From contig PLME01000019.1 in assembly GCA_003142375.1 (NCBI GenBank), forward strand, positions 88,709 to 152,708: 64,000 nucleotides of DNA. Direction: 5' to 3'. The DNA comes from Dehalococcoidia bacterium. Lineage in GTDB: Bacteria > Chloroflexota > Dehalococcoidia > GIF9 > UBA5629. The notes under the pieces were generated by a model. It was not told the origin of the DNA. It was given only the letters and a program-made list of their open reading frames with translations, and made no database searches. Shown in pieces: positions 1 to 64,000 of this stretch (position 1 is the stretch's first letter; each line of letters opens with the position of its first letter). The position numbers were made by a program, and so were the translations under genes.

Positions 1-1118
<1,118 letters not shown>

Positions 1119-1166
1119 TTAACCTCTTTCCTCCTAAAAATATTGGTTCCTTAGATTCAAATGGGC

Positions 1167-1460
1167 CTATTTTTTCTTGGCAATGATGTCGGCTTCCCTG
1201 AGGATGATCAGCTCGTCATCGCCTTCCTTGTATTCCTGGCCTCCGTATTTGGCATAGATAACGATGTCGCCTACGGCCACGTCTATGGGCAGCCTCTTGC
1301 CTTCGTCGGTCATTTTGCCCGGCCCTACAGCCAGGACCTTGCCTTCCTGTGGTTTCTCTTTGGCAGTATCCGGCAGATAGATACCGCCCTTTGTCATCTC
1401 CTCTTTTTCAAGAGGTTTTACAACCACTCTGTCGCCCAAGGGTTGAATTTTTACAGCCAT
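1167..1460 (-). CDS. groS: Co-chaperonin GroES
   Basis: MAVKIQPLGDRVVVKPLEKEEMTKGGIYLPDTAKEKPQEGKVLAVGPG; 97 aa. Confidence 0.98.
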   Translation of the reverse strand: MAVKIQPLGDRVVVKPLEKEEMTKGGIYLPDTAKEKPQEGKVLAVGPGKMTDEGKRLPIDVAVGDIVIYAKYGGQEYKEGDDELIILREADIIAKKK

Positions 1461-1478
1461 TCTTACCTCCTAATAAAA

Positions 1479-1505
1479 TTAGCAATCTCTTTACGAGACT
1501 GCTAA
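1479..1505. promoter_or_regulatory. CIRCE operator (HrcA-binding inverted repeat)
   Basis: TTAGCAATC-N9-GACTGCTAA, close to canonical TTAGCACTC-N9-GAGTGCTAA, 19 nt upstream of groES. A minus-strand promoter TTGCCA-17-TACCAT precedes it. Confidence 0.88.
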
Positions 1506-1523
1506 ATATGGTAGCACAAAAAA

Positions 1524-1550
1524 TTATCAATGGCAAGGGTTGACTGCTAA
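1524..1550. promoter_or_regulatory. Second, degenerate CIRCE-like element
   Basis: TTATCAATG-N9-GACTGCTAA: right half identical to the first CIRCE, left half 7/9; 45 bp from the first. Confidence 0.5.
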
Positions 1551-1571
1551 AAAATGAGTGCGCTATAGGAG

Positions 1572-1877
1572 CTAAAAGTTGTAGCCGGCCTTCTTATAAT
1601 CGTCCATGGCCCTATCCTGCAGGCCGGACTTGTCGGCCAGTTCGGCCGCGTGGCTCCACATGCCCTGCGATTCGTAGTCCTGCAGCTTGTTTTCCAGGGA
1701 AGGTGAGTCAGCGGTTTCTACCGTGCAGGCTGAGAAGCGCGATATCACACGCCTGACTCCGTTCCCGCACCTGGGACAGCAGGTGATGGGGGCATCCGAC
1801 ATTTTTTGCAGGGTGTCGAAGCCCCGGGTGCAATAGCTGCACCCTTTCTCCGAAGGCCTGTATTCATAGATCGGCAT
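1572..1877 (-). CDS. FmdB-type zinc-ribbon protein
   Basis: MPIYEYRPSEKGCSYCTRGFDTLQKMSDAPITCCPRCG; FmdB/CxxC_CxxC_SSSS-like N-terminus. Confidence 0.8.
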   Translation of the reverse strand: MPIYEYRPSEKGCSYCTRGFDTLQKMSDAPITCCPRCGNGVRRVISRFSACTVETADSPSLENKLQDYESQGMWSHAAELADKSGLQDRAMDDYKKAGYNF

Positions 1878-2141
1878 ATTTCCTCTGCGGATTTATTTTG
1901 CCACCGCCCGTGTCCGATGTCTAATTGGCACCTTGTGTTTGTCGATTAACTGAAGTAAAAATAACGCATGCTATTTCCCGGCCGTCTGTCGTATATTCTC
2001 AGGCCCCCCTGTACTCTCGGATGGCCAGCCGGGCTCATAGCCGGTAGCCTAACTCAGCGGGAACGACCGGGCCTCAGCCTATTACTAAGTGCCTATTGAT
2101 AAGTTCAAGGCTGTTGCTATAATAGCAGGCAGGGGTGAGTT

Positions 2142-2831
2142 ATGGATATTCAACTGACGAACGGAATAGTGGGTGTAACCTGCCTGGCATTCGCGGCCAT
2201 AGGCACATTCCTGCTGGTGCCGGACCGCGAGTTGACTGTGAGGGAAAGGATAGGGATTCATACCATCTTCTGGTCATTCATACTTTACGCCATGTGGATA
2301 ATCTACACGCTGGCTGGGAGAGAGCAAGGCTGGGACAAATACTTCCTTCTGGGCTTCCCTTTCCTGCTGGGCTTGTTGCTGAGCCTGCTTTCGGAATTGA
2401 ACTCCCGGCAACCCCCGTTTAACATCGCTGACCCGCGAATAAAAAAAATAGCACTGGATACGTGGAAGAGGCTGCCCAACAACGTGAAAAGGGGATTGCA
2501 AAAGACGGTCATGAATGTGCAGTCCATCCCCGAGTGGAGCGCCCTGGACCGGGAGGGCTTCAAGCCGGCAAAAATAACTGCCGCCAGATGGTTCCCCATC
2601 CTGCCATACCCGGCCAGAGGCATTATCCATATCTCTGCCGGCGATTGTCAGGGCCTGGCCGCATCCGTAATTACTGGTACGCTCGCCCATGAATTCGCCC
2701 AGGCTTACCAGTCGACGCGGACCCCTTTTGACAGCGAGGCGATCAACAGGGCGGGCGACGAGCTTCCGCTTAAGTGGGGCTTCAAAAAGGAAATCAAGGA
2801 ATTGATAGATCAGAGAAAGGCAGGTGCCTGA
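2142..2831 (+). CDS. Membrane protein with HExxQ (degenerate metalloprotease-like) motif
   Basis: N-terminal TM segments, then GTLAHEFAQAYQSTRTPFDSEAINRAGDELPLKWGF; 229 aa. Confidence 0.6.
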   Translation: MDIQLTNGIVGVTCLAFAAIGTFLLVPDRELTVRERIGIHTIFWSFILYAMWIIYTLAGREQGWDKYFLLGFPFLLGLLLSLLSELNSRQPPFNIADPRIKKIALDTWKRLPNNVKRGLQKTVMNVQSIPEWSALDREGFKPAKITAARWFPILPYPARGIIHISAGDCQGLAASVITGTLAHEFAQAYQSTRTPFDSEAINRAGDELPLKWGFKKEIKELIDQRKAGA

Positions 2832-2926
2832 ATCATTATCCATTACGAATAGTCTATCATTTTTAAAATCCTCAGCCTTTGACAATGCTTGACAGCTAGA
2901 GTACCTTGAAACTATGGAGATATTGT

Positions 2927-3145
2927 ATGCCACGAGAGGTTGAACTAGATCGCTTCACAGTCAAGACTGATGAAGGCAAAGAATACACGATTATTGAATA
3001 CCAAGAGTATATTCAGGACAGGAATTCGGATGCAGAAAAAGTAGGTCTGAAAAGATGGACTACTTCCGAAGAATTGCATATCCACTACATCGATCCCAAG
3101 ACATTTAAGATATTCGAGACTGGTGAGATAGTTAGGAAAGTCTGA
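2927..3145 (+). CDS. Small hypothetical protein
   Basis: MPREVELDRFTVKTDEGKEYTIIEYQEYIQDR...KTFKIFETGEIVRKV; plausible globular composition. Confidence 0.5.
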   Translation: MPREVELDRFTVKTDEGKEYTIIEYQEYIQDRNSDAEKVGLKRWTTSEELHIHYIDPKTFKIFETGEIVRKV

Positions 3146-3195
3146 GCGTCGAAATCCCAACTTACACGCTCCGAGTAAAATTCAAATTGATAAAA

Positions 3196-3211
3196 TACAC
3201 GTTAACGTGTA
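3196..3211. promoter_or_regulatory. 16-bp perfect palindrome TACACGTTAACGTGTA (putative operator, copy 1)
   Basis: Perfect palindrome immediately upstream of the XRE gene; identical copy at 3475. Confidence 0.8.
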
Positions 3212-3223
3212 AAATTGGGATAA

Positions 3224-3448
3224 ATGGCCAATTGTAAAGGTGGTGAAAGCTGGGACTCGCGGCGCATCAGGGCCCTGCGCAGGCATCTTAATCTTACTCA
3301 GATGGGGATGGCCGGTGAGCTGGGCACCAGGCAGCAGACCATCAGCGAATGGGAAAATGGGGAATACCAACCGCGGGGCGCCTCGGCCAGGCTGCTCTCC
3401 ATCATAGCCGACCGCTGCCATTTCGAATACCGGGCCGGGCCGAAGTAA
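3224..3448 (+). CDS. XRE/Cro-C1 family HTH regulator
   Basis: IRALRRHLNLTQMGMAGELGTRQQTISEWENGEYQPRGASARLLSIIA: HTH_3 pattern. Confidence 0.9.
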   Translation: MANCKGGESWDSRRIRALRRHLNLTQMGMAGELGTRQQTISEWENGEYQPRGASARLLSIIADRCHFEYRAGPK

Positions 3449-3474
3449 ACCCTTATTATTTTTTTACCTGTTAT

Positions 3475-3490
3475 TACACGTTAACGTGTA
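3475..3490. promoter_or_regulatory. 16-bp perfect palindrome TACACGTTAACGTGTA (putative operator, copy 2)
   Basis: Identical to 3196-3211, 7 bp upstream of the ATG at 3498. Confidence 0.8.
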
Positions 3491-3497
3491 GAATTCG

Positions 3498-4823
3498 ATG
3501 GAAAAGATCACCGAAAAGAACGTAGCGGGCTTGTGGAGGAGTGGCCTAATCTCAGGGCTGGAGGATGACCTGGGGAATGACATACAGGTTATCCATCCCG
3601 GAAGGGGCAGCACCGGGGTGGGATGCGACTTTCAGGATGCCGTTATAGAGATGAATGGGGAAAGGATCGTGGGCGATGTAGAGATACATGTGACATCCGA
3701 CCTCTGGCTCAAGCATGGGCATGGCGCCAACCCGCTTTATAACGGCATAATCCTGCACGCCGCTATGTGGCAGCGGGGTGGCCTGCCGGTGAAGCTGCAG
3801 AACGGCAGGACCATCCCCACCGTGATCTTGCACAAATATATACCCGGCGGTATGGAAGATATCTGCTTGGCCTCGAACATAACCGCCCCAGGCTGCCCTT
3901 ACAGCGAGCGGCGGGCAGTGCGGAATAAATTGCACCGTATACTGTCCCGGGCCGGCATGCAAAGGTTTAGTCAGAAAATGGACAGATTTTCCGCCTCTTT
4001 ACGCAACGATAATGCTTCGCAGGTGTTATATAAAGCCATTTGCAGGGCGTTGGGCTATTCCCGGAATACGGCACCCTTTGAAAGGCTGGCCGCGTTGCTG
4101 CCGCTTTCCCTGTTGGAGAAATACATCGCCGGCGATGTGCTTAAAAGGCGGGCCTGCCTCTTCGGCGTAGCAGGACTGCTGCCGTCGCAGAGGCCGGGAG
4201 CGGGCATTTTATCCGATGATGAAGCATGTATGATGGAAGAAAGATGGCAGGCGATCGGGCTGCCTTCCTCCCCGATAGCTTATTCTGCATGGAAAATTGC
4301 CTGCGTCAGGCCGGGCAACAGCCCGCTCAAAAGGCTGGCCGGCCTGAGTCACCTGCTGGCCAAGTTTGAGGATACGGGGTTATTGGCCGGGTTGTCCCTG
4401 CTGACCGGTGCGGCCCCGCTTAAACAGGCGTCCGGCATACTGGAAAACTCCATGATGGTCAAAGGTGAAGGCTACTGGACATGCCACTATGATTTCGGCC
4501 GTTCCCATGAGTGCGGCACGGCTTTGATCGGGAAGGGGCGTGCCCGGGATATAATTATTAATGCCGTCTTGCCTTTTTCCCTGGCCCGTGCACACGAAAA
4601 GGACGACGAAAAACTGAAGCGCAAAATATCGGCTATATACAGGAGCTGCAAGGCCTTGCCGGGCAACGAGCTGACCAGGTATATGCAGCACGAGCTGTCG
4701 ATCGAAAGCCGGGAGAGAATGACTGCCTGCCTGCAGCAGGGGTTGCTGCACATCTATCACTCGTGGTGCCGCGTCAAGGATTGCCGGAGTTGCCCGGTAG
4801 CTATAGGCCGAATGCCAGACTAG
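3498..4823 (+). CDS. DUF2851-like protein of unknown function
   Basis: [33 protein letters not shown] and C-terminal [22 protein letters not shown] resemble DUF2851. Confidence 0.8.
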
Positions 4824-5793
4824 GAATGACGTCCAGCCCGTCGTTATCGGCGGCCTGCCCCGACATCAGCCGGTAGTAGGCGCAGGAGCCGACCATACCG
4901 GCATTGTCCGTACATAGGATGGGAGGCGGTATCAGCACCGGCAGAGGAGAAGCGGCCAGCATACGGCTGCGCAGCGCACTGTTAGCGGCCACGCCTCCCG
5001 CCAGCAATATCCCTTTTACGCCGTGCCGTTTAGCGGCCTGTATGCTTTTGGTGACCAGCACGTCTACGATGGCGTCCTGAAAGGCGGCAGCCGCCTCCCG
5101 GGTCCATTTCTCGTCTCTGTCGTTTTGAGCCTCGGCCATGTGCAGCAGGGCTGTCTTTACCCCGCTGAAGCTAAAGTCATCGGTATCCTTCAGCCATGCG
5201 CGGGGCAAGGAAAGCGAGGTAGTCACTCCATTGGTGACTGCCTGGATGGCCGGCCCGCCGGGATAGGGCAGGCCCAGTATCCGGGCCCCCTTATCGAAGG
5301 CCTCGCCGGCGGCGTCGTCCCTGGTGCTGCCCAACTTCTGAAAGTGGCCGTGCTCCCGCATCAAGATCAGGTCGCTGTGTCCGCCCGAGACGATCAGACA
5401 CAGGCAGGGCAGCTCGGGTTGGACTGCTGTGAGCCAGTTGGCGTAGATATGTCCTTCAAGGTGGTTAATGCCTATCAGCGGCAGCTTGTTGGCCAGCGCC
5501 AGCGCCTTGGCGAAGTTGACTCCCACGATCAATGAACCGGCCAGCCCCGGCCCCTTGGTCACCGCCACGGCATCGAGCTGGCCCTGGTCGATGCCTGCCT
5601 CTTTGAAGGCCTGTTCGCTCACCGGCACGATGGTCAGCATGTGCTGGCGCGAGGCTACTTCCGGCACGATGCCGCCGTAGCGGGCATGGATTTCCACCTG
5701 CGAGGCGATCACATTGGAGAGGATATTGCGGCCGTCCTTTACGATGGCAACCGAGGTCTCGTCGCAGGATGTTTCAACTGCCAGGATAATCAC
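4801..5793 (-). CDS. tsaD: tRNA N6-adenosine threonylcarbamoyltransferase TsaD
   Basis: [32 protein letters not shown]...[12 protein letters not shown]...NHLEGH. Confidence 0.98.
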
Positions 5794-5841
5794 GGCAGGG
5801 ATTATAGCACAAAGCTAAATCCCGAAATCCGCTAATCGATT

Positions 5842-6717
5842 TTATAGCCAAGAAACCTCAGGGGGCTTCCTCTCTATCCATTTCTTAAATTCAAATTTGG
5901 GATAGCCTATGGCTAGACCACCGTAGACCTTATGGTTCTCGGGAAGGTTGATCAAACGACAGATTGACTTATCACGCTGACAGGCCGCCAAGATATATCC
6001 GGTGTAGAAGCTACCTAATCCCAATGAATAGGCCATTAAAGCTGCATTCTGAATGGCTAATTGAGCATTGATGTCCGCCATAGCAGACCGCTCATCCGCG
6101 TGGAATATTATCAAAGCCGGGGCGTTGCGCAAAATACGGTCCGTGCCACTTTTAACTAGAGCAACCAGTCTTTTCAGTTGAGGAATACTTTTAAAAAAAG
6201 CGCCAGAATGCTTCCCCAGACTCATTGAAATCAGTGGCTTCATCAATGGATTACGCGCCTTAGTCACCGAACCGGAGATTAGATTCGTAGTGGCCCGTAC
6301 CATTTCCTCTAATGTTTTCTTGTTCTGGACTACAATATATCTTGTCGTTTGCGTATTATGAGAGGTTGGGGCAAATCGTGCTGCATCTATTATCCGCTCA
6401 ATCTGCTGTTTTTCGACAAATTTGTCCTGAAAGGCTCGTGTCGATCTTCGAGTCCTTAATAGTTCCAATACCCCTTCCTGAGACGGCAAGTTCTTTTGAT
6501 TAACTGGTTGGATATAGCCCTGGGGAAATCCTGAGTGAACAATGGCATCTTTGGGGCAAATAGCTGCACAATGACCGCAAGAATTACAGAATTCTAAATC
6601 ATGAGCTTCAGGAAAGGAATCCTTGGATATTTGGATGAAAAGTTTACCCGGACACTCTTGAACACATATGGCGCATTTGGAACACAAATCCGCCTTTACG
6701 ATGATTGTCGGAATCAT
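5842..6717 (-). CDS. Nitroreductase family protein with N-terminal 4Fe-4S ferredoxin domain
   Basis: CSKCAICVQECPGKLF...CNSCGHCAAICPKDAI, then nitroreductase fold (RRSTRAFQDKFVEKQQIERIIDAARFAPTSHNTQ). Start set at internal ATG (MIPTIIVK). Confidence 0.88.
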   Translation of the reverse strand: MIPTIIVKADLCSKCAICVQECPGKLFIQISKDSFPEAHDLEFCNSCGHCAAICPKDAIVHSGFPQGYIQPVNQKNLPSQEGVLELLRTRRSTRAFQDKFVEKQQIERIIDAARFAPTSHNTQTTRYIVVQNKKTLEEMVRATTNLISGSVTKARNPLMKPLISMSLGKHSGAFFKSIPQLKRLVALVKSGTDRILRNAPALIIFHADERSAMADINAQLAIQNAALMAYSLGLGSFYTGYILAACQRDKSICRLINLPENHKVYGGLAIGYPKFEFKKWIERKPPEVSWL

Positions 6718-6918
6718 TTCAATCCTCCTGCTGTTATTCGCTTCCTCTTCAGCACCGTAAGGCTCTCCGGTACATCGATGGCTGTGGATATTCAGAATCA
6801 ATCTTACGCATGGAATGATGTTTAATGGGATATACGTTACGCCGCGCTAAAAATCGAAGAGCAAAGGCATCTGTGAATTAACATCGATATGTATATTCCC
6901 CACTTGGCTGAAGTCAGC

Positions 6919-7458
6919 TTATAGGGACCCATCCAGTTCATCCGCTACCTGTCTTTTACAGGCCCTGCAACGTTGTGCACCCCTGAAAAGAGGGCTACCA
7001 CACGAAGGGCAGTGATATCGTTTACATTCTGAGCGTGCCCATTCTACGCTGCCTTCCTCATCACCATGCTCGGCCACTTTTGCCCGCCATATGGGAATGG
7101 TTCGTTTCATTACTTGCAGGCCAGTGGCTAAGAAGAAATTCTGAATCAGATCGCATGGCCAGTCGTGACATTGATGGCAAGAGTAGTACCCTTTTGATTT
7201 AACGCAATCCCTAATTTTGCATGTATTGCAGTAACTATAAAGCTTTTTGGCAGGATCAGGTTGCATACATCCAAGACATTCTGTTTCTTCAGGTTTTGTT
7301 TTATAAAGGTTCGCCATAACCGCCCTGAATTTTTCATTGCCGTCCCTTGTTGCGATGTAGACCCCGCAGCTACCGCAATATAACCCACACGGTGCCATCA
7401 AATCCCTGTTCTTGATTTCTTCATCTGCCCATCCTTTCATGTGCATCTCCCATTTCAT
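6919..7458 (-). CDS. DUF3795-like Cys-rich protein
   Basis: MAPCGLYCGSCGVYIATRDGNEKF...CLGCM...CKIRDCVKSKGYYSCHQCHDWPC; C-terminal zinc ribbon. Start uncertain. Confidence 0.75.
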   Translation of the reverse strand: MKWEMHMKGWADEEIKNRDLMAPCGLYCGSCGVYIATRDGNEKFRAVMANLYKTKPEETECLGCMQPDPAKKLYSYCNTCKIRDCVKSKGYYSCHQCHDWPCDLIQNFFLATGLQVMKRTIPIWRAKVAEHGDEEGSVEWARSECKRYHCPSCGSPLFRGAQRCRACKRQVADELDGSL

Positions 7459-7737
7459 TAATATCTAGTGTATATTATGAATTGTTAGCCTGCTTCTGTC
7501 GAGGGGCTCATAGGTGGTGATCATGGCAAAATTCGTATGTATGTTAATCTATTATAAAAATCATAGGTCTGAAGTACCAATTATTGCAGCACTTTCATTC
7601 TAATATCGTACTTATTGAGCTCTCCTACATAGCTATTTATGCCATCCCTTATCGCAGATTAACCGATTGATGTTTTTTACCTGTGTTGCTACAATTAAAC
7701 CCCGGCCTTCAGGGCCGTTTAATAGTGAGGTTAGCAT

Positions 7738-8376
7738 ATGGATATTACCTGGTTTGGACATTCGTGTTTCCGCATAAAAGGCAAAGAGGCAGTCATATTG
7801 ACCGACCCCTGCCCGCCCGATACGGGCTACACCATAGGGAAAATCCAGGCTGATATGGTTACCGTCAGCCATGCCCATCCCGGCCACTCCTTCCTGGATA
7901 CCATCCAGGAAGGCTACCATTTGATCAAGGGGCCGGGAGAGTACGAGATCAAGGACACCTATATCACAGGCGTGGCCGCCTTTCATGACGACGAGCAGGG
8001 CAAGAGATTAGGTAAGAATACCGTCTTCGTAATTGAGATTGAGGGGGTGACTTTGTGTCATCTTGGCGACCTGGGGCACACCCTTTCTCCCGAGGTCATC
8101 GGCGAACTGGGCAGCGTCAACGTGCTCTTTCTGCCGGTGGGAGGCCATTCAACTATCGGTGCGTCCATGGCGGCCGACCTTGTAAGGAACCTGAACCCGG
8201 GTTATGTGGTTCCCATGCACTATAAAACGACGGACGAGAAGGGCGATGTCGAGTTTCCCGAAAAGTTCCTCAAGGAACTGGGCATCAAGGAGTTGGCCAC
8301 GCAGGCCAAACTGGTGGTCACGCGCAGCAATATACCCTCCAGCACCCAGGTCGTCATGCTGGATTACAAGCATTAA
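7738..8376 (+). CDS. MBL-fold metal-dependent hydrolase
   Basis: MDITWFGHSCFRIKGKEAVILTDPCPP...VSHAHPGH...CHLGDLGH...VVPMHYKT. Confidence 0.88.
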   Translation: MDITWFGHSCFRIKGKEAVILTDPCPPDTGYTIGKIQADMVTVSHAHPGHSFLDTIQEGYHLIKGPGEYEIKDTYITGVAAFHDDEQGKRLGKNTVFVIEIEGVTLCHLGDLGHTLSPEVIGELGSVNVLFLPVGGHSTIGASMAADLVRNLNPGYVVPMHYKTTDEKGDVEFPEKFLKELGIKELATQAKLVVTRSNIPSSTQVVMLDYKH

Positions 8377-8424
8377 ATCCCTGCGTTTTGACATATAAAT
8401 TACTCTGCCGTAGAATTGCCTTCT

Positions 8425-9120
8425 ATGAGCCTTGCCAAACGCGTATTTGAATTTCAGCAGATCGAACAAGCCATTTTAAGCCGGCGCAATCAGGCCGATG
8501 AAATTGATTTGCGTCTGAACCACAATTCAGCTTACGAGAAAGCCAGGGAAGAGCTGTCCGTGGCCGAGCAGGGCAAAGAAGATCTCGAACGGCAATACAA
8601 GGAGCTCGACGCCGAAGCCGAACAACTTCGCAATAATATCCAGCGGATCAACGATAAGCTTTACGGCGGCAAGATCAAGAATCCCAAGGAGCTGATGAGT
8701 TTCGAGCAGGAAGCTACCATGCTGAAATCCAACCTTGTGCCCAAGGACGATCTGTTGCTGGCCATGATGGAGAGGCTCGAGTCCCGCAAGGCCGAAGTCC
8801 AGCGCCTGCAGGAGTCCTGCAAGACCATCGAAGCGGCCTGGCAGAAGGAGAAGCTGGACCTTAAGGTGCAGAAGGATAAAGTGATGGGCGAGCTGGCAGG
8901 GCTGGAAAAGAAAAGGCAGGAGATTGCCGCGGACATAGATAGATCGGCCCTGAGTACCTATGAAGGCATCAAGGGCAGGAAGAGCCAGGCTGTGGTGAAG
9001 GTGGAGCAGGGCAGGTGCATGGGCTGCCGTGTGACTCTATCCGTCAGCGAACTGCAGCGGGTACGCGGCATGGCTATCGTGACCTGCAGCAACTGCGGCC
9101 GCATCTTATACCTCAGCTAG
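8425..9120 (+). CDS. Coiled-coil zinc-ribbon protein (CT398-like)
   Basis: Long coiled coil ending CMGCRVTLSVSELQRV...IVTCSNCGRILYL; ATG at 8425 preferred over TTG at 8416. Confidence 0.8.
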   Translation: MSLAKRVFEFQQIEQAILSRRNQADEIDLRLNHNSAYEKAREELSVAEQGKEDLERQYKELDAEAEQLRNNIQRINDKLYGGKIKNPKELMSFEQEATMLKSNLVPKDDLLLAMMERLESRKAEVQRLQESCKTIEAAWQKEKLDLKVQKDKVMGELAGLEKKRQEIAADIDRSALSTYEGIKGRKSQAVVKVEQGRCMGCRVTLSVSELQRVRGMAIVTCSNCGRILYLS

Positions 9121-9160
9121 ATCATTTGACCTGTCAGCACACAAGTTGTAGAGTAGTTTA

Positions 9161-9515
9161 GCCAAGCAGGCCGGACGGCCGCTGCGGTCTTGAAGATCGC
9201 AGAGGAAAGTCCGAACTCCACCAGGCAGGGTGCTGGGTAACGCCCAGGAGGGGTGACCCTACGGACAGTGCAACAGAAACATACCGCTCGTCGCAAGAGG
9301 AGTAAGGGTGAAATGGTGAGGCAAGAGCTCACCGGCGGTCGGGTGACCGGCCGGCCGTGCAAACCCCACCCGGAGCAAGACCTAATAGGGGGATATGGCA
9401 CGCCTGGGCCGACCCCGGGTTGGTCGCATGACTGCGATGGTAACATCGCAGCTAGATGGATGGCCGCCGCTCCGGTTTACCGGAGTACAGAAATCGGCTT
9501 ACAGGCCTGCTTGGC
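9161..9515 (+). ncRNA. rnpB: RNase P RNA (bacterial type A)
   Basis: Terminal helix gccaagcaggcc/ggcctgcttggc; GAGGAAAGTCCGAACTCC and ACAGAAA core; 3' AGTACAGAAATCGGCTTACAGG. Confidence 0.96.
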
Positions 9516-9614
9516 GTAAATATTTCGACGCCATGTTTGAAAGAGCTATCATATTAGCTATATAATTTTAACCTTGTTGGCTGATTTCCATAATTCAGCA
9601 CTGGAGATAATTAA

Positions 9615-10811
9615 ATGACTTTTAAAAGAAATACCATCCTGAGCATCTTGCTGGCAGTAGCAGTGCTGATGATGAGCCTGCCCCTGGTTGGATGCGAATC
9701 CAAATGGACTCTCAGCGATGCCGACAATAGGACGCTGCAGGGGTTGCCCTCTCAGTTCAGCGAGATAAGCCAGGCATACCAGATCTTGCAGCAGTATTAT
9801 GTGGATAGACAGGGGCTCGATGCCACCAAGCTGCTGCAGGGCGCCCTCAAAGGCATGGTGGCTGCCGTGGGTGACAACTACACCGTGTATTTCCCTCCCC
9901 AGATCTATGAGTCAACCCAGATTGAATATACCGGCGTATACCAGGGCATCGGGGCCTACATCGGGAAGAAGGATAATCAGATAGTGATCATCGCCCCCAT
10001 CCCCGGTTCGCCGGCTGCGGCTGCCGGAATCAAGTCGGGCGACGTGATATTGAAGATAGACGGCCAGCCGACCGACCAGATGAGCTCGGATGAGGCTTCC
10101 CTTAAAATCCGGGGCCCGGCCGGCACCAAGGTCGCCCTGACCATCGGAAGGAAGGATGTTAAGGACCCCATCGAGCTCAGCATCACGCGTAGCGAGATAA
10201 CCGTAGCCTCAGTTACATCTGAGATGCACGATCAGATAGCCTACATAAGGATCACGCAATTCATCCTGCCCACGACCAATGATTTCAAGCAGGCTCTGCA
10301 GGACTCCATCGATAAGGGCGCCAAAGGCATCATACTGGACCTGCGCGACAACCCCGGCGGTATCCTCGACCAGGCCGTTGATGTGGCCAGCCAGTTTTTA
10401 CTGCGAGGCATAGTTGTGAAAGTCGTCGATAAAGATGGGAAGGAATCGGTGTTCAAGGTCAGGCCGGGAGGCCTCGCTTTGAATATGCCGCTGATCGTGC
10501 TGGTCAACGGTGGCAGCGCCAGCGCCAGCGAGATCGTCGCAGGTGCGCTGCAGGATAACGGACGGGCCAAGCTGGCCGGATCGCAGACTTTCGGCAAGGC
10601 CAGCGTGCAGAATATCATCAGGCTGGACGACGGGGGAGCCATCAAGGTGACGGTGGCCCATTACTATACGCCGGACGGCAAACTGATCAGCGGTACCGGG
10701 CTTACTCCCGATTATCCCTCGGATTTGAAGGACGATGAGCTGGTGAAGTGGGCAGAAGACTATCTCAACAAGATCATTGCCCAGCAGCCGGCGCCGGCCT
10801 TGGCTAAATAG
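9615..10811 (+). CDS. S41 family C-terminal processing peptidase
   Basis: Lipobox-like PLVGCE; PDZ domain; LVNGGSASASEIVAGALQDNGRAKLAGSQTFGKASVQ. Confidence 0.93.
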   Translation: MTFKRNTILSILLAVAVLMMSLPLVGCESKWTLSDADNRTLQGLPSQFSEISQAYQILQQYYVDRQGLDATKLLQGALKGMVAAVGDNYTVYFPPQIYESTQIEYTGVYQGIGAYIGKKDNQIVIIAPIPGSPAAAAGIKSGDVILKIDGQPTDQMSSDEASLKIRGPAGTKVALTIGRKDVKDPIELSITRSEITVASVTSEMHDQIAYIRITQFILPTTNDFKQALQDSIDKGAKGIILDLRDNPGGILDQAVDVASQFLLRGIVVKVVDKDGKESVFKVRPGGLALNMPLIVLVNGGSASASEIVAGALQDNGRAKLAGSQTFGKASVQNIIRLDDGGAIKVTVAHYYTPDGKLISGTGLTPDYPSDLKDDELVKWAEDYLNKIIAQQPAPALAK

Positions 10812-10826
10812 TTAAATACAACAGGT

Positions 10827-11408
10827 TTAGCTCCTGCAGATCTCGAGGAAATATCCGTGGAACCGGCTGTCATCGGTCAGCTCCGGATGGAAGGAGGTCG
10901 CCAGCATTTTGCCCTGCCTGGCCGCCACAATTTCGCCATCAGCTAGTCGGGCCAGCACCTCCACACCCCGCCCAACCTTCTCAATATAAGGTGCGCGGAT
11001 GAACACGCCCGGGAAGGGACCGTCTGGCAGCCCCGCTATTTGCAGGCCAGTTTCAAAGCTATCCACCTGCCTGCCGAAGGCATTGCGCATAACGGTGATA
11101 TTCATCAGCCCCAGCGTCTCCATCTGCGTGGAGTCTGGATTGGAGACTTTTTGGGCCACGCATATCAGGCCCGCGCAGGTTCCCCAGATAGCCACCTGAT
11201 CCCCTGCCAGCTTTTTAATCGGCTCAATCAGGTCAAAGCTCTGCATCAGGTTCATCATGGTGGTGCTCTCGCCGCCCGGGATCAGCAGGCCGTCCAGGCC
11301 CTTCAACTGGCGCGGCAGCCTGATCTCAACCGCCTTTTGCCCCAGCTTTTCGAACATTTTAACGTGTTCGATGAAGGCGCCCTGCAAGGCCAGGACCCCG
11401 ATCTTCAT
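10827..11408 (-). CDS. pdxT: Pyridoxal 5'-phosphate synthase glutaminase subunit PdxT
   Basis: MKIGVLALQGAFIEHVKMFEKLG...LLIPGGESTTM...IWGTCAGLI...TSFHPELTDD. Confidence 0.97.
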   Translation of the reverse strand: MKIGVLALQGAFIEHVKMFEKLGQKAVEIRLPRQLKGLDGLLIPGGESTTMMNLMQSFDLIEPIKKLAGDQVAIWGTCAGLICVAQKVSNPDSTQMETLGLMNITVMRNAFGRQVDSFETGLQIAGLPDGPFPGVFIRAPYIEKVGRGVEVLARLADGEIVAARQGKMLATSFHPELTDDSRFHGYFLEICRS

Positions 11409-11548
11409 GCTATTTCACCCGGCATATTCGTAATAAACATTTCTTCCGACCAAGTATATCCTTCCGGACGTATTATGATTAAATTGATTTGCGTCACCTG
11501 CCCAACAGGTGACGCAATCTATCCGAATCTATTTCAGCTACCGTAAGA

Positions 11549-12889
11549 TTACAGGATGGGCAGGTATTTTTTCAGCTCCCACTCTGTAACCTGAACCCGG
11601 TACTGATCACATTCCACTTTTTTGTTCTGTATAAAGGCGTTGAAGAGGTGGTCGCCCAGCGCCTTCTTGACCAGGGAGCTTTTCTCCGTAAGGGCTATGG
11701 CATCGTCCAGGCTGCCGGGCAGCGTCTTGATGCCGCGCTTCTTTCTCTGCTCAGCGCTCATCTCGTAGACGTTCTCCTCGACGGGCGCAGGCGGCTCCAG
11801 TCCCTTTTCGATGCCGTCCAGGCCGGCGGCCAGCATTACGCTGAAAACCAGGTAGGGGTTGCAGGCCGGGTCGGGAGAGCGGTATTCGATGCGCGTGGCA
11901 GTTTCCCGGCCGGGTTTGTATTCGGGCACCCTTACCAGGTCGGCGCGGTTGCGCCTGGCCCACGATACGTAAACGGGCGCCTCGTAGCCGGGAACCAGGC
12001 GTTTGTAGGAGTTGATCCACTGGCTGGTCACCGCGGTGATATCGGGGGCATGCTTGAGAATGCCTGCTATATAGCTCCGGGCGATTTTGGACAGGTGGAA
12101 GGGGTCGCTCTTATCGAAGAAGGCATTGCGTTCGCCTTTGAATAACGATTGATGCACGTGCATGCCGCTGCCGTTTTCCCCGAAGATGGGCTTGGGCATG
12201 AAGGTGGCGTAGACGTTGTTCTCCATGGCGACCTGCTTGACCACCAGCCGGTAGGTCATGACGCTATCGGCCATGGTGAGGGCGTCGGTATAACGCATAT
12301 CGATTTCATGCTGGCTGGGCGCAACCTCATGATGCGAATATTCAATGCCTATGCCCATTTCTTCCAGCGCCAGTACCGACTGACGCCTGAGGTCGACTGC
12401 CATATCCAGCGGCACCAGGTCGAAATAGCCGCCTGAATCCAGGGTTTCCGTGCCCTTGTTATTCTTGAAATAAAAATACTCCAGCTCCGGGCCGACATAG
12501 AAGGTATAGCCGAGATCGGAGGAGCGTTTCAGGTTCTTCTTGAGGATAAACCTGGGGTCGCCCTCGAAGGGCTGGCCGCCCGGCATATAGATATCGCAGA
12601 ACATGCGTCCCACCGACTGTTCTTTGGGCCTCCATGGAAGCAGTTGGAAGGTGTCGGGGTCCGGCAGCGCGATCATGTCGCTCTCATCGATACGGGCGTA
12701 GCCCTCGATGGACGAGCCGTCGAAACCCATGCCTTCTTCCAGGGCTTTTTCCAGTTCCTCGATAGTGATGGAGAAGCTTTTCAGGAAGCCGAGGATATCC
12801 GTAAACCACAGGTTCACGAATTTTACATCGTGTTCCCTGGCCATTTTGAGAACGTATTCTACCGCATCTGCCCTATCTTTGGTCACCAT
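11549..12889 (-). CDS. glnA: Glutamine synthetase type I (copy 1)
   Basis: 446 aa; GFDGSSIEGYARIDESDMIALPD...[12 protein letters not shown]...[15 protein letters not shown]. Confidence 0.96.
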   Translation of the reverse strand: MVTKDRADAVEYVLKMAREHDVKFVNLWFTDILGFLKSFSITIEELEKALEEGMGFDGSSIEGYARIDESDMIALPDPDTFQLLPWRPKEQSVGRMFCDIYMPGGQPFEGDPRFILKKNLKRSSDLGYTFYVGPELEYFYFKNNKGTETLDSGGYFDLVPLDMAVDLRRQSVLALEEMGIGIEYSHHEVAPSQHEIDMRYTDALTMADSVMTYRLVVKQVAMENNVYATFMPKPIFGENGSGMHVHQSLFKGERNAFFDKSDPFHLSKIARSYIAGILKHAPDITAVTSQWINSYKRLVPGYEAPVYVSWARRNRADLVRVPEYKPGRETATRIEYRSPDPACNPYLVFSVMLAAGLDGIEKGLEPPAPVEENVYEMSAEQRKKRGIKTLPGSLDDAIALTEKSSLVKKALGDHLFNAFIQNKKVECDQYRVQVTEWELKKYLPIL

Positions 12890-12981
12890 AATACCTCCTT
12901 ACGCAGTGTTTGTGTTTGGCTAATCAAAACACAATTTACAGGCAAAGTCAAAATACCCGCTTTACCTTAAATTATATGAAA

Positions 12982-13016
12982 CAGGGCGGCACCGGTGAAG
13001 GAACCGTGCCGCCCTG
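12982..13016 (-). terminator. Hairpin terminator downstream of glnA copy 2
   Basis: 11-bp stem CAGGGCGGCAC/GTGCCGCCCTG in the glnA-glnA intergenic region, followed on the minus strand by TTTCATATAATTT. Confidence 0.55.
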
Positions 13017-13038
13017 AAAGCAAAGCCGTGATTACAGT

Positions 13039-14493
13039 CTAGATATCGAAGTACAGGTAGAACTCGTGGGGATGAGGCCTTAGCCTGACCTCGTCAATTT
13101 CCTTGGTTCGCTTGTAATTGATCCATGTGTCAATCAGGTCCTGGGTGAATACGCCGCCCTTCAGCAGGAACTTGTGGTCCTTTTCCAGGGCGTTGATGGC
13201 CTGTTCCAGCGACCCCGGAACGGTCTTCAATTTCTTTGCTTCTTTGGCACTGAGAGTATAGGTGTCCTTGTCGAACGGCAGTCCCGGATCGATCTTGTTT
13301 TCGATGCCGTCCAGTCCGGCCATCAGCAGAGCGGACAGGGCCAGGTAGCCGTTGCAGGTTGAATCCGGGGGCCTGAATTCAATTCTCTTGGCCTTGGGGT
13401 TCTCGGAGTACATGGGGATGCGGACGGCTGCGCTGCGGTTACGGGCCGAGTATACCAGGTTGACGGGAGCTTCAAAGCCGGGCACCAGCCTCTTGTAGGA
13501 GTTTGTCGAAGGGGAGCAAATGGCGCAGAGCGCCTCAGCATGTTTAAGAAGGCCGCCGATGTAATATTTAGCAGTCTGACTGATCAGGGCATAGCCTTTG
13601 GGATCGAAGAACACATTTTTGCCGTCTTTGAAAAGGCTCTGGTGAACGTGCATGCCGGAGCCGTTATCCTGGAACAGCGGTTTCGGCATGAAAGTCGCCA
13701 CCCTGTTATGTTTGCGGCAGACGTTCTTGATGACATATTTGAACCACAACATCTGGTCCGCCATCTTGAGCAGGTCCTTGTACTTCATGTCGATCTCGCA
13801 CTGGCCTGCAGTAGCAACCTCGTGATGATGCACTTCAATTTCAAGGCCAACTGAAGCCATGACCTGAACGATCTCGGACCTGAGGTCCTGCAGTGAATCG
13901 GTCGGCGGCACAGGGAAATAGCCTTCCTTGTACCTGGGCTTGTACGCCAGGTTCGGCTTCTCGTCTTTGCCCGAGTTCCAATCTGCTTCAACAGAGTCTA
14001 CGAAATAATAGCCGCTCTTATGGTCCTGGTCGAAGCGGACATCATCGAAAATAAAGAACTCTGCTTCGGGGCCGCAGTAGCAGGTATCGGCGATGCCCGT
14101 GGATTTCAAATACTGGGCCGCCTTTTTAGCTATGTATCTCGGGTCCCTGGTATAGGGTTGCTTGGCGACCGGGTCGAAAACGTCGCAGATGATGCTAAGA
14201 GTGGGGTGTTCGCAGATAGGATCGATGATGGCGGTTTCCGGGTCGAGCTTAAGGATCATGTCGCTTTCCTGGATCTCCTGGAAGCCGCGAATGCTGGAGC
14301 CGTCGAAGCCTATGCCCTCGGTCCAGATTCCCCCTTTCGCCCCATCAGGATCGTCTATCCCAATTTCGCCTGGGGTAATGGTGAAATGCTGCCACAGACC
14401 GGGCAGATCGAGGAACTTCAGGTCGATGAACTTGATGTTTTCATCCTTGACCTTTTTAAGAATTTTTTCGGGTGTCATTTTTTCGGGTGCCAA
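13039..14493 (-). CDS. glnA: Glutamine synthetase type I (copy 2)
   Basis: 484 aa; [25 protein letters not shown]...[20 protein letters not shown]...[12 protein letters not shown]. Confidence 0.96.
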
Positions 14494-14603
14494 TAGTTTC
14501 CTCCTTTATTTTTCTAAGCTAAACAGATTCGAGTGCGGGAACTCCGGGAGGAGATTCACAGAACCTATCTGTTTATTTATAAAGGTCAATTTAGCGCCGA
14601 AAT

Positions 14604-14619
14604 GTTACAAACAGATTAA
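14604..14619. promoter_or_regulatory. GTTAC-n6-ATTAA element upstream of glnA copy 2
   Basis: GTTACAAACAGATTAA; minus strand TTAAT-CTGTTT-GTAAC, similar to the amt1 upstream element. Confidence 0.4.
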
Positions 14620-14667
14620 ATAATGTCGAAAATTTCAAAAATCAGGACGAAAAATATAAAAATTGGA

Positions 14668-14695
14668 GGGGATGGCCGCCGTTTTGGTCATCCCC
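14668..14695 (-). terminator. Hairpin terminator downstream of amt copy 1
   Basis: GGGGATGGCC...GGTCATCCCC stem (one G-T pair), followed on the minus strand by TCCAATTTTTATATTTTT. Confidence 0.6.
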
Positions 14696-14736
14696 ACCCC
14701 CGGTTTTCAAGGATTTTCCATAAATTTAACGGCGTT

Positions 14737-15966
14737 TTATGAAAGCCCGCCGTAAGCCCTTTCGCCGTGCTGCGATATATCCAGGCCGACCATCTCCTCT
14801 TCGTTCCTGACGCGCAGGCCGAAGGTGGCGTCCACCACCTTGGCGATAACCCAGGTGAAACCGAAAGAGTAGCCGGCGGTGACTGCTATGGCCAACATTT
14901 GTATCAGAACCTGCATGCCGTTGCCGTCGATGAGGCCTGACTTGCCGCCAATGGCGGCGGTTGCCAGAATTCCCGTAGCCAGCATGCCGACCGTACCGCC
15001 TATGCCGTGGCAGGCAAATACGTCCAGGGACTCGTCTATCTTGTTGGACCTGCTCCTCCAGAGCATCACATAGTACGAGATAACGGCAGTTACGATGCCG
15101 ATGGGTATGGCAGCCATGGGATGAATGAAGCCGGAGGCCGGCGTTACGGTTGCGAGGCCTACCACCGCTCCGGTAGCAACACCCAGCACAGAAGGCCTGC
15201 GGTGTATCCAGCCCAGGATAAGCCAGGTTATGGCGGCTGAGGCGGCTGCAAAGTTGGTGGAGGCGAAGGCGCTGGCTGCCAAGCCGCCGGCGCTGAGTGC
15301 GCTGCCGGCGTTAAACCCGAACCAGCCGAACCACAGCAGGGCCGTGCCCAGCACTACGTAGGGAATGCTGTTGGGCTCCATGGTCTCCCTCTCCTCAAAA
15401 CCCCTTCTGGGGCCCAGCACCATGGCGATGGCCAGGGCTGCGAAGCCGGCGTTGATGTGAACCACCGAGCCGCCTGCGAAGTCCAGCACGCCCAGGTTTG
15501 CCAGCCAGCCGCCGCTGCCCCATACCCAGTGGGCGATCGGGCAGTAGACCACCGTAAACCATATGGCGGAGAAAATCAGCAAAGCGCTGAACCTTATGCG
15601 CTCCACAACGCCGCCCGTAATAAGCGCCACCGTAATGATGGCAAAGGTAGCCTGGAACATCATGAAGAGGAAATGTGGAATGGTTGTTGCGTAAATATCG
15701 GAGGGGGCCATGCCCACATTCATCAGCCCTGCCCACTGCAGCCCGCCGAAGAGTCCTTTAAAATCGGGCCCGAAGCTAACACTGTAACCGTAGAAGGCCC
15801 AGAGGATGGAGATCAAGCCCAGCATTACGAAGCTCATCATGAGGGTGGAGAGAAGATTTTTCTGGCGGACCATGCCGCCGTAGAAGAAGGCCAGGCCGGG
15901 GGTCATCAGCATCACCATTGCCGTGGCTACCAGCATCCATGCCGTATCGCCTGAGTTAATCTGCAC
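14737..15966 (-). CDS. amt: Ammonium transporter Amt (copy 1)
   Basis: MQINSGDTAWMLVATAMVMLMTPGLAFFYGGMVRQKN; GTG start with AGGAGG Shine-Dalgarno. Confidence 0.96.
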   Translation of the reverse strand: MQINSGDTAWMLVATAMVMLMTPGLAFFYGGMVRQKNLLSTLMMSFVMLGLISILWAFYGYSVSFGPDFKGLFGGLQWAGLMNVGMAPSDIYATTIPHFLFMMFQATFAIITVALITGGVVERIRFSALLIFSAIWFTVVYCPIAHWVWGSGGWLANLGVLDFAGGSVVHINAGFAALAIAMVLGPRRGFEERETMEPNSIPYVVLGTALLWFGWFGFNAGSALSAGGLAASAFASTNFAAASAAITWLILGWIHRRPSVLGVATGAVVGLATVTPASGFIHPMAAIPIGIVTAVISYYVMLWRSRSNKIDESLDVFACHGIGGTVGMLATGILATAAIGGKSGLIDGNGMQVLIQMLAIAVTAGYSFGFTWVIAKVVDATFGLRVRNEEEMVGLDISQHGERAYGGLS

Positions 15967-16059
15967 ATTAACCTCCTATTCAGTTTATAAAACCAAATAA
16001 GAAGCTAATCTGCACATCAGCTTCCTTTCAGTTCCTTGAAATTAATATAGCGGCTAATT

Positions 16060-16086
16060 GTTACAAATAAATTACGTTATAATTCA
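16060..16086. promoter_or_regulatory. 11-bp-phased GTTAC-like repeats upstream of amt copy 1
   Basis: GTTAC-AAATAA-ATTAC-GTTATA-ATTCA. Confidence 0.5.
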
Positions 16087-16149
16087 CCGATAGGGAATAG
16101 AGAGGGGATGCCCGGTGCAGCGGGCATCCCGACCCAGGATGGCAGCGCG

Positions 16150-16497
16150 CTATTTAGCGTTTAAGCAAGCTTCGCCAGCGTCGCTGGTCCTGACCCTGTA
16201 AGCATTTTCGACCGGCAGGACAAAGATCATACCGTCGCCCTCCCTGCCTGTCTTGGCCGCCTGGCATATAATACCGATAGCCAGCTGGCATTCTTCATCG
16301 GACAGCACAAGCTCGATCTTGACCTTGGGCAGGAAATCCACTCGGTACTCGCCGGCACGCCATTGAAGTGCGATTCCCTTTTGCCTGCCGCGTCCGTTGA
16401 CATTGGTTACCGTCATGCCCAGCATTCCGTGATCAGCCAGGGCGTCCTTGACTGCGGCCAGTTTTTCAGGACGGATAATAGCTTCGATTTTTTTCAT
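16150..16497 (-). CDS. glnB: Nitrogen regulatory protein PII
   Basis: MKKIEAIIRPEKLAAVKDALADHGMLGMTVTNVNGRGRQKGI...KTGREGDGMIFVLPVENAYRVRTSDAGEACL. Confidence 0.95.
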   Translation of the reverse strand: MKKIEAIIRPEKLAAVKDALADHGMLGMTVTNVNGRGRQKGIALQWRAGEYRVDFLPKVKIELVLSDEECQLAIGIICQAAKTGREGDGMIFVLPVENAYRVRTSDAGEACLNAK

Positions 16498-17723
16498 TAT
16501 GAGACACCTCCATAAGCGTTTTCGCCATGCTGAGATATATCAAGCCCGACGGACTCCTCTTCCTCTTTGACCCTTAGGCCCATGGTGGCCTTGAGGGCTT
16601 TGGCCAGCAGCCAGGATACGACGAAGGAATAGGACATGACGGCTGCAATAGCAGCTAATTGTATAAGGACCTGTTTCCAGTTGCCGTCGATCAGGCCGGA
16701 GCCGGCGGCATTGACGGAAGCCGTGGCGAATATCCCGGTGGCCAGTGCGCCCCACGCCCCGCCCATGCCGTGGCAGGCAAAGACGTCCAGTGATTCATCC
16801 ACCCTGTTGGCCTTTGATCTCCAGACCATAACGTAGTAGGAGATGATCGAGCCTATGGCGCCAATAGGGATGGCAGCCCAGGGCTGCACGAAGCCGGCGG
16901 CCGGTGTAATAGCTACCAGGCCTACTACCGCACCCGTGGCAGCGCCCAGCACCGACGGCCTGCGATGTACCCATCCCAGAATCATCCAGGTGAAGCCTGC
17001 CGAAGCTGCTGCAGTATTGGTGGTGACAAAGGCGCTGGACGCAAGTCCACCCGCCGTTAAAGCGCTGCCGGCGTTGAACCCGAACCAGCCGAACCAGAGT
17101 AAAGCAGCTCCCAGCACTACATAGGGTATATTGTTGGGCTCCATGGACTCGCCCTCTTTAAAACCCTGGCGGGGTCCCAGCACCCAGGCTAGAGCCAGGG
17201 CCGAGATACCTGCGTTGACGTGAACAACCGTGCCGCCGGCGAAATCGAGGGCGCCAAGCTGCGCCAACCAGCCGCCGCTGCCCCATACCCAGTGTGCGAT
17301 CGGACAATAGACCAGCGTAAACCACAGTGCGGCAAAGGCCAGCAGTGCGCCGAACTTGATGCGTTCTACTACGGCGCCTGTCCACAAAGCCACAGTGATG
17401 ATGGCAAAGGCGCCCTGAAAGGCCATGAAAGCCAGGTGCGGCACAGTAACGGCATAGATTGTGGAGGCGGCCTGTCCCACTCCCATCAGCCCGAACCATG
17501 CAAAGTTACCGGTCAGGCCTTTAACATCCGGCCCGAAAGCCATCGTATAGCCGTAAATTACCCAGAGCACGGAAATCATGCAGAGGATAGCGAAACTCAT
17601 CATTATGGTCGAAAGAAGGTTCTTTTTTCTGACCATCCCGCCGTAAAAGAAGGCGAGGCCGGGCGTCATAAGGATCACAAGCGCTGTGGAAATGAGTAAC
17701 CAGGCAGTATCGCCCGAATTCAT
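16497..17723 (-). CDS. amt: Ammonium transporter Amt (copy 2)
   Basis: MNSGDTAWLLISTALVILMTPGLAFFYGGMVRKKN; overlaps glnB by 1 nt. Confidence 0.96.
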   Translation of the reverse strand: MNSGDTAWLLISTALVILMTPGLAFFYGGMVRKKNLLSTIMMSFAILCMISVLWVIYGYTMAFGPDVKGLTGNFAWFGLMGVGQAASTIYAVTVPHLAFMAFQGAFAIITVALWTGAVVERIKFGALLAFAALWFTLVYCPIAHWVWGSGGWLAQLGALDFAGGTVVHVNAGISALALAWVLGPRQGFKEGESMEPNNIPYVVLGAALLWFGWFGFNAGSALTAGGLASSAFVTTNTAAASAGFTWMILGWVHRRPSVLGAATGAVVGLVAITPAAGFVQPWAAIPIGAIGSIISYYVMVWRSKANRVDESLDVFACHGMGGAWGALATGIFATASVNAAGSGLIDGNWKQVLIQLAAIAAVMSYSFVVSWLLAKALKATMGLRVKEEEESVGLDISQHGENAYGGVS

Positions 17724-17768
17724 AGTACACCTCCTTGAAGTTTATACGAGGAAGTTTAAAGGAGGCCT

Positions 17769-17806
17769 GTTTCGGGATTATTACGGGGATGTTAACTTTG
17801 TGTTAC
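17769..17806 (-). promoter_or_regulatory. GlnR-like box array upstream of amt copy 2
   Basis: Minus strand: GTAAC-ACAAAG-TTAAC-ATCCCC-GTAAT-AATCCC-GAAAC; four pentamers at exact 11-bp spacing, 46-83 nt upstream of the amt2 start. Confidence 0.65.
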
Positions 17807-17815
17807 AGGATGGGG

Positions 17816-18502
17816 TTAACTTTTGGTGGGGGAATCTTTGAACTTGTAGCCTATATTCCTGACGGTATCAACGAAGGCATGCTCCGGGTCTTCTATCTTG
17901 CTGCGCAGCCTGCGGATGTGGACGTCCACCGTGCGGTCGCCGCCGTAGTAATCGTAGCCCCAGATTTCGTTGAGCAGCGCTTCACGCGTAAAGACCTTTC
18001 CCTTGTTGGTGGCCAGCAATTTCAGCAGCTCATATTCTTTGAAGGTCAGCGCCAGCAGCCTGCCCCCCAGCTCCACTTCACACCTGATGGGGTCGATGGT
18101 CAGGTCCCCTACCTTTATTATAGTCGCTTCGTTTTCTCTGTTGACCCTGCTGACCAGCCTGCGTATCCTGGTGGAGAGCTCATCCAGGTTCCAGGGTTTC
18201 ATGATGAAATCATCCAGACCCTGCTCGCCGACGACCGTGTGCAGGGTTGGAGTGGAGATAAGTGCGATCACAGGGAGCAGCCGCCTCAATTTGAGCTTCC
18301 TGAACCATTTCCAGGCCGAATCGCCGTGGGCCGAGATGGCGGATACGTCGACCAGGGCAATATTGAAGAATTGGCGCTGGTCCTGCTCGATCACGTCATC
18401 GGCATAGACGCAGGCGGTGCAGGAAAAGCCCAGCCGGCTGAGGCCTGCGCTCAGGTCCTTCACCCGGTCCATCTCGTTGGTAACTAATAAAATGTTGTAC
18501 AT
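17816..18502 (-). CDS. OmpR-family response regulator (winged HTH), GlnR-like by context
   Basis: MYNILLVTNEMDRVKDLSAGLSRLGF...LALTFKEYELLKLLATNKGKVFTREALLNEIWGYDYYGGDRTVDVHIRRLRSKIEDPE. The receiver looks atypical. Start set at internal ATG. Confidence 0.88.
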   Translation of the reverse strand: MYNILLVTNEMDRVKDLSAGLSRLGFSCTACVYADDVIEQDQRQFFNIALVDVSAISAHGDSAWKWFRKLKLRRLLPVIALISTPTLHTVVGEQGLDDFIMKPWNLDELSTRIRRLVSRVNRENEATIIKVGDLTIDPIRCEVELGGRLLALTFKEYELLKLLATNKGKVFTREALLNEIWGYDYYGGDRTVDVHIRRLRSKIEDPEHAFVDTVRNIGYKFKDSPTKS

Positions 18503-18516
18503 AAATAAAGGTTTTA

Positions 18517-19518
18517 TTATATCAGTTCGTTGAATGGACGCAGCCTGGTTACATCCATCACTCCGCACATAGCCCGGTTGCTTACATGGATACCTGCTTC
18601 GGCTGCCGCAGCCGCAGGATTCAGGCCGCTAAGCGTAATCAGCCCGGCCTTTTCAGGATTATAGGGTATCTCGCATATCTTATCGCCGGGCCTGGCCAGC
18701 ACGGCGAAGCTGATCAGGCCGCTGCTCTTCAAACGCTGAAGCAGTTCGTCTGCTTTGCCGACCGAGAGCATGGGTATTTCATGATAGCCCGCCAGCACTT
18801 TGCCATCGCCGCTGGCAGCCGCATGTATCACATCTGTCATATTTCCGGCTATGAATATATCGGACGGGTCTATGGTGGAACCCGAGAATTCGATGAGGTC
18901 GATAAACCTGAAGGGCTGGCCCTCTCTGATCTGAAGCAGTCCGCCGAAGCGTGCGTGGGCAGGGATGCCCGCTTTCAGCAGGCAGCCGTTGACAGCTACG
19001 CTGCAAACAGTGGCGAAACCTATCTTGCCCGCCGGCACGAGGGTATCTCCCAGGTTGTTGCCTTCGGCGGCTACGGCTACCATGCCGGACGAGCAAAGCC
19101 CGGACTCGAAGACGCCTTTCATGGCCTTCAAGGCCTTCGAGTAATCTTCCCTGGCGATGAGCCAGGCGTCTATGGGTATCCTGCCGGTGGATGAGCGCAA
19201 GCCCACGTTGGTCTGGTAAGCCAGCCGCTCAATCTTGGTTCCCACGAATCCTATCTTGTCGGTTACCAGGCAGTTCCTCAATTCCTCCAGCCCTGCCACC
19301 GTGATCGTGCGTCCGTCCTTGCGGCCCACGGTGCGCGTCAACCCGCGTCCGTCCATAATTTTCAGGTGATAGCGCACAGCCCTTTCACCCAGGGATATGC
19401 CCTGCTCTTCCAGAAGGGTGGAAATATTCCGGCTGCCCAGTGGACCGGGCGAGTCGCTGAGGATTTTGAGAATGGCGGTGGTCTTCCTGTCTACTTCACG
19501 CGTTTCCTGTCCTAGCAT
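18517..19518 (-). CDS. NrpR-like transcriptional repressor (HTH + DUF128/NRD domain)
   Basis: HTH: KTTAILKILSDSPGPLGSRNISTLLEEQGISLGERAVRYHLKIMDGRGLTRTVGRKDGRTIT; then a DUF128-like domain (GFVGTKIERLAYQTN...NPAAAAAEAGIHV). Confidence 0.85.
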   Translation of the reverse strand: MLGQETREVDRKTTAILKILSDSPGPLGSRNISTLLEEQGISLGERAVRYHLKIMDGRGLTRTVGRKDGRTITVAGLEELRNCLVTDKIGFVGTKIERLAYQTNVGLRSSTGRIPIDAWLIAREDYSKALKAMKGVFESGLCSSGMVAVAAEGNNLGDTLVPAGKIGFATVCSVAVNGCLLKAGIPAHARFGGLLQIREGQPFRFIDLIEFSGSTIDPSDIFIAGNMTDVIHAAASGDGKVLAGYHEIPMLSVGKADELLQRLKSSGLISFAVLARPGDKICEIPYNPEKAGLITLSGLNPAAAAAEAGIHVSNRAMCGVMDVTRLRPFNELI

Positions 19519-19542
19519 CGTTCCTCCGGAGTCTTCCCTGCG

Positions 19543-20310
19543 CTAACTGCGGATGGGGATACCCCTCCCGGCCAGATATTCTTTTACCTGTTTAATCGAG
19601 TATTCCCGGTAGTGGAAGATACTGGCGGCGAGCACGGCATCTGCTTTGCCGACGGCCAGCGCTTCGTAGAGATGCTCCAGCGTGCCTGCTCCGCCGGAGG
19701 CGATGACCGGGACATTGACCATCTCACTGACCGCACGGTTCAACTCGTTGTCGTAGCCTGCCTGGTGCCCGTCGGCATCCCAGCTTGTCAGCAAAATCTC
19801 GCCGGCGCCCATTTCGACCGCCTGTTTAATCCACTCCAGAGCGTCGATGCCGGTCGGCCTGCGTCCGCCGTGGGTGCAGACTTCCCATCCCGCTTTGTCT
19901 TTTCCGCGTATGCGTTTGGCGTCCACGGCCAGCACCATGCACTGCCGGCCGAAGATGGCCGCGCCTTCCTTCAGCAGCTCGGGCTTATGCACCGCAGCCG
20001 TATTTATCGAGACCTTATCGGCTCCCGCCAGCAGCATGCGGCGCATATCGCTGATCGAGCGCAGGCCCCCGCCCACACACAGCGGGACAAATACCTGTTT
20101 GGAAACCTTCCGGACGACTTCGACCATGGTATCGCGTGCCTCCGGTGTGGCGCCGATGTCCAGGAACACCAACTCGTCGGCGCCTTCCTGGTAGTAGAAG
20201 GCCGCCTGTTCCACCGGATCGCCGGCGTCGCGCAAATTAGTGAAGCTGGTGCCCTTGACCACGCGTCCGGCCGTCACATCCAGGCAGGGTATGATTCGCT
20301 TGGTTAACAT
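19543..20310 (-). CDS. hisF: Imidazole glycerol phosphate synthase subunit HisF
   Basis: [52 protein letters not shown]. Confidence 0.98.
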
Positions 20311-20336
20311 CTCATATACCTTTATTTATTATCCTG

Positions 20337-20963
20337 TTACAACGAGGCGATTTTCAAAAAGTTGGAATACATCTTCAGGCCGGGCTCGCCGCTTTTCTCC
20401 GGGTGAAACTGGGTGGCGAAAAGGTTGTCCCTGATTATCATGCTGCAAAACTCCAGCCCGTACTCCGTAACGCCGGCCACTACTGACTTGTCCGTTGGAT
20501 GCGCGTAGTAGCTATGGACGAAATAAAAGTTGGTGTTATCCGGTATGTCCGTGAAAACCGGGTGCGACATCACCTGCTTAACCTGGTTCCATCCCATGTG
20601 GGGTATCTTTAATCCGGCGGGCAATTTCTTGACCTCGCCGGGTATGATGTCCAGGCACGGATAGTGGCCGCCTTCCTCGGTGCTGGAAAGTAGGACCTGC
20701 AGCCCGACGCAGATAGCGAAGAGGGGCCTTCTATACGCCACCAGTTTTTTAACTGCGTCGGCCATGCCTATAGCCTCTAATCCCTTCATGGTGTCGCCCG
20801 CCGCACCCACTCCGGGAAGGAAAACGGCATCCGCCTTGAGCACCTCAAATACTGAATCGGTTACCAGCGGTTGATATCCCAGCCTATTGAGCGCGTTTAC
20901 CACGCTGCCGAGGTTGCCGGCTCCATAGTTTATGACGGCAATTTTCTTCTGATCTTTACGCAT
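20337..20963 (-). CDS. hisH: Imidazole glycerol phosphate synthase subunit HisH
   Basis: KIAVINYGAGNLGSVVNALNRLGYQ...LFAICVGLQVLL...ATQFHPEKSG; start set at MRKDQKK. Confidence 0.96.
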   Translation of the reverse strand: MRKDQKKIAVINYGAGNLGSVVNALNRLGYQPLVTDSVFEVLKADAVFLPGVGAAGDTMKGLEAIGMADAVKKLVAYRRPLFAICVGLQVLLSSTEEGGHYPCLDIIPGEVKKLPAGLKIPHMGWNQVKQVMSHPVFTDIPDNTNFYFVHSYYAHPTDKSVVAGVTEYGLEFCSMIIRDNLFATQFHPEKSGEPGLKMYSNFLKIASL

Positions 20964-21233
20964 GCAATACCATTCCCGGTCCGATTGGACCTTCACAGGG
21001 TGCGAGCTTTGTTACAAACATTAAACCGTCTCGATCAGCTATCGCTTATAAATTCGTGGTATACGGAAACCTTTTACCGTAATTAGCATGGTAGCATACA
21101 CGTATATCACTGTCAAAAGCCTTTATCCGGGCGGAAATGTTTTCCGCATTGTCGTGGTAATGGGGAAAGGCCTGACCGATTTAAGTGTAGCATAGAAGCC
21201 ATTACTACTGGCAATGGGAGTTAAGGAGCCCCG

Positions 21234-21932
21234 CTAGGGATGGTCCTTATTTTCCGGGAACTGTGGGTCTTTCTTGCGCAGTGTGGGCTCGACGAGCTCG
21301 AATAGAACGAGCGTGAAAAGCGTGATCAGCAGCAGCAGCAGCAAGGTCTCGAGGAATTCTTTATGTACCAGGAACATGATGATGAATATCTCGAGCATCA
21401 GCACGGCCGTCTCGATGATCCTATGCCTTACCATATTATCAACGATGAAGGAGAACATAATGACCTCAACCCAGCCTTCGGCAATTACGCCGATGGTAAT
21501 GATCTCCCAGGTCAGTGTGCCCGGCGGTAGAACTCCCGACATATACTGAAGGAATCCGAAGGTGAAGAGCGACTCCGGTATATAGGACAGGTTAATGGCC
21601 AGGTAGGTCGGCATGCGGCCTCTCAGCAGCCCGCAAAAAAGGCCGGTCAGGGATTTGCCGAATATGATGGCCAGGCCGTAAACGGGGCCATAGATACCGA
21701 AAACCCCAAAGTGGAAATAGGGGTAAATCGAGGTCAGTGCGGCGGCCAGCCAGCCGTACCAGGGGCCGAAAGTGATGGCGATTGCGAAGGTAGCCAGGTG
21801 TGAAAAATCGAAGATAACCTGCGGGCTAAAGGAGGTGAGCTGGCTGGAGAGAAAAGACAGCAGGTTGCCCAGCACGGCGGCGGCCAGGGTGATTAAAAGC
21901 TTTCGCGTCCTTTCTCCCATAAATATACGCAT
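21234..21932 (-). CDS. Multi-TM membrane protein, possibly an ECF transporter S component-like protein
   Basis: Hydrophobic 232-aa protein; QVIFDFSHLATFAIAITFGPWYGWLAAALTSIYPYF resembles substrate-specific ECF components. Confidence 0.55.
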   Translation of the reverse strand: MRIFMGERTRKLLITLAAAVLGNLLSFLSSQLTSFSPQVIFDFSHLATFAIAITFGPWYGWLAAALTSIYPYFHFGVFGIYGPVYGLAIIFGKSLTGLFCGLLRGRMPTYLAINLSYIPESLFTFGFLQYMSGVLPPGTLTWEIITIGVIAEGWVEVIMFSFIVDNMVRHRIIETAVLMLEIFIIMFLVHKEFLETLLLLLLITLFTLVLFELVEPTLRKKDPQFPENKDHP

Positions 21933-21981
21933 ATCTTTCCGTCGTTAAGGGATGGGCCGTGCTTCAAAGTATAACATTTTT

Positions 21982-22443
21982 TTATCCGTATAATCCGCGT
22001 TTGCGGTTTTCTTCCAGTATACGATGGTACTCACGGTCGACATCTATGCCGCTGTCACGCAGCACACGCTCCATCATTTCGACCGAATGGTAAAGGTCCA
22101 GAAAACGGTTCAGCCAGGCCTGGGGATGGTCGGGATCCTTGGAGAAGTCAGTTGCCAGTTGATTGTATTCCTCTGTAACCTTGGCGAACTCCAGCCGGGG
22201 TTCGAATTTTCCCTTGATGCGGGGGAATTTGAAAAGCTGTTTGACCTTGCCGAAATGGCGCTGGAATATATATTTGTCGACGTACCAGAATACGCAGGCC
22301 AGCAAAAGCTGGTTGAGCAGGAAAGCCGGGAAATCCGGGATGCCCAGCCGTTCCCTCAACAGAACCTGTAATATGGCGCCGGCTATGCCCGACAGCAGAA
22401 TCCAGCGGCCGAAAACGTAGATGAACCATTCCCTGGAAAACAT
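21982..22443 (-). CDS. Hypothetical membrane protein
   Basis: MFSREWFIYVFGRWILLSGIAGAILQ...FLLNQLLLACVFWYVDKYIFQRHFG; soluble C-terminal part. Confidence 0.65.
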   Translation of the reverse strand: MFSREWFIYVFGRWILLSGIAGAILQVLLRERLGIPDFPAFLLNQLLLACVFWYVDKYIFQRHFGKVKQLFKFPRIKGKFEPRLEFAKVTEEYNQLATDFSKDPDHPQAWLNRFLDLYHSVEMMERVLRDSGIDVDREYHRILEENRKRGLYG

Positions 22444-22602
22444 GGCGACCCCCTGCGATTTTTTTCTTAAAATTTTGATTTAATACTATCATCGCACCTG
22501 AGGGCTGTCTATATAATTTATCGGGCTGAGCCTGCAACACAATGTTATAATTGAGCTTAGTGTAGCTGCCTGATCCGGCATTGGCTGTACAGGAGGTTTG
22601 CG

Positions 22603-23349
22603 ATGAAAGTGGTCTACCATGAACGTTTCACCCAGGTATACGAAAATGACCCCGCAGCCGCGCCGGGGCGCATGGAGGCCATTATTCAGAAGCTCAAAGG
22701 TTTCGACATCATCGCGCCTGAGCCGGCGGACATCGAAGATATCCAGTTATGCCATACCGAATACCATATCAACTACGTGCAGCGCTACGGCTCCGTATTT
22801 GACATGGCCCTGCTGGCGGCCGGTGGTGCGGTGAAGGCGGCCGATCTGGCATTCGAGGGGGAGCCGGCCTTCGGTTTGATACGTCCCCCGGGGCACCATG
22901 CCAGCGCCGACAGTTGCTGGGGTTTTTGCTTCTTTAATAACATGGCTATAGCCATAGCCGGGCTGAAAAGTCAGGGGAGAATTAAAACGGCCCTTATCCT
23001 GGATTTCGACCTGCACTATGGGGACGGGACCGCCAACATTTTTGAGGGTGACTCGACTGTAACTTATTTCCATCCGGAAGACAGCCACAGGCAGGATTTC
23101 GTCGACCATGTTGCCCGGGTTTTGGATCAAAGTGAAGCCGACATAATCGCTGTCTCGGCCGGGTTTGACCGCCATATAGAGGACTGGGGCGGGCTGTTGA
23201 CTACCGAAGACTACCGGACCATAGGGCAGGAAGTTAAGAAGTTTGCTCTCAAGAACTGCGAGGGCAGGCGCTTCGGTGTGCTGGAGGGCGGCTACAACCA
23301 CACCGTGCTCGGGGATAACGTCAAGGCCTTCCTTGAGGGCATGGCCTGA
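22603..23349 (+). CDS. Histone deacetylase family protein
   Basis: MKVVYHERFTQVYENDPAAAPGRME...IRPPGHHASADSCWGFCFFNNMAIA...LDFDLHYGDGTANIF. Confidence 0.92.
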   Translation: MKVVYHERFTQVYENDPAAAPGRMEAIIQKLKGFDIIAPEPADIEDIQLCHTEYHINYVQRYGSVFDMALLAAGGAVKAADLAFEGEPAFGLIRPPGHHASADSCWGFCFFNNMAIAIAGLKSQGRIKTALILDFDLHYGDGTANIFEGDSTVTYFHPEDSHRQDFVDHVARVLDQSEADIIAVSAGFDRHIEDWGGLLTTEDYRTIGQEVKKFALKNCEGRRFGVLEGGYNHTVLGDNVKAFLEGMA

Positions 23350-23392
23350 CCGGGTCGTATCACCTAAACATTAATATATATAAGTATTTTCA

Positions 23393-23893
23393 TTACTGGC
23401 TGGTCACCGGCGCTGAAGGTGCCTGCGGCATCCAGGCCTGTGTGGGGCCGCCCGAGAAGACGCCCTGTTCATTGCCGGCTACAAATGGTCCGGCGCGTTG
23501 CCAGCAGCTGGTACAGCCCTGCCACCATCCGGTGCGCCAGCCGTTGCCCCAACCGTAGTTCACGCCGTCGTTATAGCCTTTGGTGTAGCCTATCTGCTGA
23601 CCCTGCGCCTGCCCTTGAGCCTGTCCCTGTGCCTGGCCCTTGGTCAGCCCCGTTGAATATCCTTTGTTATAACCGTCTGTTTCGCCATCCTGTTTGCCCT
23701 GCTTATAGCCCGCATCCTGGCCCTTGTTATAGCCGTCCTGCGTGCCCTTGGCATAGCCGTCGGCGTTGCCCTTGGCATACCCTGATTTATATCCGGCATC
23801 GCTTCCCAACTGATAGCCGCTGAAGCCGGCTATGGCAAGCCCGGCAATGAATAGAATAACTATACCTATGATCGTGCCCGTCCCTAGTTTCAT
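23393..23893 (-). CDS. Membrane-anchored low-complexity GYxxG repeat protein
   Basis: N-terminal TM, then GYKSGYAKGNADGYAKGTQDGYNKGQDAGYKQGKQDGETDGYNKGYSTG...GQAQGQAQGQAQGQQ. Confidence 0.75.
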   Translation of the reverse strand: MKLGTGTIIGIVILFIAGLAIAGFSGYQLGSDAGYKSGYAKGNADGYAKGTQDGYNKGQDAGYKQGKQDGETDGYNKGYSTGLTKGQAQGQAQGQAQGQQIGYTKGYNDGVNYGWGNGWRTGWWQGCTSCWQRAGPFVAGNEQGVFSGGPTQAWMPQAPSAPVTSQ

Positions 23894-24096
23894 CCGATGC
23901 CTCCTCGTTGCCAGCTTAATTATGTTTTGAGCCCTGAGACTTTTTGAGGATTATGCCCATCCATCCCTGCGTCCAATAGAGTGTAACCCCGTGATCATTC
24001 AAAACTAGCATACCGCGTAACTATTTTCAAGGCCGTGTATGGATAATTGACATCTGATATGTTAATATTTCGAAACCATAGGGTATTGCTCTTCGA

Positions 24097-24198
24097 GTTA
24101 GACGCCTAAACCGCCGCGGCATGACGTCTAACCGGCAGGCCGAAAGGCCTCGAGGGTGCAGGCAGAAATGGCTGCGCCTCCCATTTTGGAAAGGAGGG
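24097..24198 (+). ncRNA. Candidate Moco/Tuco-type riboswitch leader upstream of tupA
   Basis: Perfect stem GTTAGACG/CGTCTAAC, GNRA hairpin AGGCC-GAAA-GGCCT, purine-rich internal region, and GCCTCCC-ATTTTGGAAA-GGAGGG 3' hairpin; upstream of a tungstate transporter. Confidence 0.65.
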
Positions 24199-24353
24199 TA
24201 AAATGGCCAGTTGATACATTCTATTTTTGGGGGTTTATTCCCATTGCAGCCTGATTGTTACCTGGCAGGCCTCGCAATTTGAGAGCTCCCGTTCTTCTGT
24301 TTCACAAGCCGCTCTTGTTGCAACTTTAAAATTTAAACACCGGGAGAAATTGA

Positions 24354-25310
24354 ATGAAAAACTTTAAGCAATTTGCATTTCTGGCTGTCACGATTCTGAT
24401 GCTGATGTCCGTCTTTGCGGGTTGTACGCCGGCCGGCCAGGCTACGGACAATAAATCCGCACAGGCACAGTCGTACGCCACGCGTTTCAAAATAGCTACC
24501 ACTACCAGCCTCAATGACACCGGGTTATGGGACTATTTGAAGCCCGTATTTGAGAAAAAATTCAGCACGGCTCTGGATGTGGTGGCTGCCGGCACCGGCG
24601 CGGCGCTGGATTACGGTAAGCGTGGCGATGTGGATGCTGTAACCGTGCATGATCCGGCCGCCGAGGCCCAGTTTATCTCCGATGGCTACGGCATTAACAA
24701 ACGCTCCTTCGCCTTTAACTATTTTATCGTTGTCGGGCCGGCCGCTGATCCAGCCGGCATCAAGGGCCTGTCGCCGGAAGACGCCTTCAAGAAAATATAT
24801 GCGGGTGGCATGGCCGATGCAACCAAGGTGAAGTTCGTTTCACGCGGCGATAATTCGGGCACTTATGCCAAGGAGAAGCTGATCTGGCAGGCCGCCGGGT
24901 TCACCTACACCACTGTTGAAAAGTCCGGAAAATGGTATGTGGAGGCCGGCAAGGGTATGGGACCTTCACTGGTTATGGCCAGCGAGCAGGGCGCCTACAT
25001 TCTTACCGACGTTTCCACCTTCCTGGCTTACGGGAGTAAATTGAATCTTGTGCCGGTTGTGGAAAGCGGGCAGATATTCCTCAATGTTTACGATGCCATA
25101 GCCATTAACCCGGCTAAGGTCGCGACTGCTAAAATGTTGCCGATGGCCAACAATTTCATCAACTGGTTGATTTCCGACGATGTGCAGAACCTGATCGCCA
25201 CCTATGGTGTGGACAAATACGGCAAACCCCTGTTCAATCCCATGAAAGGCGGCGGCTGCAAGGATCCCGGCTGTCCCAAAGTGGAAGATTATACCGTGCC
25301 GGTTAAATAA
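24354..25310 (+). CDS. tupA: Tungstate ABC transporter substrate-binding protein
   Basis: Lipobox SVFAGCTP; ATTTSLNDTGLWDYLKPVFEKKFSTALDVVAAGTGAALDYGKRGDVDAVTVHDPAAE. Confidence 0.92.
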   Translation: MKNFKQFAFLAVTILMLMSVFAGCTPAGQATDNKSAQAQSYATRFKIATTTSLNDTGLWDYLKPVFEKKFSTALDVVAAGTGAALDYGKRGDVDAVTVHDPAAEAQFISDGYGINKRSFAFNYFIVVGPAADPAGIKGLSPEDAFKKIYAGGMADATKVKFVSRGDNSGTYAKEKLIWQAAGFTYTTVEKSGKWYVEAGKGMGPSLVMASEQGAYILTDVSTFLAYGSKLNLVPVVESGQIFLNVYDAIAINPAKVATAKMLPMANNFINWLISDDVQNLIATYGVDKYGKPLFNPMKGGGCKDPGCPKVEDYTVPVK

Positions 25311-25320
25311 TTGAGTCAAA

Positions 25321-26010
25321 ATGCAGGAGTTGTGGGAAGGCCTGGTACAGGCGGTTAAACTCGTAGTTAGCCTGGACCCGGAAGTAATCGAGATTTCAGT
25401 GCGGTCGCTGTATGTTTCAGCGGCCGCCATCCTCATTGCCGCCGCCATATGCATACCCGTCGGCGGCCTGATAAATTTTCACGACTTCAGGGGCAAACGC
25501 GTATTAATTAATGTAATACAGACTTTTTACAGCCTGCCCACTGTGGTGGTGGGGCTGTTTGTGTTCCTCTTTATATCAAGGGCCGGGCCGTTGGGTGGAA
25601 TGAACCTGTTGTTTACACCGGGGGCGATTATCGTGGGGCAGGTCATACTGATCATGCCCATTTTGACCGGCATGACCATATCGGCGCTGAGCGGTGTGGA
25701 CCGCTCGATCAGAGATACCGCACTGGGTGCGGGCGCCAGCCAGTCGCAGGCTATATGGACCATCATCCGGGAGGCGCGCTTTGCAGTAGTTGGGGCGGTG
25801 ATCCTGGGCTTCGGCCGCGCTATATCTGAGGTTGGAGCAGCCATGATGCTGGGCGGGAATATACGCGGCTATACACGTGTCCTGACCACCGCCATCTCGC
25901 TGTACACGCAGGAAGGGGAGCTTGTGCTCTCCCTGGCCCTGGGGATCATCCTTATCGGGATAGCCACCGTCATAAGTGTGGTGGTGAATATTCTTCTGCA
26001 GAGGTATTGA
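25321..26010 (+). CDS. tupB: Tungstate ABC transporter permease
   Basis: EISVRSLYVSAAAILIAAAICIPVGGLI...GAGASQSQAIWTIIREARFAVVGAVILGFGRAISEVGAAMMLGGNI. Confidence 0.93.
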   Translation: MQELWEGLVQAVKLVVSLDPEVIEISVRSLYVSAAAILIAAAICIPVGGLINFHDFRGKRVLINVIQTFYSLPTVVVGLFVFLFISRAGPLGGMNLLFTPGAIIVGQVILIMPILTGMTISALSGVDRSIRDTALGAGASQSQAIWTIIREARFAVVGAVILGFGRAISEVGAAMMLGGNIRGYTRVLTTAISLYTQEGELVLSLALGIILIGIATVISVVVNILLQRY

Positions 26011-27089
26011 TGGCCTTCTTAAAGCTGGTTAATCTGGAACAGCGCGCCGGTGACAAATTCCTGCTTCGAAACATCAACCTTGAAATAGAAAAGGGCGAGC
26101 TGTTCGTGATCATCGGCCCCACCGGCTCGGGGAAAACCACCCTGCTGAGGTTGATCGACTTGCTGGACCATCCCTATTCAGGGGATATCTATATCGACGG
26201 ATTGAATATCACGTCTGTGAAGGGGGACAGAATCGATTTGAGACGGAAAATGGCCATCGTATTTCAGAAGCCGGTGGTTTTTAACGGGACGGTCTTTGAA
26301 AACATTGCTTACCCTTTAAAAATGCGCGGGATTAGAAGCAGGGAGATCGCGCCCCGGGTTAAAAGTTTGCTGGATACAATCGGCTTAAGCGGGTATGGCA
26401 AGAGGAAGGCCAGGACTTTATCAGGAGGCGAGGCTCAAAGGGTGGCGCTGGCGCGTGCCGTGATAGCGGACCCGGAGCTGTTGCTGCTGGACGAACCTAC
26501 GGCCAACCTCGATCCGCACAGCGTAAAGCTCATCGAGGAACTGGTAATAAAGTTCAATAAATCCAGGGGCGTTACAGTTGTGATGGCTACCCATGATATG
26601 CACCAGGGCCAGAGATTGGCAGGCCGCGCCGGTGTATTGATGCAGGGAGAGTTGGTGCAGGTGGGGAGCCCGGCATCGATATTCCAGTCCCCCGACAGCG
26701 CCAGAGTTGCCGGTTTCGTGGGCATGCAAAACGTCTACCGGGGCCGCATCGTAGCGAACGAAAGCGGCCTCGCCCGGGTACAGATCGACGGAAGCGTTAT
26801 CGACGTAGTGTCGGAATTAGAGGTGGGCAAAGCCGTCGACGTATTTGTAAGGCCTGAGGACATAGTGCTGTCGTTATCGGGTTCTATCAGCAGCGCCAGG
26901 AATAACCTGAAGGGTGTCATAACGGCAATTCATATTACGGGTCCCTTGAGCATGGTTATAGTGGACTGCGGTATTGTTCTCGAGGTTTTGGTAACCATCA
27001 AGTCAGTCGAGGAGATGGGATTGAGGATGGGGCTGAACATCTTCTGCTCGTTCAAAGCTGCGGCCGTGAAGGTTTTGCCCGTGAAATAA
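26010..27089 (+). CDS. tupC: Tungstate ABC transporter ATP-binding protein
   Basis: Walker A GPTGSGKTTLL, signature LSGGEAQRVALARAV, Walker B LLLLDEPTANLD, C-terminal TOBE-like region; start overlaps the tupB stop. Confidence 0.92.
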   Translation: MAFLKLVNLEQRAGDKFLLRNINLEIEKGELFVIIGPTGSGKTTLLRLIDLLDHPYSGDIYIDGLNITSVKGDRIDLRRKMAIVFQKPVVFNGTVFENIAYPLKMRGIRSREIAPRVKSLLDTIGLSGYGKRKARTLSGGEAQRVALARAVIADPELLLLDEPTANLDPHSVKLIEELVIKFNKSRGVTVVMATHDMHQGQRLAGRAGVLMQGELVQVGSPASIFQSPDSARVAGFVGMQNVYRGRIVANESGLARVQIDGSVIDVVSELEVGKAVDVFVRPEDIVLSLSGSISSARNNLKGVITAIHITGPLSMVIVDCGIVLEVLVTIKSVEEMGLRMGLNIFCSFKAAAVKVLPVK

Positions 27090-27105
27090 GTCTGCCCGGC
27101 GACCA

Positions 27106-27558
27106 TCAGGCTGTATAGGTGCCGCTCTTGCCGCCGGTCTTTTTCATCAGGTAGAGGTCGGTGACCCGCATGCCCTTATCCAGCATTTTACACATATCGT
27201 AGATGGTCAGGGCCGCAATGGCGGCTGCCGTCAGGGCTTCCATTTCAAACCCGGTCTTCCCATTGCCCTTGACCGTAGCTGTAATTTCAATAGCCGTATC
27301 CCTGTTGTCCAGGGTGAAATCTATGGCAACGCTATTAAGCAGCAGGGGATGGCACAGGGGTATCAGGCCGGGCGTCTGTTTGGCCGCCATGATGCCGGCT
27401 GCCTGCGCCACCGCCAGCACGTCGCCCTTGGGAACCTTATTTTTCTTAACAAGGTAAAACGTATCGCGGTTCATTTTCAGGCGGGCCCTGGCAATGGCCA
27501 GCCTGCTGGTCTCTCGCTTGGCGCTGACGTCTATCATGCGGGTTTCGGGACGCTCCAT
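27106..27558 (-). CDS. moaC: Cyclic pyranopterin monophosphate synthase MoaC
   Basis: MIDVSAKRETSRLAIARARLKM...TPGLIPLCHPLLL...GFEMEALTAAAIAALTIYDMCKMLDKGM. Confidence 0.97.
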   Translation of the reverse strand: MERPETRMIDVSAKRETSRLAIARARLKMNRDTFYLVKKNKVPKGDVLAVAQAAGIMAAKQTPGLIPLCHPLLLNSVAIDFTLDNRDTAIEITATVKGNGKTGFEMEALTAAAIAALTIYDMCKMLDKGMRVTDLYLMKKTGGKSGTYTA

Positions 27559-27561
27559 CTG

Positions 27562-28530
27562 CTATCCCCCTATGCTGGACATATTTTTATCTGCCGTATC
27601 GTGTGAATTCAGGTGATGTTTCTTGGGCTTGGCGCTAATGGCCGCAGTTATAAGGCTCTTCAAATCTTCAGTGGATGCGCCCTGACGAATGGGCGTCTTA
27701 ATATCCACGCCCTCAGAGGAAAAGAGACAGGGCAGAAGCAAGCCGGTAGAGGATAAGCGCAGCCTGTTGCACTCTTCGCAGAAAGGTTCCGACACGGGGC
27801 TGATGAAGCCAAGGGTACCTTTGGCCGACGGCAAACGAAAATAGCGCGCCGCCCCGTTGCCTGCTATGCCTCGAAAAGGTTCCAGCGGCCCCAGAGACTC
27901 GATCTTCTTTCGCAATACCCCGGACGGGACAAACTCGGCCGTGCGGTTCATCGGCATAAGCTCGATGAAGCGGACATGCCAGCCGGCCTCAATGGTCATC
28001 ATGGCGAAATCTATGATCTCGTCATCGTTAAATCCCTGCATGGGGACCATGTTTATCTTTACCGGGTTAAGGCCCGCCTGCATGGCAGCCTGAATTCCCT
28101 TCAGGGCATCCGACAGGTCTCCCGTGCGGGTGATCTGTTTGAAGCGGTCGTATTTAAGGGTGTCGAGGCTGATATTGATGCGATGCAGTCCTGCGTCCAC
28201 CAGACCCTTGACCTGTTCCGCCAGCAGCGTTCCGTTGGTCGTCATCGAGATATCCTTGATGCCCTCCACAGCCGAGATCATGCGCACCAGGTCAACGACG
28301 CCCAGCCTGACAAGAGGTTCCCCGCCCGTTATGCGCACTTTATTTATACCGAGATCACAGGCCGTCTTGACCACCACCATAATCTCTTCGAAGGTCATTA
28401 TCTCCTTATGGGGGACCAGTGGTACGCCTTCCGGTGGCATGCAGTAAACGCACCTGAGGTTGCAGCGGTCAGTGACTGATATCCTCAGGTAGCTTATGCC
28501 TCTCTGGAAGCTATCGCATATACCGGCCAT
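27562..28530 (-). CDS. moaA: GTP 3',8-cyclase MoaA (radical SAM)
   Basis: YLRISVTDRCNLRCVYCMPPEGV...ITGGEPLVR...FCEECNRLRLSSTGLLLPCLFS. Confidence 0.97.
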   Translation of the reverse strand: MAGICDSFQRGISYLRISVTDRCNLRCVYCMPPEGVPLVPHKEIMTFEEIMVVVKTACDLGINKVRITGGEPLVRLGVVDLVRMISAVEGIKDISMTTNGTLLAEQVKGLVDAGLHRINISLDTLKYDRFKQITRTGDLSDALKGIQAAMQAGLNPVKINMVPMQGFNDDEIIDFAMMTIEAGWHVRFIELMPMNRTAEFVPSGVLRKKIESLGPLEPFRGIAGNGAARYFRLPSAKGTLGFISPVSEPFCEECNRLRLSSTGLLLPCLFSSEGVDIKTPIRQGASTEDLKSLITAAISAKPKKHHLNSHDTADKNMSSIGG

Positions 28531-28542
28531 AGTAAATCCTTT

Positions 28543-29028
28543 TTAAGGATGGTCTCCCATCCGGCCCTGCAGGGTCTCGATGGCATGAGGGATCACCGGC
28601 ATTAACAGTTCTAGATATTCCTCGACGGCCCTGGGATTGCCCGGCAGGTTAATTATAAGGCAATTCCCGCGAACGCCGGCAATAGCGCGGCTTAATATGG
28701 CTGTTGGCGTTTTACTGTACCCATCGGCCCTCATAAGCTCGGTAATGCCCGGTATCTCCTTGTCCAGAACAGACTTGGTAGCTTCCGGTGTAACGTCACG
28801 AGGGCTGATGCCGGTGCCTCCTGTGGTTACTATGAAGTCCACTTCGCCGCTATCCGCCCAGAGGGAGAGCATTTTGGCTATGGCCGGCTCCTCATCGGCC
28901 ACTATCTCATATTTGGCAACATCTATATCTAGCTCGCGGAAAAACTTGACGATATAATCACCGCTGCTGTCGATACGCTGGCCGCTGGAACCTTTATCGC
29001 TGATGGTCAGGACGCCGGCATTATACAT
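28543..29028 (-). CDS. mog: Molybdopterin adenylyltransferase (MogA/MoaB family)
   Basis: AGVLTISDKGSSGQRIDSSG...TTGGTGISPRDVTPEATKSVLDKEIPGI. Confidence 0.93.
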   Translation of the reverse strand: MYNAGVLTISDKGSSGQRIDSSGDYIVKFFRELDIDVAKYEIVADEEPAIAKMLSLWADSGEVDFIVTTGGTGISPRDVTPEATKSVLDKEIPGITELMRADGYSKTPTAILSRAIAGVRGNCLIINLPGNPRAVEEYLELLMPVIPHAIETLQGRMGDHP

Positions 29029-29058
29029 ATAGCTGTTTCCTATATAGAGCGGGCATAT

Positions 29059-29715
29059 CTACTCCTTATTTCTTATGGATATAATAACACTTCTTATAAT
29101 GCCCACGGTCTTCAAGGAACTTAGCATGGCGATGATGGAGCTGCCGATGATGTTTTTGACAAAGGGCTTCATGAAAATCTTCTTGCCGTTCACCACGACT
29201 TCGATATCGGAAGGCGCTTTACCTATTATTTCCTTCTCGATAAAATCGGCGATTCCCCCGATATCACTAGGGCGGAATTGGGGGATTTTAATAGGTAGTT
29301 TTGAATCGGATATCGCGGCGGACAGGTCGGATTCAGGGCAGGCCATACCCTTGGCATCCGTCCCCCTGTACACCTCTATCCTGGGCGCCTTGCTCTTTTT
29401 AAATCCTTCCATCAGCACGAGATCATAGCCTTCGCCTATGGACATCAGGGTTTCTTCGAGAGAGGGATCGTGGTCGATGCTTTTAAAGATGGTTATTTTC
29501 GCTGGCGAGCTTATAACCGTAGTCGGGCTGCCGGCCTGTGAAAAACGCCAGGTATCTTTGCCCGGCGGGTCCAGGTCGATCGTTTCTCCGGCGTGCTTGA
29601 CGGCCGCCAGGCGGTAGCCGCGGGCCTTAAGCTCCACGATGAGCTTCTCGACAATTGTTGTTTTACCGGACCCGGAATTGCCCACTATAGCTACTACTGG
29701 TAACATCTTGCTCAC
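29059..29715 (-). CDS. mobB: Molybdopterin-guanine dinucleotide biosynthesis protein MobB
   Basis: VVAIVGNSGSGKTTIVEKLIVELKARGYRLAAVKHAG...DLVLMEGFKKSKAPRIEVYR. Confidence 0.94.
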   Translation of the reverse strand: MSKMLPVVAIVGNSGSGKTTIVEKLIVELKARGYRLAAVKHAGETIDLDPPGKDTWRFSQAGSPTTVISSPAKITIFKSIDHDPSLEETLMSIGEGYDLVLMEGFKKSKAPRIEVYRGTDAKGMACPESDLSAAISDSKLPIKIPQFRPSDIGGIADFIEKEIIGKAPSDIEVVVNGKKIFMKPFVKNIIGSSIIAMLSSLKTVGIIRSVIISIRNKE

Positions 29716-29716
29716 T

Positions 29717-30985
29717 CTACCATATGCTTTCGCTGCCTTCCAGCAACTGGACCTTCACCTTTTCGCCCGCCCTGACCAGCGGGCAGTCCTCCGGGACGAT
29801 GGCCAGTCCGTTGGCTGCCGACATCGATGTAAGTATCCCCGAACCCTGTGGACCCGTCAATGAAGCGTGCCAGCCTTCCCGGTCCCTGGTCAGGCGAACA
29901 CGCGCGAAAATGCGCCGGCCGTCATTATTTTTTATGGGCTGATCGAGTGTGGCTGTAATAGTCGGCCTGGCGAAGTCGTCTTTTCCCATCATTTTCAGGA
30001 TGGCAGGCCTGGCAAACTGCTCGAACGTTATCATCGAGCTTACCGGGTTGCCGGGCAGCCCGAGGTGAGGTACTTCTCTCATCACTTTGCCTTTTTGTTT
30101 TCTGATCTGGCCGAAAGCCAGCGGCTTACCGGGTTTCATGCGCACGGTCCAGAAGTCGATCTGGCCCATCTGCGACAGCACGTCTTTAACGATGTCATAG
30201 TCTCCCATCGAAACGCCGCCCGAGGTAATCAGCATATCAGCATCAGCCCCATGGCTGATTTGAGCTTTCAACGGGCGTATCGAGTCGCGGGCGATATCCA
30301 GCAATTTAGGTATGCCGCCGCACTTTAAAACACTGGCGGCGATAGCATAGGAATTGCTGTCATAGATCTTGCCCGGCGACAAGGGTTGATTGACTTTACA
30401 TAATTCATCTCCTGTGGAAAGGATAGACACGATGGGACGGCGTATGACCCTAGCTCGCGATTTACCCAGCGAAGCCAGCACGCCTATTTCCGCCGGCCTG
30501 AGCAAGGTCCCTCTCTTCAGGACGATTGTGCCGCTTTGAATGTCCTCTCCCCTGGAGCGGATATTCTGTCCTTTCTCCGCAGCTACGAAAATACCGATTT
30601 TGGCGCGGCGTTTACTATCATCTTTATGTTCGAGCTCGTCGCTATCTTCGAACCTCACTACCGCGTCGGCGCCGCCGGGCCGGGGTGCGCCCGTCATAAT
30701 GCGCATGGCCGTGCCTTCCGCTACATTTTTAGTGGAGACATGGCCTGCGGCTACCTCATCTATAACATCCAGATATACCGGCCGCCCTTTAGCAGCGCCG
30801 CCTATATCCTTTGACCTTACGGCGTAGCCGTCCATGGCTGCATTATCAAGGGGAGGTATATCGAATCCCGCATAAACATCCTCGTCAAGCACCTGGTCCA
30901 GGCATTCGAGGATGGGCTTCTCCTCCGGCTCCAGCCTGCTCACGGCGGCCAATATCTTTTCCAGGGCTTCTTCAACTGAAATCAT
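29717..30985 (-). CDS. moeA: Molybdopterin molybdenumtransferase MoeA
   Basis: IPPLDNAAMDGYAVRSKDI...RIMTGAPRPGGADAVVRFED...SGGVSMGDYDIVKDVL...LPGNPVSSMITFE. Confidence 0.96.
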   Translation of the reverse strand: MISVEEALEKILAAVSRLEPEEKPILECLDQVLDEDVYAGFDIPPLDNAAMDGYAVRSKDIGGAAKGRPVYLDVIDEVAAGHVSTKNVAEGTAMRIMTGAPRPGGADAVVRFEDSDELEHKDDSKRRAKIGIFVAAEKGQNIRSRGEDIQSGTIVLKRGTLLRPAEIGVLASLGKSRARVIRRPIVSILSTGDELCKVNQPLSPGKIYDSNSYAIAASVLKCGGIPKLLDIARDSIRPLKAQISHGADADMLITSGGVSMGDYDIVKDVLSQMGQIDFWTVRMKPGKPLAFGQIRKQKGKVMREVPHLGLPGNPVSSMITFEQFARPAILKMMGKDDFARPTITATLDQPIKNNDGRRIFARVRLTRDREGWHASLTGPQGSGILTSMSAANGLAIVPEDCPLVRAGEKVKVQLLEGSESIW

Positions 30986-31141
30986 AGGGAATTCACACGT
31001 ACGAACTGGTAAGTATTATGTTGTCAGCCATTATAAATGTCAAGAGAAAACAAATCTGTAAATATATTACAATGTTAGGCGGCACAGCCGCGCCAGCCCA
31101 TTTACTGTGCCATCGCCAATGATCGGAGGTAGCCAGTCATA

Positions 31142-31360
31142 ATGATAAATATATTGGAGAGCCCTATGCAGGGCATCATAAACAGCGTATACGTAAAGGT
31201 GGGTGACGAAGTGAAGGAGGGCGACCTCCTTTGCCTGCTGGAGGCCATGAAAATGCTGACACCCCTGGAATCTCCCGTGAACGGCAAGATCGCCGCCGTC
31301 CACGTGGCGGAAAAACAGCCGGTGGCCCGCGGCGAAAAGCTAATAGAGATCGAATATTAA
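31142..31360 (+). CDS. Stand-alone biotinyl/lipoyl-binding domain protein (BCCP-like)
   Basis: VYVKVGDEVKEGDLLCLLEAMKMLTPLESPVNGKI: EAMKM biotinylation motif, 72 aa. Confidence 0.92.
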   Translation: MINILESPMQGIINSVYVKVGDEVKEGDLLCLLEAMKMLTPLESPVNGKIAAVHVAEKQPVARGEKLIEIEY

Positions 31361-31377
31361 TTCAGGTTATCAAAGGC

Positions 31378-32991
31378 TTAAGCTGACTGCTGCTTCTCCA
31401 TTTTGCGCAGCTCTGCCCTTAATAGTTTCCCCAACAGGTTCTTGGGAAGGGCATCGACTAGCTGGACGGCCTTGGGGACCTTAAATGTGGGGAGCTTTTG
31501 CCGGCAGAAGGCGATTATCTCTTCACTATTGACCGTCTCGTCTTTTTTGATAACGCAGAAGGCCTTTATTTCCTCGCCGTAAACCTTATCGGGGATGCCG
31601 ATCACACCCACATCCAGAATTTGGGGCATTTGTAACAGGACTTCTTCGACTTCACGCGGCGATACATTCTCGCCGCCTCTGATGATGATATCCTTCTTGC
31701 GGTCCGTAATGTAGAAGTAGCCTTCGTCGTCCATATAACCCACGTCTCCAGTGTGCATCCAGCCGTTGCGCAGAGCCGCTTCAGTTTCCCCGGGCAGGTT
31801 CCAGTATCCCTTCATAATAGTGGGGCCTTTAATGACCAGCTCACCTATTTTGCCGGGAGCAAGCTCATGGTCCTCATCATCGAAAACTGTCATGGTGTCC
31901 ACTTTGATCATGCATTTACCGATGGAACCGTATTTGGGAGGGACGCTTGGCAAATTTCCGCAGGTAGTGGCCCCGGTCTCGGTCATGCCCCATCCTTCGA
32001 GGATATCCGTCCCGGTTTTTTCTCTCCACAGCTTGCCGACGTCGGGAGGCAGGGGAGCTGCACCGCACGAGCATTCGCGCAGGGAGCTTAAATCGTATTT
32101 ATCGAAATCGGGCTGGCTCAGCATCATGATGTACATGGCAGGAACACCGGCGAAATTGGTAACCCGGAATTCCTGTATTAGCTTTAAGGCCTGCTCGGGA
32201 TTGAACCATTTCATGATGATGCCACGGCCCGCAATCATAGTGCCCATAAGCGAAACTGCCAGGCCGTAGGAGTGCGAGAGCGGCAGCACGAAGAGGCCGA
32301 GGATATTGCGGTCCGACCCTGTCACCCTCTGGCGCACGTCCGTCACTTGGTGCGTACGGGCATTCGTATACTGCATGCTGGTCTCCAGGGTAGCGCTCAA
32401 ATAGCGCGAAACGAATTCAGTATAACCCAGCGCAGTCATATACAGGCTGAAATGCGTGTGCATCACGCCTTTGTTGGGGCCGGTGGTGCCGGCCGTGTGA
32501 ATCAGGGCTGCCAGGTCATCATTATCCGTCTGCTCCATTTGGAGTTCTTCAGACTTGTCCGGCACCAGTTTGTCATAGCCGATGGTGCCCGGTATATCGT
32601 TCTTTTCCGTAACGATAACGTGTTTCAGATCGGGGGCCTCTTTTTGCGCTGCCTGTATCCAGGGGATGTATTCAGGACTGGTAATTACGGCTTTGGCACC
32701 GCAATTTTTGAAGATATATGCTGACTGGTCCGGCCTGAGCAGGGGATTCATTGGAACAGCCACGGCCCCAATCTTGTAAATAGCTGGAAACGACCATAGA
32801 ACAACCGGGTTGTTGGGCATTTGAATGACTACGCGGTCGCCTTTTTGAATCCCCAGTGACTTTAAGGCATTTCCTAGCCGGTTGGACTCGACATGCATCT
32901 CTACATTGTTATACCATCTCCCCTCATAATAGATGCTGTCATATTTACCGAACTTCTGGATGTTATCTTCGCCAAGGCTGCCCAGATTCAT
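31378..32991 (-). CDS. AMP-forming acyl-CoA synthetase / fatty-acid CoA ligase
   Basis: IHTAGTTGPNKGVMHTH; GWGMTETGATT; YFYITDRKKDIIIRGGENVSPREVEEVL; C-terminal LPKNLLGKLLRAELRK. Confidence 0.94.
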   Translation of the reverse strand: MNLGSLGEDNIQKFGKYDSIYYEGRWYNNVEMHVESNRLGNALKSLGIQKGDRVVIQMPNNPVVLWSFPAIYKIGAVAVPMNPLLRPDQSAYIFKNCGAKAVITSPEYIPWIQAAQKEAPDLKHVIVTEKNDIPGTIGYDKLVPDKSEELQMEQTDNDDLAALIHTAGTTGPNKGVMHTHFSLYMTALGYTEFVSRYLSATLETSMQYTNARTHQVTDVRQRVTGSDRNILGLFVLPLSHSYGLAVSLMGTMIAGRGIIMKWFNPEQALKLIQEFRVTNFAGVPAMYIMMLSQPDFDKYDLSSLRECSCGAAPLPPDVGKLWREKTGTDILEGWGMTETGATTCGNLPSVPPKYGSIGKCMIKVDTMTVFDDEDHELAPGKIGELVIKGPTIMKGYWNLPGETEAALRNGWMHTGDVGYMDDEGYFYITDRKKDIIIRGGENVSPREVEEVLLQMPQILDVGVIGIPDKVYGEEIKAFCVIKKDETVNSEEIIAFCRQKLPTFKVPKAVQLVDALPKNLLGKLLRAELRKMEKQQSA

Positions 32992-33129
32992 ATCAACCTC
33001 CCTGCCAAATATATTTGTGGTTTCGAGCCATTATAACAAAATATCGGGGGCATATTAATAATCCGTTACCTAGATGGAGACTTCGCACCCATGTTCGCGG
33101 TAAAAACTGCATCCGCCCGGTCCATTGCT

Positions 33130-34260
33130 TTAGAACTGTATAGGATTGGGGAGTTGAAAGCATTTCCAGTAGGGCCGAAGGTTGCTTTTGATCTCCGCTT
33201 CAACCAGCTTGGTCTCGGCATAAGCCGGGTCCTTGTGGAATTTCCTGGTGACCGGTTCGGGTTCCTCCACCTCTATGTTCCACCCGGCCAGCCCGGCTAT
33301 GAGGGCCAGCCAGGCGTAGGGCAGGACCCCCTTATTGTAGCCCGAGGCGATCAAATCCAGCTCTCTGCCCTGGCAGACTTGATCGGCTAGATGCCTGACC
33401 CTCTCTCCGATCATGTGGAAGCCGCGAACAGGCAGGCCGAGATCGGTGAGGCCGTCGTCGGGATGGGGATCGGACCCGCCGTTGCGGATAATCATCTGAG
33501 GTTTAAACTCCCGGACTAGCGGCTCAACGATTTCGCAAAATACTCTGTAATACGAATCATAGCCGGCATTGGGAGGCATGGGTATATTGACTTTGAAACC
33601 CTTACCTTTGCCGTCCCCGATATCTTTGGCAAAGCCGGTGCCCGGGTAAAGTGTGCGCGGGTCCTGGTGAAGGTCGATCAAAAGCACATGGGGGTCATCG
33701 TAAAAATAATCGTAAGTTCCGTTAGCTGCATGTGCATCGGTGTCCAGGATCAAGACGCGTTCCAGCTTGTAATTATTGATGAGGTACCTGGCTGCGAAAG
33801 CCACATCGTTGTATATGCAGAATCCTTCGCCGAAGTTAGTCTTGGCGTGATGCATGCCTCCGCCGATGGAAACGGCCTTTTGATAGGTGCCTTTCTGTAC
33901 CAGGTCGCATCCGAGCTTGGCCTGGCCTATGATCAGCCTGGCGGCTTCCTCAATATTGCCGGGCGTCTCGAATGGCATATTATCCATGCTCTGATAAAGG
34001 CCGAACTTGATGTGGTCGAGCTGACCGGCATGGGCAGCCTTATAGTAATCATGCGTGAATTGGATGTATTCTTTGCTGCAAATGGTGAGAAGGTCTTCTT
34101 CGGTAGCTGGGTCGGCTTTCACAAAACGGTAATTGTCGTCCTGCGGAACCCTTTCCTTTAAAAATCTGGGGAAGATCTCATAGCGGTCTCCGCGAAAGGG
34201 ATGCCCCGGCCCGAAATCATATTCCAGGAGTTCCTCGCGGTACAGTATTGCAATAGCCAA
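33130..34260 (-). CDS. AcuC-like class I/II histone deacetylase family protein
   Basis: LEYDFGPGHPFRGDRYEIFPRFLKE...GGGMHHAKTNFGEGFCIYNDVAFAARYL...LDTDAHAANGTYDYFYDDP. Confidence 0.92.
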   Translation of the reverse strand: MAIAILYREELLEYDFGPGHPFRGDRYEIFPRFLKERVPQDDNYRFVKADPATEEDLLTICSKEYIQFTHDYYKAAHAGQLDHIKFGLYQSMDNMPFETPGNIEEAARLIIGQAKLGCDLVQKGTYQKAVSIGGGMHHAKTNFGEGFCIYNDVAFAARYLINNYKLERVLILDTDAHAANGTYDYFYDDPHVLLIDLHQDPRTLYPGTGFAKDIGDGKGKGFKVNIPMPPNAGYDSYYRVFCEIVEPLVREFKPQMIIRNGGSDPHPDDGLTDLGLPVRGFHMIGERVRHLADQVCQGRELDLIASGYNKGVLPYAWLALIAGLAGWNIEVEEPEPVTRKFHKDPAYAETKLVEAEIKSNLRPYWKCFQLPNPIQF

Positions 34261-34438
34261 GGTTTCCTCGTTGCCAGTTAAATGAAAATTTGAATATTAA
34301 TGAAATATTACACCTCCGTTCAAAGATAGACAAGGACTATTAAGGCTCCGTTCCGGTTTTCATATCAAACGCTTGTTTTTTGGATACCCGTAAGATAATA
34401 TGAAAACACTGATTTTTACGCGGTTGAGAGGTAAAGCA

Positions 34439-34843
34439 ATGAAAGAGGACAAAAGCAGACTTATCGCCTCACTGGAGATTGTGACCGGTGTGGGTATCTT
34501 GCTGTTCTGGATCGCGTTCTTCACGGTCGGAACAGCCCCTGAAAACGCCGGCCCCGCCTATTTTGCGTATGAATATAACTTCGTTGCGGCGGATATACTG
34601 GTGATAATCTTGCTGATAGTGGCTGGCATACTGCTGATGAAAGGCAGGAGGCTGGGGATAGTTTTATCCCTGGCAGCCGCCGGCGCGCTCATCTACCTGG
34701 GTCTGGTGGATATGGCCTACAACTTGCGCAACGGTGTTTACCTGGCTTCAAGTGTCGACCTGGTGGTCAATGCCGCCATCAACCTGTGGTGCGTCGGGTT
34801 CGGCATTGCGGTCATAATTATCAGCCGAAAATTCGATTATTAG
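34439..34843 (+). CDS. Hypothetical membrane protein
   Basis: MKEDKSRLIASLEIVTGVGILLFWIAFFTVG...; four predicted hydrophobic segments. Confidence 0.65.
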   Translation: MKEDKSRLIASLEIVTGVGILLFWIAFFTVGTAPENAGPAYFAYEYNFVAADILVIILLIVAGILLMKGRRLGIVLSLAAAGALIYLGLVDMAYNLRNGVYLASSVDLVVNAAINLWCVGFGIAVIIISRKFDY

Positions 34844-34977
34844 CGATTTTACGGTCATTTCCCCGTATCTATGGTTGCAACAGGGTTGCACGTCAATTTA
34901 AATAGGATTTTAAGTCTGCCTGCACCCATGTTGCATAACCATAAAAACCTGACTGATGATTGAGGTGCCGGCGAAAA

Positions 34978-35565
34978 TCAGTCTATGCTGTCCTTGGTGC
35001 TGGGGATGCTGTCCGGGATGCGCGGATCGATGCGCGTGGCCGAATCAAGTGCCCGCGCCAGCGCCTTGAAGAGCGCTTCAGCCTTGTGGTGATCGTTGGT
35101 GCCCCGCATAACCTGCGCGTGAATATTGATCCTTGCTTCAGAAGCAAAGGATACGAAGAAGTGGTTGATGAGGTCGGAGTGCATCTCGCTGATAAATGCC
35201 TCTTTGATCGAGTCTTCGATTACCGCTTGCCCGCGGCCGCTGATATCCAGTGCCACCATGGCCAGGGCGTCATCCATGGGCACGATGGCATGGGCCATCC
35301 TCTGGATACCCTGCTTATCGCCCAGCGCCTGGCTGAAGGCTCTGCCCAGCGTTATGGCTACATCTTCAACTACGTGATGCTGGTCGGCGCCGTTGGCTGA
35401 AATCTTAAGATCGAAAATGCCATGCTGCGCCAGCTGGCACAGCATGTGGTCGAAGAAACGGATGCCAGTAGTGACCTCGTATTTGCTGCCGCCGTCGAGA
35501 TTGATCTCTACCTTGATCGATGTCTCCTTGGTGCGGCGCGTTACCGTGGCTTTTCGTTCGGCCAT
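34978..35565 (-). CDS. hisB: Imidazoleglycerol-phosphate dehydratase HisB
   Basis: FFDHMLCQLAQHGIFDLKISANGADQHHVVEDVAITLGRA. Confidence 0.97.
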   Translation of the reverse strand: MAERKATVTRRTKETSIKVEINLDGGSKYEVTTGIRFFDHMLCQLAQHGIFDLKISANGADQHHVVEDVAITLGRAFSQALGDKQGIQRMAHAIVPMDDALAMVALDISGRGQAVIEDSIKEAFISEMHSDLINHFFVSFASEARINIHAQVMRGTNDHHKAEALFKALARALDSATRIDPRIPDSIPSTKDSID

Positions 35566-35602
35566 TTTCAACCTCTTATATCTAAATTCAAGGCCAAGGG
35601 TA

Positions 35603-36694
35603 TCACATATCCTTCAGTGCGGCAATGATCCTGGGAGTGTCTTCCGGCTTGCCCACGCTGATGCGGATGTAATCTTTTAATTCGGGCGTTTCGAAGTAGC
35701 GTATGAAGATGCCCTTTTTCTGCATGCCCAGGTAAACAGTTTTGGCGCTGCGGTCCCTCACGGCGCACAGTATAAAATTGGCCGCGGACGGATAGGGTTT
35801 CAACCATTTGATTTTGCTTAGAGCCTGATAGAGCCGGTCCCGTTCCTTAACCATGGCTTTCACCGTGCTCTGCAAGTAGTCGACGTCCTTCAACGATTCA
35901 AGAATGGCTACATGTGCCGCCAGGTTTATGTTATAGGGTTGTTTTATTTTGAGCAGATACGGGACTATATTAGTGGGGCAGATACCGTAACCGGCGCGCA
36001 ACCCCGCTATGCCCGCCCATTTGCTGAAGGTGCGAAGCACTATCAGGTTGGCATAGCGCGGCACCATTTTTATCAGTGATTTGCCGCTGAATTCAACGTA
36101 GGCCTCGTCCACAACCGTGATCAGGTTCATGGCCAGCAGCTCTTTTATTTCAGCTTCGTCTGCCTGGTTTCCGGTTGGGTTATTGGGCGACGCGATGAAA
36201 ATAAGCTTGGTTTTTTTGTCCGCTACCTTCTTAATTGCGGGTATATCCAGAGAGAAGTCTTTTCTGCGTGGAACTTTTACAACCTTGCCTCCGGCGATCT
36301 CCGTGCAAAACGGGTACATACCGAAAGTCGGCGGGCAGTTAATGACCTTCTCCCCCGGCTGGATGAACAGCCGCAGGATGATATCTATCAGGTCGTCGCT
36401 GCCTGCGCCCGCCACGATAGATCCGGCTTTCATGCCGGTATATTTGGCCAGCGCCCTTCGGACCTCACGCTGGTCGGGATCGGGATAGCGGTTGTACTCC
36501 CTGTATTTCGCCAGGGCCTTCTGGACTCGAGGCGAGCATCCGTAGGGGTTCTCATTGCCGTCCAGTTTAAGGGTCTGGCGGGCAGACACTTCCGATCGCT
36601 GCGTCAGCACCTCAGCCGGGTCCACCGGGGTGTAGGCCCCCATGGCCTTCAGGCCGCTGCGAATCATGTTTTCAACTTCTTTCTTATTTAGCAT
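35603..36694 (-). CDS. hisC: Histidinol-phosphate aminotransferase HisC
   Basis: KLDGNENPYGCSPRVQKAL...ASPNNPTGNQ...VDEAYVEFSGKS...RTFSKWAGIAGLRAGYG. Confidence 0.96.
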   Translation of the reverse strand: MLNKKEVENMIRSGLKAMGAYTPVDPAEVLTQRSEVSARQTLKLDGNENPYGCSPRVQKALAKYREYNRYPDPDQREVRRALAKYTGMKAGSIVAGAGSDDLIDIILRLFIQPGEKVINCPPTFGMYPFCTEIAGGKVVKVPRRKDFSLDIPAIKKVADKKTKLIFIASPNNPTGNQADEAEIKELLAMNLITVVDEAYVEFSGKSLIKMVPRYANLIVLRTFSKWAGIAGLRAGYGICPTNIVPYLLKIKQPYNINLAAHVAILESLKDVDYLQSTVKAMVKERDRLYQALSKIKWLKPYPSAANFILCAVRDRSAKTVYLGMQKKGIFIRYFETPELKDYIRISVGKPEDTPRIIAALKDM

Positions 36695-37985
36695 TTCGTT
36701 TCTTCTTATTTAATCTGATCTTGATAGCATTGGCGTGTCCCGTCAAACCTTCGTTTTCTGCCAACAGCAAGGCTGGCGGTCCCAGCTTTTCAAATTCAGT
36801 ATCATTCAGCGCTATAACACTGCTGATTTTGAGGAAATCCTGCACGACCAGGGGCGAGCTGAAACGGGCGCTGCCACCGGTGGGCAGAGCATGGCTGGGA
36901 CCAGCCACATAGTCGCCCAGAACAACCGGAGAATACTGCCCGGCGCAGATACAACCCGCATTCTTCAGCCGATTCAGGTATTTCGCCGGGTCTTTAATCA
37001 TCAGGGACAAATGTTCCGGGGCGTATATGTTGGCCAGTTCGACCGCCTCGCCCAGGGTTTTTACTATCACTACTTTGCCGTTGGCATTGAGGGCCCTGGC
37101 GGCAATGGCGTTGCGTTTTAACTTCGCCAGTTGTTTCTTGATCTCAGCCTGCACCCGGGTTGCCAGCAATTCCGAATTGGTGATGAACACGGAGCTGGCC
37201 ATGGAGTCATGTTCCGACTGCGCTATCAGGTCGGCCGCACAGAACGAGGGGTCAGCCGAGCTGTCCGCAATAACCACAACTTCGCTGGGCCCCTGGAGCG
37301 CGTCGATATCCACTACTCCGTATACCAGCTTTTTAGCTGTCATAACATATATATTGCCGGGGCCGCATATCTTGTCCACGCGTGGAACGGTTTTGGTACC
37401 GAAGGCCAGCGCGGCCACGGCCTGTGCGCCCCCTATTTTAAAAATCCTGTCCACGCCGGCGATATCGGCTGCCGCCAGCGTATTGGCTGGCACTTTGCCG
37501 TCCTTGCCGCAGGGAGTCACCATGATGATCTCACGCACTCCCGCCACCCGCGCTGGTATGGCCGTCATCAACACGGTCGAAGGGTAGGCTGCTGTGCCGC
37601 CCGGCACGTAGATTCCTACACGGTCCAGCGGAATTATCCGCTGCCCGAGGCCGTCCTTGAAGAAACCTTTGCCGTATTTCTGCATACAGGACCTGTGGAA
37701 TTTGCTTATACGGTCTGCCGCAAAGCCGAGCGCGTTCAAGAGATAAGGGTCAACCCCCTCCAATCTGGCGGTTGCCCTCTCCCGAGCGGTCACTTCCAGC
37801 GATTTCAACGTGGCTCCGTCGAAGCGTAACGTATATGCCAGGAGTGCTTTATCGCCCTCCTTCTTTACCTTTTCAATAATCTCTCTAACGGAGGCTTCAG
37901 TTCTGCTATCTTCAATGGTCATTTCGTAGGGAAGCGAGCGGTCCAGCAGCTTCCTGGCCTGTTCAAAACCTTTGATTGTTTTCAT
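36684..37985 (-). CDS. hisD: Histidinol dehydrogenase HisD
   Basis: YVPGGTAAYPSTVLMTAIPARVAGV...GPGNIYVMTAKKLVYG...AEHLSLMIKD...GPSHALPTGGSARFSS. Confidence 0.97.
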   Translation of the reverse strand: MKTIKGFEQARKLLDRSLPYEMTIEDSRTEASVREIIEKVKKEGDKALLAYTLRFDGATLKSLEVTARERATARLEGVDPYLLNALGFAADRISKFHRSCMQKYGKGFFKDGLGQRIIPLDRVGIYVPGGTAAYPSTVLMTAIPARVAGVREIIMVTPCGKDGKVPANTLAAADIAGVDRIFKIGGAQAVAALAFGTKTVPRVDKICGPGNIYVMTAKKLVYGVVDIDALQGPSEVVVIADSSADPSFCAADLIAQSEHDSMASSVFITNSELLATRVQAEIKKQLAKLKRNAIAARALNANGKVVIVKTLGEAVELANIYAPEHLSLMIKDPAKYLNRLKNAGCICAGQYSPVVLGDYVAGPSHALPTGGSARFSSPLVVQDFLKISSVIALNDTEFEKLGPPALLLAENEGLTGHANAIKIRLNKKKRNAK

Positions 37986-39529
37986 CTTGTTCCCGCTGCC
38001 TCCCGGAAGATATTTACCAGCCTGGCAATTTTAGCCTTCTTGCCGGCCTGAGCAAGGCTCTGCTTATTGCCGATAAGGCAGGCTGTCGACTCGAAAAGCG
38101 TATCTATTATCTTGAGCTTGTGCCTGGCAAGCGTCTGACCCGTCTCGGTATTCTCGATAAGCATGTCCGCATCCTCGGGTAGGTAGACTTCCGTCGCTCC
38201 CCAGGTAGGTATAACGCGGTAGCGCGCCACGTGTTTGTCACGCAGGTATTTATCCGCGATGTTGACATACTCGGTAGCTATGCGCAAAGGTGTCATTTTA
38301 CCCTTTTCAATTATCCTCTTGAGGCCTTCTATGGAATCGGCAGGCACGTCTTCGCAGACAACCGCCACGACTTTGACCCAGCCGAAGCCGAGGTTAACCA
38401 GTTCCGCAACCGGGCTAGAGGGAAATTGATAGAGATGGTCGACCAGCCAATCGCGTCCCGTTATGGCCAGGTCGAAATTGCCGTTGGCTACCTGCTGCGG
38501 CATATCCTGCGGACGTACGACTTTAAAGTTGACCCAGTCGAGGTCGCAGGAAGGCCGGCGGAGCAGGTTGTCTGCGGAGTAGCCTTTCATATTGACCCCG
38601 GTTTTTCCCAGGAAAGCGGCGGTGTGTACCTGCTGGTGGCCGTCGGCCAGGGCCAGCCAGATGCTGTCCTTTTTGGCCTTAAAATCAATATCGTTGGGTA
38701 TATCCGATTTAACCGCTTCACGCTGTTGCCAGAGTTTTGTCTTCAGCTTGAAGCCCGAAGTCAAGCGCTTTAACAGGTCGCTGAAGTTTCCTTTCTGCAG
38801 GCTGTCGCTGTTGGCTATGATGCAGGCGTTGCTGTCGCACAGCTTGCTTACAGGGGTCAGGTTCATTGATCGCAGGACCTTTTCATCACCGGCCCGCAGG
38901 ACAGCCAGTTCGGCATTCTCCGGCGGGTAGGCCTCGGCCGAGCCCCACAGCGGGTAAATGCGAAACTTTTTAAGCCTCATTTTATAGGCGGCTGCTTCGG
39001 CCAGAGCGGGATACTCGGTTACAATGCGCCACATAACACCGCTTTTTGAAAGGTCTTTGCGTGAGATCCCGGAGCTGGTCGAACCGGCCAGGAAGATGCC
39101 CGCCTCTTCAAAGCCCAGGTCGGCAATTTTAAAGACCCGGCTAGCGGGGTATCTGGCCTGAAGTTCCTGCAGCCAGTCAGAAGTGCAGATGCCGAAGTCG
39201 TAGTTTCCGATGGCTACCTGAACCGGGATATCCCTTTCATTGAGCATCTTGGCCGACAGCGACGGCATGGTTTTGGAATACATGCGGTATATGCGCGTGT
39301 TCGAGTTGTAGGCGTCGAATCCAAGACCGATCGCATCCAGGAGTTCGGCAGTGCGGGCCAGCATCCTGCCCTTCGGCAGGGCCAGCCTGGTTATAGCTCC
39401 CGCTCTATTTGCCAACTTTCCCGAAGCCCCCGATGAAATTGATGACATCATTTGCCGATTTGACCTTCTTTTGAACACCTTTGCTCTGGTCTTCGATAAC
39501 GAAGGCACCGGGTTTGTCCTGTACCGCAA
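37982..39529 (-). CDS. hisG: ATP phosphoribosyltransferase HisG, tandem fusion of two HisG-like domains
   Basis: Domain 1: ITRLALPKGRMLARTAELLDAIGLGFDAYNSNTRIYR...; domain 2: NFDLAITGRDWLVDHLYQFP...ATEVYLPEDADMLIENTETGQTLARHKLKIIDTLFESTACLIGN. The true start is probably downstream of 39529 (e.g. TTG at 39415) because the ORF overlaps hisZ. Confidence 0.85.
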   Translation of the reverse strand: MRYRTNPVPSLSKTRAKVFKRRSNRQMMSSISSGASGKLANRAGAITRLALPKGRMLARTAELLDAIGLGFDAYNSNTRIYRMYSKTMPSLSAKMLNERDIPVQVAIGNYDFGICTSDWLQELQARYPASRVFKIADLGFEEAGIFLAGSTSSGISRKDLSKSGVMWRIVTEYPALAEAAAYKMRLKKFRIYPLWGSAEAYPPENAELAVLRAGDEKVLRSMNLTPVSKLCDSNACIIANSDSLQKGNFSDLLKRLTSGFKLKTKLWQQREAVKSDIPNDIDFKAKKDSIWLALADGHQQVHTAAFLGKTGVNMKGYSADNLLRRPSCDLDWVNFKVVRPQDMPQQVANGNFDLAITGRDWLVDHLYQFPSSPVAELVNLGFGWVKVVAVVCEDVPADSIEGLKRIIEKGKMTPLRIATEYVNIADKYLRDKHVARYRVIPTWGATEVYLPEDADMLIENTETGQTLARHKLKIIDTLFESTACLIGNKQSLAQAGKKAKIARLVNIFREAAGTR

Positions 39530-40655
39530 CCTTCCAGCGGGCCGTCATCTGGCTACCGCAGAAGGCGAATTCGGCCACCAGCCCGGCGCGGCGCAGGGCG
39601 CCCGCCAGTTCAAAGGAGGCTTTTATCGAGGCGGCATTTTCACGGGCTGTCCGGATAAGCACGGTCTTATCCGCTTTCTGCCGGGACCAGGGCTTTACAA
39701 GTTGCACAAGCTCATCCAGCAAGAAAGCAAATCCGCAGGCAGGGGTCTTTTTACCTCCCACCAGTCCCACCAGGTTGTCATACCTGCCGCCGCTGCAAAT
39801 CTTTCTGTTGCCCGAAACTATCTTAAAGCATAGGCCGGTATAGTATTCAAACCCTTTTATCGATGTGAAATCAATGGAGTAGCTATAGCCAAGCGTGTCC
39901 AGCAGACCGCTGACGGAAGCGAACTTATCTATCTCATTTTTCAAGTTGCGTGAAATAGATGGCAGGGATTTAAGGTTGGCCAGAAAACCGCTGGACTTGC
40001 CTTTCAGCTTCATCAAAGCCGCAACGGCTGCAGCAAAATCTTTATTGCTGCTCTTAACTCCGGCCAGGGCCTGCCAGTTGCCGTCCAGGATCTCGTCCAG
40101 CAGGGCTTCCTTGGCCTCGGCGCTCAGCTTCAGTTCTTCGATAAGAGCTTTGAGTATGCCGGCATGGGATAGCTTCAACTCAACCCGGGATATACCCAGC
40201 GATTTAACTATCTCCAGTGCCAGGGCAATGATCTCAGCGTCGGAAGTTGGGTTCGAATCTCCCAGCAATTCCACCCCACATTGCCATTTTTCCCTGTTCT
40301 CCTTGCCGGTCTCCTCGAAGGCGAAGATATTGGTGATATAGCAAAGGCGGCTGATCTTCTGGTCGGCCATATTTTCGTTATATAGGCGCACGGCGGGGAT
40401 GGTGCCGTCGGGGCGCAGCACTATACGCTCTCCGCCCCAGCCGTCCCAATCCAGGAATGAATAGACGCGTCCGAGCATGGCCGGCGTGAGGGTGCCTGCC
40501 TGTGTGAACAGGTGTATGTATTCGAGAGTGGGGGTCTTGATCTCACGGTAGCCCCAGTTAAGGCATGAGTTCAGGAAGGCCTCTTCCACCTGGCGGAATT
40601 TTTCCATATCCTGGGGAAGAAGATCGCGTGCCCCTTTACATTTTTGTGTTTCCAT
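39405..40655 (-). CDS. hisZ: HisZ-like ATP-PRT regulatory subunit (HisRS paralogue) with C-terminal anticodon-binding-like domain
   Basis: KGARDLLPQDMEKFRQVEEAFLNSCLNWGYREIKTPTLEY; RPDGTIPAVR; KGFEYYTGLCFKI; GGRYDNLVGLVGGKKTPACGFAFLLDEL; directly upstream of hisG. Confidence 0.85.
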   Translation of the reverse strand: METQKCKGARDLLPQDMEKFRQVEEAFLNSCLNWGYREIKTPTLEYIHLFTQAGTLTPAMLGRVYSFLDWDGWGGERIVLRPDGTIPAVRLYNENMADQKISRLCYITNIFAFEETGKENREKWQCGVELLGDSNPTSDAEIIALALEIVKSLGISRVELKLSHAGILKALIEELKLSAEAKEALLDEILDGNWQALAGVKSSNKDFAAAVAALMKLKGKSSGFLANLKSLPSISRNLKNEIDKFASVSGLLDTLGYSYSIDFTSIKGFEYYTGLCFKIVSGNRKICSGGRYDNLVGLVGGKKTPACGFAFLLDELVQLVKPWSRQKADKTVLIRTARENAASIKASFELAGALRRAGLVAEFAFCGSQMTARWKVAVQDKPGAFVIEDQSKGVQKKVKSANDVINFIGGFGKVGK

Positions 40656-40739
40656 CTTGATTTAAGTCCCCTTAGAGCCGGATTATTCTACACTAATAGT
40701 AACATAGCTACAATTACACTACGAAAAAAGCGGATGGCC

Positions 40740-40770
40740 TTGACTCTCCTCTAACTGTAGACTTTATACT
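40740..40770 (+). promoter_or_regulatory. MerR-type promoter with 19-bp spacer
   Basis: TTGACT-19 bp (CTCCTCTAACTGTAGACTT)-TATACT, spacer dyad TCTA-ACTG-TAGA; directly upstream of the MerR gene. Confidence 0.75.
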
Positions 40771-40802
40771 GTGGATATAGGATTATTCCAGGAAAGGACA
40801 AA

Positions 40803-41615
40803 ATGCTCAAGATCGGCGAGTTTTCTAAACGCAGCCGCGTGTCAGTGAAGACACTGCGTTACTATGATGAGATAGGCCTGCTGAAGCCTATTACGGTGGA
40901 TAAGTATAGCCGTTACCGTTATTACTCCGAGGATCAGTTGACGGTCCTGAACCGTATAATTGTTCTAAAAAACCTTGGTCTTACCCTGCAGGAAGTAGCA
41001 AAACTGCTGATCAATAATATGCCGGACGACCGTCTTGTTGAACTGCTGAATATCAAACGAGCTGAGATAGGTCAGCGACTGCACGATTACAGGTTACGTC
41101 TGGAATTGGTCGAGGAATGGGTCAGACAAATCTCCAAGGAGGATTCTATGGCCAGCAGGATTGTGGTTAAGAAACTGGATAAGCAAACGGTAGCCTTCAT
41201 ACGCCGCAAGCTGTCCAGCTATGAGGAAGTTCCCGCCGTTTTTATTGAGATCTACAATTATCTTTCGAAGCAGAAAGCCCGCATAGTCGGGCCGCCGCTG
41301 GCATTGTTCCACGATATGGAATATAAACTAAAAGATGTTGATGTCGAAGCGGCCGTGCCTATTACAGGACCTCTGCATCAGACAGGATCGGTCAAGGTCA
41401 GAGAAATACCTGAAGTAGAAAAGGCAGCCTGCTTGGTACATAAAGGGCCGTATGAAACTTCTATGACGGCGTACAGGTCATTGATTGGGTGGCTGTTTAC
41501 CAGTGGATATCAGCTCGCTGCTGCCAATCGTGAGATTTATATTAAAGGGCCGCACGATACCACAGACCCCAGAAATTACATTACAGAGCTGCAATTCCCC
41601 ATCATTGGATGGTAA
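40803..41615 (+). CDS. MerR-family regulator with GyrI-like effector-binding domain
   Basis: MLKIGEFSKRSRVSVKTLRYYDEIGLLKPITVDKYSRYRYYSEDQL; C-terminal ...CLVHKGPYETSMTAYRSLIGWLFTSGYQ...REIYIKGP. Confidence 0.93.
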   Translation: MLKIGEFSKRSRVSVKTLRYYDEIGLLKPITVDKYSRYRYYSEDQLTVLNRIIVLKNLGLTLQEVAKLLINNMPDDRLVELLNIKRAEIGQRLHDYRLRLELVEEWVRQISKEDSMASRIVVKKLDKQTVAFIRRKLSSYEEVPAVFIEIYNYLSKQKARIVGPPLALFHDMEYKLKDVDVEAAVPITGPLHQTGSVKVREIPEVEKAACLVHKGPYETSMTAYRSLIGWLFTSGYQLAAANREIYIKGPHDTTDPRNYITELQFPIIGW

Positions 41616-41713
41616 CACCATCGCTTATCAAGGTTAGTGTCACCGGTATTTACTCCGCGGTAATTTAGTGAAATTCCGCCATCACTCTATTTCTGTTATA
41701 CAATATAGAGGCA

Positions 41714-43024
41714 GTGTCCAAACAGGTCTTCAGGTTTTTTTATATTGGCCTTTTCCTGCTGGGTCTGGCGCTTTCGATAGGTGGAGGAAATGCCCATGCC
41801 GACGGAGGCGATGTCCATGTCCTCACTGTTAAAGGCACCATTGTGCCGGTGGTGGCCGACTATATCAACCGGGGCTTAAGTGAAGCTGAGGACAGCGGCA
41901 GCACAGCCTGCATTATAGAGCTGGATACGCCCGGGGGCCTGCTGGAATCAGCTCAAGTAATTGTCACACGCATCCTAAACGCCCGGATACCGGTCGTAGT
42001 CTACGTCGCTCCCCAGGGAGCCTGGGCCGCCTCGGCGGGCACCTTTATAACCTTGTCTGCTCATGTCACAGCCATGGCGCCTGCTACCAGTATCGGCGCG
42101 GCTCACCCTGTAAGCGCCCAGGGTCAAAATCTCTCGGATGTAGAACAGCAAAAAGCTACGGAATATACTTCCGCATGGATTAAGAGTATAGCGGAGAAAC
42201 GCGGTCGCGATCCCTTGCTCATGGAAGGGACGGTGCGGGAAAGCAAGTCTTATACAGCAAGCGAGGCGGTAGATCTGAAGCTGGTGGACTTTACAGCCGA
42301 TGACATCCAAGGCGTACTGAAGCAGGTAAACGGCAGGCAGGTTACGCTGGCCGACGGGCGACAGGTAACCATAAATACCAGCGGCGCCAGCCTGACTTAC
42401 GATGATATGACCGGGCTGGAAAAATTCCTGCTAATGATAAGCAATCCCAATTTAGCCTATATGTTGCTATCGCTGGCTTCCATCGGTTTGATTACGGAGA
42501 TTTCCAACCCCGGGTTGATCTTCCCCGGTGTGGTCGGCGGCCTTTGCCTATTTTTAGCCTTTTACTCCCTGGGCGTGTTGAATGCTTACTGGGCGGGCGT
42601 GCTGCTCATCATCCTGGCCTTCGGACTGTTTACCACTGAGATTTTTGTACATGCCTATGGTATACTGACTTCGGGTGGAATCATCTGTCTTATATTCGGT
42701 TCGCTGATTCTTTTCAGCGGAAGCGAAGTTTCCATGGAATTCAATACAGGACTTATTGCTGTGGTTGCCATAGTTATGGCCATATTTGTCGGCCTTCTGG
42801 TCTGGGCGGCTATCAGGGGGCAGATGCGAAAGGTGGCTACCGGCCATGAAGGGATGATCGGCCAGACTGCAATCGTGAAAACCCCGTTAACACCCAAAGG
42901 TATGGTCCTGGTAGAAGGGGAGTTGTGGACGGCGGAATTGGATAGCGGGACCGCCACGCCCGGAGAAGAATTAGTTATTCAGAAGGTGGATAACCTTAAG
43001 CTATACGTGACTAAAAAGAAATGA
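41714..43024 (+). CDS. NfeD-family membrane serine protease (ClpP-like)
   Basis: VLTVKGTIVPVVADYINRGLSEAEDSGSTACIIELDTPGGLLESAQVIV...GAWAASAGTFI; C-terminal NfeD domain; GTG start. Confidence 0.93.
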   Translation: MSKQVFRFFYIGLFLLGLALSIGGGNAHADGGDVHVLTVKGTIVPVVADYINRGLSEAEDSGSTACIIELDTPGGLLESAQVIVTRILNARIPVVVYVAPQGAWAASAGTFITLSAHVTAMAPATSIGAAHPVSAQGQNLSDVEQQKATEYTSAWIKSIAEKRGRDPLLMEGTVRESKSYTASEAVDLKLVDFTADDIQGVLKQVNGRQVTLADGRQVTINTSGASLTYDDMTGLEKFLLMISNPNLAYMLLSLASIGLITEISNPGLIFPGVVGGLCLFLAFYSLGVLNAYWAGVLLIILAFGLFTTEIFVHAYGILTSGGIICLIFGSLILFSGSEVSMEFNTGLIAVVAIVMAIFVGLLVWAAIRGQMRKVATGHEGMIGQTAIVKTPLTPKGMVLVEGELWTAELDSGTATPGEELVIQKVDNLKLYVTKKK

Positions 43025-43034
43025 GGGGTGAAGA

Positions 43035-43796
43035 ATGGTTCCAGTGATCATAGTTTTAGCAGTTTTCCTTTTTATCATAATCCTGGCAGCGGTCAGAATT
43101 GTCAACGAGTACGAGAGAGGCGTGGTCTTCCGCCTGGGCAGATACGTGGGCGTCAGGGGTCCGGGCCTCATCCTGCTTATCCCATTTATAGAGCGCATGG
43201 TGAAAGTCGAACTGCGCGTGGTGACCATGGACGTGCCGCAACAGGAATGCATTACCATGGATACCGTAACCGTCAAAGTTGATGCCGTAGTCTATTTCCG
43301 CGTCATGAAGCCGGAATCGGCCATACTGAATGTCGAGCAATATATCCGGGCCACTTCGCTGCTCTGCCAGACTACCCTGCGCAACGTGGTGGGTCAGAGC
43401 ACACTTGAAGACTTGCTGGGCCACAGGGACAAGGTAAATGAGAAATTGCAGGTGCTTATCGATGAAGGCACCGAGCCCTGGGGCATCAAGGTGAGCATGG
43501 TAGAAGTAAGGGATGTCCAGCTTCCTGAGACAATGCAGAGGGCTATGGCAGCGCAGGCGGAGGCCGAGCGGGAACGCCGGGCCAAGATCGTCCATGCCGA
43601 CGGTGAAGCACAGGCGGCCGAAAAGCTGTCCGAAGCCGCTAAAATTATGTCGATATACCCGGCGGCCATGCAGTTACGCTACCTGCAGACTCTGGTTACA
43701 ATTTCAACTGAGAAAACCAATACCATAGTATTCCCGCTACCCATGGATCTTATCATGCCGATGCTGGACAGGGCGGGTGGGCAACAGAAAAAATAG
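43035..43796 (+). CDS. SPFH/slipin (stomatin-like) protein
   Basis: [69 protein letters not shown]. Confidence 0.96.
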
Positions 43797-43821
43797 TCCC
43801 GGTTAGGGAATTTCGAATATT

Positions 43822-43850
43822 AAAGGCGGGTTACTTATAACCCGCCTTTT
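43822..43850. terminator. Bidirectional intrinsic terminator
   Basis: Perfect 12-bp stem AAAGGCGGGTTA-CTTA-TAACCCGCCTTT between convergent slipin and birA, A-tract/T-tract flanks. Confidence 0.9.
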
Positions 43851-43856
43851 TTAATT

Positions 43857-44630
43857 CTATTGATCTCTTACGTGAGTTACGTCTCCGGCTGTTATTTCCT
43901 GGATTGAACCATCGTCGAGGCGTATCAGAAGGTTGCCGGAATCGTTCACCTCGGTCGCAGTGCCTTCGATTGTCCGGCTGCCCAGGCTCACCCTGACGCG
44001 TTTGCCCAGGGTCTCCATATGGCTGGCCCACTCCCTGATAAGGTCGTTCCCATCTCCAATTCTCTCATACAGCTTTTCAATCTCGCTGTAAAGCTGCACT
44101 GCAACCTCTTCCACCGGCACATCTTTCCCCATTTCCATTGAAAGGCTGGTAGCTATACCGGCTATTTCCGGAAAGGCGGAGGTGTCGAAATTTACGTTGA
44201 TGCCTATTCCAATTACAGTATAGTTAAGGTCTACCTTGCTGAAGCCGTTTTCGATCAATATGCCGCAGACTTTTTTCCCGGTTATAAGAACGTCGTTGGG
44301 CCATTTAATATGCGCTTTCAGATCCATATTATAGAGGGCATGGACGACTGCCAGGGAGGAGATGGCGGGTATCAGCCGTATTTTTTTTGCAGGAGGACGC
44401 AGAATGATCGAAGTTGCCAGCCCTCCTACAGGTGACAGCCAGGACCTGCCCAGCCTGCCGCGGCCGACATTCTGTTTTCCGGCTATAACGACGGTCCCTT
44501 CCGGAGCGTGCTTTTCCGCCAGGTCTCTGGCGATGTCCATGGTGGATCCGGTGACCTCGAAATAGTGAAGCCGCTTGCCGATGCAGTGTGTTTTGAGATT
44601 TTGCTTTAAAAAGGAAGCTATGTTCTCCAT
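43857..44630 (-). CDS. birA: Biotin-[acetyl-CoA-carboxylase] ligase BirA
   Basis: LHYFEVTGSTMDIARDLAEKHAPEGTVVIAGKQNVGRGRLGRSWLSPVGGLATSIILRP...IKWPNDVLITGKKVCGILIE. Confidence 0.95.
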   Translation of the reverse strand: MENIASFLKQNLKTHCIGKRLHYFEVTGSTMDIARDLAEKHAPEGTVVIAGKQNVGRGRLGRSWLSPVGGLATSIILRPPAKKIRLIPAISSLAVVHALYNMDLKAHIKWPNDVLITGKKVCGILIENGFSKVDLNYTVIGIGINVNFDTSAFPEIAGIATSLSMEMGKDVPVEEVAVQLYSEIEKLYERIGDGNDLIREWASHMETLGKRVRVSLGSRTIEGTATEVNDSGNLLIRLDDGSIQEITAGDVTHVRDQ

Positions 44631-44717
44631 TGCCCCTCTTACTATAATATAACAGACGTATTTAAACCGTGTATAATTTATTATTGCCGCCGGTCAATCG
44701 CATACAGGAAGCCGACA

Positions 44718-45500
44718 ATGAACGATGACGATGTTGAAAACAAGGCTGAACGGATAGCCGAATTGATTGTCAATGCCCAACACACCATCGTTTTTACTGG
44801 TGCGGGCATCAGCACCGAGTCGGGGATACCCGATTTCAGGGGAAAGGACGGGATCTGGACCAAGGTCGACCCTGAGGACTTTACCATACAGAGGTTTGTG
44901 GCCAAACCGGAAGTAAGGAAGATGCACTGGAAAACGGTGTCCGAGGGCGGTATGGTCAAGGATGCCAAACCTAATGCCGCACACTACGCTATTGCCGAGC
45001 TGGAAAAGCTGGGCAAGCTGGACTGCGTGGTGACACAAAATATAGATAATCTTCACCAGGCAGCAGGAAATAGTCCCGAGATTGTTTTTGAGCTGCACGG
45101 CAATGTGCAGTATGTACGATGTTTAAACTGTCATAAGCGCTTTCCTATAGCCGAGATCATTGCCCGCCTGGCCACAGAGGAAATACCTGAATGTGAGTTC
45201 TGCAAAGGGATGTTGAAGCCGGATGCCGTGTTTTTCGGTGAGGCTTTACCTCAACTCGTATTACACGAGGCTGCCAAACGGGCCAATCAGTGCGACCTTT
45301 GCATTGTGATAGGTTCTACGCTTATCGTATATCCGGCGGCCTATATACCGCTGTATGCCCGCGACGCAGGGGCCAAGATCGTGATAATTAACATAGGTGA
45401 CACGCCCATGGACTCTACGGCAGCCGTTCGTGTCGAGGCCAAAGCGGGAGAAACCATGACCAGGGTAATGCATCACGTTAGAGCGAAAATGGGAAAATAA
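44718..45500 (+). CDS. Sir2-family NAD-dependent protein deacylase
   Basis: TIVFTGAGISTESGIPDFRGKDGIW...VVTQNIDNLHQAAG...ELHGNVQYVRCLNC...KPDAVFFGEALP. Confidence 0.96.
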   Translation: MNDDDVENKAERIAELIVNAQHTIVFTGAGISTESGIPDFRGKDGIWTKVDPEDFTIQRFVAKPEVRKMHWKTVSEGGMVKDAKPNAAHYAIAELEKLGKLDCVVTQNIDNLHQAAGNSPEIVFELHGNVQYVRCLNCHKRFPIAEIIARLATEEIPECEFCKGMLKPDAVFFGEALPQLVLHEAAKRANQCDLCIVIGSTLIVYPAAYIPLYARDAGAKIVIINIGDTPMDSTAAVRVEAKAGETMTRVMHHVRAKMGK

Positions 45501-45505
45501 ATCTA

Positions 45506-45534
45506 TTGACAAGCTTTAAATACAATGTTAGATT
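45506..45534 (+). promoter_or_regulatory. Sigma70-like promoter for the lipoprotein gene
   Basis: TTGACA-17 bp-TAGATT. Confidence 0.6.
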
Positions 45535-45566
45535 GTGATTAACATGTTGTTAGTGGAGGCACAGAT

Positions 45567-46745
45567 TTGAAATACGTGGCTATATCCATGCTGATTCTTG
45601 CAGCATTATTTGTGGGTTGTGCCAGGCCGGCTATTGATACAAGGATCCCTCCTGTGGCAATTATCGATTCCGTTTCCCCTTCTCAGGTATATGATGGGGA
45701 CACTGTAAAATTCACAGGGCACGGCGTTTCAACGACCGGGCAGATTATAGGCTATAACTGGCGGTCAAGCATCAACGGGGATTTAAGTAAGCAGGCCACA
45801 TTTGATATAGCGACTTTGTCCGCCGGTGCCCATACGGTTTGGTTTAGCGTTCAGGATAACTACGGCAACTGGTCAAAGGAAATCGCGACCAATGTGATAG
45901 TGTTGGCCCGGGGTGGGCCCGCCACGATGGCGGTCAAAGTCTTTAGCGCCTCTCCTCCAACCATTAGCGAGGGAGACTGGTCCACCTTAACCTGGGAGGT
46001 TTCCGGTGACGGTACGGTCAGGATAGACCCTGACGTCGGCAATGTTGCTTACGAGGGCACCAGGTCCGTTCAGCCCATGCAGAATACCACTTACACGCTG
46101 TTTGCCACCAACGATGCAGGCATAACCACGGCGACCGCTCAAGTAGTTGTTGCTCCTGTTCCGCTTCACAAAGTAGTGTTGTACTCGGTATCTTCTGAAG
46201 ACGGTACAATCATGATAAACAGCGGGGTCCTCAACACAGGTCAGGTGCTGGTAGGCGAGGATAAAAACCAGGCACAGATGCAGGGGGTCCTCAGCTTCGA
46301 TATCTCGTCGATACCCTATAACGCCATTATCAAGTCAGTACAGCTCGATCTATCTAAGTCATTGATATACAACTACCCCTTCCCATGGCAGGGCGACCTT
46401 TTCATATACAACCTCAAATATGGCCTGGCGTTCAATGATGTTAACCAATTGACCTTTATATCTTCGGGCTATATCTTCCGCTGGGGCACCAATTCACAAA
46501 TTACCCAGATGCCGACTGCGCCCTTCACCTCGATAGATTTTGTCAGTGCTGTACAGAGGCAAATTGATTCACGCAACAGCCGGTTCCAGGTGCGCATGCA
46601 ATTAGAAAAATATTACCACTACAATTTCTGGAATCTTTCCAGCACCACCAACCAGAAACTTAGTCAACCCAGCGGAGAGGCCGGCAATTATATTGACGTA
46701 AGTGCTGGCAACCCCACTTTAATCGTAGGTTACGTACTACCCTAA
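45567..46745 (+). CDS. Lipoprotein with PKD/Ig-like segments and DNRLRE-like C-terminal region
   Basis: Lipobox LAALFVGCA; AGAHTVWFSVQDNYGNWS; GVLSFDISSIPYNAIIKSVQLDLS. Confidence 0.7.
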   Translation: MKYVAISMLILAALFVGCARPAIDTRIPPVAIIDSVSPSQVYDGDTVKFTGHGVSTTGQIIGYNWRSSINGDLSKQATFDIATLSAGAHTVWFSVQDNYGNWSKEIATNVIVLARGGPATMAVKVFSASPPTISEGDWSTLTWEVSGDGTVRIDPDVGNVAYEGTRSVQPMQNTTYTLFATNDAGITTATAQVVVAPVPLHKVVLYSVSSEDGTIMINSGVLNTGQVLVGEDKNQAQMQGVLSFDISSIPYNAIIKSVQLDLSKSLIYNYPFPWQGDLFIYNLKYGLAFNDVNQLTFISSGYIFRWGTNSQITQMPTAPFTSIDFVSAVQRQIDSRNSRFQVRMQLEKYYHYNFWNLSSTTNQKLSQPSGEAGNYIDVSAGNPTLIVGYVLP

Positions 46746-46870
46746 TAGTCCGGGTCCCGGTCTGCCATCTAAACAAATCTGCCCTTTTCCCGTTACTTAT
46801 AGTTGAGGGGAGGTTGAGGACATTTTCGTGGACGGGCTGAAAGAAATCTTTATGAAGTGGAGCGAATACT

Positions 46871-47590
46871 GTGCATAAGATAATTTTGGTATTACTGGCA
46901 ATTTGTATGGCAATGACCGGCTGCATTATCGTCTATACGGATAAACCCGTACTGAACGATAATAAGACCGCGGACAGACCGGGCCAAAGCCCTGACGGAA
47001 CAGGTTATGTCCAGGATTTACCGGTCCAATCGCAATCGGAGCAAACGGCGACCCTCAATATGCTCTCAGGTGAAAGCGGCTCGCTGGTCAAGAGCGCTGC
47101 AACTTATATGAAATCGAATATGGCCTGCACCGGCGATACGGATGCCAACTTCGCCAGCAGGGCCTTCCTCAGTTTTGATATAACATCCTTGCCCAAATCT
47201 GCGCTCGTGAGCGAAGCCATCCTGTACTTGGGCAACTTCACTGTTATCGGGTCCCCGACCTACAGCAAATCCAACTGGGGTAACATGGGTGCATTGGAGT
47301 TATATCAGGTGCAATACGGCTCCTCCGGCGACATCGGAAGGGTTGATTATGAGTCAACTGCCCCCCTGGTAAGCTCCGTTAAACTTGCAAATTTTACAGG
47401 TATGCCGCTTAGGATAGATGTCACGCAGGATAATAGCGGAAATAATGTTATCCAGCAGTTGCTGTCCCAGGGGGTGGCCAGGTGCCAATTCCGGGCTCAA
47501 TTCTTTACCTCGACCAACTGGGATTCCAAAGCCGACCTGATATGCCTGGACGGCATGGTATTAAAAATCAAATATACGATGCCGAAATAG
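46871..47590 (+). CDS. Lipoprotein with DNRLRE-like region (paralogue of the preceding C-terminal domain)
   Basis: MHKIILVLLAICMAMTGCIIVY; AFLSFDITSLPKSALVSEAILYLG; GTG start. Confidence 0.65.
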   Translation: MHKIILVLLAICMAMTGCIIVYTDKPVLNDNKTADRPGQSPDGTGYVQDLPVQSQSEQTATLNMLSGESGSLVKSAATYMKSNMACTGDTDANFASRAFLSFDITSLPKSALVSEAILYLGNFTVIGSPTYSKSNWGNMGALELYQVQYGSSGDIGRVDYESTAPLVSSVKLANFTGMPLRIDVTQDNSGNNVIQQLLSQGVARCQFRAQFFTSTNWDSKADLICLDGMVLKIKYTMPK

Positions 47591-47596
47591 CGGCTG

Positions 47597-47854
47597 TCAG
47601 GCGGACTTGATCTCCTCCAGCTCGAACCGGAACTTCTCTATAACGGGGTTGGCCAGAAGCTTGTTGCACATATCCTGTACCTGGCTGCTGGCCCTGTGTA
47701 AATCATTTCCTTCAACTTTGATTTCCAGGTATTTACCTGCCCGTACTTCCTGCACGGCTCCGAAGCCCAGTGTATGAAGCGCGCCCTTGATGGTCAGGCC
47801 CTGGGGATCATTTACCGTCGGCTTCAGCGTTACATATACTTTAGCTAAAAACAT
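47597..47854 (-). CDS. purS: Phosphoribosylformylglycinamidine synthase subunit PurS
   Basis: KVYVTLKPTVNDPQGLTIKGALHTLGFGAVQEVRAGKYLEIKVEG. Confidence 0.93.
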   Translation of the reverse strand: MFLAKVYVTLKPTVNDPQGLTIKGALHTLGFGAVQEVRAGKYLEIKVEGNDLHRASSQVQDMCNKLLANPVIEKFRFELEEIKSA

Positions 47855-48752
47855 TTTTCAGCTTCCTCCCGGTCAAGAGCATATAAGCATCCCGGTAACG
47901 CTCGGCGGTTGCCTCAACGATATCCGACGGCAGCTCCGGCGCAGGTGCCTTCATATTCCAGCCAGATGCGATCAACCAATCACGTACAAACTGTTTATCG
48001 TAGCTTGGTTGCGAATGTCCGGGCCTGTACTCGCTGGCATCCCAGAACCGGCTGGAATCGGGCGTAAGGACTTCGTCGATCAGAATCAGCTCGCGGTCGT
48101 GATAACCGAATTCGAACTTGGTGTCGGCAATAATGATGTCCCGTTGGATGGCATAATCGCGGGCAAATGTATAAAGCATAATGCTCTTTTCTTCTAAAGC
48201 ACGCGCAGTATCACTTCCAACCAGGTTGGCCAGAGCTTTCTGGCTTAATGGCACATCATGGCCGGCATCGGCTTTGGTAGTGGGCGTGAAAATGGGTTCA
48301 GGCAGTTCCTGGCTTTCTTTCAGTTTGGCAGGCGCCTTCTTTTTATTGATCGTTCCGTATTTTTTATATTCGATCCAGGCCGAGCCGCTGATGTAACCGC
48401 GCACCACGCACTCTACAGGTATCCTTTCGGCTTTTAAGACAACCATTGAGCGGCCGAAAAGATAATCGGGCAGCGGCCTTTTGCCCGGCGCATATTTCAG
48501 CAGGGCACGGCGGCTTTCCACAGATTCTATCATGTGATTGTTGATCAGGTGGAAGGTTTTAGCGAACCAGAAAGCGGATATCTGGTTCAATACTATCCCT
48601 TTATCCGGTATGCCGGTGGGCAGCACGACATCGAAGGCCGAGATGCGGTCGGTGGCGATGATGAGCAACTTATCACCGACTTGGTAGGTGTCCCTTACCT
48701 TGCCCTTGCCGAAAAGCGGCAGTTTTAAAGAAGTTTCAAGTACAATAGCCAA
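47841..48752 (-). CDS. purC: SAICAR synthase PurC
   Basis: GKVRDTYQVGDKLLIIATDRISAFDVVLPTGIPDKGIVLNQIS...VECVVRGYISGSAW. Confidence 0.97.
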   Translation of the reverse strand: MAIVLETSLKLPLFGKGKVRDTYQVGDKLLIIATDRISAFDVVLPTGIPDKGIVLNQISAFWFAKTFHLINNHMIESVESRRALLKYAPGKRPLPDYLFGRSMVVLKAERIPVECVVRGYISGSAWIEYKKYGTINKKKAPAKLKESQELPEPIFTPTTKADAGHDVPLSQKALANLVGSDTARALEEKSIMLYTFARDYAIQRDIIIADTKFEFGYHDRELILIDEVLTPDSSRFWDASEYRPGHSQPSYDKQFVRDWLIASGWNMKAPAPELPSDIVEATAERYRDAYMLLTGRKLKNVFS

Positions 48753-48762
48753 TCTATTACTC

Positions 48763-50085
48763 CTATCTTTTACTTAAAGACTTGCGTCTTTTATTTAACA
48801 ATCCGAGGCGCACGAAAACATCGTCAACATATTTAAGAAAGCGCCGGTAATCGAAAATCGCCTGCAATTCCTTGGCGTTGAGATGCTCCATCACATCCTT
48901 ATCCTCTTTCAGCAGTTTGATAAAGGGGGTTTTGGTTTTCCAGGCCTTCATGGCGTTTCGCTGGGTCACCTCGTAAGCCTTTTGCCGGCTGAGCCCTTTC
49001 CCCACCAGCGCCAGCATCACGTTTTGTGAGAAGACCAGGCCCTGGGTAAGCTCGAGGTTGCGTCTCATATTATCGGGATAGACCTGTAAACCGCGCATTA
49101 CGCCGGTGAAAATATCCAAAATATAATCCAGCGCCAGGCAGGCGTCCGGTAAAATAATGCGCTCGTTGGAAGAATGGCTGATATCGCGTTCATGCCACAG
49201 GGCCACATTTTCCAGGGAAGTAAGGGCGTTTCCCCTGATGAGCCGTGCCAGTCCGCATACACGCTCGCAAAGCTCCGGGTTGCGTTTGTGCGGCATGGCG
49301 GAGGAGCCGGTTTGTCCGGCCGAAAAAGGCTCCTCAGCCTCCAGTATCTCGGTTCTCTGGAGCGCCCTGATCTCGGTGGCGAATTTTTCAAGGGAACTGG
49401 CTACGATGGCCAAGGTGGTGACAAACTGCGCATGGCGATCTCGCTGGATGATCTGGTTGGAGATCGGGGCAGGGGACAGCCCCAGCCTGGCGCAGGTCTT
49501 CTCTTCGATATCAGGGGAAACCGTGGCATAGGTTCCTACGGCGCCGGAGATTTTGCCTACGCTGATTATTTTCCTGGCTTCCTGGAGCCTGTTGTGATTG
49601 CGTTTCATTTCCTGTGACCACAATGCCATCTTCAGGCCGAAAGTTATAGGCTCGGCATGCACGCCGTGCGTGCGCCCAATCATGAGCGTGTCCTTATTGG
49701 AAATCGCCCTGTCTTCCAGAACTTTTATCAGAGCATCTACTCCTTCTATCAGAAGGTCGGCGGCATCTCTCAACTGCAGGGCAAGCGCGGTGTCCATAAC
49801 GTCTGATGATGTCAATCCCAGGTGAATGAAACGCGATTCATCGCCGATGGTTTCGCCGACGGCATTCAAGAAAGCGGTAACATCATGATGGGTTATCTTT
49901 AGCAGCTCGCCCATGCGCTCGAAGTTCAGCGTGGCTTTTTTAATGCGCGGGATGGCCGCTTTGGGTATGCGGCCCACGTCCGCCCATGCCTCGCAGACAG
50001 CTATCTCAACCTGCAGCCATTTATCGAACTTGTTCTTGTCCGACCAGATTTTTTTCATTTTGGGTCGCGAATAGCGGTCAATCAT
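48763..50085 (-). CDS. purB: Adenylosuccinate lyase PurB
   Basis: GRTHGVHAEPITFGLKMALW...GSSAMPHKRNPELCERVCGLARLIRG. Confidence 0.97.
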   Translation of the reverse strand: MIDRYSRPKMKKIWSDKNKFDKWLQVEIAVCEAWADVGRIPKAAIPRIKKATLNFERMGELLKITHHDVTAFLNAVGETIGDESRFIHLGLTSSDVMDTALALQLRDAADLLIEGVDALIKVLEDRAISNKDTLMIGRTHGVHAEPITFGLKMALWSQEMKRNHNRLQEARKIISVGKISGAVGTYATVSPDIEEKTCARLGLSPAPISNQIIQRDRHAQFVTTLAIVASSLEKFATEIRALQRTEILEAEEPFSAGQTGSSAMPHKRNPELCERVCGLARLIRGNALTSLENVALWHERDISHSSNERIILPDACLALDYILDIFTGVMRGLQVYPDNMRRNLELTQGLVFSQNVMLALVGKGLSRQKAYEVTQRNAMKAWKTKTPFIKLLKEDKDVMEHLNAKELQAIFDYRRFLKYVDDVFVRLGLLNKRRKSLSKR

Positions 50086-50096
50086 ATTCTTTATCC

Positions 50097-50555
50097 TTAA
50101 GACTCGGCCTGCTTCCGTTTATAGGCTTCGAAGGCTTTGCGGATGTTGTCGTATTTAAGGCCCAGTATCTGGCAGGCCAGCAGTGCCGCATTTTTAGCTC
50201 CGGCAGCGCCTATGCCTACACAGGCAACCGGGACGCCTCCCGGCATCTGCACGATAGAATAAAGGGAGTCGATGCCCTTCAAGTCGCTGGTTGGCAGCGG
50301 CACACCTATTACCGGCATAGTGGTCCATGAGGCGACCACGCCGGGGAGATGTGCGGCCGAACCCGCCGCTGCAATTATAACTTCAAATCCCTTCGAGCCG
50401 GCTTCGGTTGCATACTGGCGGACCTTGTCGGGCTTGCGATGCGCCGAAAGTATCGCCAGCTCATAGTCGACCTTGAACTCCTTGAGGACGTCGACCGCCG
50501 GCTGGATGAACTGCTCATCTGTTTTACTGCCTATTACAATACCCACCAGAGCCAT
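50097..50555 (-). CDS. purE: N5-carboxyaminoimidazole ribonucleotide mutase PurE
   Basis: VGIVIGSKTDEQFIQPAVDVLKEFKVDYELAILSAHRKPDKV...AAAGSAAHLPGVVASWTTMPVIGVP. Confidence 0.97.
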   Translation of the reverse strand: MALVGIVIGSKTDEQFIQPAVDVLKEFKVDYELAILSAHRKPDKVRQYATEAGSKGFEVIIAAAGSAAHLPGVVASWTTMPVIGVPLPTSDLKGIDSLYSIVQMPGGVPVACVGIGAAGAKNAALLACQILGLKYDNIRKAFEAYKRKQAES

Positions 50556-51820
50556 CAGCTCACCTCCCTTGCTGCGATATCTTTACGGTGATGGCAACCT
50601 TCAAAATTTACATGTTGGATATTGCGGTATACCTTATCCCTGGCGTCTTCCATGGTACTGCCGGTGGCTGTAACGGTCAGGACACGTCCGCCGTCGGTCA
50701 CAATCCGGCCTCCATTACGCATTTTTGCGCCGGCATAAAATATATTGATATCTTTATCAATCTTATCAGAAATGGTAATGGGAAATCCTGTGCGGTACTC
50801 ACCGGGGTAACCTCCGGACGACATCACCACGCCCACGCAGGGGTTGCTATTCCACTCTATCTTGATTTTGTCCAGCTTGCCGTTGACCACCGCCAGCATG
50901 ATATCCACCAGATCGGTCTTGAGCCTGGGCAGTATGGCCTGGGTTTCGGGATCGCCGAAGCGGGCGTTAAACTCCAGCACCATGGGACCCTTGGCGGTCA
51001 ATATCAACCCCGTGTAAAGCACACCTTTATACGGCGTGCCGGCTTCCGCCATGGCCGCTATAGTGGGTTTAATAACCGATTCCAGTACCTGCCGGATCAT
51101 CTCCTCGCCGAAGAAACCGGGCGGACTGTAGCTACCCATCCCTCCCGTATTGGGGCCTTTATCATTGTCGAAAACACGCTTGTAATCGCAGGCCGGGACC
51201 ATGGGCACTGCCGTCTTGCCGTCGCTGAAGGCCAGCAGGCTGACCTCCTTCCCGACCAGGCATTCTTCTATAATTACGCGCTCACCGGCCGCGCCGAATA
51301 TCCTATCCTGCAGCATAGAGTTCAGTGCGTTGACCGCTTCATCGGTTGTGGTGGCGATGATCACTCCCTTGCCGGCCGCCAGGCCGTCGGCCTTCACAAC
51401 TACGGGAACGGTGCGGTTTTCCAGATACCGGGTGGCTTCACTGCAGGTGGAGAAGCACTGCCCGGAGGCACAGGGGATGCCTGTTTTGTTCATCAAATCG
51501 CGGGCGAATACCTTGCTGGATTCCAATTGAGCTGCCTTCTGCGAGGGGCCGAAAACGGGGATGCCTGCAGCTTCCATCCGGTCCACCAGCCCGGCTGCCA
51601 GGGGAGCTTCCGGGCCGACGACAACCAGGTCGGCTTTAAGTTGAGCGGCTTTGTTAACGATGGAATTGATGTCGGAAACGGATATGTTGATATTCTCAGC
51701 AATACCGGCTGTGCCTGCATTTCCCGGAAGAGCAAAGATTTTCTTGACGCGTTGGCTCTGCGCTATCTTCCATACCAGTGCATGTTCACGCGCACCATTG
51801 CCGATAACCAGTATTTTCAA
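50555..51820 (-). CDS. purD: Phosphoribosylamine-glycine ligase PurD
   Basis: MKILVIGNGAREHALVWKIAQS...VKADGLAAGKGVIIA...LEFNARFGDPETQAILPRLKTDL. Confidence 0.97.
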   Translation of the reverse strand: MKILVIGNGAREHALVWKIAQSQRVKKIFALPGNAGTAGIAENINISVSDINSIVNKAAQLKADLVVVGPEAPLAAGLVDRMEAAGIPVFGPSQKAAQLESSKVFARDLMNKTGIPCASGQCFSTCSEATRYLENRTVPVVVKADGLAAGKGVIIATTTDEAVNALNSMLQDRIFGAAGERVIIEECLVGKEVSLLAFSDGKTAVPMVPACDYKRVFDNDKGPNTGGMGSYSPPGFFGEEMIRQVLESVIKPTIAAMAEAGTPYKGVLYTGLILTAKGPMVLEFNARFGDPETQAILPRLKTDLVDIMLAVVNGKLDKIKIEWNSNPCVGVVMSSGGYPGEYRTGFPITISDKIDKDINIFYAGAKMRNGGRIVTDGGRVLTVTATGSTMEDARDKVYRNIQHVNFEGCHHRKDIAAREVS

Positions 51821-51840
51821 GCTGGTATCTCCAACCTTAA

Positions 51841-51933
51841 CTAAGCAGTTATCTTTTTTACTATGTTGCGCTTACTGCTCTTGGTTTTTCCGCGGTTTTT
51901 CTTGGCTGCTTTGAGCTTGGGTTTGTGTGCCAT
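51841..51933 (-). CDS. 30-aa highly basic small protein
   Basis: Own translation, below track cutoff: MAHKPKLKAAKKNRGKTKSSKRNIVKKITA; lies in the gap between purD and the 51940-52197 gene, same strand. Confidence 0.55.
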   Translation of the reverse strand: MAHKPKLKAAKKNRGKTKSSKRNIVKKITA

Positions 51934-51939
51934 TTTAAT

Positions 51940-52197
51940 CTACCTTAATTCTTTATCAAATTTTTCCGCTTGAACTGGGTCAAGCAATTTCAATAATCTT
52001 ATCAACTTGGCTACATGTACCTTTTTGTCTTCAAGGATTTGCTCAATAGCATCGGCTGCATCTTCGCTATCGAGCATCTCAACCTGTGCTTCGTACTCGT
52101 TTATCGATTTAAGTTCGGCGATCAGGTCGTCCCTGATCATTTCCAGGTCCATCGAACCTTCGACTTCTTCTTCTTTTTCAAATGGGTTGTAGGCCAT
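51940..52197 (-). CDS. Small ferritin-like (demi-ferritin/rubrerythrin-type helical) protein
   Basis: RDDLIAELKSINEYEAQVEMLDSEDAADAIEQILEDKKVHVAKLIRLLKLLDP: two-helix metal-ligand-like pattern. Confidence 0.6.
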   Translation of the reverse strand: MAYNPFEKEEEVEGSMDLEMIRDDLIAELKSINEYEAQVEMLDSEDAADAIEQILEDKKVHVAKLIRLLKLLDPVQAEKFDKELR

Positions 52198-52539
52198 TAA
52201 AGACTCCGGGGGAACCTCCTGGAAGCACTATAAATGGGAATCCAACATATTGCCTTCTAGGAATCGCTTAGAAGTATATAGTTTCAGGCCTTTAAAATCA
52301 AGGAAAAAGGCCTGCGGCGGGTATGCTTGAGGGTAAATTTTCTACTCAGGGCTTCAGGTAATTGCGGTGCCAGGGTTCCCTTGTTAAAAGCCAGGTAGTC
52401 CCTCAAGGCTGCTTTTAGTGCATCCACGGCCAGTTTAGGCATGCTATCCCCATCGGGCATAACATAAAATGTAAAGAGCGGAAAGATCCATATAGTGGCC
52501 AGCTTAGCTTGATCACCTTCCAAATGCCAGTGTTGCTGG

Positions 52540-53913
52540 CTACCTGCACGGAAGGATGACAGAGAAAGTGGTACCTTTACCAACCTCGCTTTCAGCTTCC
52601 ATCCTGCCGCCGTGAGCTTCAGCGATGCTTTTAGCGATTGACAAACCCAGGCCGGTTCCTGTGTCACCACGGGAATGCGTTTGATCTACACGATAGAAAC
52701 GTTCAAAGATATGCGGCAAATGTTCGGGAGGGATGCCGATGCCTGTATCACTTATAGCTACTATTGCCATTCCATCCTTCTCGATAACTGATAGTGATAC
52801 GCTGCCCCCGCTCGGAGTGTAGTGGACAGCGTTTTCTAAAATGCTGATAAATAATTGCCTCAGCTTTAAACGGTCTGCTCTTAGAGTTAGATTTCTCCGT
52901 GGTCCGAGTTCGAATTGGAGCCCCTTTTCACTGGCTAATAGTTTTACGTCAGCTGATACTTCAGCTAAGAGTTCGTCAAGATTAACCTTATCCAGGTTTA
53001 AAGAGTCTTTCCCGGCATCACTCCGAGCCAAAGACAATATTCTGTCTATTGCAGATGACATATAGGCTGACTCCTGGGCGACCAGCTCAAGAGACTCCTG
53101 GTATTCGGCTTCGGTTCTTTCCTTGTTGAGAGCCAAAGTGGTCTCAGCTTGAATAACTGCTAGAGGTGTACGCAATTCATGCGAAACATCAGCGACAAAT
53201 TGCCGATAGCGATTAAATGACCCTTCAAGACGTTCAAACATCCTGTTCAGGGTTGAAGCCAACCTTCCAAGCTCATCCCCACCGTATATATTTATCCTGC
53301 GGCTAAGATCACTATATTCTATATCCTGAGCTATTCTGGTTATCTGTTCTACCGGCTTGAGCGCCCGGTTAGCTAATAAGAACCCGCCAACTCCAGCCAG
53401 CACGAGAACGGCCAGCCCGGACAAACCGAGGATATCCTTGAAGGTCGCCATGACATCCCCTATCCAGGCTACCGGACGACCAACGACTATGATTGTGGGG
53501 CTATTATCAGGGCTAACCGATAGCGAGGAAGCGTAGAACCTTATCTCTTGCCCATTTCCGACGGCCGAAGTAAAAAACGTGCTCTGACCATCTGAAGCTT
53601 GCTTAATGACGCTGTCCATACCAGGTAATTCGACATTGGCGCCATATCGCTTGAGTAGTGTCCCATCGGCCTTGTAAATCAATATTAATTCGTTTAGCTC
53701 TTCTACTACCTTTTCCTCGGCAAGATCATTTTCTCCGGCGTTAAGCCTGGTCTGTACCGCTGTTGCCAGGTTCGTCAGATTGTAGTCGAGGTTATGATGC
53801 AGGTTATTATATAGCAGGGTATAGGCTACGCCGCTAAATATGAAAAGCAGGGTAACAATGACAGCTAAATGCCAGATGATAAGACGGAATTTAATTGTCT
53901 GGAAGAATCTCAT
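52540..53913 (-). CDS. HAMP-domain sensor histidine kinase
   Basis: ADVSHELRTPLAVIQAETTLALNKERTEAEY...ISDTGIGIPPEHLPHIFERFYRVDQTHSRGDTGTGLGLSIAKSI. Confidence 0.95.
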   Translation of the reverse strand: MRFFQTIKFRLIIWHLAVIVTLLFIFSGVAYTLLYNNLHHNLDYNLTNLATAVQTRLNAGENDLAEEKVVEELNELILIYKADGTLLKRYGANVELPGMDSVIKQASDGQSTFFTSAVGNGQEIRFYASSLSVSPDNSPTIIVVGRPVAWIGDVMATFKDILGLSGLAVLVLAGVGGFLLANRALKPVEQITRIAQDIEYSDLSRRINIYGGDELGRLASTLNRMFERLEGSFNRYRQFVADVSHELRTPLAVIQAETTLALNKERTEAEYQESLELVAQESAYMSSAIDRILSLARSDAGKDSLNLDKVNLDELLAEVSADVKLLASEKGLQFELGPRRNLTLRADRLKLRQLFISILENAVHYTPSGGSVSLSVIEKDGMAIVAISDTGIGIPPEHLPHIFERFYRVDQTHSRGDTGTGLGLSIAKSIAEAHGGRMEAESEVGKGTTFSVILPCR

Positions 53914-54581
53914 ACTAAAGCTAGCCGATATCCGGCCCCTCTCAATGTTTGAATCAGGCTGTCCTTTCCTTCATCATCAATTTTGCTGCGGAGCCTTCGA
54001 ATATACACATCCACGATATTGGACAGGCTGTCGAAATCGTAGTTCCAGGCCCCCTCTTCAAGCATTGTCCTAGTAACGACCATATTGGGATGGCGCATGA
54101 AGTATTCCAGTATAGAGTACTCTTTCGCGGTAAGCTCTACCTTTCTCTCTCCTTTCCGCACCTCTCTCGTCAGTGTATCCATCACCAGGTCTCCGACCTG
54201 CAGTTTGGGTGTTTTGAATAGCATGTCTCGGCGCATCAACGCGCGAACCCGAGCCAGTAGTTCGCTAAAAGCAAAAGGCTTGGTCAGATAGTCGTCAGCA
54301 CCGGAATCGAGTCCCGTAACTCTATCCTGAATACTATCCTTGGCGGTAAGCATCAAGATGGGCATACTAACCTTACTTGCCCGCAGTTCCTGACAAACTA
54401 CAATTCCGTCTTTCTTTGGCAGCATAATATCGAGAACAATAAGGTCGTAGGGCGTGGTTTCTGCCATGTATTGGGCCTCCTCGCCGTCAAAGACACAGTC
54501 AATGGAGTATCCTTCTTCCACAAGACCTCGCTTGATAACGGCGGAAAGACGCTTATCATCCTCGACCACTAAAATCCGCAT
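53910..54581 (-). CDS. OmpR-family response regulator
   Basis: MRILVVEDDKRLSAVIKRGLVEEGYSIDCVFDGEEAQYMAETTPYDLIVLDIMLPKKDGI...VDVYIRRLRSKIDDEGKDSLIQTLRGAGYRL. Confidence 0.96.
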   Translation of the reverse strand: MRILVVEDDKRLSAVIKRGLVEEGYSIDCVFDGEEAQYMAETTPYDLIVLDIMLPKKDGIVVCQELRASKVSMPILMLTAKDSIQDRVTGLDSGADDYLTKPFAFSELLARVRALMRRDMLFKTPKLQVGDLVMDTLTREVRKGERKVELTAKEYSILEYFMRHPNMVVTRTMLEEGAWNYDFDSLSNIVDVYIRRLRSKIDDEGKDSLIQTLRGAGYRLALV

Positions 54582-54643
54582 TATGCCTCCTTACGCAGGA
54601 CATTACCCATATTTTATATTCTCTCTATTATATTAAAACAAGA

Positions 54644-54659
54644 TGAACAGAAGATGAAA
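54644..54659 (-). promoter_or_regulatory. TTTCA-n6-GTTCA box upstream of the response regulator
   Basis: Minus strand TTTCA-TCTTCT-GTTCA, same phase and core as boxes at 54697 and 55557. Confidence 0.5.
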
Positions 54660-54696
54660 GGAGGTGCAATCTGAAGATCTAAACTATTAATGCGGC

Positions 54697-54740
54697 CTTC
54701 ATTTTCTATTCATCACCGGTTCATACAGTAGTGTTAAACT
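54697..54740 (+). promoter_or_regulatory. Pho-box-like promoter, copy 1
   Basis: CTTCA-n6-ATTCA-n6-GTTCA (11-bp phase), then 11 bp, then TAAACT (-10-like). Confidence 0.6.
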
Positions 54741-54780
54741 GCGTTCAAAGAATTAAGTTAAGAAAACAAGAGGTATATAA

Positions 54781-54933
54781 ATGCAGAAGAAAGAAATGAA
54801 CAGCTTAATAAATGGAAGGGTTAAAATCACAATATTTAACGACGGATACCTGGTGTCTTTGTTGTTGGGCATGATTGTGTGTGGTATTGCCCTTGTATTT
54901 CTGCTGGTAACCATAGGTATTACATATATATAA
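54781..54933 (+). CDS. 50-aa single-TM small protein
   Basis: Own translation, below track cutoff: MQKKEMNSLINGRVKITIFNDGYLVSLLLGMIVCGIALVFLLVTIGITYI. Confidence 0.6.
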   Translation: MQKKEMNSLINGRVKITIFNDGYLVSLLLGMIVCGIALVFLLVTIGITYI

Positions 54934-54988
54934 CCGGTAGCGTAGAAAGCAATGCTACAGGTACTGAAAGAAGGGAGGAGCACATAAA

Positions 54989-55516
54989 ATGAAGAATTTT
55001 CAGACAATTGCTGTAATCAAAGAGGCTGTCATGTTCGTCGCCACAATAGTGTCAGTGATAGGTTTCGGCTTTACACTCGCAGTTCATACCACTAACGCGG
55101 CCCCAGCCCCATATGGCCAGGCTGCTGGCGCCTCAATCTATGACAACATAACCCCGGAGGTCGTAGTGATCGAGGTGACCCGACAAGATTCCAATCTCTA
55201 CGATCTCACGTTTCCCCAGGAGGAAATAGGATATGGCTTTCTCGTAGATAAACAGGGTCTTATCCTCACTAATAATCATGTCGTCGATGGAGCATCGAAT
55301 GTCCAGGTTGTGTTGAAGAGCGGTAACACCGTTGATGCAAAAGTGGTCAGCACCGACCCGGTTGACGATCTGGCCCTGATCAGCATCGATGCCACATCTG
55401 TACCCGGAATAACTGCACTTCAGCTTGGTGATTCCGGCGCGGCGAAGCCCGGACAGATGGCTATGGCTTGGGCAACCCGGACTCCATAATCACCGCTACC
55501 CTCACCCGGTCGTAGG
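54989..55516 (+). pseudogene. Truncated/frameshifted HtrA/DegP-like serine protease
   Basis: Has TNNHVVDGASNVQVVL (His) and DPVDDLALISID (Asp) but the frame breaks at GQMAMAWATRTP*; the +1 frame reads LGNPDSIITATLTRS*; no catalytic-Ser GNSGGP. Confidence 0.75.
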
Positions 55517-55556
55517 GCAACAGCCGACTCCCGGTATATAGAATTATTAATCTTAT

Positions 55557-55600
55557 GTTCATGTTCTGTTCATCACCGGTTCATATGTGCGTGTTAAACT
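55557..55600 (+). promoter_or_regulatory. Pho-box-like promoter, copy 2
   Basis: Three exact GTTCA pentamers, GTTCA-TGTTCT-GTTCA-TCACCG-GTTCA, then 11 bp, then TAAACT. Confidence 0.7.
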
Positions 55601-55667
55601 CTGTTCAAAGAATTTGAGTTAAGGCAAAGGATGGTTCTTTTACATCAAAACAGGAGAATTATGGCAA

Positions 55668-55937
55668 ATGGCAAGAATTGAGTATAGGTCCAAGGAATTT
55701 CCCGAGCTGGCTAAGCTCAGAATGCAAGCCAGGGGACTGGCATTAGTTCAGGGTAAGACAATGTATCAAGTATTTACCGAGGCTTTACAACTTTGGATGC
55801 AGCATAACTGTGGCGAAGGAATGAACCAATGGTATCAATTTATGGAGACGGCGGACGTGCAAAGCGTGAAAAGCCGAAGAGCAGCAGCTAACCCTACCTT
55901 GAAAAATACAATAAACAAGGGCCTTCAGGCCCGATAA
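55668..55937 (+). CDS. Hypothetical protein
   Basis: MARIEYRSKEFPELAKLRMQARGLALVQGKTMYQVFTEALQLWMQHNCGEG...; first ORF after Pho-box-like promoter copy 2. Confidence 0.55.
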   Translation: MARIEYRSKEFPELAKLRMQARGLALVQGKTMYQVFTEALQLWMQHNCGEGMNQWYQFMETADVQSVKSRRAAANPTLKNTINKGLQAR

Positions 55938-55950
55938 TATCGAGAGGAAG

Positions 55951-56055
55951 ATGGATCACTATTTTCAGGCAGTCAAAACATATATTATCTACCTCCTCGT
56001 GGTCGTAGCTGTACAAAGTTTGACACTTGCTTTAAATTTTATACGTAGTCTTTAG
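55951..56055 (+). CDS. 34-aa single-TM small protein
   Basis: Own translation: MDHYFQAVKTYIIYLLVVVAVQSLTLALNFIRSL; GAGAGGAAG Shine-Dalgarno adjacent to ATG. Confidence 0.6.
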   Translation: MDHYFQAVKTYIIYLLVVVAVQSLTLALNFIRSL

Positions 56056-56068
56056 AGAGGTTGAGGGG

Positions 56069-56335
56069 ATGTTCAGCACACAGGTATCTCAAAAATTCAA
56101 AGTGGGTCAATGTGTGCGTATTTTTTCAGCCAAAGATTGCAACGGCAAGCCCAAATATCCGGCATGGGAGCAATACGTCGATCTGGAAGGTATAATAATC
56201 GATTCATATCATGCCCGGTATGGGCCATTGTTTGTGGATGGCGTCATAGGCTGCGACGATATCTATTTCTATGATATCGTTTTCGACGGCAATTTTACGG
56301 TCAGTGTGCCTGAGGAAATGTTGGAAGCCGCGTGA
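56069..56335 (+). CDS. Hypothetical protein
   Basis: MFSTQVSQKFKVGQCVRIFSAKDCNGKPKYPAWEQYVDLEGIIIDSYHARYGPLFVDGV... Confidence 0.6.
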   Translation: MFSTQVSQKFKVGQCVRIFSAKDCNGKPKYPAWEQYVDLEGIIIDSYHARYGPLFVDGVIGCDDIYFYDIVFDGNFTVSVPEEMLEAA

Positions 56336-56394
56336 ATTTTCAAGATAGCACGCCCTAAAACTATAGGTACGGACGAAGCGTTTTTCCATGTAGG

Positions 56395-57399
56395 CTACTT
56401 TTTAAGGGAGGATACTATTTTCTCCAGCGCACCGGCATAGGACTGCAGTATCTCGCCGTCGTAGCGCTCGATATGGCCTTCATCGCACAGTGCGGCCAGC
56501 TTGGGGTCTATGGGTATCCTGGCCAGCAAAGGCGCATCGGCAGACCGTGACATCTCGTCGCCCTTGCTCTTGCCGAAGATCTCAATCTTCTTCTTAAGTT
56601 CGGGAACGTACAGGTAGCTCATATTTTCCACCACGCCCAGCACCTTTTTATCCAGTTGTTGCGCCATTTTAACCGTTTTCTTAACGATCATGGTGCTCAG
56701 GTCCTGCGGCGTGAAAACGATGATCGCCCCGTTCACAGGCAATACCTGAAGGGCTGTCAGGGGTGCGTCCGAGGTACCGGGCGGAAGGTCGACAATCAGG
56801 AAATCCAGCGATCCCCACAGCACATCCTCCCAGAACTGGGTAATGGCTTTCCCTATCAGCGGACCCCTCCAGATGACGGCGTCATCCGTGCTGGAGAGGA
56901 AGAGGTTGATGGAGATGATCTCGATCCCGTTGGCCGACTTCACAGGGAGAATACCGCTGTCGCTGCCCTGCGGGCGCAGGTTGGTGCCGAACATCTTGGG
57001 GATGCTGGGCCCTGTTATATCCGCATCCAGAATGCCCACATCGTAGCCCTGTTTGTTAAGAAGTATGGCGGTCAGGCCGGCCACCAGCGATTTGCCCACG
57101 CCGCCTTTCCCGCTCATGATGGCTATGACATTCTTGATCTTATTTAATTCAACCGGCCTCTTTTCCACGAAAGTCACTTCAACTTCCGCTTTAGCGTCCA
57201 GGCTTTTCACTGCGCTAACGGTTTTTTCATGTACCCAGCTCTGCGCATTTTCATCCAGGGCTGTCGAGGCCAGCGAAATACTGACCTTTTGACCGTCGAT
57301 CTGCGCTCCCTGAACCAGGTTCATGCTTGCCAGGTCCCTCTGGATGCCGGGCACAAGTACCTCTCCCAGGGCCGCCAGTATATTTTTTTCAGTCAGCAC
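56395..57399 (-). CDS. Mrp/ApbC/NBP35 Fe-S carrier P-loop ATPase with N-terminal MIP18/DUF59-like domain
   Basis: KNVIAIMSGKGGVGKSLVAGLTAILLNKQGYDVGILDADITGPSIPKMFG. Confidence 0.95.
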   Translation of the reverse strand: MLTEKNILAALGEVLVPGIQRDLASMNLVQGAQIDGQKVSISLASTALDENAQSWVHEKTVSAVKSLDAKAEVEVTFVEKRPVELNKIKNVIAIMSGKGGVGKSLVAGLTAILLNKQGYDVGILDADITGPSIPKMFGTNLRPQGSDSGILPVKSANGIEIISINLFLSSTDDAVIWRGPLIGKAITQFWEDVLWGSLDFLIVDLPPGTSDAPLTALQVLPVNGAIIVFTPQDLSTMIVKKTVKMAQQLDKKVLGVVENMSYLYVPELKKKIEIFGKSKGDEMSRSADAPLLARIPIDPKLAALCDEGHIERYDGEILQSYAGALEKIVSSLKK

Positions 57400-57469
57400 A
57401 ATATTCCTCCATGAAATAAGGGTTCCAAGCTAAATAATAACGGCAAACCGGATTGGGGGCTAATCTATT

Positions 57470-58168
57470 CTAAATTGAGACACGCGTCTCGTACTGCTCT
57501 TCTTCAATCAGGGCGCCGCAGTTCACACAATACTTATAGGTAGACTTATTGACTGTGCCACATGCTTTGCAAGCGGTGTTATTTTCAGTTTGCGGGACCA
57601 GGCAGACCCCGCAGGCCGGGCAGAATTTGGCGCTTCGCACACAGACATTCCCGCAGGACGTACAGCGTGTGCCTTCACCCTGACTGCTCATCGTGTTTTG
57701 CATGATTTTCTCCGCCGTCCAGTCAGCGATCGGCCGGCCGCTGGAGTACAGCGTTGTGATCAGCGTGATGAGCGGCCACAGGGCGATAATAAAGAATATA
57801 AGCGGATATGACCAGCCAAACTGGAACATCAACGGCCTGACTGCGGCCTCAAACATGGAATAAGCCGTGATTATGATGCCCAGGATAATGGCCGATGAAG
57901 CGATGGTTGCCGCCTGCGGGAAACTGCAGAAATACCGGCGCAGCATGGGGACGAAATCCAGCCTGAAACCCAGCAGAATACCAATAATTATGGCGCCTAT
58001 CACTACTGAAATGACTGCTGGTATGGTAATCGGAGATCCCGGTATGGTTATGGCTTTCAGCATGGGCAGCCCGATCAGGATCAGGTTGATAGCTAACAGT
58101 ATGAGGACCTGAACGATCAGCCGTACCAGAAGGGTAAAAAGGCCGCGGCCATCGGGCAGCATGTTCAT
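57470..58168 (-). CDS. Membrane protein with C-terminal double zinc ribbon
   Basis: Several TM segments, then CTSCGNVCVRSAKFCPACG...CKACGTVNKSTYKYCVNCGA. Confidence 0.75.
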   Translation of the reverse strand: MNMLPDGRGLFTLLVRLIVQVLILLAINLILIGLPMLKAITIPGSPITIPAVISVVIGAIIIGILLGFRLDFVPMLRRYFCSFPQAATIASSAIILGIIITAYSMFEAAVRPLMFQFGWSYPLIFFIIALWPLITLITTLYSSGRPIADWTAEKIMQNTMSSQGEGTRCTSCGNVCVRSAKFCPACGVCLVPQTENNTACKACGTVNKSTYKYCVNCGALIEEEQYETRVSI

Positions 58169-58193
58169 TTAACAGGCCCGCCTTGAAAGCAGT

Positions 58194-58430
58194 CTATTTG
58201 GATTTTTGCGAGGACTTTTTAAGATCTTCTTCATTGAAACGTATGATAACCGTGTCACCCACGGTTACTATATCATCCATCTTAATCTTATATTTAGTAC
58301 CGAAGCCTGCGCTGATCACGGCGTACTTGACCCGGGCCGACACCACATCGATGTCGAAATCCGAGATTTTCCCGATTTTATCGCCGTGAGATCCGATGAC
58401 CTCTTTGCCTATTATCTTTTTAACCAGCAT
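58194..58430 (-). CDS. PRC-barrel domain protein
   Basis: MLVKKIIGKEVIGSHGDKIGKISDFDIDVVSARVKYAVISAG. Confidence 0.8.
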   Translation of the reverse strand: MLVKKIIGKEVIGSHGDKIGKISDFDIDVVSARVKYAVISAGFGTKYKIKMDDIVTVGDTVIIRFNEEDLKKSSQKSK

Positions 58431-58530
58431 TTTACCTCCACTTCAGCCAGGATGCGGTACTGTATTTCCGTACATTATTATACAATTATAGGCGGTTTAT
58501 AAAAAAATAGACGCTATATACCGGAGAAAG

Positions 58531-59538
58531 ATGTTCTACATTATATACGGAGATGATAACTACCGCTGCCACGAGGCGCTGAAAGGCATCAAGGCGCAAT
58601 TGGGCGGCGGCGACTTGAACGAGATCAACACCACCGTGCTGAACGGCAGACGGCTATCCGCCAGAGAGCTGAGCGAAGTCTGCGATGCCGTGCCTTTTAT
58701 GTCTTCCAGCCGGCTGGTTATAGTAGAAGGCCTGCTGAAGCGGTTCCAGGCCGGGGAAAAACAGTCCCGTTCCAATAACAACGGTGACGAGAACGGGGGA
58801 GCACTCAAGGAATGGCAGGTAATGGCTGAATATATAAAGGGTATGCCCGGGACCACTATGCTGGTCTTGTTCGAGACGGATATGGACCCCAAAGCCAGTA
58901 ACCCGCTTTTAAAAGCGCTCAGCCCGCTGGCGGATGAAGTGTTCCATCTCAATGAGCTTAAAGGAAAGGAGCTGACCGCCTGGATAAAGGAATGCACGGT
59001 CAAGAATAAAGGCAAGATCTCCGCTTCGGCCGTCAGCCTGCTGGCCGATTATATCGGCGGAGACCTCTGGCTCTTGACCGGTGAGCTGAACAAATTGATA
59101 ACCTACAGCGGCGACCGTGAGATAAGCGATAAGGACGTGAGGGAGATAACCAGCTTTGCACGCGAGGATAATATCTTCGCGCTGGTGGACTCCATCATGG
59201 AAAGCAGGACCAAAGAGGCGCAGATCATGCTGCACAGGATGCTGGGATACGGCACGGCCGCACAGCAAATCCTGGTTATGATCGAGCGCCAACTGTCAAT
59301 TATCCTGCGGCTCAAGGATATGGGGCCAAATGTGAATCAGCAGGAAATGAAGCAACGCCTGGGCCTACACCCGCGTTATCCCCTGGAAAAAACCCTGCGC
59401 CAGTCCAAAGCCTTTCCCCTCCCCCGCCTGCGCAAAGCATTTCACTGCCTCCTCGATACGGACATAGCCATTAAAACGGGCAAATATGAGGACGACCTGG
59501 CGCTGGACCTTATGATTTTGGAACTATGCAAGAACTGA
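58531..59538 (+). CDS. holA: DNA polymerase III subunit delta
   Basis: MFYIIYGDDNYRCHEALKGIKAQL...DLWLLTGELNKLITYSGDREISDKDVREITSFAREDNIFALVDSIM. Confidence 0.92.
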   Translation: MFYIIYGDDNYRCHEALKGIKAQLGGGDLNEINTTVLNGRRLSARELSEVCDAVPFMSSSRLVIVEGLLKRFQAGEKQSRSNNNGDENGGALKEWQVMAEYIKGMPGTTMLVLFETDMDPKASNPLLKALSPLADEVFHLNELKGKELTAWIKECTVKNKGKISASAVSLLADYIGGDLWLLTGELNKLITYSGDREISDKDVREITSFAREDNIFALVDSIMESRTKEAQIMLHRMLGYGTAAQQILVMIERQLSIILRLKDMGPNVNQQEMKQRLGLHPRYPLEKTLRQSKAFPLPRLRKAFHCLLDTDIAIKTGKYEDDLALDLMILELCKN

Positions 59539-59547
59539 GGGCTTGCT

Positions 59548-60237
59548 TTACTGTAATTTAAGCCGGTAGCCGACTCCCGGCTCAGTGATGATGAACTGGG
59601 GTCGTGAAGGGTCGGGTTCAATCTTGCGGCGCAGGTTGCTGACGTTTACGTGCAATATGTGGAATTCCTGCTCATAGCCGGTCCCCCAAACCTCTCGCAA
59701 CAGGTGATTATGCGTCAGCACTTTACCGGCATGTGTGACCAGCATCTTGAGCAAATCATATTCTGTAGGGGTTAACTGCACCTCGCGGCCCGATACTGTT
59801 ACCAGCCTCTTCTCAAGGTCCACCGTCAGGTCGCCGCTGGTAAAAATAAGCTCCGGTTCGGGCTGCGTAGAGCGCCGCAGGTTGGCGCGCAGCCTGGCCA
59901 GCAGCTCTCCCACCCCGAAGGGCTTGGTAAGGTAGTCATCAGCGCCGGCATCCAGAGCGGCGATCTTGTCGTTTTCGGAGCCGCGTACGGACAAAACGAT
60001 AATGGGAATCTTCGATACCTGCCGGATCAGCTTTGTAACATCGACACCATCGATATCCGGCAGTCCCAGGTCCAGAATAATGATATCCGGCCTGTAGTTG
60101 GCGGCGGTTGTCAAAGCCTCCAGGCCGGAGCTTGCTTCAAATACCTCGTACCCTTGCGACGTAAGCGCCACGTTCAGGAAGCGCCTTATAGCCTGCTCGT
60201 CGTCTATAACCAGCACACGGGGTCCGTTATCGCCCAT
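59548..60237 (-). CDS. kdpE: Response regulator KdpE
   Basis: RVLVIDDEQAIRRFLNVALTSQGYEVFEASSG...HILHVNVSNLRRKIEPDPSRPQFIITEPGVGYRL; next to kdpD. Confidence 0.94.
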   Translation of the reverse strand: MGDNGPRVLVIDDEQAIRRFLNVALTSQGYEVFEASSGLEALTTAANYRPDIIILDLGLPDIDGVDVTKLIRQVSKIPIIVLSVRGSENDKIAALDAGADDYLTKPFGVGELLARLRANLRRSTQPEPELIFTSGDLTVDLEKRLVTVSGREVQLTPTEYDLLKMLVTHAGKVLTHNHLLREVWGTGYEQEFHILHVNVSNLRRKIEPDPSRPQFIITEPGVGYRLKLQ

Positions 60238-60244
60238 TATCTCA

Positions 60245-62923
60245 TCATGCTCCTGCCGCCTTTGCCAAAGGCAAGCTGAGGCGGATCACGGTCCCTCCGC
60301 CCGCCCGGTTTTCTGCCGCTATGGTTCCGCCGTGCGCTTCGATAATTCCCTTGCAGATGGACAGGCCCAATCCCGTCCCGGCCACATTGTCGGGGCTTTG
60401 CACCCTGTAGAATTTATCGAAAACCCGCAGCAGGTCTTGATTCGGGATGCCTATACCCCGGTCGGACACGGCAATTTGAATATGATCATCCAGCCGTGAG
60501 GCGGTCAGGTCGACCGTCGATTCCGGCCTTGAATATTTGGCGGCATTATCCAGAACGTTTATCAGCACCTGTACCATAAGGCTGAAGTCTACCGGAACGA
60601 GTGGTAACCCTTCGGCAACGTTGACATCAACCTTTCTGTTGCTATAGTGGCTGTTTATGTGCTCCAATGCCGCACCGATAACATCCTGTATATCGGATGG
60701 GCGTAGATTCAGTTTCAGGGCGCCCGCTTCAATTTTGGATACATCCAGCAGGTTGGTTATCAGGTGGTTCAGCCTTTCGGCCTCCTCGCAGGCAACCTGG
60801 ACAAGATTTATTTTGGCTGCATCATCGAGATGCACGTTCTTTTCCTGGAAGCTGGTTAGCACACCGATAATGGAGACCAGAGGTGTACGCAGGTCGTGTG
60901 ATATTGAATTCAGCAGCGCCGTCTGCAGCCTTTGAGAGGCTTCAAGTATTTTTACACTATTAGCTGCTTCGGCTAGCTGAGCACGTTCAATGGCCATGGC
61001 CGCCAGGTCGGCGAAGGCCTTTATCAGCCTGTCCTGCTGGATGGTTAAGCGGCCTTCATCTTCGGATGGCCATAAGCTCAACACGCCTATTATTCCGTTG
61101 GCTGTTATCAATGGCAGGTAAAGCGCTTTGGCGTAGGGTAGGGTATCGGTGCCATAGCCGGCAGGCTTTTGATTCTGATAAGACCATGCTGCCACGGCAA
61201 CTTCATTTTCTTCCGGGGCAGGGGCGGCGCTGTTGGAATAGTGTTTAAGCCTGTTGCCATTTTGCTTATCCGGTAAAAAGACCATTGCATTCTGCCTGAA
61301 TTTATCGCCGGCACTCTCAATGACCGCATCGAGAGTAGCATCCAGGCCGGTGCTCACCGATAGACGTTTGCTGAGCGAATACAACGTAGCGGTCTCGTTT
61401 TCGCGGAGCTGCGCAGCCTCCGATTGTACGCGGGTCCTGGAAGTGAGGTAGCTGATCACCACACCCACTCCCAGCAGAACCGCAAAGGTAAATAAATAAT
61501 GTAACTGCGATACGGCGAAGGTGAAGTAGGGCGGGACGAAGAAAAAATCGAAGGCCAGCAGGCTTAATATTGAGGCCGTTATCGACGGTCCGAAGCCGAA
61601 GTAGACTGCCGCTACAACGATGCAGAGTAAATACAGGATTATTATATCTACAGGTGGGAAAAACTGTTGAAAGCTAAATCCGATCAACGTGGCTATCAGC
61701 ACCATGCCCAGGCTGACCAGGTAGCTCCACCAGCGGAACGACGGTTGCCCGATCGTTAAAGAAGTTTTTTCCAGCTGTTGGCCTTTTCCGCTGACGATGT
61801 AGACATCGATATATTTGCTGTGCCGCACGATTTGATTGGCCACCGACCTGCTCAACAGGTTGCGCAGGTGCACATCGCGCGGTTTGCCCAGGACGATTTT
61901 GGTGATGTTATTCTGGTAGGCATATTCCAGTATCCTGGCGGAAACCGATATGCCTTGAAGTATCTCCACTCCGGCGCCCAGCTTTTCGGCCTGCCTCATG
62001 AGGTTGGTTAATTGTTCCTGCTCCTCAGCCGAGAGGCTGGCGGAGCCCGGCGTCTCTACGTAAATGGCCGTCCACACCGCGTTCAATTGCGAGGCGAGCC
62101 TGCGGGTGGTGTGCAGCAGTCGGTTGCCCCAGCGGCCGGGGGTGATGCAGACCAGCAGCCTCTCGGTAGTTTGCCAGGGGCCGCTGATGGTATGCGACGT
62201 CCTGTAGTCCTGGACCTGGTTATCGACGCTATCGGCGGCGATCCTCATGCTGAATTCGCGCAGGGCCGAGAGGTTGCCCTTACGGAAAAAGTTGGAGACG
62301 GCCTGACCGATCTGCTCCGTAATATAGACCTTGCCTTCCTGCAGTCTCTGCAGCAGGTCGTCGGGAGGAAGGTCAACCAGCTCGATTTCCGCTGCCTCGT
62401 CGATCACCGAGTCGGGCACCGTTTCACGCACCCATACGCTGGTTATCTGGGCCACCGAATCCCGCAGGCTTTCCAGGTGCTGTATGTTGAGCGTGGTATA
62501 AACGTCGATGCCCGCTTGCAGAATTTCCTCGATGTCCTGATAACGTTTGGGATGTCGGGACCCGGGGGCGTTGGTGTGCGCCAGCTCATCCACCAGCGCA
62601 AGTTTGGGCCTGCGTGCTATCACGGCATCCAGGTCCATCTCGGGGATCATCAGGCCGCGGTATTCGACCTGCTTGCGCGGGATTTGTTCCAAACCATTTA
62701 GCAGTGCATCGGTTTCGGCACGGCCGTGAGTTTCGACATAGGCGACCACCAGGTCGGTGCTGTTCTTCTGACGCTGTGCAGCCTCCAGCATGGCATAGGT
62801 CTTGCCCACGCCGGCAGCGTAGCCCAGAAAGATCTTCAGCTTGCCGCGCCGGCTCTTCGCTTCGTCCGACTGTATCCGGGCCAGAAGCCTGTCAGGGCTG
62901 GGGCGGATTAGCCTGTCGTCCAT
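60245..62923 (-). CDS. kdpD: Osmosensitive K+ channel sensor kinase KdpD
   Basis: GKLKIFLGYAAGVGKTYAMLEAAQ...DELAHTNAPGSRHPKRYQDIEEIL...HDLRTPLVSIIGVLTSF. Confidence 0.97.
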   Translation of the reverse strand: MDDRLIRPSPDRLLARIQSDEAKSRRGKLKIFLGYAAGVGKTYAMLEAAQRQKNSTDLVVAYVETHGRAETDALLNGLEQIPRKQVEYRGLMIPEMDLDAVIARRPKLALVDELAHTNAPGSRHPKRYQDIEEILQAGIDVYTTLNIQHLESLRDSVAQITSVWVRETVPDSVIDEAAEIELVDLPPDDLLQRLQEGKVYITEQIGQAVSNFFRKGNLSALREFSMRIAADSVDNQVQDYRTSHTISGPWQTTERLLVCITPGRWGNRLLHTTRRLASQLNAVWTAIYVETPGSASLSAEEQEQLTNLMRQAEKLGAGVEILQGISVSARILEYAYQNNITKIVLGKPRDVHLRNLLSRSVANQIVRHSKYIDVYIVSGKGQQLEKTSLTIGQPSFRWWSYLVSLGMVLIATLIGFSFQQFFPPVDIIILYLLCIVVAAVYFGFGPSITASILSLLAFDFFFVPPYFTFAVSQLHYLFTFAVLLGVGVVISYLTSRTRVQSEAAQLRENETATLYSLSKRLSVSTGLDATLDAVIESAGDKFRQNAMVFLPDKQNGNRLKHYSNSAAPAPEENEVAVAAWSYQNQKPAGYGTDTLPYAKALYLPLITANGIIGVLSLWPSEDEGRLTIQQDRLIKAFADLAAMAIERAQLAEAANSVKILEASQRLQTALLNSISHDLRTPLVSIIGVLTSFQEKNVHLDDAAKINLVQVACEEAERLNHLITNLLDVSKIEAGALKLNLRPSDIQDVIGAALEHINSHYSNRKVDVNVAEGLPLVPVDFSLMVQVLINVLDNAAKYSRPESTVDLTASRLDDHIQIAVSDRGIGIPNQDLLRVFDKFYRVQSPDNVAGTGLGLSICKGIIEAHGGTIAAENRAGGGTVIRLSLPLAKAAGA

Positions 62924-62959
62924 TCTAAATCTACCTGATCACATTCTACTACTTCTAGT

Positions 62960-63535
62960 TTAGCGGTTGGTCTGGTCCAGGGCCATGTTGAGCAGCAGGA
63001 CGTTCACACGTGGTTCGCCCAGGATGCCGAACTGCCTGCCCTCCGTATAGTGAATCACCAGTGACTTTACCGAGTCCTCGCTCATGCTGCGGTATCTTGC
63101 CACGCGCCGTAACTGGTACTCGGCGGCGGCCAGGCTGATATGAGGGTCGAGTCCGCTGCCGGACGAGGTAACCAGGTCCACGGGTATCGGTCCGGCATTG
63201 GAGGGGTCAACCGCCTTGAGCGCCCTGATCCTCGAATTAATGTTGTCCAGCAACGCCGGGTTGGAGGGGCTCAGGTTCGACCCGGACGATGAAGACGCGT
63301 TATAGGGGACGGGGGACGTTGCCGACAGCCTTCCCCAGAAATAGCGGGGGTCGCTGAAAGGCTGTCCTATCAGTTCGGAGCCGTAGCTTTTGCCGTCTTT
63401 GACTATCAGACTGCCGTTGGCCTGATGGTTAAAAACAAGCTGGGCGATGCCGGTCACCACCAGTGGATAGATGATGCCCGTGATGAGCACAAACAGTCCC
63501 AGGACTATCAGCGATATCTTCAGTTGACGGACCAT
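62960..63535 (-). CDS. kdpC: K+-transporting ATPase subunit KdpC
   Basis: [25 protein letters not shown]...[24 protein letters not shown]. Confidence 0.96.
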
Positions 63536-63561
63536 TTACATTTCCTCGTTTAAATCTCTCA

Positions 63562-64000
63562 TCAGGCCAGCTTCAAAGCTACCAGCAGCATATCTATCAA
63601 TTTAATGCCGATAAAAGGGGCGACCAGTCCTCCCAATCCATAGGTAAACAGGTTGTTGCGCAGAAGCGTGGCCGCCCCCACCGGCGTATAGGGCACACCC
63701 CTCAGCGCTATAGGTATGAGGATAATAATTATCAGCGCATTGAATATCACGGCCGACATGACCGCGCTCTGGGGCGTGGCCAGCGCCATGAAATTCAGTG
63801 CCTGCAAGGCCGGGTAGGTGCCGGCGAAAGCCGCCGGGATGATGGCGAAATATTTGGATACGTCGTTGGCTATGCTGAAGGTGGTCAGCGACCCGCGTGT
63901 CATCAGCAGTTGCTTGCCTATCTCCACGATTTCGATCAGCTTGGTAGGGTTGCTGTCCAGGTCGATCATATTGGCGGCCTCACGGGCCGGCTGCGTACCC
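63562..64000 (-). CDS. kdpB: K+-transporting ATPase subunit KdpB, C-terminal part (truncated by window edge)
   Basis: [58 protein letters not shown]. Confidence 0.96.

Follow-up and report, generated by a model that had tools for sequence, protein, structure and literature searches.

Which protein reads the repeated pentamers that precede the ammonium transporter gene amt2 of a Dehalococcoidia bacterium, and what does it control through them? GlnR has been described as a nitrogen regulator of Actinobacteria. The original prediction, made from a stretch of 64,000 nucleotides (the window), took these pentamers for the boxes of a GlnR-type regulator encoded next to amt2, outside of Actinobacteria.

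The array, its promoter and the surrounding genes

The minus strand of the window reads GTAACACAAAGTTAACATCCCCGTAATAATCCCGAAAC from 17806 to 17769, that is GTAAC-n6-TTAAC-n6-GTAAT-n6-GAAAC. The four units (unit 1, GTAAC, 17806-17802; unit 2, TTAAC, 17795-17791; unit 3, GTAAT, 17784-17780; unit 4, GAAAC, 17773-17769) follow each other in steps of exactly 11 bp, so that the sequence and the phasing are as they had been announced. From direct reading and from conservation (see below), we propose that this operator array is a GlnR-type box of the form a-a-a-b. On the same strand, unit 4 is followed by the 10 bp AGGCCTCCTT, by the -10 element TAAACT (17758-17753, of the TAnnnT type), hence placed exactly 10 bp downstream of the array, then by AAGGAGG and by the start of amt2 at 17723. 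The array has a score of 43.4 against a matrix of pooled units, the maximum being 13.7 in 10 simulated 64-kb windows, and of 49.3 against a 54-column matrix for which 43 arrays were used, all of them from outside of the window's family (best value of 16 simulated windows, 6.9). As these scores are far above the maxima of the simulated windows, a chance origin of the array is excluded.

The second and third scores of the out-of-family matrix in the window are those of two minus-strand sites, which have just two good units each: GTAAT-n6-GTAAC-10 bp-TATATT upstream of amt1 (16075-16044, score 13.2) and TTAAT-n6-GTAAC-10 bp-TAAATT upstream of glnA1 (14619-14588, score 12.5). Both were also retrieved by R1, a sequence-only profile of 28 arrays. 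When the whole 2.14-Mb genome of the window is scanned, R1 has matches at E<=1 in three places, all of them within the nitrogen cluster: the amt2 array, by far the best (E 3.7e-12), the amt1 promoter (0.14; 0.137 before rounding) and the glnA1 promoter (0.47). In 20 relatives scanned in the same way, the top match was mostly the array of the amt/gln region.

The genes are arranged on the minus strand in the order hisH, hisF, NrpR, regulator, array, amt2, PII, amt1, glnA1, glnA2, where hisF and hisH are named from their sequence, with no family search behind the names. The first gene behind the array, amt2 (16497..17723; PF00909 3.4e-131, TIGR00836 over cut-off), codes for an ammonium transporter and its stop is overlapped by the PII gene glnB/glnK (16150..16497; PF00543 2.1e-29). 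A second ammonium transporter, amt1 (14737..15966; PF00909 7.1e-126), is followed by the type I glutamine synthetase glnA1 (13039..14493; TIGR00653 653.7 bits, over cut-off) and by a second glutamine synthetase, glnA2 (11549..12889; TIGR00653 539.6 bits, over cut-off). The gene which directly precedes that of the regulator codes for an NrpR-type repressor made of HTH_12 and NRD1_2 (18517..19518; PF01995 4.1e-68, PF08461 2.5e-19). The original prediction had overlooked NrpR, the -10 element TAAACT and the two-unit sites of amt1 and glnA1.

An NrpR of archaeal type is thus found in a bacterial gene order, his-nrpR-regulator-amt. The window's genome has three copies of NrpR, and 97 of the 289 genomes of the class have at least one. 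In UBA1162, a relative of the same genus (matched at 94%), amt2 (L031:5779-7463) gives two overlapping matches in which residues 206-351 are covered twice, with 77% and 97% identity; the same is seen in L151. This doubled stretch is either an internal duplication or an assembly join. Elsewhere in the window, on the plus strand, TTCAT units in 11-bp steps end 10 bp before TAAACT at 54687-54740 and 55547-55600. These sites are near a response regulator/kinase pair (52540-54581) and are perhaps a third type of OmpR-family box with the same geometry.

Conservation of the array and its targets

The orthologous gaps between the regulator gene and amt differ in the spacers but retain all four units, with their phase of 11 bp and the distance of 10 bp to TAnnCT. 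The pentamers are thus conserved upstream of orthologous amt genes across the class, in about 20 promoters. We gathered 17 arrays by orthologous position and not by pattern; in these sequences, which are not phylogenetically independent, the central two A's are invariant in 68 units out of 68, A4 is invariant in all 17 arrays and so is TAnnCT (17/17). More distant members of the class have the array in front of amt though the regulator gene is not adjacent (L141, L148, L149, L165, L166, L168, L171). A reading frame lies downstream of 61 of the collected arrays. It is amt or glnA in 55 cases, a share which is biased because the loci were mostly fetched for the presence of the regulator, and a regulator-like gene in 3. 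In the collected arrays, the -10 element and the start codon are separated by a median of 32 bp. Position 1 is a G in 44, 24, 55 and 55 of the 61 nitrogen arrays for units 1 to 4, respectively, and unit 4 is of the GAAAC type.

Profile R1 has a match at E<=1e-3 in 96 of the 289 genomes of the class. In a sample of 221 genomes of the phylum, an array match was found in 19 genomes, all of them inside the class, and no comparable array was found in the five regions fetched from outside it (L153, L154, L156-L158).

The set of targets is wider in the Dehalococcoides genome G098 (one contig, 1,469,720 bp). Arrays are found there at the glnA2 and amt2 promoters, and also in front of nifH (L204:7717), behind which lie two PII-like genes and nifD, in front of nifB (L203:17985), in front of modA (L204:10615) and in front of a second regulator assigned by tree to the GlnR clade (gene L204:10642-11361, array L204:11410). 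Strain 195 has a nif operon and fixes nitrogen (PMC10117805). The models for nifH, nitrogenase component I alpha and modA pass the NCBI cut-offs, while nifB has 309 bits for a cut-off of 344, its radical-SAM part being matched. The arrays of nifH, nifB, modA and the second regulator are weaker than those of amt: they score 21-31 on a scale on which the array of the window scores 41 and on which no chance score reached 20 in eight simulated windows. The second regulator gene is located beside modABC and nifH-nifD (L204:6783-11421). Another array-like site of this genome (L205:7249, score 32.1, R1 E 0.078) lies upstream of a 143-residue reading frame; as its units are T-first, it is perhaps not of the nitrogen type.

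The regulator and its ancestry

The gene at 17816..18502 of the minus strand codes for an orphan regulator of the GlnR clade, composed of a pseudo-receiver, for which PF00072 stays below the cut-off, and of a winged helix (Trans_reg_C, PF00486 3.4e-27). Its neighbours are nrpR and amt2, and no kinase gene is found beside it. In the receiver, the strand beta-1 has LLVTNE in place of the canonical VDDE, which means that the acidic pair is replaced by T-N. This pair is intact in none of the family members we aligned, which therefore do not have the full phosphorylation site of canonical OmpR/PhoB proteins (acidic pair, Asp, Thr/Ser and Lys). The OmpR-family regulator with an atypical receiver and no neighbouring kinase, as it had been described from the letters alone, is therefore confirmed.

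The window protein keeps the Asp at the phospho-acceptor position and the Lys of beta-5. One could argue from these two residues that the regulator binds the array in the way of an ordinary response regulator, after phosphorylation by a kinase encoded elsewhere, or also that it acts as a repressor and not as an activator. We regard this as rather unlikely: the acidic pair is TN in place of DD, many array-bearing orthologs (L006, L017 and L024 among others) have lost even the Asp, and the array stops 10 bp before the -10 element without covering it, as expected for an activator. The regulator most likely works without canonical aspartyl phosphorylation.

When the regulator was compared with the PDB by phmmer, the top matches were GlnR of S. 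erythraea (8hig, 2.6e-36) and of M. tuberculosis (8hih, 2.8e-35), followed at lower levels by RegX3 (4.6e-30), MtrA (7e-27) and PhoB (1e-17). The DNA-binding domain has 52-55% identity to GlnR and 40-50% to other OmpR proteins. In full-length trees, the regulators of Dehalococcoidia and seven actinobacterial GlnRs form one clade, with supports of 100/99, 96/100 and, minus one partial row, 100/100; the DNA-binding domain alone gives the same clade at only 89/82. The outgroups comprised the OmpR paralogs of the window's genome, PhoB and OmpR of E. coli, RegX3, YycF and others. The regulator thus groups with GlnR and not with phosphate or osmotic regulators nor with its own paralogs, though some long-branch pull is possible in these trees because similarity guided the choice of the outgroups and because the evolution of pseudo-receivers is fast. 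Whether GlnR is the sister group or is nested was also compared, and the sister relation is not rejected (p-AU 0.485). The GlnR sequences of the trees are PDB chains and fetched loci; a GlnR-like query which is not a database entry served only to find candidates, and a S. coelicolor GlnR query of the same kind was used for searches.

We looked for GlnR-like proteins in other classes of Chloroflexota. The best candidates (L121, L122, L128, L129, L156) have canonical receivers (DDE/DDD) and fall outside the clade. A regulator of the GlnR clade also occurs at L047:4446-5156, beside a receiver-like gene and an ABC transporter, on a contig binned as Desulfurellaceae (34% GC), which reflects either a transfer or a mis-binning.

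The residues Thr9-Asp50-Arg52 make the charge contacts by which the unphosphorylated dimer of GlnR is held together. The window protein has the Thr and the Asp, but Ser in place of Arg52, and it is devoid of GlnR's C-terminal tail. As Arg52 is lost, and as the Asp is lost in orthologs, the dimer contacts must differ here from those described for GlnR; since this one structural hallmark, when tested, is incomplete, we consider the system as a variant of the GlnR system. The AlphaFold model of the regulator has a mean pLDDT of 79.5 and a pTM of 0.50, with an uncertain orientation of the domains, and a structure search made with it matched many OmpR-family structures in a ranking which does not discriminate between them.

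The reader of the array and its proposed mode of action

The phylogeny of the protein, the letters of the units (G versus T at position 1), the nature of the target genes and the phylogenetic co-occurrence together indicate this regulator as the reader of the array. As to the last of these, the regulator (E<=1e-45) and the array occur together in the 294 genomes of the class with an odds ratio of 12.6 (Fisher p 3e-20; arrays and NrpR were searched for in 289 of these genomes, and Fisher tests ignore shared ancestry).

The geometry of the array is shared by Pho boxes. The window's genome has a phoB-phoR-pst locus whose pstS promoter reads TTAAT-n6-TTAAC-n6-TTAAC at the same 10-bp distance from the -10 element, and Pho-type promoters with TTAA-type units, 11-bp phase and 10 bp to the -10 element are found at L211:5563 (pstS), L251-L253 and L255. 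Hence, we rejected the idea that an 11-bp repeat of TAAC is sufficient proof of GlnR: the units do match the published GlnR consensus, with a GAAAC b-like last unit (PMC10704036), as had been suggested for the outer units, but this match is not diagnostic alone. The array could then be a box of the Pho type, recognized by this genome's PhoB ortholog or by another canonical OmpR-family regulator, the neighbouring pseudo-receiver protein doing something else; the amtB promoter is indeed common to PhoP and GlnR in Streptomyces (PMC10704036). This is quite improbable in view of the differences between the two kinds of sites. Nearly all units of the pst arrays begin with a T, whereas nitrogen arrays are mostly G-first with a unit 4 of the GAAAC type, and the pst site of the window's genome is not reported by R1 at E<=1. 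The array of the window is G-first and precedes amt2, not a pst gene adjoining phoB-phoR; the targets of the arrays are nitrogen genes, and a close pstS homolog is found in just 5 of 34 array-bearing relatives. As Pho boxes of the same clade share the geometry, some cross-binding by PhoB is possible. PhoB/PhoP resemble the regulator in protein architecture, in their 11-bp direct repeats and in their activator position just upstream of the -10 element; they differ from it by a canonical phosphorylated receiver, by a PhoR kinase, by units which start with a T (TTAAC in this genome) and by phosphate genes as targets.

It is hardly credible that the adjacent NrpR repressor has its operator in the array, although NrpR is encoded next to it, correlates with it overall in the genomes of the class and acts on nif and glnA in methanogens. 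The operators of NrpR are known as inverted repeats, and the array is a direct repeat. G067 and G155 have the regulator and the array without NrpR, while G210, G134, G177 and G007 have NrpR with no regulator at 1e-30 and no array; in UBA1162, NrpR is gone from the locus (one NrpR is present elsewhere in the genome) and an identical array is kept. Among NrpR-positive genomes, the array is present in 58 of the 66 with the regulator versus 4 of the 31 without it, and in regulator-negative genomes NrpR has no effect on the array (odds ratio 0.99), so that the array occurs independently of NrpR where the regulator is missing. In regulator-positive genomes NrpR correlates with the array (odds ratio 15.5), perhaps because regulators were misassigned in lineages devoid of NrpR, or because the two are truly linked. 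From the co-occurrence and from the array-bearing genomes without NrpR, we discarded it as the reader. NrpR of methanogens has in common with our regulator a role in nitrogen regulation at glnA and nif, and NrpR is encoded here in one operon with the regulator, to which its fold is unrelated.

We therefore come back to the GlnR-clade orphan regulator, which very probably binds the array and activates amt2-glnB at nitrogen scarcity, the two-unit sites adding amt1 and glnA1(-glnA2). In the activation complex of GlnR, four DNA-binding domains are bound head to tail on four sites and the receiver tetramer makes a bridge to RNA polymerase (PMC10704036). GlnR boxes read gTnAc-n6-GaAAc-n6-GtnAC-n6-GAAAc, with an irreplaceable A4, and the box of M. 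smegmatis is t/gTAAC-n6-Gc/aAAC (PMC10704036). It is because the array fits this plan (four units, invariant A4, G- or T-first a-like units, a GAAAC b-like last unit) that we propose an activation of amt2-glnB. The winged-helix domains would line up head to tail on the four 11-bp units, along one face of the DNA. Unit 4, 10 bp before the -10 element, would replace a good -35, so that the bound protein would touch RNA polymerase there; this contact, through a GlnR-like tetramer, would activate amt2-glnB when nitrogen is scarce, and the weaker two-unit sites would put amt1 and glnA1(-glnA2) under the same control. The analysis shows the array and its conservation, the geometry of the promoter, the set of nitrogen targets, the clade to which the regulator belongs and the joint occurrence of regulator and array; the binding, the formation of the tetramer, the sign of the effect (activation) and the signal are parts of this explanation that we infer from sequence.

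The likeness to GlnR of Actinobacteria (S. coelicolor, S. erythraea, M. tuberculosis) extends from the protein, an OmpR-family orphan with an atypical receiver belonging to the same clade, to the 11-bp-phased gTnAC/GaAAC units, the four-site arrays and the amt/glnB/glnA targets. The present system differs by its phylum, by the absence of Arg52 and of the C-terminal tail, by orthologs often without the receiver Asp, by a fixed distance of 10 bp to the -10 element, by the adjacent NrpR and by the nif targets in Dehalococcoides. In two actinobacterial amtB promoters, of Nonomuraea and Nocardia, the units TTCAC-GAAAC-gap-GAAAC are in phase and a CACnCT hexamer follows after 10 bp; these two cases suggest a geometry like that of the array. 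GlnR/TnrA of Bacillota is an unrelated MerR-family protein which has only the name and the nitrogen role in common.

Taken as a whole, the comparisons of sequences support the reality of the operator array and the existence of a regulator of the GlnR clade outside of Actinobacteria, much as the original prediction had it, and they point to a class-wide regulon. Our searches of open-access papers gave no description of a GlnR-type regulator from Chloroflexota. The NrpR of methanogens is a repressor released by 2-oxoglutarate, and the adjacent NrpR would be a plausible second layer of control rather than a reader of the array. We would give an even chance to a broader view, in which GlnR-type regulation is ancient and common to Actinobacteria and Dehalococcoidia, serves in the class as a master switch combined with an NrpR of the same operon (activator plus repressor), and was duplicated in Dehalococcoides for nitrogen fixation and molybdate uptake.

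If our reading is true, a probable transcription factor and its operators can be named for ammonium uptake and glutamine synthesis, and probably also a regulator of nitrogen fixation in Dehalococcoides, which is used for the cleanup of chlorinated solvents. An archaeal-type repressor and a bacterial activator would then be united in one operon. Finally, the receivers without even the Asp provide a natural experiment on the functioning of GlnR-type pseudo-receivers.
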